Below, in pieces: positions 1 through 64,000 of a stretch of DNA of 64,000 nt. Below the pieces are notes generated by a model. It searched no databases, was not told where the DNA came from, and saw only the letters and a program-made list of their open reading frames with translations. Within the stretch, counting starts at the first letter, position 1, and the number at the start of each line of letters is the position of its first letter. Both the position numbers and the translations under genes were made by a program. Source of the stretch: Cloeon dipterum (lineage: Eukaryota; Arthropoda; Insecta; Ephemeroptera; Baetidae); contig NC_088788.1 of the NCBI RefSeq assembly GCF_949628265.1, positions 34,520,335 through 34,584,334 of the forward strand. Direction: 5' to 3'.

Positions 1-1122
1 GTCTGGCCTGGACAACTTCATGCTTGAAGGCCACCCGACTTTCAAGACTGCAACTTGTGATACCCTGGAATCCTTCCTCCAAAGGTTGCCGCCACCTGTC
101 TGTCTGGTAGCGCATAACGGCCACCGATTCGACTTTCCGCTTTTGGCCAAAGAATTTCTCTACGCTAAAAGGGTGAGATTTTGGAGTTAATTTAAAAAAA
201 AAACTGCAAACCAAATCATCTAAAATTGACCGTCGAAAATTAAGTAAATCAGCTAAGAATCCACTTCAAAACGCTTTGGTCAGATGTTGAAACGTGATTT
301 CAACTAGAAAAAAATAATAAACGAATAAAAATACCTCTCTTCTAGTTTGTGAGGACGCGGGAGGGTAATGGATAAAATAAAGAAATTAAACACTTGACTT
401 TTTGTTTAACTTTTTTACTGCAAAAAACTAGTGAAAGAATTTGTATACCATTATTTCACAAGAAAAACACCCTCCTAAATAGATTAAAATAATCTTTTTA
501 ATGCATCGAATCCAAAAATATTTCAACAAATTTATATTTTTATTCTATAAACTGTATACCGTATTAACCCATTTAAATTCATTCCAGGAAATTCCAAATA
601 ACATTTTGTGCGCTGACACTCTGCCCTGCTTTCGTGAATTGCTAAGTCCAGAAAAAGTTGCCAAGCAAGTAATTCCCAGGCGCCGGCTAAACTTTGGTGC
701 AACCAAGCAAACAAGCTCCGTAAGTCAATTTGAATGTTCCTTCACTGTCATGTCACAGAATAAAATTATTTTTCCAGCAAAACTCTTATGAATTCGACTC
801 GCCGGAACTGGAGGCCGAAATGGTCGCCGTTGCAGAGGCAGTAGAGCGAGAGTACATGCTCAAGTCCCAGCAAACCCCTGTAACGCCACCAGTGACCCCT
901 ACACAACTGGCGAGAATCCAGGAAAGCACTCCTGAACGCAAAAAACCCAAATCTTTTCGTCTGGGCGACCTGGTGCAGCAGTTAGCGCCCGAATTCAGGG
1001 TGGACGCCCTTCACTCAGCCGAGGGAGACGTAATGGCCCTGCTGCACTGCGCCTCTGCCCTTGTTGACCAGTTTGTTCCCTGGATTAACAAACATGCGAA
1101 AATTTTTCCTGTGCAAAGTTAA
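1..1122 (+). CDS. TREX-like 3'-5' exonuclease, copy 1 (5' end outside window)
   Basis: DEDDh-family exonuclease related to TREX1/TREX2, which remove nucleotides from DNA 3' ends. Exons are 1-172 (partial), 588-719 and 778-1122, joined in phase 0 by GT-AG introns of 415 and 58 bp. The first exon ends in the Exo II motif AHNGHRFDFPLL, with the catalytic Asp present. The last exon has Exo III as HSAEGD, with catalytic His and Asp present, after a Pro/Thr-rich stretch (TPPVTPT) and a basic linker. The Exo I motif lies before the window. The protein stops shortly after FVPW, with no hydrophobic tail, so it resembles TREX2 or the short arthropod TREX more than membrane-anchored TREX1. It is the first of three tandem copies and keeps every catalytic residue that can be seen. 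Confidence 0.88.
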
Positions 1123-1402
1123 TTTGTACCCCAAAATTATATTTTTTCTGTATTATACATATTTTTAGTGTATGCCATGTGAAATATACAATTTGAACTT
1201 TTTAAAACATTTTTAATTAATTACATTTTTTGCACATGTATATCATTAACTGAGAATTAAAGAGCGCGAGGTGCTCATTGATGTTTTTCGTTTCTCAATT
1301 ACATACTGAGAGAGTCATTTACTTTTGCAAAAGACAATATTATATAATTTTGCGAAACATTTTATAAAGTAAGCTAATTCCGAGAAGAAGTATTCAGTGC
1401 AT

Positions 1403-1408
1403 AATAAA
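1403..1408 (+). terminator. Poly(A) signal of TREX copy 1
   Basis: AATAAA about 280 bp after the stop codon. The surrounding sequence (AGAAGTATTCAGTGCATAAT) recurs at the ends of copies 2 and 3, which marks it as the shared 3' end of the gene family. Confidence 0.6.
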
Positions 1409-2934
1409 TAGAGGTCTCAGCCAGCAGCGTATATGTTTTATATTCAATTCAATTAGATCATTTTATAATTAATTTAATTAATAGATATTATGTCTGTTGT
1501 ACACCTTTTGGTGTTTAATAAATATTTCATTCATAATTAATTTAATATTTCATTAAAAAGTTTTGAACACGACAATATGATAAAAGTGATATTAAGTAGG
1601 ATTAGTGGGGGGAGTACAAAATTGTGATACCCTTGAACGGAAAAAATACCATCTGTGAGAAAATCTGGCAGGATTCTTGATTGATTTTGATAATTATTAA
1701 CAAAAACAGAACACCGCAAAAGGGCGAAGCCCTCAAGCATTCGGAATATTTAGTTAACATTTTCCGCTTTTTATGTCACATGAAATAATTTAAATGTTTG
1801 ATTTAATGGTTTACCTCGGTTGGCCCATTTGTTCCTGAGGAATGTTATTGTGTGATGGAGATAAATTATAATATTATTAATAATACCATATTTAGTTTGT
1901 TTCCCACTATTCAAAAATGATATCGTAATATAACAACATTTAAAATGAAAAACATTATTATTTTATAAATTTAGAAACAGAAGATTGCATTGGTCAACTT
2001 TGTGATTAGAAGAGTTACATCGAGTTACATATTATTAATTATTATAAGCCTTTTCTAGAATTAACACACGATCAAAATAATAATAAAAAAACTGCGCATT
2101 TAAGAAGTGTTTTATTTAGTCAAATTTTATTTTCTTTATCATTTTAGTAATTTTTCGTTCGTACAAGTATTTGAATAGATATAAAGATTTTTTTTTAAAT
2201 ATTTATAGAAGGATAAAAACCACAAAAAGAGCAAAGCGATTACCCTCTATATAATGCTCCAATCCTAAAAAACGAGTTTCAGTGAACAGAAGTCTCAGAA
2301 GTGCTCGGATATGTCGTAGACTATGGCAATTGGCAATCCTCTCTTCATAGACTCATTTTTTTTAAAAACATTATGTTTTTTGACAGAACCACGTAATTTT
2401 GGGGTTTTTAAACGAAGTAATTTTAATTTAAACAACTCAGTGACTTCTTGTGTTTCTTTATGTTTGTTAAAAATGTCCAAAATGCATTGGAATGCTCAGC
2501 AAGTGGAAAATGTAAGTCAATTTAAAAAAGTCTGATTTCAGAACCTAACTAAATAAGCCTCAGCGATGTCCCTTTTCAAATTTGAAGCGAACAGATATTA
2601 TAACATGTTTATTCTACCATCACAGTAATAATTTAATTGCTGGTACTTCAAGCCTATAGTTGAAGATAAAAAAACAGTACTAAAGAAATTTTATTTACTT
2701 TTTTGTTCATTGGGACACAACTAAAAAATTCAATTTCAACTTATACTCTATTTTATGGAAAATGAGTTAAAAATGAAGATGATGTTCTATTTCTTGACGT
2801 GCTTTTAACTTTCGGATGTTAACATGAAACACCAGTCAAAATTTTTCTATCTAGCATTGTTTTCGATCTACTGTCTAGATAAAATGTGTTTTGGATAGCC
2901 TAAATATCGAATAAAAATCCAAAATTTGTTCAAC
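1409..2934. other. Spacer after TREX copy 1
   Basis: AT-rich spacer with no supported gene. About 1495-1530 (TTTTGGTGTTTAATAAAT) resembles the 3' tail of a LINE. The part at about 2600-2830 matches 6645-6870 after copy 2, so it belongs to the tandem unit. A 70-codon frame at 2323-2535 has no recognisable motif. Confidence 0.5.
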
Positions 2935-3190
2935 AATGATGATTTTAGGTTTAAAGATATCTCTTAACGTGCACGATTTCCGCTTAAATGTTGGCTTCAC
3001 TCTGTCCAGATTTCTAATTAGCAGTTGTTGATTTTTATGACCAAATAAGCTTCACAAAAGCTCCACTAGAAATTGCAACACAATTTCCCGATTCGCACAA
3101 TGTGTCACATTAAATTTAGGAAATTTAGTAAACGTGTGTAACAGTAGTCCCCAACACAATTGATTTAAGGCCAGAATATTCAGCGCATGA
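2935..3190 (+). repeat. Extra copy of the TREX upstream segment, without a gene
   Basis: This stretch aligns with 3828-4110, directly upstream of copy 2, and partly with 7330-7450 upstream of copy 3. Shared words include GTTCAACAA, CACGATTTCCG and AAATTGCAACACAATTT. No TREX exon follows it, so it is either a partial duplication or the remains of a lost copy. Confidence 0.65.
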
Positions 3191-3239
3191 ATAATTGTTC
3201 TGTGCCGATATGGTAACGACGTGAATTTTCAGGCGCCCA

Positions 3240-3540
3240 CAGGGGAGAGCGGAGGGAGAAACTCATTGTCAGGTATCAATAAAAGCACCGCAATTTGCTG
3301 AGATCCTTCCTATCTCGAGCGCGCGACTTGCTCGCACACACACACACACATTCGCTCTCCTGACCACACGCGAGCTAGAGGCTAATTCTCTCGCTCCTCC
3401 CTCTGGGTAGCCAAGCTGTACGTTCGCCGCTATCATCAATAAACTGGTATGGTATGGTGTAACCAGGTAGTCTTCCTTCTCGGACGCTTTTGTCCACCCC
3501 GCACCCCTTTAACGTAAATTATGCCGTCCTCGGGCTGACG
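3240..3540. mobile_element. GC-richer insert in the tandem unit, possible solo LTR
   Basis: Similarity between the TREX upstream segments breaks near 3200-3240 and resumes near 3541, which matches 7120. The insert is richer in GC than its surroundings, has a (CA)n run near 3338-3350 and an AATAAA near 3438 followed by a GT-rich tail. That layout suits a solo LTR, but clear LTR ends and a target-site duplication were not identified. Confidence 0.3.
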
Positions 3541-4166
3541 TTTTTTCTGCAGTTTGTGTTAAGAATTATTATTAGAGTAAAATTGCCCCCATAAATATTG
3601 TTATATTTTTCATTCTCGCAAAATTAAATGAACTTAAAATTAAATATTGCATTTAAATTAAATAATATTGCATTTAAAATAAAAAATTACGCACACTCAG
3701 GATGTTCATTGAAATTTTAAGCTTCAAATAACTCAAATATACGAGCATGTATTTTGTTCTTGTATTGAACATGCACAATTTTGAATTTTGTGATGTTAAG
3801 AAAACCTAAAAAATTATTATAAATCCAAACTTTGTTCAACAAACGATGATTTTTGGTATAAAGATTCCTCTTGATGTTCACGATTTCCGTTTAAATATTG
3901 GCTTCACTCTGACCCGATTTTCTTATTTGAAATTAATTTTTATTTTTTTAGTTTTTTTATACCAAAATCGCATTACAAAAGCTCCGCTAGAAATTGCAAC
4001 ACAATTTGATGATTTAAATGCCACAATAAACTTAGTAAACGTCTGTCGAACAATAATCCCCAACACAATTGATTCAAGGCCCCATATTCGGCCAGCAGTA
4101 TGTTTCAAATTTCCCAAATCGGGTGTCTAAAGCTATAATATTGTGTTGTGCCTGCAGCTAGGAGCA

Positions 4167-5521
4167 ATGGACGCACCGCAAATTGAACAGCAAGGCAAGG
4201 GCGTGCGCACCCTCGCCTTCTTCGACCTGGAGACGACCGGCCTGCAGCACGAGCAGCCCAGGATGCGTGTCACCGAGCTGTCCATCGTCGCGGTCACGGT
4301 CGCCGACCTGAGAGCCGCGTCGCCGCGTTTGCCGCGCATTCTGCACAAGCTTACAATGTGCATGAACCCCTGTTCGCCTGTCCACCCAATCGCCAGCCAG
4401 GTGTCTGGCCTGGACAACTTCATGCTTGAAGGCCACCCGACTTTCAAGACTGCAACTTGTGATACCCTGGAATCCTTCCTCCAAAGGTTGCCGCCACCTG
4501 TCTGTCTGGTAGCGCATGATGGCCACCGATTCTACTTTTCGCTTTTGACCAGAGAATTTCTCTACGCTAAAAGGGTGAGATTTTGGAGTTAATTAAAAAA
4601 AAAACTGCAACCTAAATCATCTTAAATTGACCGTCGAAAATTAAGTAAATCAGCTAAGAATCCACTTAAAAACGCTTTGTTCAGATGTTGAAACGTGATT
4701 TCAACTTGAAAAATAATTTAAACGAATAAAAATACCTCTTTTCTTTTTTGTGAGGACGCGGGAGGGTAATGGATAAAATAAAGAAATCAAACACCTGACT
4801 TTTTGTTTAGATTTTTTCTGCAAAAAAAACTAGGGAAAGAATTTGTATACCAACATTTCACAAGAAAAACAGCCTGCAAAATAGATCAAAATACTTTTTA
4901 ATGGATAAAATCCAAAAATATTTCGACAAATTTATATAATTTTTGCTACAACTTTATCCCGGATTAACCCACCCGAATTTTTTCCAGGCATTTCCAAATA
5001 ACATTTTGTGCGCTGACACTCTGCCCTGCTTCCGTGAATTGCTAAATCCGGAAAAAGTTCCCAAGCAAGTAATTCCCAGGCGCCGGCGAAACTTTGGTGC
5101 AACTCAGCAATCATGCTCGGTGAGTAAATTTGAATGACCTTCATTGCCAACAACTGCCATGTCACAAAATAAAATATTTTTCCAGCAAAACTGTCACAAA
5201 CTCGACTCGTCGGAACTGGAGGCCAAAACGGTCGGCGTTGCAGAGGCAGCGGAGCGAGAGCCCCAGCAGACCCCTGAAATGCCGCCAGTGACAATCCAGG
5301 AAAGCACTCCTAATAAACGCAAAAAACCCAAATCGTTTCGTGAGGACGACCTGGTGCAGCAGTTAGCGCCCGAATTCAAGGCAGACACCCTTCAGTCGGT
5401 CGAGGGAGACGTAATGGCCCTGCTGCACTGCGCCTCTGCCCGTGTTGACCAGTTTGTTCCCTGGATTAACGAACATGCAGAAGTGTTTCCAGTGCTTAAA
5501 GCGTCGAAAATATTTAGGTAA
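4167..5521 (+). CDS. TREX-like exonuclease, copy 2: catalytic residues substituted
   Basis: Three exons, 4167-4574, 4988-5119 and 5186-5521, give 291 residues in phase 0. The ATG in GAGCAATGG is chosen because copy 3 starts identically and the protein then begins just before Exo I. Exo I (FFDLETTGL, D20 and E22) is intact. In Exo II the invariant Asp is Tyr (HRFYFSLL, residue 123). In Exo III the catalytic His is Gln (QSVEGD, residue 250), with the Asp kept at 255. From knowledge of the DEDDh family, each of these changes should abolish or cripple catalysis, yet the reading frame and all splice sites are intact. The C-terminus also differs, ending FPVLKASKIFR rather than FPVQG/S, next to a LINE fragment. 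It could be a regulatory pseudoenzyme, a decoy dimer partner or a young pseudogene. Confidence 0.85.
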
Positions 5522-5559
5522 TAAAATTGGCAATAATCCCGTCCCTATACAATATTAAT

Positions 5560-5760
5560 GCACCCTTTTGCAATACGCAGCCAACGTCGCCATATATAAG
5601 ATGTCGTGCCAAGAAGACGCGGATGAATTTCAAGACGGACTTAACAACATCGATATTTGGTCAGCTGGGGTCTGCACACGGACATCGTGCGGGCGAAAGC
5701 GGCGCAGCTTTGCACGAGGGTGCTCGCCGCGAGTAATAAGAATCGCGTCTCTGACTATCG
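5560..5760 (+). pseudogene. LINE reverse-transcriptase fragment
   Basis: The frame from about 5569 reads QYAANVAIYKM then QEDADEFQDGLNNIDIW. This matches the part of non-LTR retrotransposon RT domains just after the catalytic YADD box (YADDVKIYK.., ..DLNNI..W). The box itself is mutated to YAAN. The frame decays after about 5645. The fragment interrupts the 3' UTR that copy 2 shares with copies 1 and 3: similarity to their 3' ends resumes only near 6060-6320. Confidence 0.5.
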
Positions 5761-6312
5761 TTCAACTAGTATTCACCTATATCTTAAGACGATTATTTGT
5801 AATCACAATTATTATTAATCTTTTATTGCTTTATCGACATGTATTTTATTTTAATCGTTATATTTTATTTAATAATAATATTTCTACACTTTAATCGTTC
5901 GATGTTTAATTTGTCCGCACACACCAGCAACATATTAACTCATTTGAAGGGTCGATTCCACGAGCTGAGATGAAATTAAATTTTAGTCCTGAGTTACAGT
6001 CGAATTTTCGTTAGTTTTTAATAATAACGACTTTTGTATTGTTGGAAAAATAGTTTTTACCACAAAATGTTTTTTTAGCTCTATATGCCACAAATGTTTA
6101 ACTTTATTTTTAACTTTGATTTGTCAAAATTACATAATTCGCTGTCTTATACATGCGTATCATTAACGCAGAATTAAGGAGCACGCGGTGCAGTTTGTTT
6201 TCGTTTCTCATTATTACACAACGTCATTTACTTTTGCAAAAATAAAAATATTTTATATTATATTTTACACGAAACATTTAAAGCATACTCCTAGAAGAAG
6301 TGTCCAGTGCCT

Positions 6313-6318
6313 AATAAA
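6313..6318 (+). terminator. Poly(A) signal of TREX copy 2
   Basis: AATAAA in the same context as in copies 1 and 3 (GTGTCCAGTGCCTAAT). It lies about 790 bp after the stop, against about 280 and 115 bp in the sisters, because LINE-derived sequence lengthens the 3' UTR. Confidence 0.5.
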
Positions 6319-6369
6319 TAAAAACTGTGATCTAGACACAGTTTTCCTGCCTTCGTTATCTCACGAGTT

Positions 6370-6602
6370 CTGAGTTTGCACTGATTGATTGACTGAGTGG
6401 TTCTCTTGATGATAGACACTTCCTTCGTTTCTGCAACGCGATTATACAAATTATTTCGATTTAAATTGACTTCCGATATCAATCAAGTCAGCTGAACTAA
6501 AGCTTTCCGAGCTTTCGAGATCTGTTGGGATCTTTATTTTTTTCCCTTCATAATTTTTCGGGGATTAATGAGATCTTTAGGGTTGAGAGTTGAAGTCACC
6601 CC
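6370..6602 (+). repeat. Direct repeat A of the TREX downstream segment
   Basis: About 233 bp aligning end to end with 9855-10088 after copy 3. Shared words include GATGATAGACAC, TTCGTTTCTGCAACGC and TTTTTCGGGGAT. It extends the tandem unit about 0.3 kb (copy 2) to 1 kb (copy 3) beyond the poly(A) signal. No coding capacity is convincing. Confidence 0.75.
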
Positions 6603-7530
6603 GTCATCAGGCAGCAAGCCAAGCCAGAACATATATATTAGAAATGTTTAATCTACCATCACAGTAACAATTTAATTGGTACTTAAAGCCCAGTTGAAGA
6701 TTAAAACAATAAAGTGCATGTCGCATTCCTGTTAAAATTTATTTACAATTTATTTCATTGGGACACAACTAAAAATTATTAATTTCAACTTATATACTGT
6801 ATTTTACGGAAAATGAGTTATAAATTAAATTAAGATAATATGCTCTACTTGACGTGCTTGGCTTTCGGTTAATCAAGATTAATTTAAATTGCGTCCCTGT
6901 TCCTTTTATCTTCTTATCTGTGGTACTTTTAGATAACAACAAATAATGAAACCTAAATCATCCCATACTATATGCGGCTATCAGTTTCGCTTCTTGACGT
7001 GTCAGGTAAAAACACTTTTTTTACGTCCGAATGGATTTTATCCGGTTTTGTCCTCCTAAACAGGTTCCTGAAGTGTGAGCAAATAGCCAATATCCTAAAA
7101 TTATTTTATTTTTTTTCCGCAGTTATAGGGTTTAGAATTATTATTAGAGCAAAAGTACCTCCATAAATAAAATATTTTTCACTCTCTCAAAATTAAAATA
7201 ACTTTAAATTAAATTGCATTTAAAAAAAAAATACGCGAAATGAAAATATTTATTGAAATTTTAAGCTTCAAGCACCCAGCATGTATTTTGTTTTTGTATT
7301 AAACGTGCAAAATTTTGAATTTTATTTTTTACAAGCTCCTCTAGAAATTGCAACACAATTTACCGATTAAAGTGTCACCATAAATTTAGTAAACGTCTGT
7401 CTAACAGTAGTCCCCAAGACAATTCATTTAAGGCCACCATATTCGGCGAGCAGTATTTTAACTGCTCAAGGTTTTGCTTCCAAATCAGGTATCTAAAGCT
7501 AAAATTGTGTTGTGCCTGCAGCTAGGAGCA
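6603..7530. other. Spacer and upstream region of TREX copy 3
   Basis: AT-rich. About 6645-6870 matches 2600-2830, and 7120-7500 matches 3541-4140. The block at 7330-7450 (GAAATTGCAACACAATTT, AAACGTCTGTC) is conserved before copies 2 and 3 and probably includes promoter or 5' leader. A CCTGCAG just before the ATG of both copies could be the acceptor of a 5' UTR intron. Confidence 0.45.
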
Positions 7531-8901
7531 ATGGACACATCGCACATTAAACAGCAAGGCGAGGGCGTGCGCACCCTCGCCTTCTTCGACCTGGAGACGA
7601 CCGGCCTGCCGCACGAGCAGCCCAGGGTGCGTGTCACCGAGTTGTCCGTCGTCGCGGTCACGGTCGCCGACCTGAGAGCCGCGTCGCCGCGTTTGCCGCG
7701 CATTCTGCACAAGCTTACAATGTGCATGAACCCCTGTTCGCCCGTCTACCCAATGGCAAGCCAGGTGTCTGGCCTGGACAACTTCATGCTTGACAACCAC
7801 CCGACCTTCAAGACTGTTACGTGCGATACCCTGGAATCCTTCCTCCAAAGATTGCCGCCACCAGTGTGTTTGGTAGCGCACAATGGCCACCGATTCGACT
7901 TTCCGCTTTTGGCCAAAGAGTTCCTCTACGCTAAAAGAGTGAGATGTTGGAATTTACTAAAAAAAGAAAACTGTAACCCAAATCGTCTTAATTTGACTGC
8001 CAATAATTAACTAAATCACAAAATCTGTTTAAAAACGCTTTGGTCAGAAGTTGATTTAAATAACTTGTGATAAACTTAAAAAAATACCTATCTCTACTCT
8101 TTTTTCTTGTGGAATGCGGGTGTGAGATGAAAATTAGTTGACTCTTTGGTTTTGAAATTTTTCTGCAAAAAAAAACTAATATATTTTTCTTACCCTTATT
8201 CTCAAAAGAAGAAGCCTCAAAAATGGATAGAAAAAACCTTTTAAGGGATGAAAACTTAGAAAACAAAACAAAAAATATTTTGAAAGATTTTTATTTTTCT
8301 ATTTTATATGATTATCATAATTATTGCTACAATTATATCCCAAATTAACCCATTTGATTTTTTCCAGGCATTTCCAAATAACATTTTGTGCGCTGACACT
8401 CTGCCCTGCTTTCGTGAATTGCTCAGGACGGAACGAGTTCCCAAGCAAGTAATTCCCAAGCGCCGCCGGCTTGACTTTGACGCCACTCAACAAATAAACT
8501 CGGTGAGTCAATTTGAATGTTCCCTCACTGTCATGTCACAAAATAATAATAATAATAAATTCCAGCAAAACTCTCACGAATTCGACTCACCGATACTGGA
8601 GGCTGAAATGGTCAGCGCTGCAGAGGCAGTGGAGCAAGAGTCCCAGCAGACCTCTGTAACGCCGCCAGTGACCCCTACACAAATGGCGAGAATCCAGGAA
8701 AGCACTCCTAATAAACGCAAAAAACCCAAATCGTTTCGTCTGGGCGACCTGGTGCAGCAGTTAGCGCCCGAATTTAGGGCGGACGCCCTTCACTCAGCCG
8801 AGGGAGACGTAATGGCCCTTCTGCACTGCGCTTCTGTCCTTGTTGACCAGTTTGTTCCCTGGATTAATGAGCATGCGAAAATGTTTCCTGTGCAAGGTTA
8901 A
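7531..8901 (+). CDS. TREX-like 3'-5' exonuclease, copy 3 (complete, intact)
   Basis: Exons 7531-7938, 8368-8502 and 8566-8901 give a 292-residue protein, phase 0 throughout; introns are 429 and 63 bp. All DEDDh residues are present: Exo I FFDLETTGL (D20, E22), Exo II AHNGHRFDFPLL (D123) and Exo III HSAEGD (H257, D262). A Pro-rich segment (TPPVTPT) before Exo III resembles the proline-rich loop of TREX1. There is no C-terminal membrane segment. Known TREX enzymes act as dimers on single-stranded or mismatched DNA 3' ends and limit cytosolic DNA. This copy serves as the reference for judging copy 2. The second intron contains a short (AAT)n run just before its acceptor. Confidence 0.9.
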
Positions 8902-9015
8902 TTTGTACCCCAAATTGATTTTTTATCTTTCGCAAAATAAACATATTATATTTTACGAAAAGTTTTAAAATCCACTTAAATTAGCATATTCCCAGAATAG
9001 GTATTCAGCGTGCAT

Positions 9016-9021
9016 AATAAA
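9016..9021 (+). terminator. Poly(A) signal of TREX copy 3
   Basis: AATAAA about 115 bp after the stop in the family's shared 3' end context (GTATTCAGCGTGCAT). Confidence 0.5.
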
Positions 9022-10130
9022 TAATAACTAATGATCTAGAAACTTCGCGCCATAGGCCTTCAGCGGAGTAAGGCTTTGCATTCTTTTTCAGATCATCATA
9101 ACTGATAATTTTGGAAATTTTTGTAGCCAAACAATTAAAATTAGAGTAACAGTTTTAAAATTTTAAATCCATTCTCACTTATAACGCCTACCCCCTCTCA
9201 TCTTATTCTTCCTAACTCTAAACGCCTTCGCCCCATCCCCTATTTGCACGACTTTGAAAAGGTTTCGAAATTTTCTTGACGGGCAAAAGTGGAGGTCGAA
9301 TGCGGAAAATGTTTTTGTTCGATATTTTAAAGATTCAATTGATTTTGATTCAAAGTTTATTAATTAGACAGAGATTTGAAAATTAATAAAGACGGCGAGA
9401 AACTCGGGATGTAACGGCTATCTCGCGGATAGAACAGTCAAACTGTTATAAATACCAAAAATTAAAAAAATTCAAGGCGTTAAAAAGCAATACATGAAAT
9501 TTAGAAAAAAGGCATTTTTATTTATCAAAATTTGCCTTTCTAGCGCACATGAAGCTTGATAAATTACTAAAGTTTTTCGTTTGATTTTTCGCTCTTATTG
9601 ATGTTCGAAATTAAATTTTGTTTCTGACATAAATGGTATAAAAATCTACTAATTAAAGAGTAAAGATGGAAAGACCAAATAAGAAGTAAAATAGAACAAC
9701 CATGTTAATTTTTTTTTAATTTTTAAAAAAATATATTGCATTACAGTTGTTGTAATTATGTACCCCCTAACCATTGTCAGCGGGCGTCCAGTTCGTCGTC
9801 GGAAACGGTCTGGCTGATGTTGGTCTAACGATGAACTTCATGCCAGAAGACGTGTAACGTTTGCACTGATCGAATGGCTGAGTGGTGCTCCTGATGATAG
9901 ACACCTTCTTCGTTTCTGCAACGCAATTTTACAAATTATTTCAACTTTAAATAGACTTCTAACGTCAATCAAGTCGGCTGAACTACATAATGCTTTCTGA
10001 GCCTTCGAGATCTGGTGGTCTTTATTTTTCCCCTTGATAAATTTTTCGGGGATAAATGAGATTTTTAGGGTGAGAGTTAAAGTCACCCGCGAGTTCATGA
10101 AAGTTCCGTACCCAGCCGACCAAAAACAAA
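9022..10130. other. Spacer with direct repeat B
   Basis: AT-rich spacer. 9855-10088 is the second copy of the 233-bp downstream repeat found at 6370-6602. A short frame at about 9780-9858, ending in MPEDV and a stop, is moderately GC-rich and follows an acceptor-like CCATTGTCAG, but no family is recognised. Confidence 0.4.
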
Positions 10131-10139
10131 GGATTTCAC

Positions 10140-10400
10140 GCCTATGACTGATTGGCCAGGAGTCTCTGTTTTTACATCTCCGCCGTCATGTTAAAAGCAG
10201 CATGCGTGGAGGCGGGACCAATTCCGATGACGTTATGCTTGTGCGCTGAATTTTTGCCTCAATATAAAAACGCGCGAAAACCAACAACAATTTCGGCCAT
10301 TCGGCGGGCAGTCGGCCACAACGTAGGCCGAGTCGAACTGGTCAATGAGACAAAATAAAAAAATCCGTCCAGTCGTTCTCGTGCAGTAGGCGGCATACCC
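10140..10400 (+). promoter_or_regulatory. Promoter-like segment with no recognised gene
   Basis: Within about 130 bp there is a reversed CCAAT box (GATTGGCCAG, 10148), a CRE-like TGACGT (10228) and a TATA box in AATATAAAAACG (about 10260), followed by GC-rich sequence. The arrangement is that of a class II core promoter firing to the right near 10290. No convincing open frame follows; part of this stretch recurs near 14040-14090. Confidence 0.3.
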
Positions 10401-12400
10401 GAACCTACCTCAAATCACGCGACTGACAATGAATGGTTTTTCAATGCCCTTGTGGCGAACATTATTCACTGCGCCCTCAAATTATGGTATTTTATATTCA
10501 CCAAAATGCGGGGATTCAGCCAACCGTTGGTGTTGCCGTGGGTCGTGGGTCGGCCGTGGTCCTCGATGGCCGTCTGGCGTTCGCAGGTCGCCTTCCTGTC
10601 CGCTCATTTCAGGTTAGAGGGTATAACAGAGCAGCAGCACCGCGCTCGTTCGCTCCGGCAACGCGATCGTAATTTCGATTACGGTTTACTATTCACACCT
10701 CACAATTAACCGGTTCACTTATCATCACAATTAGCAGGTTTGCATTGCTCTGCGTGTGTTTTGTAACCGGTCAAGTCAGCTGACGGAGAATCCTCCCACA
10801 ACCACGAATTTCGAACCAAACCCGGTCTCTAACAATAAGGGACGGTCACCACCCAGCTATAGTCAAATTATTACCCATTTTAAGGTAAAATTTCAGATTT
10901 TGCAAATTAGTTCTCGAAAAATGAATGCGTTTATTATCAATGATATTTTTGCTTGATATCAATAATTGATCGATCAAACGGTGTGTGCGAATTATGAGCT
11001 CAATTTTTCTTCTTTAGAAATGAATATCCACTTTTAGACCACATAAAAAGTTAATAATATATGCCAGTTTCTTTAGGCATGGTTTTGCATATCGGTATAT
11101 GTAGATCTCTGTCAGCGAGTGAGCGCGGTAATATCAAAGGAAGTTGTGTGTGACGCTGCGCACAGCTCAAAGAATAATAATCAACAAATGGAAAACATGA
11201 CACAGATAAGGTGAAAAATCTTGCAGAAGGTTAGATGAATTTGGCAATATTATTTGGTCCGTATTGAAGCAGTATGGCAAGCAGCAGCGGAACGGAACCA
11301 GAATCCAGTGAGTCAGAGGGTGTGCCATCGACTTAGGCGTCGTGACGGTCATGGTCTTGACCTCGGCACCGCGGTTGAGGCAGGCGGTGTGGACTGGACA
11401 ACTGGTGGACAATGGGCACGGTATGGGACGGCGCCGGATGCAGAATGTGTGCGGTGCTTCCGGTGTGCGGCACGTTCCAGCCGACGTTGCTCACGTTGCC
11501 GGGACCTCCGCCGACGGCTTCGTGGTACACGACGGGGATGCGTTAGGTGGCTGTATTTTCCCTTCGAACGGGGGCAGACGGCTCGCCAACCTGACGAGAC
11601 CAGTCGATAGAAGGTGCTTTGACGGCCGACCTTTACTTCTTGAGAAATAAATCCTGATTTCCAACCAGCCTTTTGGCTCGCATTGTTAAGGCATTATCGG
11701 GAGTGTCAAAGCAAGTAGATATTTGAGAAGTTCGAGGATCTAATACTGCGGCTGCCCAATGTTAGAGAAGGCAAAAGGTGGTTGCTGAACAATAATTATG
11801 TGACTCGGATCGAAATGCTCAAATAACTCAACAGGCTGGGAGGCGCACCGGCACCGACTTGCCACTTGCTGGTTTTCGCACTTTTCCAGCGGCTTTTTAG
11901 GGGCAAATGCCTCGGTGCGGGGAGGCGAAAAGATGGCCACGATTGGGCCCTAGCTCCTCTGCGGCCACTCGGGCCCCATGTCATGTTATCCGCTCGGCGG
12001 TGTTATTGGGACCTACTGGGACCTGGTGAGCTCAAAGCTCACGAGATGTGCTGAGCAGAGGTTAAATCAAATTCTCGGTATCAGAGCCTAATCAATCAGC
12101 ATCAGCTGTTCTTTTATCTTTTTCCAGCCAATTTTACTCATTTAACGAAAACGACACGACACAGATATCAGCAAGAAGAGGGGGGGGGGGGGTTGCCGCG
12201 GTCAGCCCTCGCAGCCACTGAAACCTACTTTTAGCAATGCAAATGCAGCGAGCAAATTTTCTCGGAAATTTAAACTGCATAACCTGGGTAAATTTTAGAT
12301 CTTTTCAAATTTTCATAGCATATTATATTCAAGGTAAAAGGAATAAATTATTTTTCACAACTTTTCAACACGCTGATCCACTTTGAAGATCGAATTATTT
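10270..12400 (+). repeat. Segmental duplication, copy A
   Basis: Several blocks here recur in the same order at 14.0-17.0 kb. GGTCGGCCGTGGTCCT-type sequence near 10540 matches 14310. 10780-11000 (CTGACGGAGAAT ... GTGCGAATTATGAG) matches 16620-16840. 12255-12375 (CGGAAATTTAAACTG ... TTCAACACGC) matches 16895-17020. Copy A contains about 1.2 kb (11.05-12.2 kb) that copy B lacks. Confidence 0.65.
11250..12060. other. GC-rich stretch of unknown nature
   Basis: Two GC-rich blocks (about 11250-11650 and 11820-12060) stand out from the AT-rich surroundings and are open in several frames on both strands. No domain is recognised and no frame has clear splice support. They are absent from the sister segment at 14-17 kb, so they may be an insertion or a remnant of a lost gene. 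A 13-base G run follows at 12180-12192. Confidence 0.3.
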
Positions 12401-14000
12401 TAAACCAAACGTGTGTATTATGTACCCACTGTGCGGGATGTATGTAAATCGCAGATAATTATAGGTAAACTGTCGAACAAAATGTTGGCCATAACTCAAA
12501 AGACAACCGCAATCTGCAACGCCGGGAATAAACAAACACGAATTCGCATGAGAGCTGCATTACCTAATTTACCTTCTACATTAATGCCCTCCTCGATTTG
12601 GATGCTACTGATTCGCCGAACAACGATTACCCTGTGCATATCTCACAATTAGAGCCAGATTTTGATTTAATATTATGGTTTTGTCAGGCTTGAACAACTT
12701 CCTCTTACAATTAGAGCACCAGCCGACATGTGGGATAGCCAAAGTGCTGCAGGATATTAACACTGCGGGATGATTTTCCGATTTTCCAATCTTGGCCGCT
12801 AACTTCTGCTTTGCAAAACATATATGTCTTAATACATTTAGGCATTTTGTATGAAACAATTTTAATTATCAACCAATATGAACCTGTGCAAATGTGTCAT
12901 TTGTATTACACTGCATGTAATAAATCGTTACCTGTTCAAGAGTTTGAATCCCTGAATAGTAACACACACATAGAATGCAGAAATTGCAGGACTTATAGTT
13001 TTTACATCTGACATGCAATAATATAGGATATGAACAATTAACAAATAGTGGCTACCTCTCCCTGGGAACAATCCGTTAATTTTTAAAATCCGTGATTTTT
13101 TTAAATTTCGACTTAACCGAAAAAATGGCAGAAAAAATTTAAAAAAGGACAAATTTGAAAAATTGCACACGGACAGACATTCTCCATAGAGTGGCATAGA
13201 TTAGGTCTGGAATAGGCACCGTCCGGCCCATAGGGCTCCGAAAACAAAAGTTTGAATTGAAATAATCGCGTTTTTTGGACTTAAAAAATAAAAAAAAAAC
13301 AGCGGCTGTAACATGGGTAAGTAAAAACCAAAATTAATTAGCCTCGCCGTAAAATTCTACACCTCTTAGGCCCCTTTGCTGCCCTCGTCCGCCCCTGCGA
13401 TGTTTTAAGGTTTTTGTTTTTTTTCTTTTAAATTCACCTGAGGGTCGCTCGGTTACCGCCTTATTCCTTCGTCAAAACGTGTCGATTGTTCGGGGTTTGC
13501 ACCAAAATGCGCAACTTTGCCGATTTTATTTTTATTCGATTGTAAATTTTTATTGCGGATAATCAGCATCAGCAGAGCAACTTACCTATGTATACCTTTG
13601 CCCCATTCTACATCCCCGCATTCAGAACAACCAAATTACCATTTTTAGGTAACAGAAGGAAAATTATGTACACCGAAAATCGCACAAATTTTCGGCCGGT
13701 GTTATCCTGTATGTATTTTAAGTAGGGAACATGCCGACATTGCCGACTCACCTATTTTGTTCGTAAAAATGTAAAAATTCAGCTAATGAGATTTCCAAAT
13801 AATATGAGAAAATATTTCAAATACATATTTGTGCACAAAAAGAACCAGTCGATTCTTTTTGGGTGTTATTTTGGAGAACATACATAGATTATATGTACAT
13901 GCATGTAGCTGCTTGTTGGTTCTCGAGTTATTAATCGCAAAAACTGGAAAAAGTTAGATCACACCTAATATTCACCTACATCTGACCTGCATCTCACCTA
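12400..14000. other. Gene-poor AT-rich spacer
   Basis: No supported gene. Short Cys-containing frames at 12605-12859 (minus, ..WCSNCKRKL..) and 12811-13011 (plus, ..ACNKSLPVQEF..CRNC..) look faintly zinc-ribbon-like but lack splice or start support. Confidence 0.35.
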
Positions 14001-14410
14001 TCCTTAATCCATATCCCATTGAAACTAATGCTAAAACGGAGAATTCCATCCGCCGGCCAACCTTCGGACCGAATCGGCCACTTCGTCGGCCACACTGACA
14101 TAAACAAAATGATAACGAAAAACCTCCAATCGAATAAACGGTTCGCGAGTTATTACCGAAAATGTAAAAACATTATTGGCCGGACGAAGCTAACAATTCG
14201 CGCCACTGCGAATTCTCGACTCCCCCAAAATTTAGTTGTACTCACCAAACATGCGGTAACTCCGTAACTCGGTCATCCACCGGTGTGGCCTTTCGGCTGC
14301 GGGTCGCCCATCGGCCGTGGTCCTGGTGGCCGCCTGGTATAGTCGCTATGGTACATAATCTCCTCCCGCTCAATCCCGATTTCAGTCCTCTCGGTTCAGC
14401 ATCGTGCACG

Positions 14411-14441
14411 CTAAGGAGAGTAGAGTCTCTACTCTCCTTAG
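14411..14441. repeat. Perfect 15-bp hairpin at the left end of the foldback
   Basis: CTAAGGAGAGTAGAG, one T, then its exact reverse complement. A nearly identical hairpin sits at the other end (16535-16566), which makes these terminal structures of the element rather than chance. Confidence 0.85.
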
Positions 14442-16534
14442 TGCACGCTGTCACCTGCACCTGTCACTCACGCAATGCCGATTGCCGCTGCTATGGAGAG
14501 CTTTTCGTTCGTGCCGCGGAAATTTGATCGAAACCTCTACGTCGCCGCTGGACACTTTGATTGACAGTCAAAATTTCCAATGGAAAATTTGACTGATCCC
14601 TATGGTAGCAAATTTTACAGGGGCAACAAAAAATTGATTTTCATGGACCTCATTGGTGAAAAGGAACAAATTAAACCAAAATATATCACCTTTAGGCATT
14701 TCCAACAATTAATAGTGTGTTTCTTCATTTTATAATAACCGCATGTTGTCTTTCGATTGCAGATTCTAGTCAGTTTCAAGTATTTACTTTGCAACTTTGC
14801 TCAGAATGGTCCTAAAACAAAAATTAAAAATCCAACTAACTCCTCTCAACAAGGCAAAAAACTTTTATGTTGACCTCAAAGTGGTAGGTCAAAGGTCAAG
14901 GTCATAAAAATTGATTTTTGAAATTTAAACTCAAATTTGAAAATGAACATATCGGAATTTTTTATTTTTACTATAGCCATTTTGTAGAGCATAAAAAATA
15001 AAGTAAAAAACATTTAAATTTGGAATGGAGTTTTTCCTTATTCTGTAATAAAAAATGAAAAACTTCGAAAATCCTTGTTTTTCGAGGTTGGTGAAAAACG
15101 ACGATCGACTAAATCTCGGCTTCTAATCATCAAATTTTAATAAACCACATGCCGTTAGACTTGTCTCGACGTCCTCAAGTGTACTAGAGGGGTAAGAAAC
15201 CCACCAACCCCCAAACCCCTTTTAACCCCCTCAATAACGTGAATTTATAATTTTTTCGTCCGTTTCAACCCATTGGCACGACGTTGACGAGTAATTGTCT
15301 TCTTCAAACCAATTCAGTTACTTAGTTCACTCAAAGATGAGTCTATCAGTACTTATTTTTTTGTAAATAGGACCCCCACAACCCAAGATTCGGGTGCACA
15401 AAGTTTTTTTATCGAGATAGATGCAGTAAAATAAATTAATTTCCCGTTATTGAGGGGGTTAAAAGGGAGTAGGGGGTTGGTGGCTCTCATACCCCTTTAA
15501 TGTACTTGAGGATGTCAAGATGAGTCTAACGGTATTCGGTTTTTCAAAATCTGATGATTATTAGAAGCCGAGATTTAGTCGATCGTCGTTTTTCACCAAC
15601 CTCGAAGAACAAGGATTTTCGAAGTTTTCATTTTTTATTACAGAATAAGGAAAAACTCCATTCATAATTTAAATGTTTTTCACTTTATTTTTTATGCTCT
15701 ACAAAATGGCAATGAAAAAAATAAAAAAATTCCGATATGTTCATTTTCAAATTTGAGTTTAAAATTAAAAATTTTTTATGACCTTGACCTTTGACCTACC
15801 ACTTAAGAGGTCAACATTAAAGTTGTTTGCCTTGTTGAGAGGAGTTAGTTAGTTGTTTTTTAATTTTTGTTTAAGGACCGCACCCTTAGCAAAGTTGCAA
15901 AGTACTCAAAATTCCCAGATTTTGAAATTTTAACGCCCGGAAAACCCGCAAATATTGGGGAATCGTAGTTTTCTCTACTGTTTTGTCGGTAAATTAGGGC
16001 AAAGTTGACTAAAAAAAACTTTCGTCAAAATCCATCGACCCCTGGACAACAATTTGTTGCTTTCAGAGATTTTTGCTCAAAAACTTAATACCCTGAAAGT
16101 AATGTGATTTTAAAATTTATCTGCTGGCACATTTAAAAACCAAAATAGAACTTTACTGTATTCAAAACGGCTTAAAACTATGATTTTAGTAGCTTGCTGT
16201 TGGTTTCTCTTCATTCGCATGCGATGTTGCGACGCGATACGCAGTGCGCATGCTCCTTGCCATGGCGGAACAGCATCAAGCAGGAGTCGAGTCTTTAATT
16301 TTTGGTGTTTTTAAATATTTCACGGCACTATATGGAACTAACTGTGATGTCAGCTGATCGATAGGCGTGTCTTAAGTAAGTGGCTGAAATAAAAAAAGTT
16401 ATGTCGGAAATAGGGATCAGTCAAATTTTCCATTGGAAATTTTGACTATCAATCAAAGTGTCCAGCGGCGACGTAGAGGTTTCGATCAAATTTCCGCGGC
16501 ACGAACGTTTTACTCTTAACTCTCCTTCCTTGGC

Positions 16535-16566
16535 CTAAGGAGAGTAAAGAGTCTCTACTCTCCTTA
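16535..16566. repeat. Hairpin at the right end of the foldback
   Basis: CTAAGGAGAGTAAAGAG followed by TCTCTACTCTCCTTA; the arms pair with a single-base bulge. It is the counterpart of the perfect hairpin at 14411-14441. Confidence 0.8.
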
Positions 16567-17052
16567 CCTTGGCCGCTGCATTACTCGGCGTGTGGCGTGT
16601 GCATTATTGTCGTCATCAACAGCCAGCAGACGGAGAATTCTCTCAAAACCCCGAATTTCGGACCAAAACCGGTCTCAATATAAACTCATCACAATAAGTA
16701 ATCAATGATAAAATAGTGTACCCAAGTTCAAGGTTAAATTTCGGAATTTGAAATTTTTCTAGAAAATTAATGTGTCAGTAATATTTTTGCTTGTTGATAT
16801 CGCCGATTAATCGATCGAACGGTGTGCGAATTATGAGAGGTTAGAGAAATTCAATTTCCACGCCGCTTATAATTTGCATTCAAACTTAAGTGCCGATTTC
16901 CTCAGAAATTAAACTGGGTTAATTTTAACTCTTCTCAAATTATTGAAAATATCGAAGAAAAATCAATTAAGGAAGAATAAATTTCTGCCAGTATTAAATC
17001 TTCCGCCAGTTGAACACGCGTCATCAAGTCTCCTCCATTGAGACCAGATTGA

Positions 17053-17208
17053 GACCTGGTGCAGCTAGCTATTATACTGGTCTTTGGTTGTAGTACATAT
17101 GAGGATGCTCCTCATCTGCCAACGGGGATGCGACAGCTCTTCTCTGCTGTTGTCAACGAGTTCATTCCTTGGTGGGCCAGTGAACGAGCACTGTGTTTCC
17201 CAGAGTGA
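17053..17208 (+). pseudogene. Relic of a TREX last exon
   Basis: The frame begins DLVQL and ends VVNEFIPWWASERALCFPE plus stop. It aligns over the same 51-codon length with the last exon of the three TREX copies (DLVQQL ... LVDQFVPWINKHAKIFPVQ, stop). The Exo III His and Asp are not recognisable and an in-frame TGA lies immediately upstream. No other TREX exon was found nearby. It is a much older and more diverged member of the cluster. Confidence 0.65.
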
Positions 17209-17359
17209 AAGGTTTTTAACCCTTTGAATACGATTTTTTCTTACATTCCTTCATTAGACTGGGAAAGTTGCGTGGAAGACATTCAGGAGTAAATCATACA
17301 CATCTAAAACTAAACTATTATCAATGAAAGCCTTAAAGAAGTTCACATTTCAACTTAAT

Positions 17360-17365
17360 TTTATT
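17360..17365 (-). terminator. Poly(A) signal of the RhoGEF gene
   Basis: AATAAA on the minus strand about 220 bp after the stop at 17586-17588. The intervening 3' UTR has no notable features. Confidence 0.5.
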
Positions 17366-17585
17366 TGTGAAGTTAAAATACATTCACACTCTGTCAGCGA
17401 AATTTACAAATATAAATAAAAAGTACGACTCGACTTCTGTTTTACTCACAAGTAAAATAGAACTATCAATTTTGGTCATAAAAATACACCCTTTAGCCTA
17501 AGTTAGAAGAGTTGGCTTGTTATTTGATTGGACTTAAGTTTGGTAAAACGACTGGGTTTGACTGGGGTGTCGCGGCGGTAAAAGG

Positions 17586-18850
17586 TCACTGTGTGGCGGC
17601 AGCTGTCGGCGATTCGGCAGACCACGATTCCTCCAGACTAGCGCTCAAATCCGAAATAATGCCGCTCTCTGCTTGAGACAAGAAAATAATTCGTTAAGCC
17701 ACTTGGCACGCTTGAATAATGTATCATTACCAAGGGAAGAATGGCTGTTCAGTGTGTTTGAGCGCAGCGTCGAGTGTTCTGCTGATCCATAGTTTGAGCC
17801 TGCAGAGGACGAGGATGACGAGGACACGGAGACAACTGAGTGCGGCCTCCGTGGCCTTCTCTCAGCAGAGCTGATCGCAACTGAGCTTCGAAATCGCGCA
17901 CCAGCTGCAAAAAATGGTCAAATTAGAGACAATTTAAGAACAATTAATTAAAATAATCCTGTTTGAAGCATTTTTTTAAATTTTATCCACCAGGAGAAGA
18001 ATTCTTTGAGTTGACTGGTTAAAATTGGTGAGATACAAATTTAATCTTTAATAAAAGGCTGCGAAAACAAGACGGGGATGTTTTTTTCGGAAATAGAATA
18101 ATTTTAGACTGGGGCAAAAAAGACATTTATTGAAACATAATTTTTGCCCCATCGAAAGTTTTATGCTAAAATATAGCATTTTTCCGATTTTCTTGCTTAA
18201 ACGTTATCATTAAACGTCATTTTCTTGACAAGCAGAATGCTCCAAGAGCACAAAAAATGATAAAAACTCACGATTAGAAATAGACATTGTTGAGTAAAAT
18301 TATACAGTGTACCATTTATCCTTTGCTGGGAGAGACTCAAGCCAAAAGTTATTCCAATTGTTCCCTCAATCAACCCTTTAACCCCTCCTATGAATAAAAA
18401 ACAAAATGAAAAAATCAAAGTGCAGAAGATTGCAAAAAAGATGAAAAATTCAGGATAGTATAAGGAAATATTTTAAAATGCAGCAAATATTTTTATTTTT
18501 CAGTTAAATTTGGGAATAGTGTTGAAGGGGTGGTTAGGGGGACGGTTAAAGGGACATCTGAATTGGGATCCACCCAACGGTAAAAAATTTCCTTGAAAAT
18601 TAAAACTGTGGCCAAAATTTCTACTAGCGACACAAAATCATGCTCGCATCTACAGTTTTTAGACTAAATTTCACAGGACACTTCCTTCATACTCCTTGAA
18701 ACGAGAAATATTTAAAATATTCAGAAAACAAACCTTTGGAGAGCTGCGAGAGGCCGATAGATCTGTCAGAAATCTGGTCCTGACTTGGTCTGATGTCCAG
18801 GCAAGGCTTGTTCCCAATCCCCATGCTGGACATTTCTGCCAAGCGCACCT
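17586..18850 (-). CDS. RhoGEF gene: C-terminal tail exons
   Basis: Exons 18734-18850, 17731-17904 and 17586-17668 encode a Ser-rich, probably disordered tail with RRPRRPHSVVSVSSSSSSS and a final acidic/Ala stretch ending AAATQ. The basic-Ser pattern suits kinase sites. The donor after CTTG (GTAATG) gives a correct join (L-E-S) to the last exon; reading through it would end the protein at ALFRI instead. Confidence 0.8.
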
Positions 18851-21800
18851 CTGGAAACAAAATCAAAATGTTACCATCCTGTTGCAAACTGAACCAGAAT
18901 GCTCACCTCTGTTTTTGAGCGCCTGTTGCCAGAGCAGATTTGAAATTTCTTTGGTCCACGCAGCCTTGACGTCAGAAGAGGCGGTGTACAAGGTGAAAGT
19001 GTCGTTGGGCTTTCGTTTGCGGAACCAAATCTCAAATTTGTTAGGCGAGTCAGCCACCAGCGCTGTCAGCCCGATATCCGTCATTTTTATGCTGTTCTTG
19101 TACACAAACAAATCCAAATTCTGCGGAACAAATAACAATCATAATTATTAATCTACAGTGTTAGGTCAATTTTGGCTTTAACTGAAACCCAAGGGATGCA
19201 TTGGGAACAAGACTTTTTCAGGATGTTACCCCTTTTTAAGGGGCGGGGGGGGGGGGAAATTGTGAATTGACAAACCTTTCGATCTGGGAATTTGCGTGCT
19301 TTGCTGAAGAGAATGAGTTCTTCGAAAAGGAAAACGTGGCGAACGCATTTCCTTCCTCTCGGACCCTGGCTCACGATGAACTCGTTTTGGCGCAAAAGCC
19401 GACCCTGCTCTTTTAAATTGACCTGGAAAATTACGCCTCCTTCAAATCTAGCTCATAATTTTAAAGGCACGGTTAGCTTACGTCACAGTTGGTGAGCGAA
19501 TCCATGGCCAAGAGGTCGTTGCCGTGGCGGAGCTGAAACCGGACCATGGCCTCGGCGGTGATCAAATCGGCCGCCTGCCCGCCAGCCGCGTGTTTGAGCA
19601 TTTGCTGCAGGAGAAGGGCGTACTTGCCCATTCGCTGGACGGGCTTCAGCAGGTAACTTGCAAGGTCCATCTTGTCGCCCAGCTCAGCTTGCTTTGTCTG
19701 GAATACAAAAATTTAATCAAGGGAAAGAAAGGAAAGATGGTAAATACGCACTCTGAAGAAGGCAGCGCCATAATCAGCGAGCAATGCATCTGACTTGGGT
19801 TTATTCTTGTTGTACAAGGCGTACAGGTAAAATCTGTCCTCCTGGAAATTGAAAAATGTGAATCAGTTTCGAGTTTCCAAACATTTTCAAGGGTCGTACA
19901 TATTTGAGAAAGATGTTGGCGACTGCGAGCGGTCGCTTCTCGCACTTTTCCAGCTCTAGAAGGAAAAAGTGGCGGTGAAACTCGCAGATTTTTTCGATGT
20001 TGCCGAAAACCACATTCCGTTGTCCACGCAACGCTTGCGGAATGTCATCTCGCAGTAGCTCTGGCACATAATGCTGCAAAATAAAATTGATTTTAGTTTG
20101 CGAATTCATAAAAAAAAATTGAAATTACCTCAATTACATATTCAAGCGCTCTGACGTAGTCTCGTTCAGTCTGGATCATTTCTCTCAGTATCAAAAGTAA
20201 TGTTCTGAAAAGAATTGACAGAAATTATATTGGGGCTGTATAGACGATATTTATTATAATTAAATTGCTATTATTTTTGCGGAAATTAACTAAAGCATGA
20301 AAAATCACCTCTGTGTTTTAAGGACGTTTGGGTCTGCTGTAGGGTCAGCAGCTTCCAAGGGTGGGGTCTGCAGCTGCTCAAGGTGCGCGTTTGGGGTCAA
20401 CGGACCCTTCTCCACCGCCGCTGCGTCCGCCTCTTCCTCTTTTGTACACTCACTGCTGCAATAAAACCCACGTTTGCGTTACACACACCTCGGCCTGATT
20501 TGCGAAACTGGACTCGCCTCTTTTGGTCGTCGGAGGCCACGGACGCCACGCTGCTGCTGCCCTCCTCGTCGGGCCACGACTGGGCTCTTGGGTCCGGCCA
20601 GCAGGTGCAACTTGAGAGGCGGTTTCGCACCGACTCCATCGCAGTAATGCAGCGCGTCTCAGTCTCCTGAAAATCGAAAGTTGCAATTTAAAAGAGGTTA
20701 AAAAACTTTTCTACAGACTGGGTAATTGGCTAATATTTTTATTAGTTCTAAGATTAACTTACAAAGCCTGGAAATTTTTTTATTTTATTCCACGTCAAAA
20801 ATTAATCAAATTTCATCCAAATTGCGCAAAAACTGTACTTTTAAATAAATTAACAGCAGGTAATTTTCTTAAAAATTAAAAAAATGCTAAAATCGTCAAA
20901 TCGAAAATTTTCACCGCTGTACGTGGTTCACTACACGAATTTGATGTCTTGCAGAAAAAAAATAAAAGAGTTTCCTCGCAAGTAAAATAAGTCAGCGGAA
21001 TATAATTTTAGAAGGAGATAAATTTGTCGTGGTTTAATTATTTTCAGTCACCTGGCAATGCTCTGCGAGCTTTTGGTTGCGCAGCTTCCTTGCGAGTTGA
21101 GACATTTCTGCTAGGTGCGAGGCGCAAGGTGCTGGATGTGCCATCACATGCAGACGAAGCGCTTTCTCGTCCGCCTCACGCAGCCTGCAGTCTGCTTCAC
21201 TTGCCCATTCTTCAGCCTGATATTCCGCATTTAATTTTATTGAAAATATTAAACAAATTATTTCTACCTTTGCGACAAGTGCGAGACAACGGTGTGCGTC
21301 CTCGAAGCGCTCTCGTGCCTCCTCCAGGCGACCACCGAACCCTCTCAAATGTTGCTTCAGTGATCGTGCCAGCGTCGAGAGAGTGCCGCCTCCGGAGGAC
21401 TCGCATCCAGCCCCGGCTGCCTCCTCTGCCAGGTTGGATGCACGCTCCATGTGACGCTGAAACAAAAAATAGTGCATGTTCTCAATAACTGCTAAAAAAG
21501 ATTATTAAGCTTAAGAACGTTTTTTTAAATCCAAAGTCTCATCCCTCGTGCAAATATTTTGACATCTAAGCAAATTCTTATGGATCAGATGATGGATAAA
21601 TAAATAAAAAATTTACTCAAAAATTCTGGTTATGAAAAAAAAGGAAAAGGAACCATGTTTCTTATTTCCTTTGAAATTCATTCAGTTTGAGCTACCCATT
21701 TGTTTTTGTTTTTCTATTGGATGAAGGTCATTGTAAAATAATATCTATTTGGAGTATGTAGACAAATTTGTGAAATTTGGCAACAGTTTTTATGGTGGGC

Positions 21801-24800
21801 GAATTTTGAGGAAATATTCCCGAAATTGTGAAATATTTCGTGATTTTATAGTAGGGAGACAGTGCTTGATTAGAATGCAAACGTTCGAGCTGATTTTCTC
21901 AAAATTTAATTAGCTACCTGGGAAATTGTTAGCTTTTCCTAATTTTTAGATATTATTTCAAGCAAAGGTTAGAAGGGTTTTTCAATCTTTTTCTCCAAAG
22001 ATTTATTTTTAAAACTTATATATATGAAGCTTTTCTGCCAAACAAAATTTGCATTAACTAAACAAAATGAGATTTAGAAATGCAAGCAGTACATACGTCG
22101 TCGGTGTTAGCTGATACATATTAATTGCAAGTGTAAGAAGTGTCGGATATTGTTTTGACAGTATCAAAATAAAGGAAGTCGGTAGTTGAGAAAAAGCGAT
22201 TTTCATTGTTCACGCTCAGCGAGACGGAAGCGGATCGAGAGCATGCAGCGGCGGCGGGCGATAAGCCGCGAGAGCCGTCTTCCGTGGTGCTAAGTGGAGT
22301 GCGAATGACATAATGCGCGCATTAATTGATTAATTAATCGATCAAAGTGGCGCGAAGAAAACGAACGGCCCAGAAAGCAGATTGAGCGCGACTCCTGCTT
22401 CTGCCTCGATTTGAATGCTGCTGCGCTTCCGCCCGCCCGCCCGCCCGCCCGCGACCCAACAAAGAGCGAATAAAAAAGAGAAACCATTTTGCAAGCAGTC
22501 AGCAACAATCGGGACCGCGGGGTGGCCCGCAACACGACACGAATCGCGATCGGCCCGGCAGCTGAACACACGCACCGTGGGTGTTGCTATCGTGTCGACG
22601 CGAAGATCATAATGAGCACGAAACGCACCTGCTTTCTAGTTGCGCGCGTTCAAATCGCGAAATTTGCACACGCTTTGTGATTTAATTAAGTGTGACCCAC
22701 TCTGTACAAATTTGTCACTCTCCTAATACTGTTTGCATTTTGAAGGTCAAAATTTGAATAAGTTCAATTTCTCCTTTTCCAATATATTGCATGCATTTCT
22801 AATTCGTAGTAGAAACTAGAGACCTTCAAGAGAGATAAGCTGAGTACAAAATGTCTCCGCGAACGTCATTTTGCTCCCATTACATTTTAAGTTAATTTAA
22901 ACAGATTTAATTGCAAAAAACACACATAATCATAGTCTTTGCTGCTGTTTCTAATTATGCGTGTTTTTATTCGGTTTAAATCTACTTTTATTGTGTTTCT
23001 ACGGTTGTAAATCGATAGAGCAACTCTTTAGATGCAAGTTTACACAAAACAATCGGTTGCACGCATCAGAAGCAGAATAAAGAGCAATTCACAGCGAGTA
23101 AAAACAGGGTTCGCCAATTTTGCAATGAGAAAAAATGCACCACTGGTTTTTAGCGCAAAACCGGCAAGAAAAAACTACCGCAGTTTTGGGTTTTCCGCAT
23201 TTATCCGAATTTAACCCCGTTAAGTTCACATTTCGCGCCAAAAAAAGGCAGAAAATTTGGAAAATTACGATGAGAGTGTTACAATTTTTGGTCTTTTGGT
23301 GCAACCAGTGGCTTATATACTGATTTTCATTTTTATTTTTTAATTAATTTTTTATCTTTAATAAAAATGCATGGGTTTCGGAAAAATTAAAGCAAAAAAC
23401 ATTTTTTTTTATGCAGTGGGTTCTTCCGGTAAAATACGGATTTTTGCGACCTCTGAGCAAAAAGGTGTTCAGTGCTTTTTTTTATCTCTTTTTAAGTCAC
23501 ATTTAAGATTTATTAAGAAAATCTTTAGCGAAAGAAATCAATTCCTTGAAAAATTTCTAAATTCATTACAACATCTGTCAGCTGTAATGAGATTCCGAGA
23601 TTTTTCGATGCTTTGCAATAAAATTATAGTAATGAAAACCTTAAAGAAGTGATATTCCTATTTGATGTTGGAAAATAGAGCTTCGAATATCTATACCCAA
23701 ACGCAACAATATAGCTATTTTGCTGACCAAGATGCGAGTGTGCTGTAAAAAATAAAAGCCACGTACCAATTCCAATTAGGCAAAAAACGGATTTAATAAT
23801 AGAGGAAAGCATTCTTGACGCCATTAGTCCAAATTGAATCCACGTCCGCGTCAAACCACAAATTGGCATTGTTTTGTTTTGCCGAAGAAATTGATTTGCG
23901 GTCACACATCGTAGAGATGATTCAGCAGTAAAACACACGTACGCTGATGCACGGCGTGCATTTATGTAAACAAAAACGCGCGGAAAAAGACCCTCGATGC
24001 GCGCATTTACTCTCCCTCGGACGCGGAGCAAGCACCTTTCCTTTTCCGCCACTCCACAATGCCAATTATTCCATTTTCGGCTCTCGATGTGGGGTGTTGC
24101 AACAATAATAATAAATAAAATCAAAGCAACGGCAGCTGCCGGCGAGCATTCCGCCGATTGGATTAAATGGTGCATTTTTCCCTCCCGTTGCGCGGACAAT
24201 AAATAAAAGTACTGCAAACACAAACATGTGTGCCGAATGGTCGAGGGCGTGGGTTGAATTGCCGGCTGCCCCTGCTACGGTGTAAGTGAACGCTTTTAGG
24301 CCCGAATTCCACTTTCACTTCTCCCTCTGCCAGCGCTCTGTCCAGCGCGGCGCGAGTGTGAGCGACCTTTTCGACGCCTGCCTGGCGACGGGATGCAGCA
24401 AGCAGCGCCGTAACAAAATATAAAACAACAAATTTCCTCGCGCGGCACCGGCAGCTATTTTCGGGTGCAGGAATGCACCTGCTCTCTTTTCTCTCCAGCG
24501 GCCCAAGAGTCGATGCACTTTCCACCCGAAATCAAAATATACATTATAAACACGGCTGTAAAATGTGCCACCACGAGACCGAGACCGACCGACGGCTGGC
24601 CGGGTCATTAGCGGCGTTAATCGATTCGGAAAATGCTTGGCAACCGGCATTTTTGGCAAATCACCATCTCTGGGAGCATAAAGTAGAAGCTTTTTTTAAA
24701 TAAAATAATAAATCTTTACAAAATTCTTACACGGATGTGCCCAAAATCTCATTCCTGACCGCCCTGATACTTTCCGAAGGGTCAAATTGCACATATTCTT

Positions 24801-27800
24801 AAAGCTCTCGACTTGACCGTTGCAACGGTGTGCAAATCTTGCAGATCGAATCAATACAGAGCCCGTCAGCATCGGATAAGGGGGTACACCAAGGTATTTA
24901 ATTATATCGTTAGCTCGAGAGCTACCCTGACGCCTGTTCTATGGTCTCGTCTGACCTTAGGGGTGATCTCAAGCACGATTTGAAGGCAACAATCAACTCA
25001 TTGTGCAATTTTGATTCAGCTAGAACTAAAAAAAAATACCCATTTTCAACTTTTAATCCTCTGAAGTTTGAAAACTGATTTTCACCATCGTGAAATTTTC
25101 TAGGCGTGTTACCCACATTCATGGAAAATTTTATTCTACACTCAGAAAAATATAATCATTTTGAGATCTTCAAAAATAACAAATAAACTAAAAATGACTC
25201 AAATTTAGACAATTCCAAAAAATATGATTTGAATTTGAAAGCTTTACAAAGTTTAACTCGAGATACTGTCACTTTTGCGAACGCAAAGAGGCCCGTTTCT
25301 CCAAATTTCCCCCCGATTTGGCGGAAATATGTGCATTGCAAACTTAGTTATTCCGAAAATTCTTTATCGACCTAACAACAAATAATCAGGATGAGATGCT
25401 CAAACAAACATTAAAAAAATTCCAATTCTCTTTGAAACACGCAGCAATCTTAACTTTGATTATTTTAAAAGTGAATCGAAAGGATAAATATTGATATCTA
25501 GGTAAATCCCTTTAATTGCGATTGCTTCTGTGTACAATGCATTACCATTATTAATTATTATTAGTTTATGTGTTTTTCTTTGAATGTGTCTATATGAATT
25601 GTATGAGTGTATTACAAATGAATGTGTTGTATTGAATGAATATACTAAGTATTGTTCCTTGATGTAGTGCAGGTCATAAAGTAATAAAGATTAATAATAA
25701 TGGATCTTGTCTTAGTTTCAGATTAAAACCTGTATGTGTATGCAACATCTCCATTTTTGCTGTTTTTAATAAAAATCTTTTAATCGCAAAGATATTAATA
25801 GAATACTCAAGAGTTGCATTATATTATTACTCATAAGCCAAGAACCAGAAAAAGCACGTGGGAACACTGAAGGTTTCCCTAACTGGGAGGCCTTCGAATA
25901 AACGCCCATTTTCCAGGATCCCATAAAAGACTGCCATCAATTTTGAAATCGACGCCTATGTATCACGCGTTCAAGTATAAATGATGGTTATATGTATTTT
26001 TAGGCCAGAACTTTCAGCCTCCGAAAACCCAGTTTAGCACGTAGCAGACGCGACGAGCTGCTTTTCCTGCCAGGAATTTTTAATTGTTAATTTTATCAGG
26101 CAAACGCCGGCTAACAAGACACGTTCGAGTTTCTAACGAATGTGGCCCAGCCTTCGTCGTCTCTCGCTTAAATACTCAGCGAGTAAGATGATGAGATATG
26201 AATTTCAAAGAGGCCATTCAGACCGGCCGATTGTAAAGCAGACGCGAGACGGGAATCGTAATCGCCTCGCAGCGCATTCCGGAAGGTCGCTGCTTTTGGG
26301 TCTTTTCCCTCCGAAATTGAATCGTTCCCGCGGCAATAAACCTGCAGCCGAGAAGGATGATAAGGGAAGATAACCATCCGAGTGCACACACACGAAAAAT
26401 AAAACTATAACGCGTGCGAGCAAATGTGGCACACGCTCTCGGAATGAACAGTTACATAAAGTAAGCAGAGGAGCTGGCTGGCTGGCTTGCTGCAAAAATA
26501 ATGAAAAGCTGTTTGCCGCGGCCTGCGTTGGCCGCGATCCAGCCCGCTTTTCAACGTGGGTGCACCAAAGTGACGTGCTCGCGATAATGCCGCCTCACTC
26601 TACCTGTAATAAGGACAAATTCCGCATTTTATAAACACCTCTCTCTTTTGCATAACCTCCAGCAACAAGACAAGTGCTCCTTCGATCGTGCTGCAAGTGC
26701 AACAATAGTTTATCAGTCGAGTAATGAACACACAATCGCTTTTTTGGTTGGTTGCATAGTGTTCACAGTCTTAAAATTCAATAAGAACGCGAGGAATCCG
26801 ACATTTCTCTCGGATTATAACAAAGATTTTCCCTTTCCCTTTGTTCACGATTCAATTAGCCAGTATTTCTGCCAATTTTATTTTTTGTTAACTCACTGAG
26901 ATTGCAAAAGTAGACTACTTATTAGAAAATACGCAACACATGTTCAAGTAAAGATTTTCTGCACTTGCAAGGCTACTCCTTTATTGGCTTTTGTTTATCT
27001 TTTATTCCAGCTCAGCCGAGAACCATTGAACGAGAGGCTTTAATTTAAAATCAAGCTGGAATGACTCCTTCAGTATATTTCACGGTGAAACTGATATGGA
27101 ACTGAAAGCTGCCTTGCAGGAATTTCAAACCGACTTAAAAGGAGTAGAGCGATTGAGATCAAGCAGTACATCAAAGCTTTCTTGAATTTGTGTGGAGTGG
27201 ATCGATACAGGGCGACAATTGAAAATTATTTGCCCCTTTTTTCATAAATGTACACTGCTACTAGGTCAATTTTGGCTTCAACTCAATCCTTCATGCATTG
27301 GCAAAGAGCACTTTCCAGGATCGTCTTTAAGTTGTCACTCAAAGTTTTAAATTTTTCAGTAATTTAAATCAGTATGCGAAAAAATCATGACACCAATTTT
27401 TAAATTCCCTTTTATTGAAGCTTTTTATTGAATGTCAAATTAGGAAATCTCAAAAGGTTTAGACCTTGATGCGTTGCAATCATCCGAAATTGATCAAGAT
27501 TGTCCGAAACGATTCTCACATGGCGAAATCCCAAAGCTGCAATTTTTCGTTTATTAACTAACACTCCTCAAAGCATGCGTGCGGTCTGAATTACGCCACT
27601 AATCATTCCATCGTGCTGATTGTGAGAGATGAATTTTAACGAGAGCATGTGTTTTCCTAGTATTTCGGGGACGCCGGGGGCACGCAGCTGGTAGCGCACA
27701 CACACCAAAAATAATGACCCATTGCGTCAGTCGCACGTTGACCATATTTGCCATTCGTGACCCAGAATCGGATTCCAATGCCGCTCGGCGCCAGGTGAGA

Positions 27801-30800
27801 GGGCAAAAAAAACAGATGATCGGCGATTTTGACCTCGTCCGAACTGACAAATTCCACGGTGTCATTTTGCATTGAACGAAAAAGGAAAAGCAAAATCCCT
27901 CTCCAAAGTCTTGAGCTTGTCATTGGAGAATAATCACTGGTTGAAAGTAAAACACAATTTAGAGGGAGAGATAATCAGCATTAAATTAGAAATCGGTGAA
28001 AAAAGGAGCAATTATTTTGTGGTGCACAAAAAAGCGGGTCACCTTTATCAAATTTAACTGTAAACTGCACATCTTGCTCTGAAAAAGAGTTGAAATAAAA
28101 AAATCAGATGAAATTAGAAATTTTCAATTCTGGCTGATTCCTATTTCCTATGATTTACCATCTTAAAACAGTAGTATTGGTTATTAATTAATTTCTTAAA
28201 TACTTGTTACGGGTAAAATTGGATTTGATTTTAAATTTTCACTTAAAAATAAAATCAATAAGACTTATCTGAACTCTACCCTTCCAGTTTTTTTAATTGA
28301 AAAAATCTTTTCAAATCAGTTTGTTTAGCTTCTCCTTAGTGTAATTTAGCCGCGTGTATTCATTTTAATTTTTACCATTTATATTAAGAATTTCTACTTC
28401 AAACACGACGTTTCAGACCATGCGGTGAGAGCTACAGATTAGTGTTGATCCTCTGAGAACCAACTTTCAAGTAAATTAACAGCGATGGTATAGACTTATC
28501 CTTGCAAATCCATTTCCAACCGAAGCAATAATAAATAAAAGCCTGACCCTTGAGATTTCCAATCGGTCATCACAGAGAAACGCGCGGCACATAATCCTCT
28601 GTCAATTTTGCAATTTGTCATTATCTCGAGCTGCCTCTCTTTCTAATTAGCTGCCTTGTTTTGACAGCCAATGCTGAGCGAAAACCAACAATGTGTCAAC
28701 TTTTTCATTCATGACTTTCGGTTTTGGCCCGGCGGCCAAAAAAGCTGCAGTTTAATTGCGATTATACAGACGTGCGCGCTCGTCTTTTAATTATCCAAGG
28801 TGAAACCGCTGGAGAAAATGAATAATTGGAGCGCCCAACGAGCCGGCGATCATCTCTAGTCTGCTCGAGAGTGAAACTCCTTACGACTGCAGCTGGAACT
28901 CGTCTTTCGGCTCCGAATCGGCCGCCGCCGGCTAGTTGAAAATAATAAAAACGGACTGCCGGCGTCGAAATAATAAAGCATCCACGTAAGATGCTTAGAA
29001 AGTGATGGCGATGACGGACCGCGTCGCTTTTATTTTCGTTTTTGCGCCGTCGGCCGCGCAGATTTGCATGGATCTGCACTTGGTTTCACTCAAAAACAAA
29101 CCTCAGCATGGTAATTAAAGGGTTGAGCGGAAATTTGGATCGATTGCCCCAGATCGAACCTAATAATCATCATATATAGATTTTGCCGATTTTGTCGCTC
29201 TAAGGTCTAAGATCACTTTCCTATCTGGATTAAATTTGCAAATCACTCAATTAAATAATTTGAAAGTAGTCCTGGCGAAATGAATTATTCCATCGTGTCA
29301 CTTGTTCATTAACTAGGTCAAAATAATTATTGCAAATTAGTTCTCGTAATTTAATTTTTTTATTTTTTCACCTAGAAAAATGAAATTAAGTGAAAAGGGG
29401 GAACGCACCGATTCATCCCAACAAGTCAATTGTGCTTTTTATAAAATAGTACAATTTACCTAAGGTATTCACTTAATCCACGCCAAAGTCAAAATTTACA
29501 AAAAAAAATACATTATTTCTTGAAAAGTGGTTGGATTTTAATAATATTTGACATGCTTGGAGCTTGGAATCTACTCAGCGAAGAAATATATTTTTTGGAA
29601 TGGTTGGTGATTTTTTCTCAATTTCTGACGGAAAAGTGCTCTGGGAAAATCGAATGCAGAAATTTTCATAAAATAAAAGGTTTTTTTGCGTTTTTTCCGG
29701 GAAATTGGGCAGAGGAAAATATATATATGCAAAAAATGGCACATTTTACCAGCTTTCCGGATTAGAAAAAACCCTAATGTAATTCATCAATTTATTATTT
29801 TAATTTTTTTAATCTAAATAGTTTTGTCAATTCAAATAAAGCAGGATTTTCAGTAAAATTACCTTCTTTTACATCCGTAGAAAGTTTTACTTTGGCGTAT
29901 TAAAAACTAATTTTAAACCTGTATTGTATAAATGGTTTTTTCTCATTATTTATTTGGATCAATAGGTGTGTTATTTCTCTTTGTAAGAAGTGACGTAGAT
30001 CTACACGATAGCATTGAGACTAATTTTTCGACTGCTGTTTAATGGCCCCCCGCGACACATAGAGGCATAATAGCATTTTTTATATTTCCCCGATCCCTTT
30101 CGCCAGGAATCCGATATGCGAGTGAAAACAGATCCCAGAGTGGCAGCGAATTTCTCCGCAATTGGAATTCCTCCTGTCCGTCCCCCATCTCCTGAAGGCA
30201 ACCCGACACTCGTGCTGGATGCAAATAATAAATATTGTCACAAAGAGCAGCGCAGGGCCTCACGATTCGCCGCATGCACACGTGCTTTTTTCATTCAATC
30301 GACGCAGGAAGTCGTCGATTGAAAAGCAAAAAATAAAAATAAGAGGCGGTCTGAAAGCTCAAAGCACCCCAGCTGCAAGCAAATGCACCCTTTGCCGGCG
30401 AAATTGCGACGCAACCTTTTAGTAATTTTTCAATCCGGGTGAGAGGACAAAGAGAAAGCGAAAATTATTTGTTATTCAATTGCGTGTCCGTCGCAGCCGG
30501 CCGAATTAAAATTCAGTTCGATTGTCAGCTGTTTACTTCCTGGTCGGAAAGACGACGGAAAATTATGTTTCACCGCCGCGGCTAATGAACGAGCACTTTA
30601 TTTACTTACACACACTCTCGGCGGCTGAGGACGAGAGCAAATAGGTAATTTCAAAGTGCATCCGCCTCGGAATGGGGACGAATAATTAGTTAATCGTTTT
30701 ACTCCGCGCATAGTAAATATTATCGTCTCGCGCACGCGCTTCCGATGCAATTATAAAAGCAAGGAAAGACAAGAAAGAAAAGTGACTGGAAAAAAGATGA

Positions 30801-33800
30801 TGATTTTATTAAAACACGAATGTTCCGTTATGGAAGAGGGGGAAGGCGTGACTCACGCGACTGTATCATTTTAATTAATTTTTGGTCAGCGGTTCTACAA
30901 TAAATTCTGTAAATAATTATGGGTCTTTAATTCATCATTTAACAACCTGCTGGATAGAGTAATGACAGTAGAGAATATTAAATCAGTTAATAAATCGTGA
31001 AATCTTGGAAGAACTGAAAACTGTTAATTAATTTTTTTCTTTTAACTGTGTTTATCCTATACTGTGCACCTGTTAAACCAATAAAGTATGCATTTTACGA
31101 TTGATTGCGTTTGCAAGTGTTTTTAAGAAATTAAATTCTGTTTAAAAATGTTAATCATGTTAATCAAAATTCTTACCACCTCGGAAACTTTTTGGATTGG
31201 ACGTTTTGTTTTTGGCGAAATTATTGAAATGCTGCAAGAATTCTTGTCGGCATGTAAAATAGGAAATTTCATCAGCTTAATTTACAATAATTAACCATTT
31301 AAAACTTGCAAAGCTCTTAACTAACCCTTGGGGACATAAACCAAATTCCAGCTAAATGGAGCAACAACTGAATTTTAAATCAATTTTGAAATTTTAGGCT
31401 ATTTTCTTAAAATCTCCACTCATTAGAAGGAGGCGTTTTAATTAAATTTAATCGTATTGGTGTCAACTACACTTAGGGTTTTGAGTTTGAGCATTGTCAG
31501 AAAGGTGAGGTCTTGCGTGACAAAGTGCAATGGAATGCCAAACACGGTCAGCATAGTATCTACACGAATACGAACATTGATACTCAGTGGGCAGAGAGAG
31601 CGGTGAAGTGAAGACACACTCTTTATCACACAATTAATTCTGAACAATGGGCTGTGTGGACAAACAGACGGAAAAGGCCAAAAAAGAGGGCACCGCCGCG
31701 GCGAAATCCTATTCGGCACGTCCGATTTTCCTCCCGATTTGGATGCAGGGCGCGCCAGCAAGGCAGAGGCGAAAACGCGATTCGCATGTCAATCGAGTGC
31801 GTCAGCCACGCGATGGAATGACACTTTTCGACCGACTGACGACTAACTGTTCGCGCCAGCCGCCTGCCAATGATTGCATATCCTCGAAAAGTAATATTTT
31901 CTCTGCAAATTCGAGCGGCGGAAACGAGCCCAGGCGCGCGGATAAATTATTCAGATTCCCACGCGACGACGACGAGCAAACCTTCCTTTTTTGCACTCGC
32001 CGCCCCGACAACCTTGAAGTTTAATATTTTCGGATCGGAGGCTCGACCAGTTTGGTCAGCCCTAAACGAGAAAATCACGATTGCTGGTCGGTCCGCGTCC
32101 GCGGAATGATATACACCGCAGTGTCTGCGTACACTTTCGTTTGTTTTACTCCGACTTCCTTGTACCTTTTTATCAGTCTCGGCTCGATCAAGAATGCAGG
32201 CAACGCAGAAGGTGGGGGTTGAAATACTGAACCAGTTTCTGCCTTGCAAATCTTGTGCAAAAACCTGATTATTTTGTAACTGCGCAGCATAAAAATTGAA
32301 AATGTATATTTTTCTCCGCGTGCGTGCAGACTTTTTATAATGCGCAATATTGCGTTAAATTAAAAATATGGAATTTTAAAAGGATAAAAAACCAATCTTA
32401 TCTATCTTCGCATCCCTTAAAAACTTCAATAGAATGAAAACTCGTTGAAGATTAAAGCATTTATTTTTTGTTAATTTAGGAAGCCTAGTTTACACGTTTG
32501 TACGAGCAATTATCAAAATAACGATGTGCAACTTACGAAAAATTAATTAATTTTTAATCTTTATTGCACTCACAAGGAAACCCTCAGGGTTATTCGCAAA
32601 TTCTACGCATATTTAGACCAAGTGAAGTGGTTTAATTTTTTATTTATCAAAATACCAGTTGTCACATAGTGATTAAAGCCACCAATAGATGGCGCCAGCG
32701 GTAACCTTCTATTTAAGACTCAATCTGTGCATTCTGCTATTTAAATGATTTCTTTTGGTGTGCTGAAAAAAAATCATTCAAACCAATTACCTTACAAACG
32801 TCGGGAAGTATTTTTTTTATTTCAAAAAATTGTTTTCACGTTTCTACTGGACCAAACTTGGTTTTCAGCACATGACAATATGATATTCTGAGGACTGTAA
32901 GCACAACAGCCAACAGCCACAATAAGTCTGACTTAAAAGAGGAAGAGTGCTTCAAAATCGTAAGTATATGGTAACGCCATCTGTTTGTGGCTTCATACAA
33001 TAAGGGAAAATTTAGCAAAATTTATTTTAAACTCTTTCTAATTTATGCAGAATTTGGTTAGTGGACAGTGTTTGATGGGATGATTGTCTTGGAGGTTGAT
33101 TGTAGACATTTCAAATAAAAAATCCAAATTTTATGGCATCTGTTAGTTAATTTCACGTAAATTTAGAGCAAAACAATGCACATATTTTGCACAATTCATC
33201 CAGTTCATTCGCAATTTACCTGGCCAAAAACACTAGGAACGAAAATGTTGACTTGTCTCGTCAAAAAAACCAGTTTTGCAATTCGAAATTGAAAAAAGCC
33301 AGTGTTAAATCACAGAAGGTCATGAAATTAAAAATATTGGCTTCAATTAAAATCCCCACCTTTTCAAGCGCACTAAGTAGAACAATTTTCTTGTCAGATT
33401 GAAATTGTTTTATAGGCGTAGCGTTTTTGTCACGACAACGGTTCAAAAGGAGAATTAAATATACAGTTTTGGTGAAGCCTAAAAAGCATAATTTTTTTTA
33501 CCTGATGAGTTCTGGAATGAGCTGACAGTGCCCTTCGGGGGCGGTGGGGGTACGTGGGGGCGGGGGTGGCAGCGCGGAGACGGCCTCGTGCCAGGGGTGT
33601 GACGCGCACGAGGCGGCACCCCGGCGCCTCGCCTTCCTCGGCGGCCACGTCCATGCCTCAGCCGAATTTCATGGTGCTCTCCGCCAAAAAAACAGGTAAT
33701 CCGCGAGCGAGAGCGAGTAGTTTTTCGATTCCCGCAGCAACGAGAGCACTGTGAACGGACGGACAACTCGACGGTCCGCAGAAGACTGCGGCCGCGGAGG

Positions 33801-36800
33801 AAAGCGGCCCGCGAGCACGCGAGGCAGCAGCTGCGCGCGCACTTTCTCCCTTGCTCCAAGAGAAATAAACACACGCACGTTCAAATCACCTTGCTGCCTT
33901 TATTATTCTAATTTTTGTGAGAAACATTGCAGGCCGAAACGGTACTAGTTTAAAATTTGTCTGCATTGCGGACAAAATTACGGGAATTCATTAGACCTGC
34001 TGGGAATGGTGTTTATGTCATCCTCGAAAACTGTTTTCCAAAGAAAAACTTTAATTTTTCTAAATTACCAATTGCTAAAGGAATAACAAAAGGAGAACCC
34101 ACTTTGTTTTCTATATAGTAACACGTTTCATTATGAACCTAATTACGATTGTAAATGTAATTTCTGTGGCGAGACATGTGAAAAATATCATATTTAAAAG
34201 TGTACGGCAAAAGAATTGACTTTGAGAGAAGCTTAAAAAATATGTACAAATTGACAAGATTTAGTGATGCACGCATATATTCGTTTAATAAAATTATTAT
34301 AAAAGGAGAACCCCACTTATTGGTCTGAAAGATGATTTGTTTCTAATGACCATCATACAAATTTAAAAATAAAATATAAAAATATGCCAAAGGAAATCTT
34401 TCCGCTTTTGCCATTTTCGAGCTATTGATATCTCGAATTTTTAAAACTTTCTAAGATTGAAATAGTTGTTCGGTTGAAAAATTGTTATCTAGATTTTTTT
34501 AATTGAAAATACATTGACGAATGCGCCCGCCCGCACCGATCTTGGAAAAAGTGTGTTTGATTATCGCGTAGTGAAAATGTGGAACTATATGCAACCCGCG
34601 CTCAAAGAATGTCCGGCGGCGCAGTTTCCTTCCTTTTGTAAGGGGGATGTGATGGCGAAATTTTAACGTGTATTGTGATGCCATTTTAATATTATTTCCT
34701 AGTCTGGGCTCACTTTGGCTGTGCTATTCTATTTACTTGTTTAAAGGTTTTAAATGACGAAAATGAAGCTTGATTTTTTTTATGAAAACGGTAACTCTAA
34801 TAACACTCTGCATTCCATTTTCCCAGAGCAGAACTTTAGGGAAAAGCATAATTATAAACCACAAAAAAATATAAAAAATGCTTAAATAGTGTCGCAGGCC
34901 TCTTAAAATTGCCACCAGCATGTGACTATTTAGGTAATCTGCCCTAAAGAAAACTTTCAAACACATTTTGCCCATTTTAGTTACAAACCAATTAATTAAT
35001 CTTGACAAACCCCTGCTTTGCAAGGCAAAAAGATAAATGGAAAGTTTTGAGCTGGCAATCTTTGTGTCTGGCAGCGGCGGAAACGCTCGCTTAAAGGTCT
35101 TTCATTCGCGCGAGTTTTACTAATTATAACATCGCCAGGGACCAGTTTTCTTTCGCAACTTTCAGCTCGTAAAATGCCAAATTCGCGTTTGCGCCTCACC
35201 AACTTTCATCCCGAAACTGTCAATAGAGCGAGGCAAAGCCCAGAAGCACATTAGGTACAAAATTGGTTACAAAAGAGCTGGAAGCACGGTGGCAGGTGTG
35301 CTACACCGAGAACCTGTTTCTTGCTTTAATCCCAGTGCCCGCGCAACGAGAGTTGAGTTATTCAATTAAAGTGCAGCGATCCCATTTCACGGCGCTAATA
35401 GAATGTGGAACTGCATTGCGCAACAACAGTTTAGATCAAAAGACGCATTTCTAACCAACCGAAATAATAAAATCGTCCTCATTTCTTTTAACAGCCGTTC
35501 TTTTGTTTGCTTTTTGTCTATCTCACGAAAAAAAGAAAACGGCAAAGTAAGAAAAATTAGTAAATTGGCTTGCGCCGATTTTTAGCCGTCACGACCTTCT
35601 CATGGTTTTCTTCATTTATTTTGGCGACCACCGAACGGGTGATTCAGTCACGAACTCAAGCACGCGCGGTCAAAACTGGAAACTGGAACGCACTTTTTCA
35701 TTTTAACGGATTCCCTAAAAAATTATAGTGCATTTTATTATTTTACAATATGTTAAATAATTAATTCTGTAATAAAATTAAATTAAATTTTCTTTAATTG
35801 CGAAATAATATATTTGCATGGAGACGGGGGAGGGAAAAATGCTGACTCTAGATTAAAAAGAGCTCGCATAGAAGGTGGTAAAGGAGAGAATTATGCGGCG
35901 TGTAACTATAAACTCAAATCTGCAGAGACGAGTATGTCTCCCATTTCTCTAAGTATTCATTTTCCATTCTTTGGAATGTGTGCAACTGGACACTTATTTT
36001 TCCCGACTGGAGGCATGTGCAGTAACAGAAAACACGACTATGCAGCCATGTAGCGGAGAAAGACATTAATTTCTGGGTTAGTTAGAATTCGGACGGTGTG
36101 ACGGCAGGTGGCAGCACCTGATTCTATCGCCCTGAGCTCAGGGCGTGCGAGCACTCTGCCGGACGAATTTAAAAGGTACTCACCACAGCTTCGAGGTACA
36201 GAGGATGGAACCTGCTGCCTCCGAGAGGGTCTGGCGGCCCTTCTGCCACGGCTAAGATGTCTGCCAGAGCTCGCTCTCCTTCATGCTCAAACCATCTTAT
36301 TTCCTGGAATAATTCCATATATTTATTTTTTTTAAATTAAAATTTCTTTCAGCAAAGCAAGTAAATTCAACAAAACATTAAAGGTCCCTGATCCGGAATT
36401 GAGAGTTATTTGTCTGAAGACATGAATATTGAGGGAAGAAACGGGAGTTGAAGGGGGTGAGGGGGATTTAATTCAGCTAGTCGGGGATATAATTAGTTTG
36501 GAGTTTAAGGCCCAAACACACAAAAAACAGACGTGAGAAAGTTGAATTTCTACTTGGTTTGAAATTTGCTAGGGTTTGGGGCTTGCAAAAGGGTTGTTAG
36601 GAGGTGGTGTGATCGGAATAAGAACAACCCCTGTTGGAGACTAAATTGGAACTCAATTTTCACTCAAATGAACAAATATCATTTTTCCCAAGAGTGTAAA
36701 ACACCGAAAATTCACATTTCAGGGATTGAAAAATCGTAAGGGGTGAGTTAGGGGTTATGTTAGTGTTGTAATTTAATTAACACAACCTCATACACAACCC

Positions 36801-39800
36801 CTGAAAATTTCATAACGATGTGACAACTTTTTAGGATGTAGTGAGAAAGCAACCAAATGTGCCTTGCATGCACGCGTTCCGACCTTTGCAGCCAATTTTC
36901 TCAAAAAAGACACAATTTTCGGGTTGAAATTAAATCGTATCTTTATCTCTTTAATCCGAGTAGTCAAGAGAAATCATAACTTTTGTTTTCAATAATCCAA
37001 GCTTCCGCTCACGTGTCTAAAAAAGTTTATTATCACTTAGATGTTTTAATGGTTAAAAAACCCATCCTTTTATCTCTCTCTCTTGTGTTTGTTGGCGCTG
37101 GCATGCAGTCTTTTCATTTCCAGCGAGCAGCTTGGTGCATTCATATCTTTCGGTGAGTGCATCCAAAATAAAAATGCACTCGATTGTTTATTTTTACGGC
37201 AGCCCGTCTGTTTTCCGTTCGCGGCTGTCCTAATTTGTCGGGTTTTACACGCATCCACCGACCACCAGCCTCTTAAAACCAGTAAAAAACAGATGGCTCC
37301 TTGTTTAAAATTATTATTTTCGCCGTCGCAGACGGTTTGATGATTGATTGACGGATCCGTGGAAAGGACAATAAGTCGATTGGCTTTTTTAGTCGAAGAA
37401 ATGTTTTGGTTCTCTCTTTAGCCGCGAGCGAGCACCGCGACGATTCGCCGTTGAAAGTGAAAAGAATGCAAATTAATCAAACTAATTGGTCCAAAATATA
37501 ATTAAACTGGCATCGCTTTCATTCATTCTCCTTTCTTTATCTGCACCACGGACTTAAATCGATTTCGAGAATAAAGCAGAGAGTTTCGTGCTAATGACCT
37601 TTTTGGATTAATATCTTTCTCTTTAAATACCAAAGAATCTCATTCTTATTAAGAGAACTGCGTCAGCCTCCGTCAAGTTTTTAATTCAACAATGCGTCTA
37701 GGATTTTAATTCGAGTGGAATGAAGAAATTTATACCTAAAAAGCGCTTATTAATTTTAGGAAATTCCACTTTAAAATTCCAAAATAAAAAAAGATTTTCT
37801 CTACTTTTACCAACTATTGCTCCACACCTCGGGTTCTAACCATCTGAATTGAAAAATTACCAACCGTTAGACCGTCTTGACAAGCTGAGGAGTTTAGGGG
37901 TGCACTTACCTTCCACCTCCAAATTTCTACATTTCCACCCTCTTAAAAAAACGAAAAAGCTTATATGATGCTGGAATTTTTCATTATTGTATTTAATTTA
38001 AATTATTTATGGTGGTAATTTAGAATGAGTTTTGGATAATTTTAAGTATTTTTACACCTTGAAATTGCAATTTTTTGCTATTAAAATTGTAGCAGGGGGT
38101 TGAAAGGGGTGAGGGTAAGCACCTCTTATAAACCCTTCAGTTTGCCGCGGGAGGTCAAGACGATTACAATGTTGAGTAATTTTTGCAATTCTGATCGTTA
38201 GAATCCGAGATTTAGAGTTGGCAATTTTTGAAAAACAAAAAAAAATCGAAAAAATCGTGTTTTTCAGTTATGAAGAGCAATTTCTCGAAATAAAAGGGAA
38301 CCTTTCTGCAATTTTCACACAAGAGTAAAAAACAACTTTTGAACACATTTTAAAAATTCCAAAATATGATGTTCATTCAACAATTATTAATACTGAGGTT
38401 TTAAAGTTTCCTAAAATTGTCCCATGAAACCCGAAAAATATTTTTATGACGCAAAATCTACCAGTAAATAATTATTTCTGAGTTGCTTGACCTCACGCCA
38501 ATTTGTTCTTTGGACCGTGAAATTTTGCTCACCGTAAATATTTTAAGGAAAAAAGAAGTCATAGTTCATACCTTTTATTTTATAATATTTCTTTGGAATC
38601 GTGTTTCTGAAAAAAAATGTCTTGACCAAAGAATATATCATTAGTGTCGCTTTAACACAAAGGAGCTATAAATTGCTTGGCTATAATCAAAATTTCCTTC
38701 ACATACGGATTTCTACGAACTGCTCAAAACAAATATATCTCAACAATGCGATTCACTTAATTCGTATTCACCGAGCACGTCTTGTAAATCTCCCTTCTGC
38801 ACTTCACATGCGTGTTCAAATAGACAAATAAATGAATCGCTTGGCGAGTATTATTATTATTTTCCTCGGGAGAGAAAAAAACGTTCAACTTCCTCCGTCA
38901 TAAAACAAACACACACAATAATTTTATAATAAATTCATCTCTCAGTCAGAGTGTGCGTGCGTCGACTCCTTTTTTGCTGCTCGCGGGAAAAAAGCGAGTT
39001 TATTGCGCCCGTAAAACTACTTCTCCGTGCTGCCTTTGAAAGGGAATAAAAATTCCTCGCCACCGACGTCGTAAATTTATTTCAGTTTTCTCCTTCACAC
39101 CTTTTTCCGATTTTCGCGCTGTTCGTTCCATGTTTTCGAAAACGAAAGTGGTGAAGGAAATTGTCCTAGGGTTACATTCCAGGAAGAAACCGACAATTAC
39201 GGCTCGCCTCAACAATGATAATTGCCTCAAAGGTCGGAGAAAAACAGTCTCAAGGACTCCAAACCCCCACACTTTTTGTTTTCAAGACGTCTGTCTCGTT
39301 GAAGTTTTAGCGGCAAGAAAAAACTACGACAGATAAAATAGAGGAGCAATATTTTAAAGGTTCAACGACACGGTGGTGTTGTAACTCATGGAAATTTATT
39401 CTAAATAATGCCATATTCACCAGCTCGGCTCTTTTATCCCACAGATAATTTCATAAACAGAAACTTGGATGATGAAAATATTTTAATTAAAATAATAACA
39501 AACGCGGGCAATCATATGGAAATTCATGGCATGCTCAAATAGAGACCAAAGTGTGAAACCGACCTGTTGGATGAGCGACTTGGCCGCTGGTTCGGTGCTC
39601 TCTGCAAGGGCGGCCACGGCTGCTGCCGCTCTGTCGAGGCAAACCCTGGGAAAGGAGAGGAAAAGGTGAGCTCTCGAGAACAACAGCAGACTACTTTGTC
39701 TGTCAAGAGTCGAGTCGAGACTGCTGGAGCAAAGGAGAGGAAGTGGGAAATAAAAAGCAAACGCGGCAGCTGCTGCCGCCGCTGCCACAGCTTTAATTGT

Positions 39801-42800
39801 TGAGATGCACTTGATCTTGAGCAACAATCGCAACAAGTGCACACGTGCACTCAGCCGGCCCTCGTGCTCGCTCAGTCTGACAAATCAATTGGAAATTTCA
39901 ATTTGGATAATTACCTCAAATACGGACAGGTTTCGTTTTGAGCCCTCAATTGCAATTGCGACGATCGCAGTTGAAGGTCGGGCAATGCTTGCAGACGGTC
40001 TGATCCTGAGCAAGCTGCCTCTAACTCCTCCGCATCCTGAAATGTAAACAAATTTAAGGAACAAAAGACTTTAGATTATCCCCTTGCTTTTAATCTTTTA
40101 GTGCAGCCATAAACTTTTTATGGTTTAGCAGCAAGCACAACTCAAAGGATGTTTCTTTCATGAAATACATATTTACTGTCAGATAAAATAAAAAAAACAC
40201 GCGATATTCACCTGCAGCAGTTGGGCCCTCAGGTGGGGGCGCTCAGGGTTGGCGGGGGATGGAAGTGAGCCGTCGCAAAAGAAACGGCGCAGTGCTGAAC
40301 TGTCTCCACCAACTACATGCAACTGCAGATTTAAAATTAAATTAGAAAAATTGCAGACACATACAATAAATTCCAATTTTTCTTTTAAGTAAAGCTTTTC
40401 GCCTTTACCTGATAAACTCTCTGAAAATTAGGGAAAAACTAAAAACTTTCTAAGTTGACGTTTAAACTTTTGAGAAAATCCGCTTATCAACACTGTTCCA
40501 TATTGTTAAATCCCGATTTATTTCACAATCTAAGGAATTTTTCCTCTAAATTGGGATAGATCGCAACGAGAGAGAAAGAAATCAAACGAAAACATCATAT
40601 AATATTTCGAGAACTTTGGCAACATCTGAGGTTTAACTGTTCCTCGGTCCTCATTTTAGAAAAAAGCTGTTGTGAAATTTCCCAAGTAATGAACTACTAA
40701 TTATTTGCTATAGCCAGAAATGCAAAATGTTCTTAATTGCTGTTCTGTAAAGCTCTACTACTTAAAAAAACATGCAAAAACTCCATTTCCAAAAGGAAGA
40801 GTGGGAAGAAGCCTAGACTCATTTAAAAAAATTACTACATAATTGATTTGTTTTACCTTGACTTTACTAATTGGCAGAATCCGCCTCAATTTGGCTGGTG
40901 TCCCTCCAGGCTGTCTGCGTACAATAACTCTTCCGACCTGCGTGCCAAGTGTCTGCAAGCATGGTATGCATTTTCTAAAAAACTGCGTTGCCTTTTTTCA
41001 GTAAAAAGGGAAAGTTGAGATTAGAATGCGTGGCCACTGGTCACAAATTACGGCTCATTAAAAATAGATGCGCCTTGCCCTAGGGGCGAAAAACCAAAAT
41101 TCCGATCTACTCTCTGTGAAAGATCGTTATCGGTGCATAAATTACGAGCTCAAAGTCGCCCTTCGTGTCCATAAATGAGGCAGCGACCTTTTGTGAGTAT
41201 TCACTTACCTGGGCAGCGAACAGAGATCGGTCAATCAGGTCAAGTGCGGCAGTAGACTCCAGTCTGGGCACAAACAGGGTGAGTCGCGGGCAACTCTCTC
41301 TTCCCTCGTGCTCACACCGCCTTAGAAAGAAATATTGGATTTAGATCAAAATAATACAAATAAAGGGGCGGAGGTAAACCCCCCTTAAACACTTCAGCTG
41401 GTCGGGGGAGATCAAGACGAGTCTAATGGTGGGTAGTTTTTGGAATTCTGATAGTTAGAACCCGAGATTTGGGGTTGCAAAAATACAAAAAAAGTCGATA
41501 AATCAGTGTCTTTTTCGTTTTATTTTTTATTTTTAAGTGAAATAATTTTTGAAAACCAAAAAGAAAACAACCCTGAAATTTTCACGCAAGTTCACACATG
41601 TTATGTGACAACTTTTTAAAACATTTTCAAAATTCAAAATCCCAAAAATTTAATTAGAAAGCATGCGTGAGGCGTGAATAAAGTTAGTAAGGAGTGGGTC
41701 AGCAAGCAAAGTGCCTGTGTTTGATTGCTTCTCCTACACCTACAATTTAGTACAGTTACAATTACAAATATTAGAACTACAAGTACGACTACAATTCTGC
41801 TAACTAATTCTGCTAACTAACTAGGTAACATCTTATTAGAAATAAAATAACAATCCACCTTTCCACGAGAAGAGCCAGATACGCCAGTAGTTGTCCAGCA
41901 CATCGGGGGGTGGTGAAGGGTTCTTTGGGGCTGTTGGCCACGATCACGGCAGCACCCTCACAGTCTTCCGAGTCTGCAAAGCCAAAAGTGTGATTCAAAG
42001 GAGAAATCAGGTGTCCCCGTGACCCTGAGTGGCCCAGCGCGTGCCCCGGACGCATTCGCCACGCCAATTTGCCATTATCGACGCTTTTCAATCGAACTCG
42101 AATCGAAGAAAAGGCAGGGAATCGAAAGAAAAGAAACGAAAGTCTTTTTCCTTTCTTCCGAATGACGTCGCAGCGGCATCTGACAAATTAAGGACGCGCT
42201 TTCCTTGCGCAGGCGACCGCGCGGAAAAGACACAAATAATAAAAAATGCAAAGCAGTGCGCCAGCGAGCGAGCAAGCGAGGGGAGACGCGTATATTAATG
42301 TAGACACAGTCAGTGGCGACAAACAACGCCACGGCAACCCCCTTCGCGTTAATAGCGTGGTCTTTTATTACTCATCTAAAAACAATGGGAAGGGGTGCAT
42401 GCTATTAAAACTGCGATTCAATTCTCTGCGGTGGTCAAATCACGTGCTGAAAACCAAACTGTAGATAAAGCAGAAGAAAAAATAAAGTTATCTCGGTCAT
42501 TCAAGAATTTTAGTGCTTTGATAAAAAAAATTGAATGGTTAACTTTCCGATAAAATGCATGCTACGCATGATCAATTTTATTTTTAAATATTATTCGTGG
42601 CTTGAAATATTACCAGTTTAATTATTTGAAATGCATGAATTCAAGCGCAGGAATTATTGCATAGCCGCGCAAATAAAATTATCAAAACGTTAAATAGATG
42701 AATATTTAGAATCTTGCTTTCAATTTAATATTGAGTTCAGAACTAGGGTACCGATTAAAGAAATTGTCTGAGTTGAAGGTAAAATATTTTTCTGTATTTC

Positions 42801-45800
42801 TACGGAAACTTGTTGCTCAAATAAAGAGAAATAAACAGCTGCATTTAATTTTACCTGAAAAATAATGTGCTAACAATTTTCAAAACAGTTGATAAGCTCG
42901 TGGGAAAAAATAATAAAACTTTCGACTCGTCTTCATCTCTATAATGATTGGGAGCTTTAAATAAAAATCGGGCGTTTTTGCGGCTGGCTTTAGCTGTAAA
43001 ATGAATTTATGCGTAACGGAAATGCCCTAAATGTTAAATTGATTCTGACATTATTTAAGCATAAGAGCGCTATTAAAATTCATCTACATCCCACTAATAC
43101 TAAATCAATAGAAATGAAAAGTTTGCTCTCGCTAATTGACATTATTACTTCTTATTTCATTCCCACGCGAGTGAAAGTTCGCACAATCAAAGAAAAAAGT
43201 CGGCAGATATGTATAACAGCCTTGCAGATTCCATACACAGAAGCTAGTTCAGCCGTGATTTATTAATTCATACCTGCGAGGGCGAAAAGTCCGGAGGCGA
43301 GCAGACCCGGGGGCAGCTGCGAGGCGGTCGTGGGGGCGGCAGGGGCCGGCTCCTCGTCGCCTGCGAACACAAAGGGGTCCAGATCCAGACAAGGTCACTA
43401 TTATGTGTGTATGTGCACACGCATTCACAAAGGGCATGCCGCTGCGCGTTTGTCACTTTCGCATATACACACGCGTGCGTGAGTCAGTCAAAGTTTTTTC
43501 TTTCGTGTAAGCAAGCACCCACGCAGGGATCGCGGCCAAAAAGCAGCCGGGCGAACAACAAGCAGAGGAAGTAGCTAGAGAGAATAACAATCAATCTGTG
43601 CGAATCGCTCGATTATCGCACGGAGGAAACTTTAACGCTCGACTCGTTATCTGCACATCGCACCAGCGGACATGTCTTGTTGACAACGCGTTGGACAATC
43701 TCATCAGCCATTCAGCAGCGGAAATACAATTTTAAGACAATATCGCGAGAATATTCGTTTTTTACACTAAATCATGCAGAGATGGATGTTGCAGCAAGGA
43801 AAAACCATCAGAATACCTGCATCCCTAGGTTTTCTCTGATTTTACCATTATGTATACATTGAAGTTTTATCATCTACCTAAAGGACCAAATTTGACATCG
43901 AGTATTTTGAGAGTTAATTTTATAAATTCACTTCGAAAATATTTAAGCCTCTAACCACAAACTACACGTCTTTTTGACGGTATTATGCTCTGAAAAGATT
44001 TATTTATTGAGTTGTAGTAAAACCCACAAAAATTGGAATATTCTTTCTAAGGAACTAAAGGGTTAAAGATCGTGTCTTGTATCTATTGCACTGCACTTTT
44101 AGTAAAATAAAAAGAAAATGATGGCAATCTTAAAATTAATACTCTCTAGCAATTGTTTGAGATGACTTAAATTACGAAAAACAATAAGTCTAGCCGGAAA
44201 TCTTTAAATAAAATATTCAAAATCCACACAGAAACTTGCAGCCTCATGCATTTTTTAACCACAATGTGGTTTCGTCGAACCCTAGCTGTTGTTTTTTTTA
44301 AAAAAATCCATTGACTTCTCAAGAGCGATAAGGCAAAGTAAGGCCTGAATAAAAGCTGATAAGTAGAGTGGAAACCTATCATTCAAAACTACCAACACGC
44401 CAGACATAATCAGATCCAATGACAGTTTACTTTTTGGTTTTTATTCTCGAACCCAAACCGATCATCCCGAAAAAGCGCCCCAACTCGATCAGTGGGGCGT
44501 TTTCCCCCGGCGTCTACATCCGTCCCGTATCGTTCACACCCCCCAGTGAGAGGGATGTTTCTGCTTCGCAGCAGTCGGCTGTCTGGCCAGGAAGGGCGGC
44601 TCCCGAATTTTAAACACCCGGCCAGCGCGGTGTGCCAGAAGGGAAAAGAGATAAAATTCGTGTGGAAATTCGTCAAATCACGATTGGACTTCCTTCGCTG
44701 CGGCGGCTGGCTCTCATGAATAATTGATGGAAACAATTTCTAAATTCAGGAGGTGCGCGCGCTCGCCTTTTTTCCCAGAAGAGCGCCCAAGTGTGTTTTT
44801 CCATCTGCGTGATTTTGCGGCAAATTGAATCTGCGGGGCCAATTAACCGAGTTAATTTCCAGCGGCGCGAAATTCGATCTGCCTGGGAGTCGAGCGGCGG
44901 CCAATTAATCACGAAAAGAAGAGTTAGCTCGATCCTTCGCCGAGCGCATTCTTCTCTTTCGCGTCTTTCTTCTGCACAATACAGGGCCTCTCATTTGGAG
45001 AGAGAAATCGAGCTGCGAGCTGCGCTGCATCGGCCGCTCGTTTTCATTTCTCCATAGTTACACACTGTACACATTATCGCGCGCGAGATTTTGCTCTTTG
45101 AATTCCTACGAACGCACGCACGATTGTATTCAAATGCAGCCAGGTGCGATTCTTTCATGCATTTTTGTGTCGGATGAAAGGAAAAATGGCCTGGTCGCCG
45201 TCGCTTCAAAGAAGCCATTTTGATAGTGCGCAGAGAAATTAGCTCTGGCTGCGTTTTACAATTGCGGTGATGAAATGGAGAGCATAGCGGCGAAAATTGT
45301 GTTATCAAGGGGAAATTTGGCAAATCATAGACTAGAATAGGAAGAAGTAAAAGTCTCAAATGCAGTTTCGCAACCGCAAATTGTCGAGTTTATTAAACTA
45401 GAAGATAGCTGGGAATCCTATAAATAAATGGTATAAGTGGCTGATGGCTGATCCGGATGAAAATTATGCACATTATTTCGCAAATTTCCCTGCAATTTCT
45501 AGAAATATATAATTTATTTCAAGACAGGCACTGGAATTTAATTTTTGACAGTGCCAAATAGATCACTTGGTCGAAAATTCGACACAAGGTGCCGTAAAAA
45601 CCGTTTTTTGACAGTTTTTGGTCTTTAAAGTGCGACAAGTGACAAGATCACCGGCGACCAATCAAATAAGGGATTGCGGTTCTATGATTCGACGTGGAGC
45701 TGAGACAGCAGCTCCACAGCGACTACCAGCGGAAGCAACAAGGCTAGCTGCTGGATGATTTGTCTTGTAACTCAACTCCTCGGTTGTGCTAGCTATCGCT

Positions 45801-48800
45801 GTGGCGCTGCTGTCTCGATCTGGCCAATCACTTCCTTTTTTGATTGGTCACTGGCGTTCTTTTGAAACTTTTTGCTAGGTTTCAGAGTAAAAACCGCAAA
45901 ATTAACGGTTTTTACGTCAATTCAAATTTTTTGACCAAGGAATCGATTGGTACTGACGAAAATGAAATTCCAGAGCTGCATTAAATCTCCTTCGCGTTAT
46001 ATTCTAACGCAGATTGGGCAGAAATTATAAAGAGGGCAAAATAAAATTTTTCCTCCTAGATTTGTATGGAGCAAATTTACGGTGGAATTTTGAGCTTGTG
46101 AATTGTTTGGTTGGTTTCACACGATCTTACTTTTCTTGTGAGTATGCAGACGATCGTTTTCAACATCCAACAATTCAAAATTCCCTGTTCAGAAAAAGGA
46201 ATTCCTCAAATCCATGCACCTATTTTTTTAATAAAATGATATTCAACAAAAATTGTACATACCAGTGATAAGAGGAGGCGGGGGCGGCGTGTGTGGAGGT
46301 GGCTCGTCGTCATCAGAATCAATATGTGGAATACGCTCGAGCAGGTGCAGAGGTGCCTGCCGCAAGGGGACCGCAGAGTCCCCATTGACGGCGACGAGCA
46401 CCGCCGCTGTCTCGCCAGGGGCCGTCATTGGGGCGTGGGGGCCGGCGAGCCGCCTCCTCAGCTGCCCGTGCGGCCCCCGCCACGAGATGGCCGCCTCCAC
46501 GCCCTCAAGCGCGGGACGGATGCAGCAGTGGAGGGTGCGGGGGCCGACGGCCCCGGCTGACGCTTCGCCAAAGTGCACCACGACGACAGCCGCTTCACCA
46601 AGGTGTCCTTCAAGAGGTGCCAACCACTGGAAAACAAAGGGAGGCGGCGATCAGACACGCTTTTCTCGGAAGATAATTGTTAGCATCGTCAACGGCCAAT
46701 TATCTGCTCGCCAGACAATGATTCGGTCGTTTTATCATATTTGTCACACGGCAACATTTTCCTCGTAGAGAAAATTAATGCTCCAGGTGTTTTATTAATA
46801 TATAAGTCAAGGCATGGTAAATTAATTTTAACGCCATTGAGATGATCTTGAACTAAAAGAGGTTTATTACATTCTTCATAGTAATTGAAAAAAATAATTA
46901 CAATCAGACTTTCGCCCTATAGTTGATTTAATCAAATAAAAATTCTTACGTGAAGAATCTGAGTTCATTTAGTTGATTGATACAGGGCGGCTATTTAAAA
47001 TTGAATTTTTTCATGAAATAAGCAGTTGATCGATTTGTTTACAATTTGCATTGTTCAAACACAGCAAAAATTCAAATTTTCACCAAAATTTCCAGCGCTT
47101 GACCACATTTTCTTGACAGGTTTCGATTCCTCTCGTCGGGATCTGTCCTGAAACCTTTCAGGGAAACTCCTTGTTGTGAAATAAAATAGGATTTCAAGTA
47201 AGGAGACAGTCCTCACGATTTAAAAAGCATATTAACTTTGCAGCCACTTTTCTAAAAAAAATTACACTGCTACTTTGGTCAATTTTGGCTTCAACTGAAT
47301 CCTAAGGGATGAGTTTATGCATTGGCAACAAGCATTTTCCAGGATTTTGCAGCATCAATCCTCTCTAAAGTGATACTGAAACTCTAAAACTCTTAACCGC
47401 AAACCATTGTTCAGAATTTAATTAACGTATCGCATAGCACGTTATATTTCCTCAAAGCAAATTGATTAAGCTGAATGAAATTGGATCCGATCTGAGGGTT
47501 AGTTGCAAAAAAATCGTGTAAAAAGTTCTGAATTGGACAGAAGCAGCTGATCAAACAGAATCCACACAAAGAGCGGACTGAATGAAAAGAAAGCCTGTCT
47601 CACGTGCGGGGGCGGCTCTTCACGAGCATCTGTTTACTTTTTGTCAGACGCAGCAGCTCACTCACTCAGATTTTAATTCCATCGGGAAAAGCAAGCCAAA
47701 GTAGATTAAACAAAAGGCAAATCTCTCCACAATAAAACAAAACTTGTTCTCGGTCGCGTGCTTTCTTCGATCGTTCTCCGGCGAAAAAAAACTGGCGGAT
47801 AATTTATTCCAAATCGAGTGAATGGACAAAGAACGACTGACCAGCACAAGAGAAAACAAATAAATCTCCTAGCAGAGCCGATCGAAAGTTTTGAATGAGA
47901 TTTTATTTAAATCATCAAGACTTCAGTTTACACAATATCGCATTGCCTGCATAATTAAAGTTGCAGTAAATACGCAAACTAACACATTTTCAAATAAATT
48001 TCAACAGTCAGCTCAAGAGATATACTGCAAACAGGAAAATGCGCAGATGAAATAAATAAAATCAAATGTGGTTCAATTAATATTACCTTTGGTCCCCCTT
48101 TCTAAAAACAATGGCTGGCTTTTGAAGGGAGCCATTAACGTTTAAATTTTATATTGCGTTTGTTTTCGAAGCACGAATTTCTGCTTGTTCTGAGATTTTC
48201 CAGGAGTTCGGTCGTTCAACTCCTCCGCAAGTATATGGTGCTGTGCGTGCAATAAAAATCGCGTCAGCGATTACCAAGGGGAGCTGAAGACTGAAGAGGT
48301 TCCAGCAGTGGCAGTAAAAATCAGCTCAATTTTCGCTCGGCTGACTTTTATTGACTGCAAACATAAACAACGCGCATTTGACCAGAAAAAACCGGGCCTT
48401 GTTACACCATCACACATCTCAAATAGAGATATCTCTTCCTTATCGACTTTTACAACAGAGCCGACCACTTCGGGCAAACAAATGCTTCACAAACGACCTA
48501 ATTTCAGAAATAAACCGCAGCAGAAGAGTGCATTTTCGGTTTCTCGCGAGTTGACGGCTCGCAGCTGGGGCGAATTTGAGAGTTTGTGAGAAGCAGAGAC
48601 ACTGCAGCCGAGTCAAAAGTGCATCTCCTAGCGGCTTTTTTTGCTTCCGGCCAGATGCGTGTGCACGAATTTTCTTAAAACACAAAACGCACGCCAAGGG
48701 AAGAATCCAAAATTTCGTCACTTCTTAAGAGCAGTTATTTATATTCCACTGCGCTTCGGTCCTTTTGGTTATTTCGATTATTTATTGATAAATTTTCTCT

Positions 48801-51800
48801 GGCCTAGATCCGAATGAAAATGCATTGTAAACAATCATCTAGTAAGCTATCACGCAGAAATAGCATCCGTGGATTCTAAATATTAATAGAGGTTTGTTTG
48901 GCGGACTACCTGATCTCATGAGAGTTTCGTTTTCTTTAGAGTCAATATAATTATCGTGCCCATTCGCTCATCAGCGACGAATATTTATTTGATTGACTAC
49001 AGAGAATACGTGATGAGATGGGATTTTTTTAATAAAAGGATGGCTACATTTTAAAGTGAATTGGTGAAAAACTTTACTCGAATAAATGAGGGAAAAGTCT
49101 ATGTTTTTCAGAAAATCGGCTCAAATGTTTGCATGCCGTCTCCATATACTGTACAATCACTATTTTTTTCACAATTTAGGAAATTTTTCTCACAATTTGT
49201 ACACCGTTGGATAGATCGCGAGGAGAGGAATCCAAATCAAGCGAAAACCCGATTTATTTTTCGAGAAATTTGGAATAATCTGAAATTCCTTGGTCCTGAT
49301 CTGGTTATTGCATATATCGTAGAGATAATAAACCGTTGTTAAATTTCACGAACTAATAACTCAATAAAACTACTTGTTATAATTAACAATGCAAAATCTT
49401 CTTAATTATTGCCTTGTAAAGCTCTATATTTTAAAAATTGGTAGCAGAGGGAATACAAAAAATTATCCAACTTTTTTATTCTATGCAGGACATATAAAAT
49501 TAAAAGAGGCTAGAGAGGGAATGAATGAATGAGACATCTCAGAGCAATTTTATGCTAATAAACGTGCCGGATTATTTGCTAAGGGGCAAGCTATGAATGC
49601 AAACAATAATTAACAAAGATTAAGCAGTGCGGTAGATTTTAGGGACGAATGCTGATATCAATAGATATCTGCCGCGTTTGAAAAGCCCATTAAGCAATCA
49701 CTGAATCAATAAATCATACAACGGCGGCGGAAACAGGATGCGCGGCTCTTTCATAAATATGTCTGCGAATTGACCCGCGCCTCCCGATTCGATTTTCCCT
49801 CGTTTCGTGGCCAATTAACCTGGGCAGCCGAGCTCGAAGTTTGGCTCTGCGTTTTACAGCACCGCACCAATTCGAAATCAAGCTTTGTAGCGAAATAATC
49901 CGAAAAAATGCTTCGCCTACGCCAGCCAAGCACAAAGAAATAATTATTGCAGCAATGATCTCATGCGACGACATAAAACAATGGACCTCTAATTGCCGCG
50001 CATGCAAATGAGACCTGCGCCGGTGACATAATGAGTCGACGGCGCGCGCGATTGTTCGATTGGAAAAGAGGACGTCTCGCTTGGCAGGAGCGGAAAAATT
50101 CGCGTGGGTTCTTCGAAGAAACCGAAATTCCCGCGCACCTGAATGAGAAGAAACCCGAGTGAGCCGCCGATGCCTGTATTCTCCAGCAGCTCTCGCGCGT
50201 TTTATGTGTTATTATATATTATGCGTTCTCTCGCTAGCAACGAAAGGGTACTGTTACTTTTGTGTTGCCGCTCGCTAGCTGCGCACTCGATCCACGGCAG
50301 CAGCGTTATTTTTTTTATTTCCATTTTCCCGGAGCGCACCTGGGAATAAATCAAATCGTTTAATTAATCGCCGACTGCGTTACCTTAACGAGTTCTTAGC
50401 TGTAACACTACACTGCCTGAGAATAATTCAAGGTACCCAATAGACGATTGAAAGTGTCAAAACACCCAAAACACGAGCCGATTGAAAACACTCTAATGCA
50501 CTATTATTGCGGTAAAAAACCTTCTTGGCGTAAAAAATATCTAGGAATTGATTTTAATTATATAATTGAGCGGTTTAGAAGTTTCACAATCGAAGTTCTT
50601 TTATTGTATCTAAGCTGCAGCAAACAAACAAACCACAGGCATTTTCTCAGAAATTAATTATCGACATATAATCGGTCGCTCGCGAAACGGTTCCCAATAT
50701 AATCGTCGGTCCATTAGCGAAATAGCAGCAGTTGCCCCAAACAATGAACCTTTCCATCAATTTATCAATTTAACAACATAAGCAACCAAAGTATTTCTTA
50801 CCCCCGATTTCTCTCAGCAGCCGGACTTCTAATAACACGAGTCACTTGTGGGGTTTGTCGGTCCAAGGGTTAAATCCATGACAGCACGTTTTGCTTACGA
50901 TCAAACAGAGCACGGCCGCGAGGTCTATGTTTTGGCCGCCGGCCGACAACTGTCTGGCCACCAGCACCACTTGCGCCGCCGACCCCTCTCCTCGCGCGCT
51001 CCCCTCCCTTTGAATTCCTCTCTGGTTCATTCACAACAAGGAGCCACGTTTGTTTCCAATAAAAAACCCAAGTTTTTTTGGTTGACGAGGATTAAATCTG
51101 GAAATAGCTAAAAATGTTACAAGTGAGTCAACTCTCCGCTGAGGCTTGGCAAAAATTTGCTGTTAACTTTAGACAGTTCCAACAGCTTTAAAAAAATGAA
51201 ATTTAATAGCTTGAAATTCATCAAGCGTGAAGACACGCTAATTTGTTGATTCCTTTGCATCGGAGCCATATTTTATAATTTCAGCAGAGTTCCTTTAACC
51301 AAATTTAATGAAATGTTTGATATATTCAGCTAAATTTAAGGTTCTCACAGTGGCTAATATAAAATTCAAGAAGTTTGACTTTCACTATCCTTCAGGAGTA
51401 ACAAAGGGTATTGGAATTTGATCCTCCCTCGCTTCAAAGCGGCGACCCGGTCGATTTTGTTTTTATCTCACCTCCTTAGAGTCTCTCCTCCAATGTTCTA
51501 TTCCCTTTGATTGGCCGCTCACACAATTAATTTAATTGACAAGCCGTCGTCGCGGTGGAAAAAGAAAACACAAATCATCGCTCAATTAACATTTTCCCTC
51601 ACGGAAGATGCTGGACCAAAGAGAAAATATTATCAAAAGGCAGCTCCACAGGCGCACCATCAATCTCACACGCCCCAAAATCGAAATTTATCAACAGGGA
51701 GAATCTTTAATATATTAAAAAATTCTCCTCCTTGAAGAAGACGAGTTGTTCCTCTGCACCGTGGATTCTAAATTAGATAAAAGCCAGCAATCTGCGTCTG

Positions 51801-54800
51801 AATAAATGTTCTGTTTTCGGGGGGTGAGGGCTCGATTGCAGGTTGTAAATCTCACCCCTGATCCCCTGATGTACACAAGGCACCCTTTTATTTGGAAAGA
51901 GCTTGATTGGGCACGCTCCATTGTTGACATCTGCAATACTTTATGAAAGCGGCGAAATTGCTAATGAAAAGGCGCACGCTGAGACCTGCAATTATCGCAG
52001 ACAAAGCGGCAATTACACGCGGGGCTGATCAGGGAGAGGGGAAAATAATTGTCCAATTTTCAGAGCAGCCTCTCCACCTGCCGATTGCAGATATCCGAAA
52101 AAAGCTTGACCAGGAATGATCACAAACATGTCTGCGATCCAAGCAAAAAGGCAAACTTGAGATTTATTGATATGCAAATGCGATTGGTCGTTAGGGGGTT
52201 GTTTGCGGTACCCCTCCCACTGTCTAACGCATTGCGGAAAAATTTATGGCCTTCATAAGCAGAAATAAACAACGGAGCGTGTGTTTAATCAAACACATTT
52301 TTTTTAATATATCGGCCGAACCTCACGTTTAGCCAGTGTTTATCAAATTATCCGTACGGGTAACCTTGTAAAGTAAGAAGGCTTCAATTGCACCAACGAG
52401 ACTGCCGCGTGTGAGAAAAAATTTATGCGTCGGGGGTGGGCCTGCTGGTTAAGAAAGGGGGCTCAAATTGGGGTCGATGAGGGCGTTTCAAAGTGCATGC
52501 GGGCGGAAAGAGTGATTCGTTTCACTTGGCGCGGCAGACAAGACGCTTGTTGCATCGCACAAGACCCGCACTTTTTGCCGAATCGCAAATATACAGTGGG
52601 AAAATTGGGAAGAAAATAAAAAAAATAACGGTGCGGACGCAGCCATTGATTAGAGATGCGAGTGAGCACTCCAGGAGAGGAAACAATTAAAGGCTTTGGT
52701 CGTTAATTTTCATCTAGACGGGACAGATTTATGCGCGTGCTCAATTTGAATAAATTTTGGGCCGGACGAGTAGCCGCGCGCGCTTAAAAAAGACAGACGT
52801 AAACTAGAACCAATGTGACAGCGCTTCAACGATGTGAGAAAAAGAAGTGTCGGTCAACACGTTATTATTTGATGGAATTTCAGCGTTTTTAAAGTAGATC
52901 TCAGCACTGAAAATAGAGAAAGAGTCCAAATTCACTCAAGTTTTACCGTTTTAATTTCTGAGAAAGTCGGCTAAAAATTTCAAGCGCAGTCTCCTTATCG
53001 AAAACCATGATTTATTTCGCCTGAAGGTAAATTGGCACACTGTTGGATAGATCGCGAAGAGCGAGGGATCAAAATCGAGCGATAAATAATTGACAAACCG
53101 TTGAACTGCTATAATACTAGATCCTAATTTAATTATTTTACATAGTTTTAAATTATTTTAGTTAACAATTTAAATCAATTTTAATTATTTTCCTGTATCA
53201 ATCCACTTTAATATGAATCAATAAAATTTTTATTTAAATCTAGCAAACATACCATACCAGGTGAAATCATGGGAATTTTATTTGTTTAGTTGACGACTTT
53301 TAGAAAATCTACTTATTCGAAAGGCGGACGAACAAATAAATAAATAGACGACAAGATCGAATCTGGAGACAAGAATTACAAGCAAAAGAGACAGACCACC
53401 GGAGCAGAGTGAAAACGGGTTGAGCTAGGCTGGACGCGGAAGAAAGAAAGAAAACACGAGATTCTTGAATGAATTAAAAAGCCGTAAAATTTAACATTCT
53501 TGCGCTCTCTCAGGGTGTGCAGCAATGGAATAGAAAAATTTATTTGTTTATCAAACACAAGAGCCGCGCGCACAGCATGTTTGACGAGAACTCTTTTTAT
53601 ATTCTCTTGTCGCTGCTTTTATAACACGCAGCTAGCTGAGCATAGGGCTTTTAATTTTGTTTAGCCTGTGCAGGCAGGCGAACGCATATGCAGGACAAAC
53701 AAAAAGCGAAAACGCCCCCAAAGCAAACCGACAGACAGGCCGAGACGAGAAGTACAAGTGCTATCTTCTTCTCAATACAGAGAACCCTTTATTTCCTCGA
53801 GCCTTTTGATTCCCAAGACTGGCGGCGGCTGGCATTCATTAATGCGAGCAATAAAATGAATGCGAAATTCGAAACTTTGAGAGATTCATAGAAAATGTGT
53901 TTGGCCTAAATTTTACGTTCTCCGAAGGGAAAAACCTACCTGCGGTTTATCTGCGAGCAGAAGGGCGGTCGGGCGCAGGAAGTTTGCTTCGAAGGCACTC
54001 AAATCGCTCCCGAAGTGGCTCTTGAACACAATCAACGCCTCCGCCTCGAGGACACCACGCAGCTCTTGAAACGAGACGAAGAAGGGCGACAAATATCTCT
54101 CCACCAGCTCAGCCAACCCCTGAAAACAATAAATAAAATAATTTGATTCTAAACAAGCATGCAAGTGTTTAGACCAATCAAAGATTGGTTGGTTCTTAAC
54201 CAAAAATTACAGTTTTCAGCAAAAATCAAATAATTTTACGCATTTCCAGAAGGTCAAGATCATTTTAGCATAATTCTACACCATCTAACATAAAATCTAT
54301 GTCATTTAATTACAATTTAAATCAGTTTAACCTCCAAAAAAGCATTCGTTCCATTGTTTATGAGGTTGAAAAGGGGTTTACACCCTTTTGATGCTTCGGC
54401 TATCTGAGGGAGGTCATGACGAGTCAAATGGGGAGCAAGTTTTTTACAGATCTGAGATGCTCATAGAAGCCGAGATTTGATGAAAAATGTATTTTTCTTT
54501 CAGGCACCGTAATAAAAAATATGTTACTTAAATCTAGAGTTTTAATGATGACAAAGACAAAAACTGCACTCCGTTCGGCTCGTCTTCACATCTAATGATG
54601 CGCTGAAGTGGTTAAAAACTCAACTCCGTTGTGCAGTTAAGTGCAAAAAATTAGGGTACAAAAAGGGGGCTGAAAGGTTAGTTAAGACTACTTTGGCTAC
54701 CTATAGGGGAAGTTGAGACTATTCAATTGGTACTCGGTTTTTGATAATCTAACCATTTGAATCTGATATATAAGCGTGAGAACATTTTTCAAAAATCCGA

Positions 54801-56921
54801 AAAATAATAATTTTCGTGATTTTTATTTAAAAAAATAATAATTTTAAAAACTCACCAATCCAGTTTTTAACGTTAACAATTTTTTTTTTGCAAAATGGCA
54901 ATGTAAAAACGGTAAAAACTCACCAATTGTGCAGACTTGATTTTAAAATTTGATGTCAATTCGAAAAACTGACTTTAGTGACCTAGACCTTTGGCCTACC
55001 ACTGTGAGGTCAATAGAAAAGTTGTTTGTATTGACGCGATGGGTTCAATGGTGTCTGAATTTTGGTTCTACAAACAACCTGAACAAAGTTATGTCATACT
55101 CAAAATTCCGAAATTTTTACAGCAAATAAACGAGGATTTTTCAACGGTTTCTGCTGCTATCAGAGAAATTAGCTCAATGATTAAACGAAATATATTGGTT
55201 CAGGAAACATTATTGCAAGAGAAAAGGAATAACGAGTTCTTCAGGCCATTAATAACAAACAGAATACTTGGTGCGTACTAATTTTTAAAAGGAATTTATT
55301 GTGTGCGTTATCGAAATCGGAAGCATTGATTTCTGTGCTAAAAGCGGGAAATGAAAGATATAAATCAAAATATGTATGTATTAATGTGCTAAAAGGGGCA
55401 CGTGATATGAGAGGGAATCAACAATGGGGGGATTTTAGCATATGCAGCGCAGACAAGGGGCGGAAGAGATAAAACGCAATTTTCATTCATTGTTCAGTGC
55501 TTACGAAATCTCTCTTCTCAGCATCAATAAAGTAGATTTAGTTAAATCGATTGCAATCTATCCGCATCCACTTGAGACACGACTTTTGCGCTTTTCGGTC
55601 TGCAGTTTCGCGTATTCCTACCATGCACTGCATGATAAACATAACAATATATGCGAAAGATAATCTCGGCGGAGAGGATAAATTATCCAAGCAGATGGCG
55701 CGTGAAATTGATTCGAATATTGGTCGCCAGCATGCATCGCTCGGACAAAATATGAAAAATAATCGCTCGTTGCGGAACCGTCGCCGAAATAAACTGAGAT
55801 CACGACTTGAGCGAGAAGAAGTGGCGATTCATCTGCATGATCGGTTTCACATTTCGATCGGGCCGAGATAAAAGCAAGGAGAGTTTGCTGCTTTCTCTGC
55901 GTGTCGCTCCCACACTCTCCTTTTGTTCTTCTCAGCAAACAAAGAGCGGCCGCGCGGCGGCGAAAAATCATAATCAAATCGCACATGCACAAAATGTAAA
56001 GCCTTCCGCAAATTCATTACCATTTTTCGATTTCATAATTACCGGTGTGCGCCGAGAGCTTGCATGCTTTCTAGCCAATTAACATGTGTGCGCGCTTGTC
56101 CATGTTTTTATTTCATTTTTTTATTTTATAGTAAACAAATAAATTGATCAGCTCATTACCGGCAATTAACGTTAAAGGCTGCGCGTGTTTCAACAAGACG
56201 TGCACAGTTATAATCGAGATAATAATGAAAAAGTGTTCACGAGATACGGATCTCGTGTGTGCAACTTGGATAATGATTTAAATATAATTACCTAAATCCC
56301 AACCTAAGGACACACAACGCTTGCGATGAAAGTGCGGCTGGGTATTTATTTCATAAAGCGATGCGTGTGGAACCATGTGAAAGGAAAAACGATTGTTAGC
56401 ACGTCTATAGGAAAAGTTTCAGGGGTTGGTGTTGCCAATTAATTAGATAAGCTGTTTTTTAATTTGGTAGTATCCAAGTAATTCTAGAAATCTCTTACCA
56501 TCGCACAAATAAAACAGGCAGTAGTCCAGGTATGCAATGGTTGATAATTGCGTAGTAATATTGTTATCAGTATACTAAACCAATATCATGTTTTGTATTT
56601 GTGAAATACCATGGTATGACATTGACAATAACAAGCACTTCCCAATTTTCAAACTTCATCAATGAAAAAAACAAAAATAAAAAGTCGTTTACCTTTTCCA
56701 GGGCCGAGAATTCCGACTTTTCCAGTGGTGTTGTCGTAAGTGCAGGAAGCGCACGATTTCGTCCCCGTTCCATTTCCATCAAACATGCCTACAACAGAGA
56801 GACAAATCATTTCCTTTTGTATTCCAAATTGTAACAGTCCACCTTTAAGACCCAAATTTTGGAAACGCGGTGCCCCAGCAATCGAAGCACAATGGAGATC
56901 TGCCGCGAGTGTTGCAGTGCT
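17586..56921 (-). CDS. Puratrophin-1/PLEKHG4-like Rho guanine-nucleotide exchange factor (gene span)
   Basis: A DH-PH exchange factor that loads GTP onto Rho-family GTPases. Coding exons, 5' to 3' on the minus strand: 56843-56921, 56693-56788, 53940-54119, 46263-46626, 43274-43360, 41859-41973, 41209-41320, 40857-40952, 40212-40322, 39915-40036, 39564-39645, 36184-36303, 21268-21456, 21052-21216, 20518-20666, 20309-20455, 20129-20204, 19900-20073, 19752-19841, 19482-19697, 19276-19422, 18907-19120, 18734-18850, 17731-17904, 17586-17668. Phases agree at every junction and give about 1167 residues. The start codon is not certain: the first legible exon needs two bases from upstream, and a 20-base ATG exon at 57695-57714 would fit. 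Domain order (CRAL-TRIO-like, spectrin-like, DH, PH) is that of the PLEKHG4/MCF2 group. The family name rests on pattern recognition, not a search. Confidence 0.82.
18907..19422 (-). CDS. RhoGEF gene: PH domain exons
   Basis: Exons 19276-19422 and 18907-19120 encode the PH domain, residues about 924-1043. The strands read LLRQNEFIVSQG, RHVFLFEELILFSKAR, LFVYKNSIKMTDIGL and NKFEIWFRK, with a C-terminal helix carrying the PH-typical Trp (VKAAWTKEISNLL). It follows the DH domain directly, as in other Dbl-family proteins. The intron between the exons holds a copy of dispersed repeat B. Confidence 0.92.
19158..19226 (+). repeat. Dispersed repeat B, copy 1
   Basis: AGGTCAATTTTGGCTTTAAC ... GCATTGGGAACAAG ... 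TTCAGGATG, inside the small intron between the two PH-domain exons. Confidence 0.65.
19482..20204 (-). CDS. RhoGEF gene: DH (RhoGEF) domain exons
   Basis: Exons 20129-20204, 19900-20073, 19752-19841 and 19482-19697 encode the DH domain, residues about 738-923 of the visible protein. It opens with the conserved helix LREMIQTERDYVRALEYVIE (CR1) and contains DDIPQALRGQRNVVFGNIE and EKRPLAVANIFLKYED (CR2). The signature last helix is LLKPVQRMGKYALLLQQML (CR3). The Glu of CR1 and the conserved CR3 Lys/Gln/Arg residues used to contact Rho GTPases are present, so exchange activity is expected. Confidence 0.92.
20309..21456 (-). CDS. RhoGEF gene: spectrin-like helices and Ser/acidic linker
   Basis: Exons 21268-21456 and 21052-21216 encode long charged helices (HMERASNLAEEAAGAG, GGRLEEARERFEDAHRC, EEWASEADCRLREADEKAL). 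They are separated by a 51-bp intron without in-frame stops. Exons 20518-20666 and 20309-20455 encode a Ser/Asp/Glu-rich linker to the DH domain. The intron between these two starts with GC (AAGAG|GCGAGT); the GC donor is the only choice that keeps frame. Confidence 0.8.
27240..27325 (+). repeat. Dispersed repeat B, copy 2
   Basis: Shares GGTCAATTTTGGCTTCAACT, ATGCATTGGCAA and TTTCCAGGAT with copies at 19158-19226 and 47270-47350. About 70-85 bp, no coding capacity; a short interspersed or MITE-type repeat. Confidence 0.7.
33502..33654 (-). CDS. Candidate alternative first exon of the RhoGEF
   Basis: ATG in a good context (GAGGCATGGACG) opens 51 codons (MDVAAEEGEAPGCRLV...) ending exactly at a CATCAG|GTAAAA donor in phase 0, the phase needed by the next exon at 21268-21456. 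The block and the 250 bp upstream are much richer in CpG than the intron around them, as expected of a promoter. The product would lack the CRAL-TRIO-like part but keep spectrin, DH and PH. GC richness leaves the other two frames open too, so transcript evidence is needed. Confidence 0.4.
34517..34666 (+). pseudogene. LINE ORF2 C-terminal fragment
   Basis: The frame reads ARTDLGKSVFDYRVVKMWN then MQPALKECPA and stops at TAA. This is the conserved end of non-LTR retrotransposon ORF2 (..R..LGK.SF.YR..K.WN.LP..L+..). Nothing of the RT domain is seen upstream, so it is a 5'-truncated or decayed copy lying in antisense to the RhoGEF gene. Confidence 0.55.
36184..36303 (-). CDS. RhoGEF gene: isolated spectrin-region exon
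   Basis: A 120-bp, phase 0-0 exon between acceptor TTATTCCAG and donor GTGAGTACC on the minus strand. It reads EIRWFEHEGERALADILAVA..., a typical spectrin-like helix. It lies alone, about 3.3 kb after the preceding exon and 14.7 kb before the next, and its phase permits inclusion or skipping without a frame change. Confidence 0.7.
36304..39563 (-). other. RhoGEF intron (3.3 kb)
   Basis: No exon seen. It holds a small foldback at 37815-38240 and G-rich arm-like sequence at about 36420-36800 that loosely resembles family A. Confidence 0.45.
37815..38240. repeat. Small foldback element, family A
   Basis: Arms 37815-37950 and 38095-38235 are inverted copies. One arm has GTTAGACCGTCTTGACAAGC, the other GGAGGTCAAGACGATTACAA. 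Both match the inner arms of the 2.2-kb foldback. The spacer is about 145 bp. Confidence 0.7.
39564..46626 (-). CDS. RhoGEF gene: acidic/proline-rich linker and CRAL-TRIO-like exons
   Basis: Exon 46263-46626 (364 bp) encodes a mixed region ending in DSDDDEPPPHTPPPPP. It is followed by small exons 43274-43360, 41859-41973, 41209-41320, 40857-40952, 40212-40322, 39915-40036 and 39564-39645. The stretch from AVIVANSP through LLAYLALLVERR and RLTLFVPRLES to VGRVIVRRQPGG alternates predicted strands and helices as in the Sec14/CRAL-TRIO-like N-terminal part of Puratrophin and MCF2-type GEFs. Ligand-binding residues cannot be judged by eye. Confidence 0.7.
40440..40765 (+). repeat. Dispersed repeat C, copy 1
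   Basis: Contains GGATAGATCGCAACGAGAGA ... TTTCGAGAACTTTGG ... TCCTCGGTCCTC ... GTAAAGCTCTA. It aligns collinearly with 49090-49450 and, in part, 52960-53110. No coding capacity. Confidence 0.65.
41365..41660 (+). repeat. Single arm of foldback family A
   Basis: GGAGATCAAGACGAGTCTAA and GTTAGAACCCGAGATTTGGG match the inner arm of the 14.4-16.6 kb element and the arm at 38095. No partner arm is present within the intron. Confidence 0.65.
42000..46262 (-). other. RhoGEF introns around exon 43274-43360
   Basis: No further exon seen. GC-richer islands lie at about 42.05-42.36 and 44.42-45.32 kb. A 375-bp foldback lies at 45570-45945. Several open frames on both strands in the islands lack splice support. 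Confidence 0.4.
45570..45945. mobile_element. Foldback MITE of about 375 bp
   Basis: The left half contains CTTGGTCGAAAA, CGTAAAAACCGTT, CGACCAATCAAATAAGG and GAGACAGCAGCTCCACAGCG. The reverse complement of the right half contains CTTGGTCAAAAA, CGTAAAAACCGTT, TGACCAATCAAAAAAGG and GAGACAGCAGCGCCACAGCG in the same order. Arms reach almost to the centre. No open frame is needed to explain it; it is a different family from A. Confidence 0.75.
47270..47350 (+). repeat. Dispersed repeat B, copy 3
   Basis: The fullest copy: GGTCAATTTTGGCTTCAACT ... AAGGGATG ... GCATTGGCAACAAGCATTTTCCAGGATTTTG. It lies in the 7.3-kb RhoGEF intron. Confidence 0.7.
49090..49450 (+). repeat. Dispersed repeat C, copy 2
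   Basis: CCGTTGGATAGATCGCGAGG ... TTTCGAGAAATTTGG ... TTCCTTGGTCCTGATC ... CCTTGTAAAGCTCTA. The 93-codon frame at 49061-49342 lies in it and is judged spurious. Confidence 0.65.
50899..51030 (-). CDS. Second candidate alternative first exon of the RhoGEF
   Basis: ATG followed by 43 more codons (MNQRGIQREG ... QNIDLAAVLCLI) ending at an ATC|GTAAGC donor in phase 0, compatible with the next exon at 46263-46626. It sits in a CpG-richer block. The start context is weak (T at -3) and the protein matches nothing recognised, so this is only a candidate. Confidence 0.22.
52960..53110 (+). repeat. Dispersed repeat C, partial copy 3
   Basis: GAGAAAGTCGGCTAAAAATT ... CACTGTTGGATAGATCGCGA ... AACCGTTG; the right half is missing. 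Confidence 0.55.
53940..56921 (-). CDS. RhoGEF gene: N-terminal exons 1-3
   Basis: Exon 1 (56843-56921) reads ALQHSRQISIVLRLLGHRV..., exon 2 (56693-56788) is basic and Thr/Glu-rich, and exon 3 (53940-54119) is a helical, acidic 60-codon exon (GLAELVERYLSPFF...). All junctions are phase 0 except the start of exon 1. Exon 3 fits a conserved fold and is the firmest of the three; exon 1 is the least certain because its acceptor (ACTTGACGTCAG) has a weak pyrimidine tract. Confidence 0.6.
54360..55045 (+). repeat. Two adjacent family A arms
   Basis: One arm at 54360-54490 (GAGGTCATGACGAGTCAAAT, GAAGCCGAGATTTGA) and a more diverged one at 54655-54790, followed at 54985-55045 by the outer motif CCTTTGGCCTACCACTGTGA, which matches 15790-15810. 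The 96-codon open frame at 54991-55281 overlaps this repeat and is not taken as a gene. Confidence 0.6.
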
Positions 56922-57814
56922 CTGACGTCAAGTACAGAGATAAAATTGTTTGCGCGCGCGGCGGCGCCTCAAAAATAATTTACAACAACCCTTTGCTTTA
57001 TTTGCGTTCCCAGTCGTGATAAAAGGTACCTCAGTCAACCGAAAACTTTTCGGCTCCGAGGAATATGGCAGATTCAACAACGCCGCGGCGTTAATTAAAG
57101 AGATAAATCAAGAGGCGCTCTTTTTATTGCGTTTCCGGCGAATCGCTCTTGAAGCCTCTCGATTGTCACTCGGTCAAGAGAGTGTTTGTTTGGAGGGGCG
57201 ACACGTGTGTAGCCAGCGCGCACGTGCACCCTCTCCTCCACCACCCCCTGGCCACCGCAACAAAACCAGTGAAATGAATGGTCATAAATTTTATTCATTT
57301 TTTGGCGAGCAATAAAATTGCGTAATAGACGTAAATCACTGTGTATTAATAACATGAGTGTGCGCTAAAATAAGACCCCTATATCGATGCCCATAAATTC
57401 AATTCTAGCTATAATCATCAGCCCTTCTAAATGTTCTTGCGCATTTGTAGGCATTTTCATCTGCTTAACATTTATAAAAAAAAATTAAAACAGCTCTCGA
57501 CTTACTATTTGAGCAATTTGAATTCCACTCTTGAGCAGCTGGCGCATTTTGCCGCACTTCTTGTTAAATACGCGCCACGCGAAAACACGACAAGACATTT
57601 TACCGCAGAGAGAAGAAGAGACTGGTTTGGCTCGTGTCAGCTGCGGCCTTTTGCCAACTACCATATAATTGAACTAACGCATTTTCTCTCCTACCGGCAG
57701 GTGCCAAGGACCATGTCAAACCAAAAACTAATATTTGCTCGTATCAGATCTGCTCTCGCTCAGTGCGATAATTAAATATTTTTCTCATGTCGCACGAGCA
57801 GCATATTGGCAATT

Positions 57815-57856
57815 GTATATAAAGAGGCAACGAAGTTCGACTCGTGCCCTCAGATC
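57815..57856 (+). promoter_or_regulatory. TATA-Inr core promoter-like site without a gene
   Basis: GTATATAAAG at about 57817 is followed some 30 bases later by CCTCAGATCAG, which resembles the arthropod initiator. The spacing is right for a TATA promoter reading rightward. No plus-strand open frame or splice structure follows it. Confidence 0.25.
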
Positions 57857-58069
57857 AGAAAAAATTAAAAGAAATTTAAAATTTATAAAAATATATTCGT
57901 GCACCAGGTGATCCTTCGAAATAGGGTTTGGTTTACACTTGGTATTGTGACCAAAGGGTTGAATGAATATGATGAAATCGAGTTCAGATTTGATTTTCTC
58001 ATGGCGAAAAACATATGAAACGACATTAAGAACGCTCAGTCTGACCGCAAGTTATTTTAATACAAAATT

Positions 58070-58450
58070 ACACCCTTCGAAGGGATCAGGGGCAGGGTAA
58101 GGGTTCCAGCCCCCAACCATGAGATCATTTCAAGTCTAAATAAATTATTTTCCGTTAAATTTGGGGCATAATCCACTCGAAATCTCTCCCGGCTATAAAA
58201 AAATCGCGATTTTCAGGGTATAAAAACGATAAAAACTCGTATTTTTACTATTCAATTTTCATAAAAAAAACCTGCCTCCTAATTTTGACATGATTTTGAA
58301 CGTGTATTTACTGCATTTTGGATTTTCAAAATTTTATGTATTAGGGCCCAATGCCATTTTTTTTTTAAATCAATTTGATATTTTTTAACCTTGCGACCTT
58401 GGATGTTCACCAAGGGCAACTTGTTGAAGTCAAATAGAATATTTATACAC
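58070..58450 (+). repeat. Diverged family A arm
   Basis: ACACCCTTCGAAGGG ... GAGATCATTTCAAGTCTAAA ... CGAAATCTCTC, with the outer-motif-like GCGACCTTGG at about 58395. Order and orientation match the other plus-strand arms, at lower identity. Confidence 0.4.
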
Positions 58451-58828
58451 CAACCTTCTTAATCTCTACCTCAATCCAGGCAAAATGTATTATTCTCTGA
58501 AAATACCCTTTAAAAACGCTAATATTAAGCCCTTATAAATTAAGCAATTTTTTAATTTTGACCCAACAATTTACAGTGTTCCATTGAACTGCTAAGGCAA
58601 CCCCTCCAGTACTTTTGTCTATATTCGAGCACCCATGCCAACAAAGTTACAACAATGATAACTCAATTCGACTTTAAGCTAAATTTAGAAGCTAGCTGCA
58701 TATTTTTTCATTTTTTATTTAAATAAATATCTGAAGGTTCGAAGTTAATTGTCAAAAATAAATGTCATTAAATTAGCAAAATTAGTAATTAAAACAAAAA
58801 TTGAACTAATTTGATCAATAATAAGTAT

Positions 58829-58834
58829 TTTATT
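58829..58834 (-). terminator. Poly(A) signal of the Mic19-like gene
   Basis: AATAAA on the minus strand about 51 bases after the stop at 58885-58887. It shows that the small gene ends here and is not an upstream part of the RhoGEF. Confidence 0.65.
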
Positions 58835-58884
58835 CTTAATTCTAAGTTCACAGCAAATATACAATCATCTTTCTCATTCTGTGA

Positions 58885-59275
58885 TTAAGTGGCAGCAGGA
58901 AGGGCATTGGCCGTCTCCACGAAGGCCTGAGCAGGTTGCAGGCAACTAAGTCCTCCTTTGTTGCTCTTGAGGCAGTTGGTGAGCTCAGACAGCTGCGGCG
59001 GCAGCGCTGATTCAGCATCTCGCGACAGCCGACGCTTGAGAGGCGACAACGCCGCCTCCAACTGAGCGGCTGGGTCACCCTGAGGGTCGAAACTGCTCTT
59101 AGGCGAAGCCACAGGAGGAGGAATGGCCTGTCAGTTTGGGAACACATCAGTCGGTTACTGAAAAAATGCTTAAAAAATTGCTTACCTCCTGTGGTGTGGC
59201 TTCAGGGACTGCGACGGCCACAGATAGGTCATTCTCCATGCTCAGGGTGCGAGGGCGCACGTTTGAGTTGCCCAT
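58885..59275 (-). CDS. Mic19/CHCHD3-like MICOS subunit, short form
   Basis: Two exons, 59186-59275 and 58885-59127, joined in phase 0, give 110 residues. The start MGNSNVRPRTLSMEND resembles the N-terminus of insect Mic19 proteins, with Gly2 available for myristoylation although position 6 is Val rather than Ser/Thr. The end carries NCLKSNKGGLSCLQPAQAF, the inner half of a CHCH motif. The two inner cysteines (C-x9-C) remain, while the outer pair are Leu and Thr. The usual long coiled-coil centre is reduced to about 30 residues. Mic19 binds Mic60 and Sam50 at mitochondrial crista junctions. The gene lies 460 bp downstream of USB1 on the same strand. The family assignment is moderate; an unrelated small protein is possible. 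Confidence 0.5.
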
Positions 59276-59737
59276 TTTAGGAGAAAAGGCCCACTTGAAG
59301 GGCTTTGTTGGTCGCGGTGTTTTTGAAAGATGGTCAGAACCAGCTCGTCAGCTGCAGCGGAGGGGCGTGTCTCGTTTTAAAACGCGCGAGCGCGAAACCG
59401 TTCTTATTTTTCTACTCATTCATTTTTCTTTGATTTGGATTCACTTAAAATAAATATTTCTAGATATGATTAAAAACTCTTTTTACCTAATCGATTGTTC
59501 ATCGTTCAGCGGACTGAGTATCAAAATTTGCAAAACAACCCTCCCATTTATAAATCTGATTCTGTAACGAAATAGAGTAGAAAACTAAATTATTTATATA
59601 TAATCTATCAGGCACTTTGTGTTAGTTTTCTTTTAGTTTGGCTTTAGTCTGACATCTGGGTAATCGGAAAAAAATACAAAAAATTCAGCCATCAGTAAAT
59701 TTCAGTTATGTTATTTGCAATTTTTGCAATCTCACCT
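59276..59737 (-). promoter_or_regulatory. Mic19-like gene promoter interval
   Basis: The 460 bp between USB1 and the Mic19-like gene contain a CpG-rich block just upstream of the ATG with an AGGGGCGTGTC box (about 59360, KLF/Sp1-like) and CGCGCGAGCGCG. No TATA box is obvious. The rest is AT-rich. Confidence 0.35.
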
Positions 59738-60571
59738 CTAAACCCTTTGAAGAGGCACTTGGTGAATCTGATGACCAGTCTTGAGCTGAAGTTGGGTAAC
59801 GGGAAATGAGGCTGGAGGTGGAGAGGGCTGTTGTGTCAGGGCGGTCTTCAAACGCGTCTCCTGGTCCCCGAGAGCCCAGCCAATGCTGACGTGAAAATGC
59901 CGACTTTCGTAGTACGGTGGGAGCCGATATTCAGCTCCAGCTGCTTCTGCCAGAGAGCAAGCCGCCTCCAAACCGCCTCCGATAGCCTCCACACTGATAA
60001 AAGTCCTAGTTTGCTCGTCATTCACAAACACTGCCACACCTCCAAACATAATCTGAAAATCATAAACAAATAATAAGAGAAATTGATTTTAAATATATTT
60101 TTACTACCTCAAATTGTTTTAGTTGCGCCGCACGCTTTCTAAGGTCAGCAAGAAGAGGAGCAATCCAAATGTGTCTCAACTGAAGCGGCCGACTGAGACT
60201 CACATGAAGTGGAGGAGTGCATCGATTCACACCTTCCAAGCTGTCAAGCAAACGAGTCCACCCGCTGATCGGTTGTCCAATCTCTATGCTCACCAATCCT
60301 GCCCACATTCCTCTCTCATGGGCGAAACTTCTCACCTAACAAATAAATAAATACGAATTTCACAGTGTTTTTCAATGAATGAATATTTATATACCCGGCC
60401 TTGATGCATCGATGGATCATCCTGATGAGCATTCTCATCATTGCCAGGAAATAACGCGATGATGCTTGACGGAACTTCAAGTTTAACAAACTTGACAGGC
60501 TCTACTTTCAGTGGCGTCCCATCTTCAGATTCTGATCCTGAGCTCGACTCGTAACATTTTAGGAGGTCCAT
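59738..60571 (-). CDS. USB1: USB1, U6 snRNA 3' phosphodiesterase
   Basis: USB1 (Mpn1) is a 2H phosphodiesterase that trims the oligo(U) tail of U6 snRNA and leaves a protected 3' end. Exons 60395-60571, 60108-60335 and 59738-60052 join in phase 0 to give 239 residues; human USB1 has 265. The two catalytic H-x-S motifs are present: PLHVSLSR (His103) and FHVSIGWALG (His189). QGRVRSFAHERGMWAG matches the conserved segment before the first motif, and VTQLQLKTGHQIHQVPL matches the family's end. The acidic Ser-rich start (SSSGSESEDG) is typical. ATG 60569-60571 is chosen because an acceptor (ACATACAG) lies at 60585-60592, so the upstream in-frame ATG is intronic. Confidence 0.92.
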
Positions 60572-60765
60572 CTTTTTCGGTTTGCTGTATGTAGATATGT
60601 ACATACGTTAGATGATAAACTGCATCTTCTGCAACCGTGATTAATTGGAAGTCAAATCATATTTCAACAGTGTTTTGTGTACTTCTAATTATGTAAGATC
60701 ATCGCATGCATGCGAATTTACATGACAATAACCACATTCACTGAATAAGGGCAGCCAAAACATAC

Positions 60766-60905
60766 CTTAACAGAACTCGCAGCAAGATGAGTAATCGGCC
60801 AGGCGATGCTAGAATGCACAGAGCCACAGAGTGCGTGCACTCCGCGCTCATGTGTCGTTGTTGATGTTGAGAAAAGGGCGTTGACTCGCTGAGGAACCAA
60901 TCAGA
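60766..60905 (-). promoter_or_regulatory. USB1 5' UTR exon and CCAAT promoter
   Basis: On the minus strand an exon-like, stop-containing stretch ends at CTGTTAAG|GTATGT (donor at 60765). Together with the acceptor at 60585 it makes a 181-bp 5' UTR intron. A CCAAT box (AACCAATCA, 60895-60903) lies just upstream. The start site is probably near 60860-60870. Confidence 0.5.
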
Positions 60906-60949
60906 GTTCGTCTTTTGCATCATTGACTTGCTCTAACCAAAACGGAAAT

Positions 60950-61225
60950 AGATATATATACAACAAAGTTGTATATACAACAATGTATATCCTATATATA
61001 CAACAATGTTGTATACCTACAACAATGAATAACCTATATATACAACAATGTTGTATACCTACAACAACGGTATATCCTATATATACAACAATGTTGTATA
61101 CCTACAACAACGGTATATCCTATATATACAACAATTGTTGTATACCTACAACAACGGTATATCCTATATATACAACAATTGTTGTATACCTACAACAACG
61201 GTATGTCCTATACCTACAACAATAG
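60950..61225. repeat. Palindromic minisatellite, unit 43-44 bp
   Basis: About six units of CCTATATATACAACAATGTT... with the second half GTATACCTACAACAACGGTA. Each unit contains the palindrome TATACAACAATTGTTGTATA or a one-base-shorter version. Long open frames across it (YIYNN.. / IPTT.. repeats) are a product of the repetition. Confidence 0.85.
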
Positions 61226-61259
61226 CAATCTGGCAACATCGCAGAATGGGCGGCAACGA

Positions 61260-61423
61260 CAAGCACTGAAAATGAAAAGCCCGTGGACGACACCGACTGC
61301 CGGCGCCGGCTCACGGTCGTCGCCGCCATCTTGCCAAGCGGAGAGCGGAGCGCGGACCGGAGCGGAACTGTGAAAATTCCGGAAAACGAAGCCACGAGCA
61401 CCAGAAAACAGGAAATGCTAGTG
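61260..61423 (+). promoter_or_regulatory. YY1-motif promoter and 5' exon of a plus-strand transcript
   Basis: A CpG-rich block contains GCCGCCATCTTG (61322-61333), the YY1 site common just after start sites of housekeeping promoters. It ends at GCTAGTG|GTAAGC, a good donor, at 61423. An acceptor (TATTGTTCACAG) follows 69 bp later. I infer the 5' leader of the plus-strand gene whose first ATG is at 63820. Confidence 0.45.
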
Positions 61424-61492
61424 GTAAGCGAACAAAGAAAGCGGTCGCCAACTTTGCAAATCACACAGGAAGATTCGCCGTATTGTTCACAG

Positions 61493-62313
61493 GGACAAAC
61501 GACCTGGGGACGACCCTGCGCGTCCAAGTCTGGACGGTGCCGATTCCCGCGTGGCATGGACACGACCCGAGGAAGGAAGGATTTGGCCTTGTTGAGGTGA
61601 GTTTTAGCAGTGAAATTAGCACTGTGGGCTAATAATAAACCTGCCTTGTCTAGGTTGAGCAGCAGGCCCAGCAAATGTCGTCCGCAGTGGCGACGAAATG
61701 CAAAACAGGACACCTGGACGGTGCCGATTTTTGTTCGGTCGAGGAAGGAAGGGTTAGGCCTTGTTGAGGTGAGATTTAGCAGTGAAATTAGCACTGTGGG
61801 CTAATAATAAACCTGCCTTGTCTAGGTTGAGCAGCAGGCCCAGCAAATGTCGTCCGCAGTGGCGACGAAATGCAAAACAGGACACCTGGATGGTGCCGAT
61901 TTTTGTTCGGTCGAGGAAGGAAGATTTTTGTGCGGTCGAGGAAGGAAGGGTTAGGCCTTGTTGAGGTGAGTATTTTAGCAGTGAAATTAGCACTGTGGGC
62001 TAATAATAAACCTGCCTTGTCTAGGTTGAGCAGCAGGCCCAGCAAATGTCGTCCGCAGTGGCGTTCAAATGCAAAACAGGACACCTGGACGGTGCCGATT
62101 TTTGTGCGGTCGAGGAAGGAAGGGTTAGGCCTTGTTGAGGTGAGTATTTTAGCAGTGAAATTAGCACTGTGGGCTAATAATAAACCTGCCTTGTCTAGGT
62201 TGAGCAGCAGGCCCAGCAAATGTCGTCCGCAGTGGCGTTCAAATGCAAAACATGACACCTGGACGGTGCAGATTTTTGTGCGGTCGAGGAAGGAAGGGTT
62301 AGGCCTTGTTGAG
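61493..62313 (+). repeat. Tandem array of an exon-intron unit (172 bp)
   Basis: Each unit is a 115-bp segment bounded by an acceptor (CTTGTCTAG) and a donor (TTGAG|GTGAG) plus a 57-59-bp spacer. The 115-bp segments are at 61654-61768, 61826-61965 (140 bp, with a 25-bp internal duplication), 62025-62139 and 62199-62313. A diverged founder segment is at 61493-61596, also between acceptor and donor. The units are nearly identical, so amplification is recent. 115 is not a multiple of 3, and segment ends and starts do not keep one frame, so splicing them in would act as untranslated or frame-shifting exons. Very long frames on either strand arise from the 174-bp spacing of two units and are not taken as genes. 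Confidence 0.85.
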
Positions 62314-62351
62314 GTGAGTTTTAGCAGTGAAATTAGCACTGTGGGCTAATA

Positions 62352-62715
62352 ATGCTTCTTTCTACACATACCTCAAATTGACAGTCATCCTTGCAAATGT
62401 TTATTCGCCATTCATTTTAGCATGAATCTTATGATCTCCCAATCCAAAATATTGGTAAAGGGGGGGTATGTCAGTTTTTTGGAGAAAATATAATTAAATT
62501 ACAGTTACCGTGAATTCAATTGTACCTAGTTTACTGTAAAAATTTTTATTATATTATGGATGATGGGTGCACTGGACGTTGGTTGAATTAGAGGTGGATT
62601 TTGGATTGGGTGATCCATTAGATTTATGCTAAAATGAGTGGTGAGTAAACATTTTTCACGGATGACTGTCAATCACTTGAACCATCAATTTGAGGAATGT
62701 GTAGAAAGAAGCAGT
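62352..62715. mobile_element. MITE-like inverted repeat
   Basis: GCTTCTTTCTACACATACCT at 62352 is mirrored by GTGTAGAAAGAAGC ending near 62712. The arms continue inwards for about 110 bp (GACAGTCATCC, CCCAATCCAAAA and complements) with a 12-17-bp insertion in the right arm. It begins directly where the tandem exon array stops. Confidence 0.75.
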
Positions 62716-63819
62716 GAAATTGGAATTTGCAAAAATTATTCTGTTCCTGCTGTTACAGCACTTAGGACGAGCTGCGGCTGCTGTTCTGAAGAGCGAGCAT
62801 TGGCCTTAAACAGAGCTACGACCGCACGAGATTTCGTCCTGTGACAAGTATTTTTAAGAGCTACGACAGCTCTTAAAAGTTTTTCAGTGTAGCATTACAT
62901 ATTTTGCTATACCTGGAATTTATTGTTACATAAGCAAACCTGTAATTCAATTCTCTTAAATTTAACGGTACCTACTATGATTTGCATTATTGTTACACAG
63001 GCAGTCAAATTTTATAACTTGCATTGGAACCATTATCAATAAATTTTATCTCCCGCTGATGAATTCCTGCTTTGAATTTTTCATCACACCCAAGATCTTA
63101 TACACATTTTGAACTACCCATAGTCCGAGAAATGGAATATAAATACTTATTACTCATTTTTGACCACTTCGATATCTTGACTCTCAGACGTGTTTGTAGA
63201 GTACACAAGTGGATTTTCATTGCTGGGGGCCCTGATTGGAAGTCAAAATTTTGTACCCACTTAATTTTATTAATCCCTCGGTTCGGACCACCCCTTTGTT
63301 GGCTGGGGGTCCTGGTTTAGCCAGGAAATTCAGGAGGTAAAGCCGCCAGAGGTTGTGATTATATCCATTCCCGTATTTAAGATTTCATACGTCAAGATGT
63401 ATATCGCTTGCACTGTAAATCTTAGCATCATGGAATCGACTGTACATGTAAGTAGCAGAGAACTCCAATGTTTATGAAATTCATAATAAATGTTCTGGTG
63501 TCGATGGGAAAACACAATCAGTGTTTTATTAATACAATTTTTTACAATAACTTTTTTGTGAATCTGCGGCAGCTAGATTGGCTACAAATACATAAACATC
63601 ATTCTCCAAACAAAAAGAGGTGACAGCACAGTATTATTATTGCATCTTCACTTGCAATCAGGGAATGGAACTTTGAGAGTGTAAGAGGGGGAACAGCAGG
63701 CAAACAGAACATGTTTCAACACTGCTCAAATTCAATTAGATCTGCAGCTCTGGGTACTCTTTGCTTGTGCTCCTGCTCTTTAGTCTGTATGTGATCTGTG
63801 ATTCAAGCGGTTTTGTAAA
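62716..63819 (+). other. 5' leader or promoter interval before the last gene
   Basis: Apart from the F-box-like fragment, nothing secure. A small hairpin (AAGAGCTACGACAGCTCTTA, near 62855) and ordinary AT-rich sequence are present. If the YY1 exon belongs to the ATG at 63820, this interval is the last 5' UTR intron plus the end of the leader. Confidence 0.35.
63072..63320 (+). pseudogene. F-box-like fragment
   Basis: The frame reads ELPIVREMEYKYLLLIFDHF, then DILTLRRVCRVHKWI and DWKSKF. This follows the F-box pattern (LP....L..IF..L....L.+...VC+.W.......LWKS..). The sequence after KSKF is not recognisable and a stop follows at 63318. No leucine-rich or WD repeats are nearby, so it is either one exon of an unfinished gene model or a decayed copy. 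Confidence 0.35.
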
Positions 63820-64000
63820 ATGGCACAAACACTGTCAATCACAAATGGCAAGACCTTCAAAAGTTTTAGTGATCTTTCAGAGGCAATTAAGGCATTGGAA
63901 CAAGAAACCTTCATTGTGTATACATGCCTAAGCAGCAACTACATAAAAATCTCTGACAAGGTGGTTGATGCAGCGGCCAGGGCCAAATTGGAGACAAAGA
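63820..64000 (+). CDS. N-terminus of a ZSWIM3-like protein (runs off the window)
   Basis: ATG at 63820 opens 60 codons without a stop to the window end: MAQTLSITNGKTFKSFSDLS..., EAIKALEQETFIVYTCLSSN..., KISDKVVDAAARAKLETK. The pattern GK.F.S..DL..AI...E...F.VY...S..... resembles the N-terminal domain of ZSWIM3/ZSWIM1-type proteins, domesticated MULE-transposase relatives with a SWIM zinc finger. Only the start is visible, so the family call is tentative; the coding nature is supported by even codon use and the lack of stops. Confidence 0.45.
   Translation, partial: MAQTLSITNGKTFKSFSDLSEAIKALEQETFIVYTCLSSNYIKISDKVVDAAARAKLETK

Follow-up and report, generated by a model that had tools for sequence, protein, structure and literature searches.

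Loss of constraint and of two catalytic residues in the middle copy of a tandem TREX-type triplet in Cloeon dipterum, probably a young decaying pseudogene

The middle gene of a tandem triplet of TREX-type exonuclease genes in Cloeon dipterum, which we call copy 2, is probably a young tandem duplicate, open in its reading frame and catalytically dead, that has lost selective constraint and is decaying into a pseudogene. This reading is favoured by the loss of constraint, by changes at conserved positions, by a replaced 3' end and by a repeat upstream of the gene. If copy 2 is a dying duplicate, it is a case of ordinary gene birth and death within a nuclease family.

The window, the whole stretch of 64,000 nucleotides that was analysed, is C3:34520335-34584334 of a 190.1-Mb genome. 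The three TREX-type genes lie in it head to tail, each with three exons and two GT-AG introns. By alignment of the copies, the five catalytic residues are all intact in copy 1 and all intact in copy 3, the two genes that flank copy 2:
1..1122, plus strand: copy 1, with its first 236 bases upstream of the window (start C3:34520099); exons to 172, 588-719 and 778-1122; 294 residues
7531..8901, plus strand: copy 3; exons 7531-7938, 8368-8502 and 8566-8901; 292 residues

A DNA search gave copy 2 an identity to the other copies of 88% and 79% over the locus. When the genome was searched with protein and DNA queries and the best candidates were scored, no further TREX copies or relics were found beyond the three loci, and no relatives were confirmed in viral_contigs. 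There are 14 matches to the RNase_T family genome-wide. Six of these lie close together on C1, at 39.86-40.15 Mb (L002, L003 and L010), possibly as a cluster of other exonuclease-like genes; the three TREX copies are not among the 14. Among ten frames of the window that were scanned, an open frame at 59741-60088 on the minus strand matches the HVSL family (Pfam PF09749, E = 3.3e-17), which we take to be the family of the U6 snRNA phosphodiesterase USB1. Tandem arrays occupy 60953-62353, with one unit length near 44 bases and another near 172-199 bases; in the part with the longer unit, both strands carry long, overlapping open frames, which are unlikely to be genes. A bacterial-code scan of the window gave no tRNA genes, and a search for RNA genes there gave 0 Rfam matches at gathering scores.

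Copy 2 (4167-5521, plus strand) is spliced from three exons through GT-AG introns to give 291 codons without an internal stop, in agreement with the initial annotation, which had described Exo I, both introns and the whole frame as intact. That annotation had also read the Exo II Asp as changed to Tyr123 and the Exo III His as changed to Gln250, and the alignment agrees, with Asp and His found at the equivalent positions in both copies 1 and 3. The parts of copy 2 and its main altered codons are as follows:
4167..4574, plus strand: exon 1, residues 1-136, with Exo I intact and Exo II altered, from splicing and alignment to copies 1 and 3
4533..4535, plus strand: codon 123, Exo II Asp to Tyr (D123Y, TAC), from alignment of the copies
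4575..4987, plus strand: intron 1, GT-AG, 413 bases
4988..5119, plus strand: exon 2, residues 137-180
5120..5185, plus strand: intron 2, GT-AG, 66 bases, with an insertion of about 9 bases unique to copy 2
5186..5521, plus strand: exon 3, residues 181-291 and stop, with the Exo III His lost and the final eight residues without homology to the sister copies
5342..5347, plus strand: codons 233-234, Leu-Gly (common to the TREX chain 9l86) to Glu-Asp, from the alignments
5393..5395, plus strand: codon 250, Exo III His to Gln (H250Q, CAG), from alignment of the copies

Exo I of copy 2 reads FFDLETTG and is intact. Two of the five DEDDh residues are replaced (D123Y and H250Q), and more copy 2 changes lie in or near the motifs, namely P27Q, N118D, P125S, L233E, G234D and A252V. 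Alignments of copy 3 to solved proteins place Tyr123 and Gln250 at the Exo II Asp and Exo III His sites; the number of the Exo II Asp we take to be D130. The available parts of the relevant papers give D123 and H188 of mouse TREX2 as active-site residues, with no digestion of ssDNA by the H188A enzyme (PMC6294518), and H195 of TREX1 as the general base (PMC5957452). The change P27Q falls at the place of the Pro in the Leu24-Pro25-Ser26 wedge of TREX1, as the wedge is defined in the accessible text of PMC5957452; this Pro is not conserved in 9l8a. Because the Exo II Asp and the Exo III His are lost, the copy 2 product, by comparison with the equivalent residues of TREX1 and TREX2, would be unable to cut DNA. 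A dead nuclease is the natural expectation, and the earlier view that copy 2 should be inactive is well supported by homology.

Homology and the presence of the motifs in order point to copy 2 as a TREX-type DEDDh exonuclease gene by descent. Copy 3 matched 32 distinct sequences among solved proteins, 28 of which are TREX1 or TREX2 by name, and copy 2 matched 30, again with 28 so named; the remaining matches of both are named exodeoxyribonuclease III. The top TREX-named match had E = 1.4e-29 for copy 3 and 3.3e-24 for copy 2. The overall top match of both copies was 9l8a, named exodeoxyribonuclease III (4.2e-30 and 7.2e-27, respectively). In the Pfam scan of copies 2 and 3, the RNase_T score of copy 2 was 21.7, below the curated cut-off of 24, and that of copy 3 was 31.5, above it. 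In the portion of PMC12206365 available, TREX1-like proteins of a mollusc are noted and TREX2 is described as being without exonuclease activity, a description contradicted by the assays in the corresponding portion of PMC6294518. No report of an insect TREX triplet or of a dead TREX paralogue was found in the titles and abstract starts of a largely open-access literature, and we do not claim absence from print.

Selective constraint was assessed by counting odd-one-out changes in the coding exons among the three copies of this one genome. The raw ratios of replacement to silent changes were 10:12 for copy 1, 23:29 for copy 3 and 39:7 for copy 2. For copy 2, four changes at residues 284-285, in the tail that lacks homology, were dropped, as was a silent change at the edge of an 18-base deletion; this left 36 replacement and 5 silent changes (41 of the 46 raw). 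The copy 3 count retains one change at a tail column. The ratio for copy 2, 36:5, differs from that for copies 1 and 3 pooled, 33:41 (Fisher, 3.7e-6). In a three-branch codon model over 282 codons, copies 1 and 3 shared an omega of 0.28 and copy 2 had one of 2.6 (p = 4e-6 for the difference), with the copy 2 value unlike 1 at p = 0.028. With three free omegas, copy 1 had 0.33 and copy 3 had 0.26. When the deletion-edge codon was dropped, the copy 2 omega was 3.35, unlike 1 at p = 0.010, with a likelihood bound of about 1.3 to above 12. Purifying selection has thus been lost in copy 2, with the estimate at or above neutral, as judged from an omega of 2.6-3.4 against 0.28 and from conserved positions that are not spared overall, residues 41-117 excepted. 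The dN/dS comparison among the copies, which the initial annotation had proposed as a check, therefore finds copies 1 and 3 constrained and copy 2 not, and fits the simpler alternative offered there, a young pseudogene. A copy 2 that still functions as a constrained TREX was considered and rejected, since no sign of purifying selection is seen outside residues 41-117.

A position counted as conserved if most of the copies carry the residue of the solved sequence, which was 9l8a and 9l86 together or, at sites such as 233-234 that align to one of them, that chain by itself. Of the 63 such positions, none is altered in copies 1 and 3 and seven are altered in copy 2. By simple arithmetic, an even scatter of the 35 replaced codons of copy 2 over 283 predicts about 7.8 departures. 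In the 195 comparable TREX-aligned columns, changes of copy 2 fall on 7 of the 63 conserved ones and on 9 of the remaining 132 (p = 0.40). A fold that is being kept should spare conserved positions, and copy 2 overall does not spare them. One long stretch of the gene is nevertheless free of copy 2 replacements, which counts against decay:
4287..4517, plus strand: residues 41-117, no copy-2-specific change, holding R57 and R107, from the alignments

None of the 35 replaced codons lies in this stretch, which holds 25 of the 63 conserved positions; if the changes were even, a gap this long would have P = 0.0002, for a stretch that was picked after inspection. From our reading of the alignments to solved proteins, R57 and R107 are equated with R62 and R114 of TREX1, and R97 of TREX1 aligns with His90 in all three copies. 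The part of PMC11373327 at hand assigns R114 and R97 to the dimerisation surface of TREX1, and R62 is named in the title of a reference cited in the part of PMC6294518 at hand. The stretch is not simply invariant, since copy 3 has replacements at five residues within it; copy 1 has three silent changes in its earlier part.

Along positions 1-8901, the pair of TREX copies that agrees shifts from place to place, giving the locus a mosaic look that is a sign of gene conversion. The silent and noncoding sites that single out one copy fall into 69 runs over 192 sites, compared with 104.4 expected, and 0 of 20,000 shuffles gave a number as low; uneven alignment quality could add to this clustering. 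Exchange among the TREX copies is likely. At 4379-4517, inside the clean stretch, copies 1 and 2 agree at 11 of 11 such sites, although this run alone is unremarkable since a longer run of 15 sites occurs elsewhere at the locus (P = 0.036). No silent copy 2 change lies in residues 41-117, but little over one is expected at the low silent rate of copy 2, and the absence is not decisive. Exchange with copy 1 could have produced the clean stretch and could also have kept the frame of a dying copy open; it is not distinguishable in these data from selection on a dimer surface.

Homology between copy 2 and its sister copies is lost near 5495, beyond which eight foreign residues and a new stop follow. 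Repeats are found on both sides of the gene:
3184..3515, plus strand: dispersed LTR-like repeat roughly 330 bases long, some 650 bases before copy 2
5496..6150, plus strand: sequence in place of the original stop and 3' flank of copy 2, made up in part of dispersed repeats, with an LTR-like piece at about 5860-6043

Pieces of 5496-6150 have 33 matches elsewhere in the genome besides itself, and several copies of the piece at about 5860-6043 are paired about 6.1-6.3 kb apart, a spacing as for the two LTRs of one element. The upstream repeat is listed at at least 40 other places, some of them paired about 9.5-9.7 kb apart and others at other distances. Judged from this spacing, both are probably remnants of LTR-type elements. 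Within 2899-4081, a segment is present twice (2899-3172 and 3805-4081), flanking the LTR-like repeat upstream of copy 2. No such pair is listed upstream of copies 1 or 3 in the copy alignment.

The combination of two catalytic losses with an open frame is not improbable for a young pseudogene. When 41 random changes were placed on the gene under five mutation models, 21-38% of the simulations were stop-free, and among the stop-free simulations at least two of the five catalytic residues were struck in about 10-12%. Decay of copy 2 would mean that it no longer performs a TREX job and that DNA clearance falls to copies 1 and 3, and the frame would survive because the copy is young and parts of it are refreshed by exchange with its sisters. 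Against decay, the splice sites of copy 2 are all intact, and omega is nominally above 1 rather than at 1. Moreover, the coding exons have no frame-breaking indel, the only copy-2-only coding deletion being that of 18 bases. The introns have three indels of 1-2 bases, identified by eye, two of which lie where copy 3 aligns poorly; if indels were spread evenly across roughly 479 bases of intron and 849 of coding sequence, simple arithmetic gives a chance of about 0.05 that all three would lie in introns. Non-catalytic roles keep some plausibility because replacements are nominally more frequent than under neutrality, the coding sequence is without small indels of the intron type and the dimer stretch is clean.

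One such role is that of a retained pseudoenzyme, which would not cut but would pair with copies 1 or 3 and restrain or retarget them, as the initial annotation had proposed. We consider this unlikely. In its favour, the stretch with the R62 and R114 equivalents is free of change while changes elsewhere nominally exceed neutral, and the frame and splice sites are intact; against it, the conserved positions outside 41-117 are changed about as often as the others, including L233E-G234D, and the low number of runs means that the clean stretch is explicable by exchange with copy 1. A parallel may be drawn with catalytic-site TREX1 alleles that act as dominant negatives in people, D18N, D200N and H195Y in the available part of PMC11373327, and TREX proteins need the dimer for proper DNA binding and activity, according to the available part of PMC6294518. 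Yet another dimer residue of TREX1, R97, is matched by His in every copy, the omega excess is lost without residues 181-232, a low-complexity loop (p = 0.107), and the 3' end of copy 2 is partly repeat debris. The proposal of a regulator has gained no positive support beyond what gene conversion and chance also explain. Somewhat less likely again is a dead TREX partner made by selection, with the dimer segment fixed and the active site and the rest changing faster than neutral; if true, this would be a gene-encoded counterpart of a dominant-negative TREX allele. To our knowledge, the tuning of TREX by a dead subunit is known from human disease alleles only, and an expressed copy 2 that paired with its sisters would put such tuning to a natural test.

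Selection may have favoured change in copy 2, but the evidence does not establish this. We consider it improbable that copy 2 is positively selected for a new role, one other than nuclease action or with an altered substrate, such as DNA or protein binding, unrelated to restraining the sisters. All 12 copy 2 changes in exon 1 are replacements, with omega at its bound and unlike 1 at p = 0.014, but exons 2 and 3 alone give omega = 1.85 (p = 0.19), and in three of four separate segments an omega above 1 is not significant. The excess is seen without the two catalytic codons (p = 0.0145), and also when codon 233 is left out together with them (p = 0.022). In neutral simulations, five or fewer silent changes of 41 occur at P = 0.003-0.05, depending on which of five mutation models is used. 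Replacements are commoner than silent and intron 1 changes (odds ratio 2.2, p = 0.010), but this becomes an odds ratio of 1.5 with p = 0.115 once intron 2 joins the neutral yardstick; the site numbers in both comparisons are approximate (630 replacement, 605 or 662 neutral), and the basis is a single genome. Errors of assembly or consensus are a very improbable source of Tyr123 and Gln250. Tandem arrays collapse easily; however, with 41 copy-2-only coding changes, distinct introns and flanks, and identities as low as those found between the copies, an error at just codons 123 and 250 is unlikely.

The motif order of the three copies is the same as in the DEDDh enzymes TREX1 and TREX2. Unlike them, copy 2 is without the Exo II Asp and the Exo III His, and its tail is non-native. 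The long low-complexity stretch before Exo III, present in all three copies, is unaligned to the solved chains shown in the searches with copies 2 and 3. The His to Gln exchange of copy 2 is the same as that at the equivalent position in the H195Y/Q alleles of human TREX1, which are among the disease-linked catalytic changes in the available part of PMC11373327. The human changes are alleles of a single TREX1 gene, whereas here the exchange is in one of three tandem copies in an assembly, and copy 2 adds the Asp to Tyr change and five more changes at TREX-conserved positions. Like young pseudogenes from tandem duplication in general, copy 2 combines relaxed constraint with sisters that remain constrained, belongs to a mosaic of copies and has repeats at its ends. 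It differs from them in having no stop or frameshift yet.
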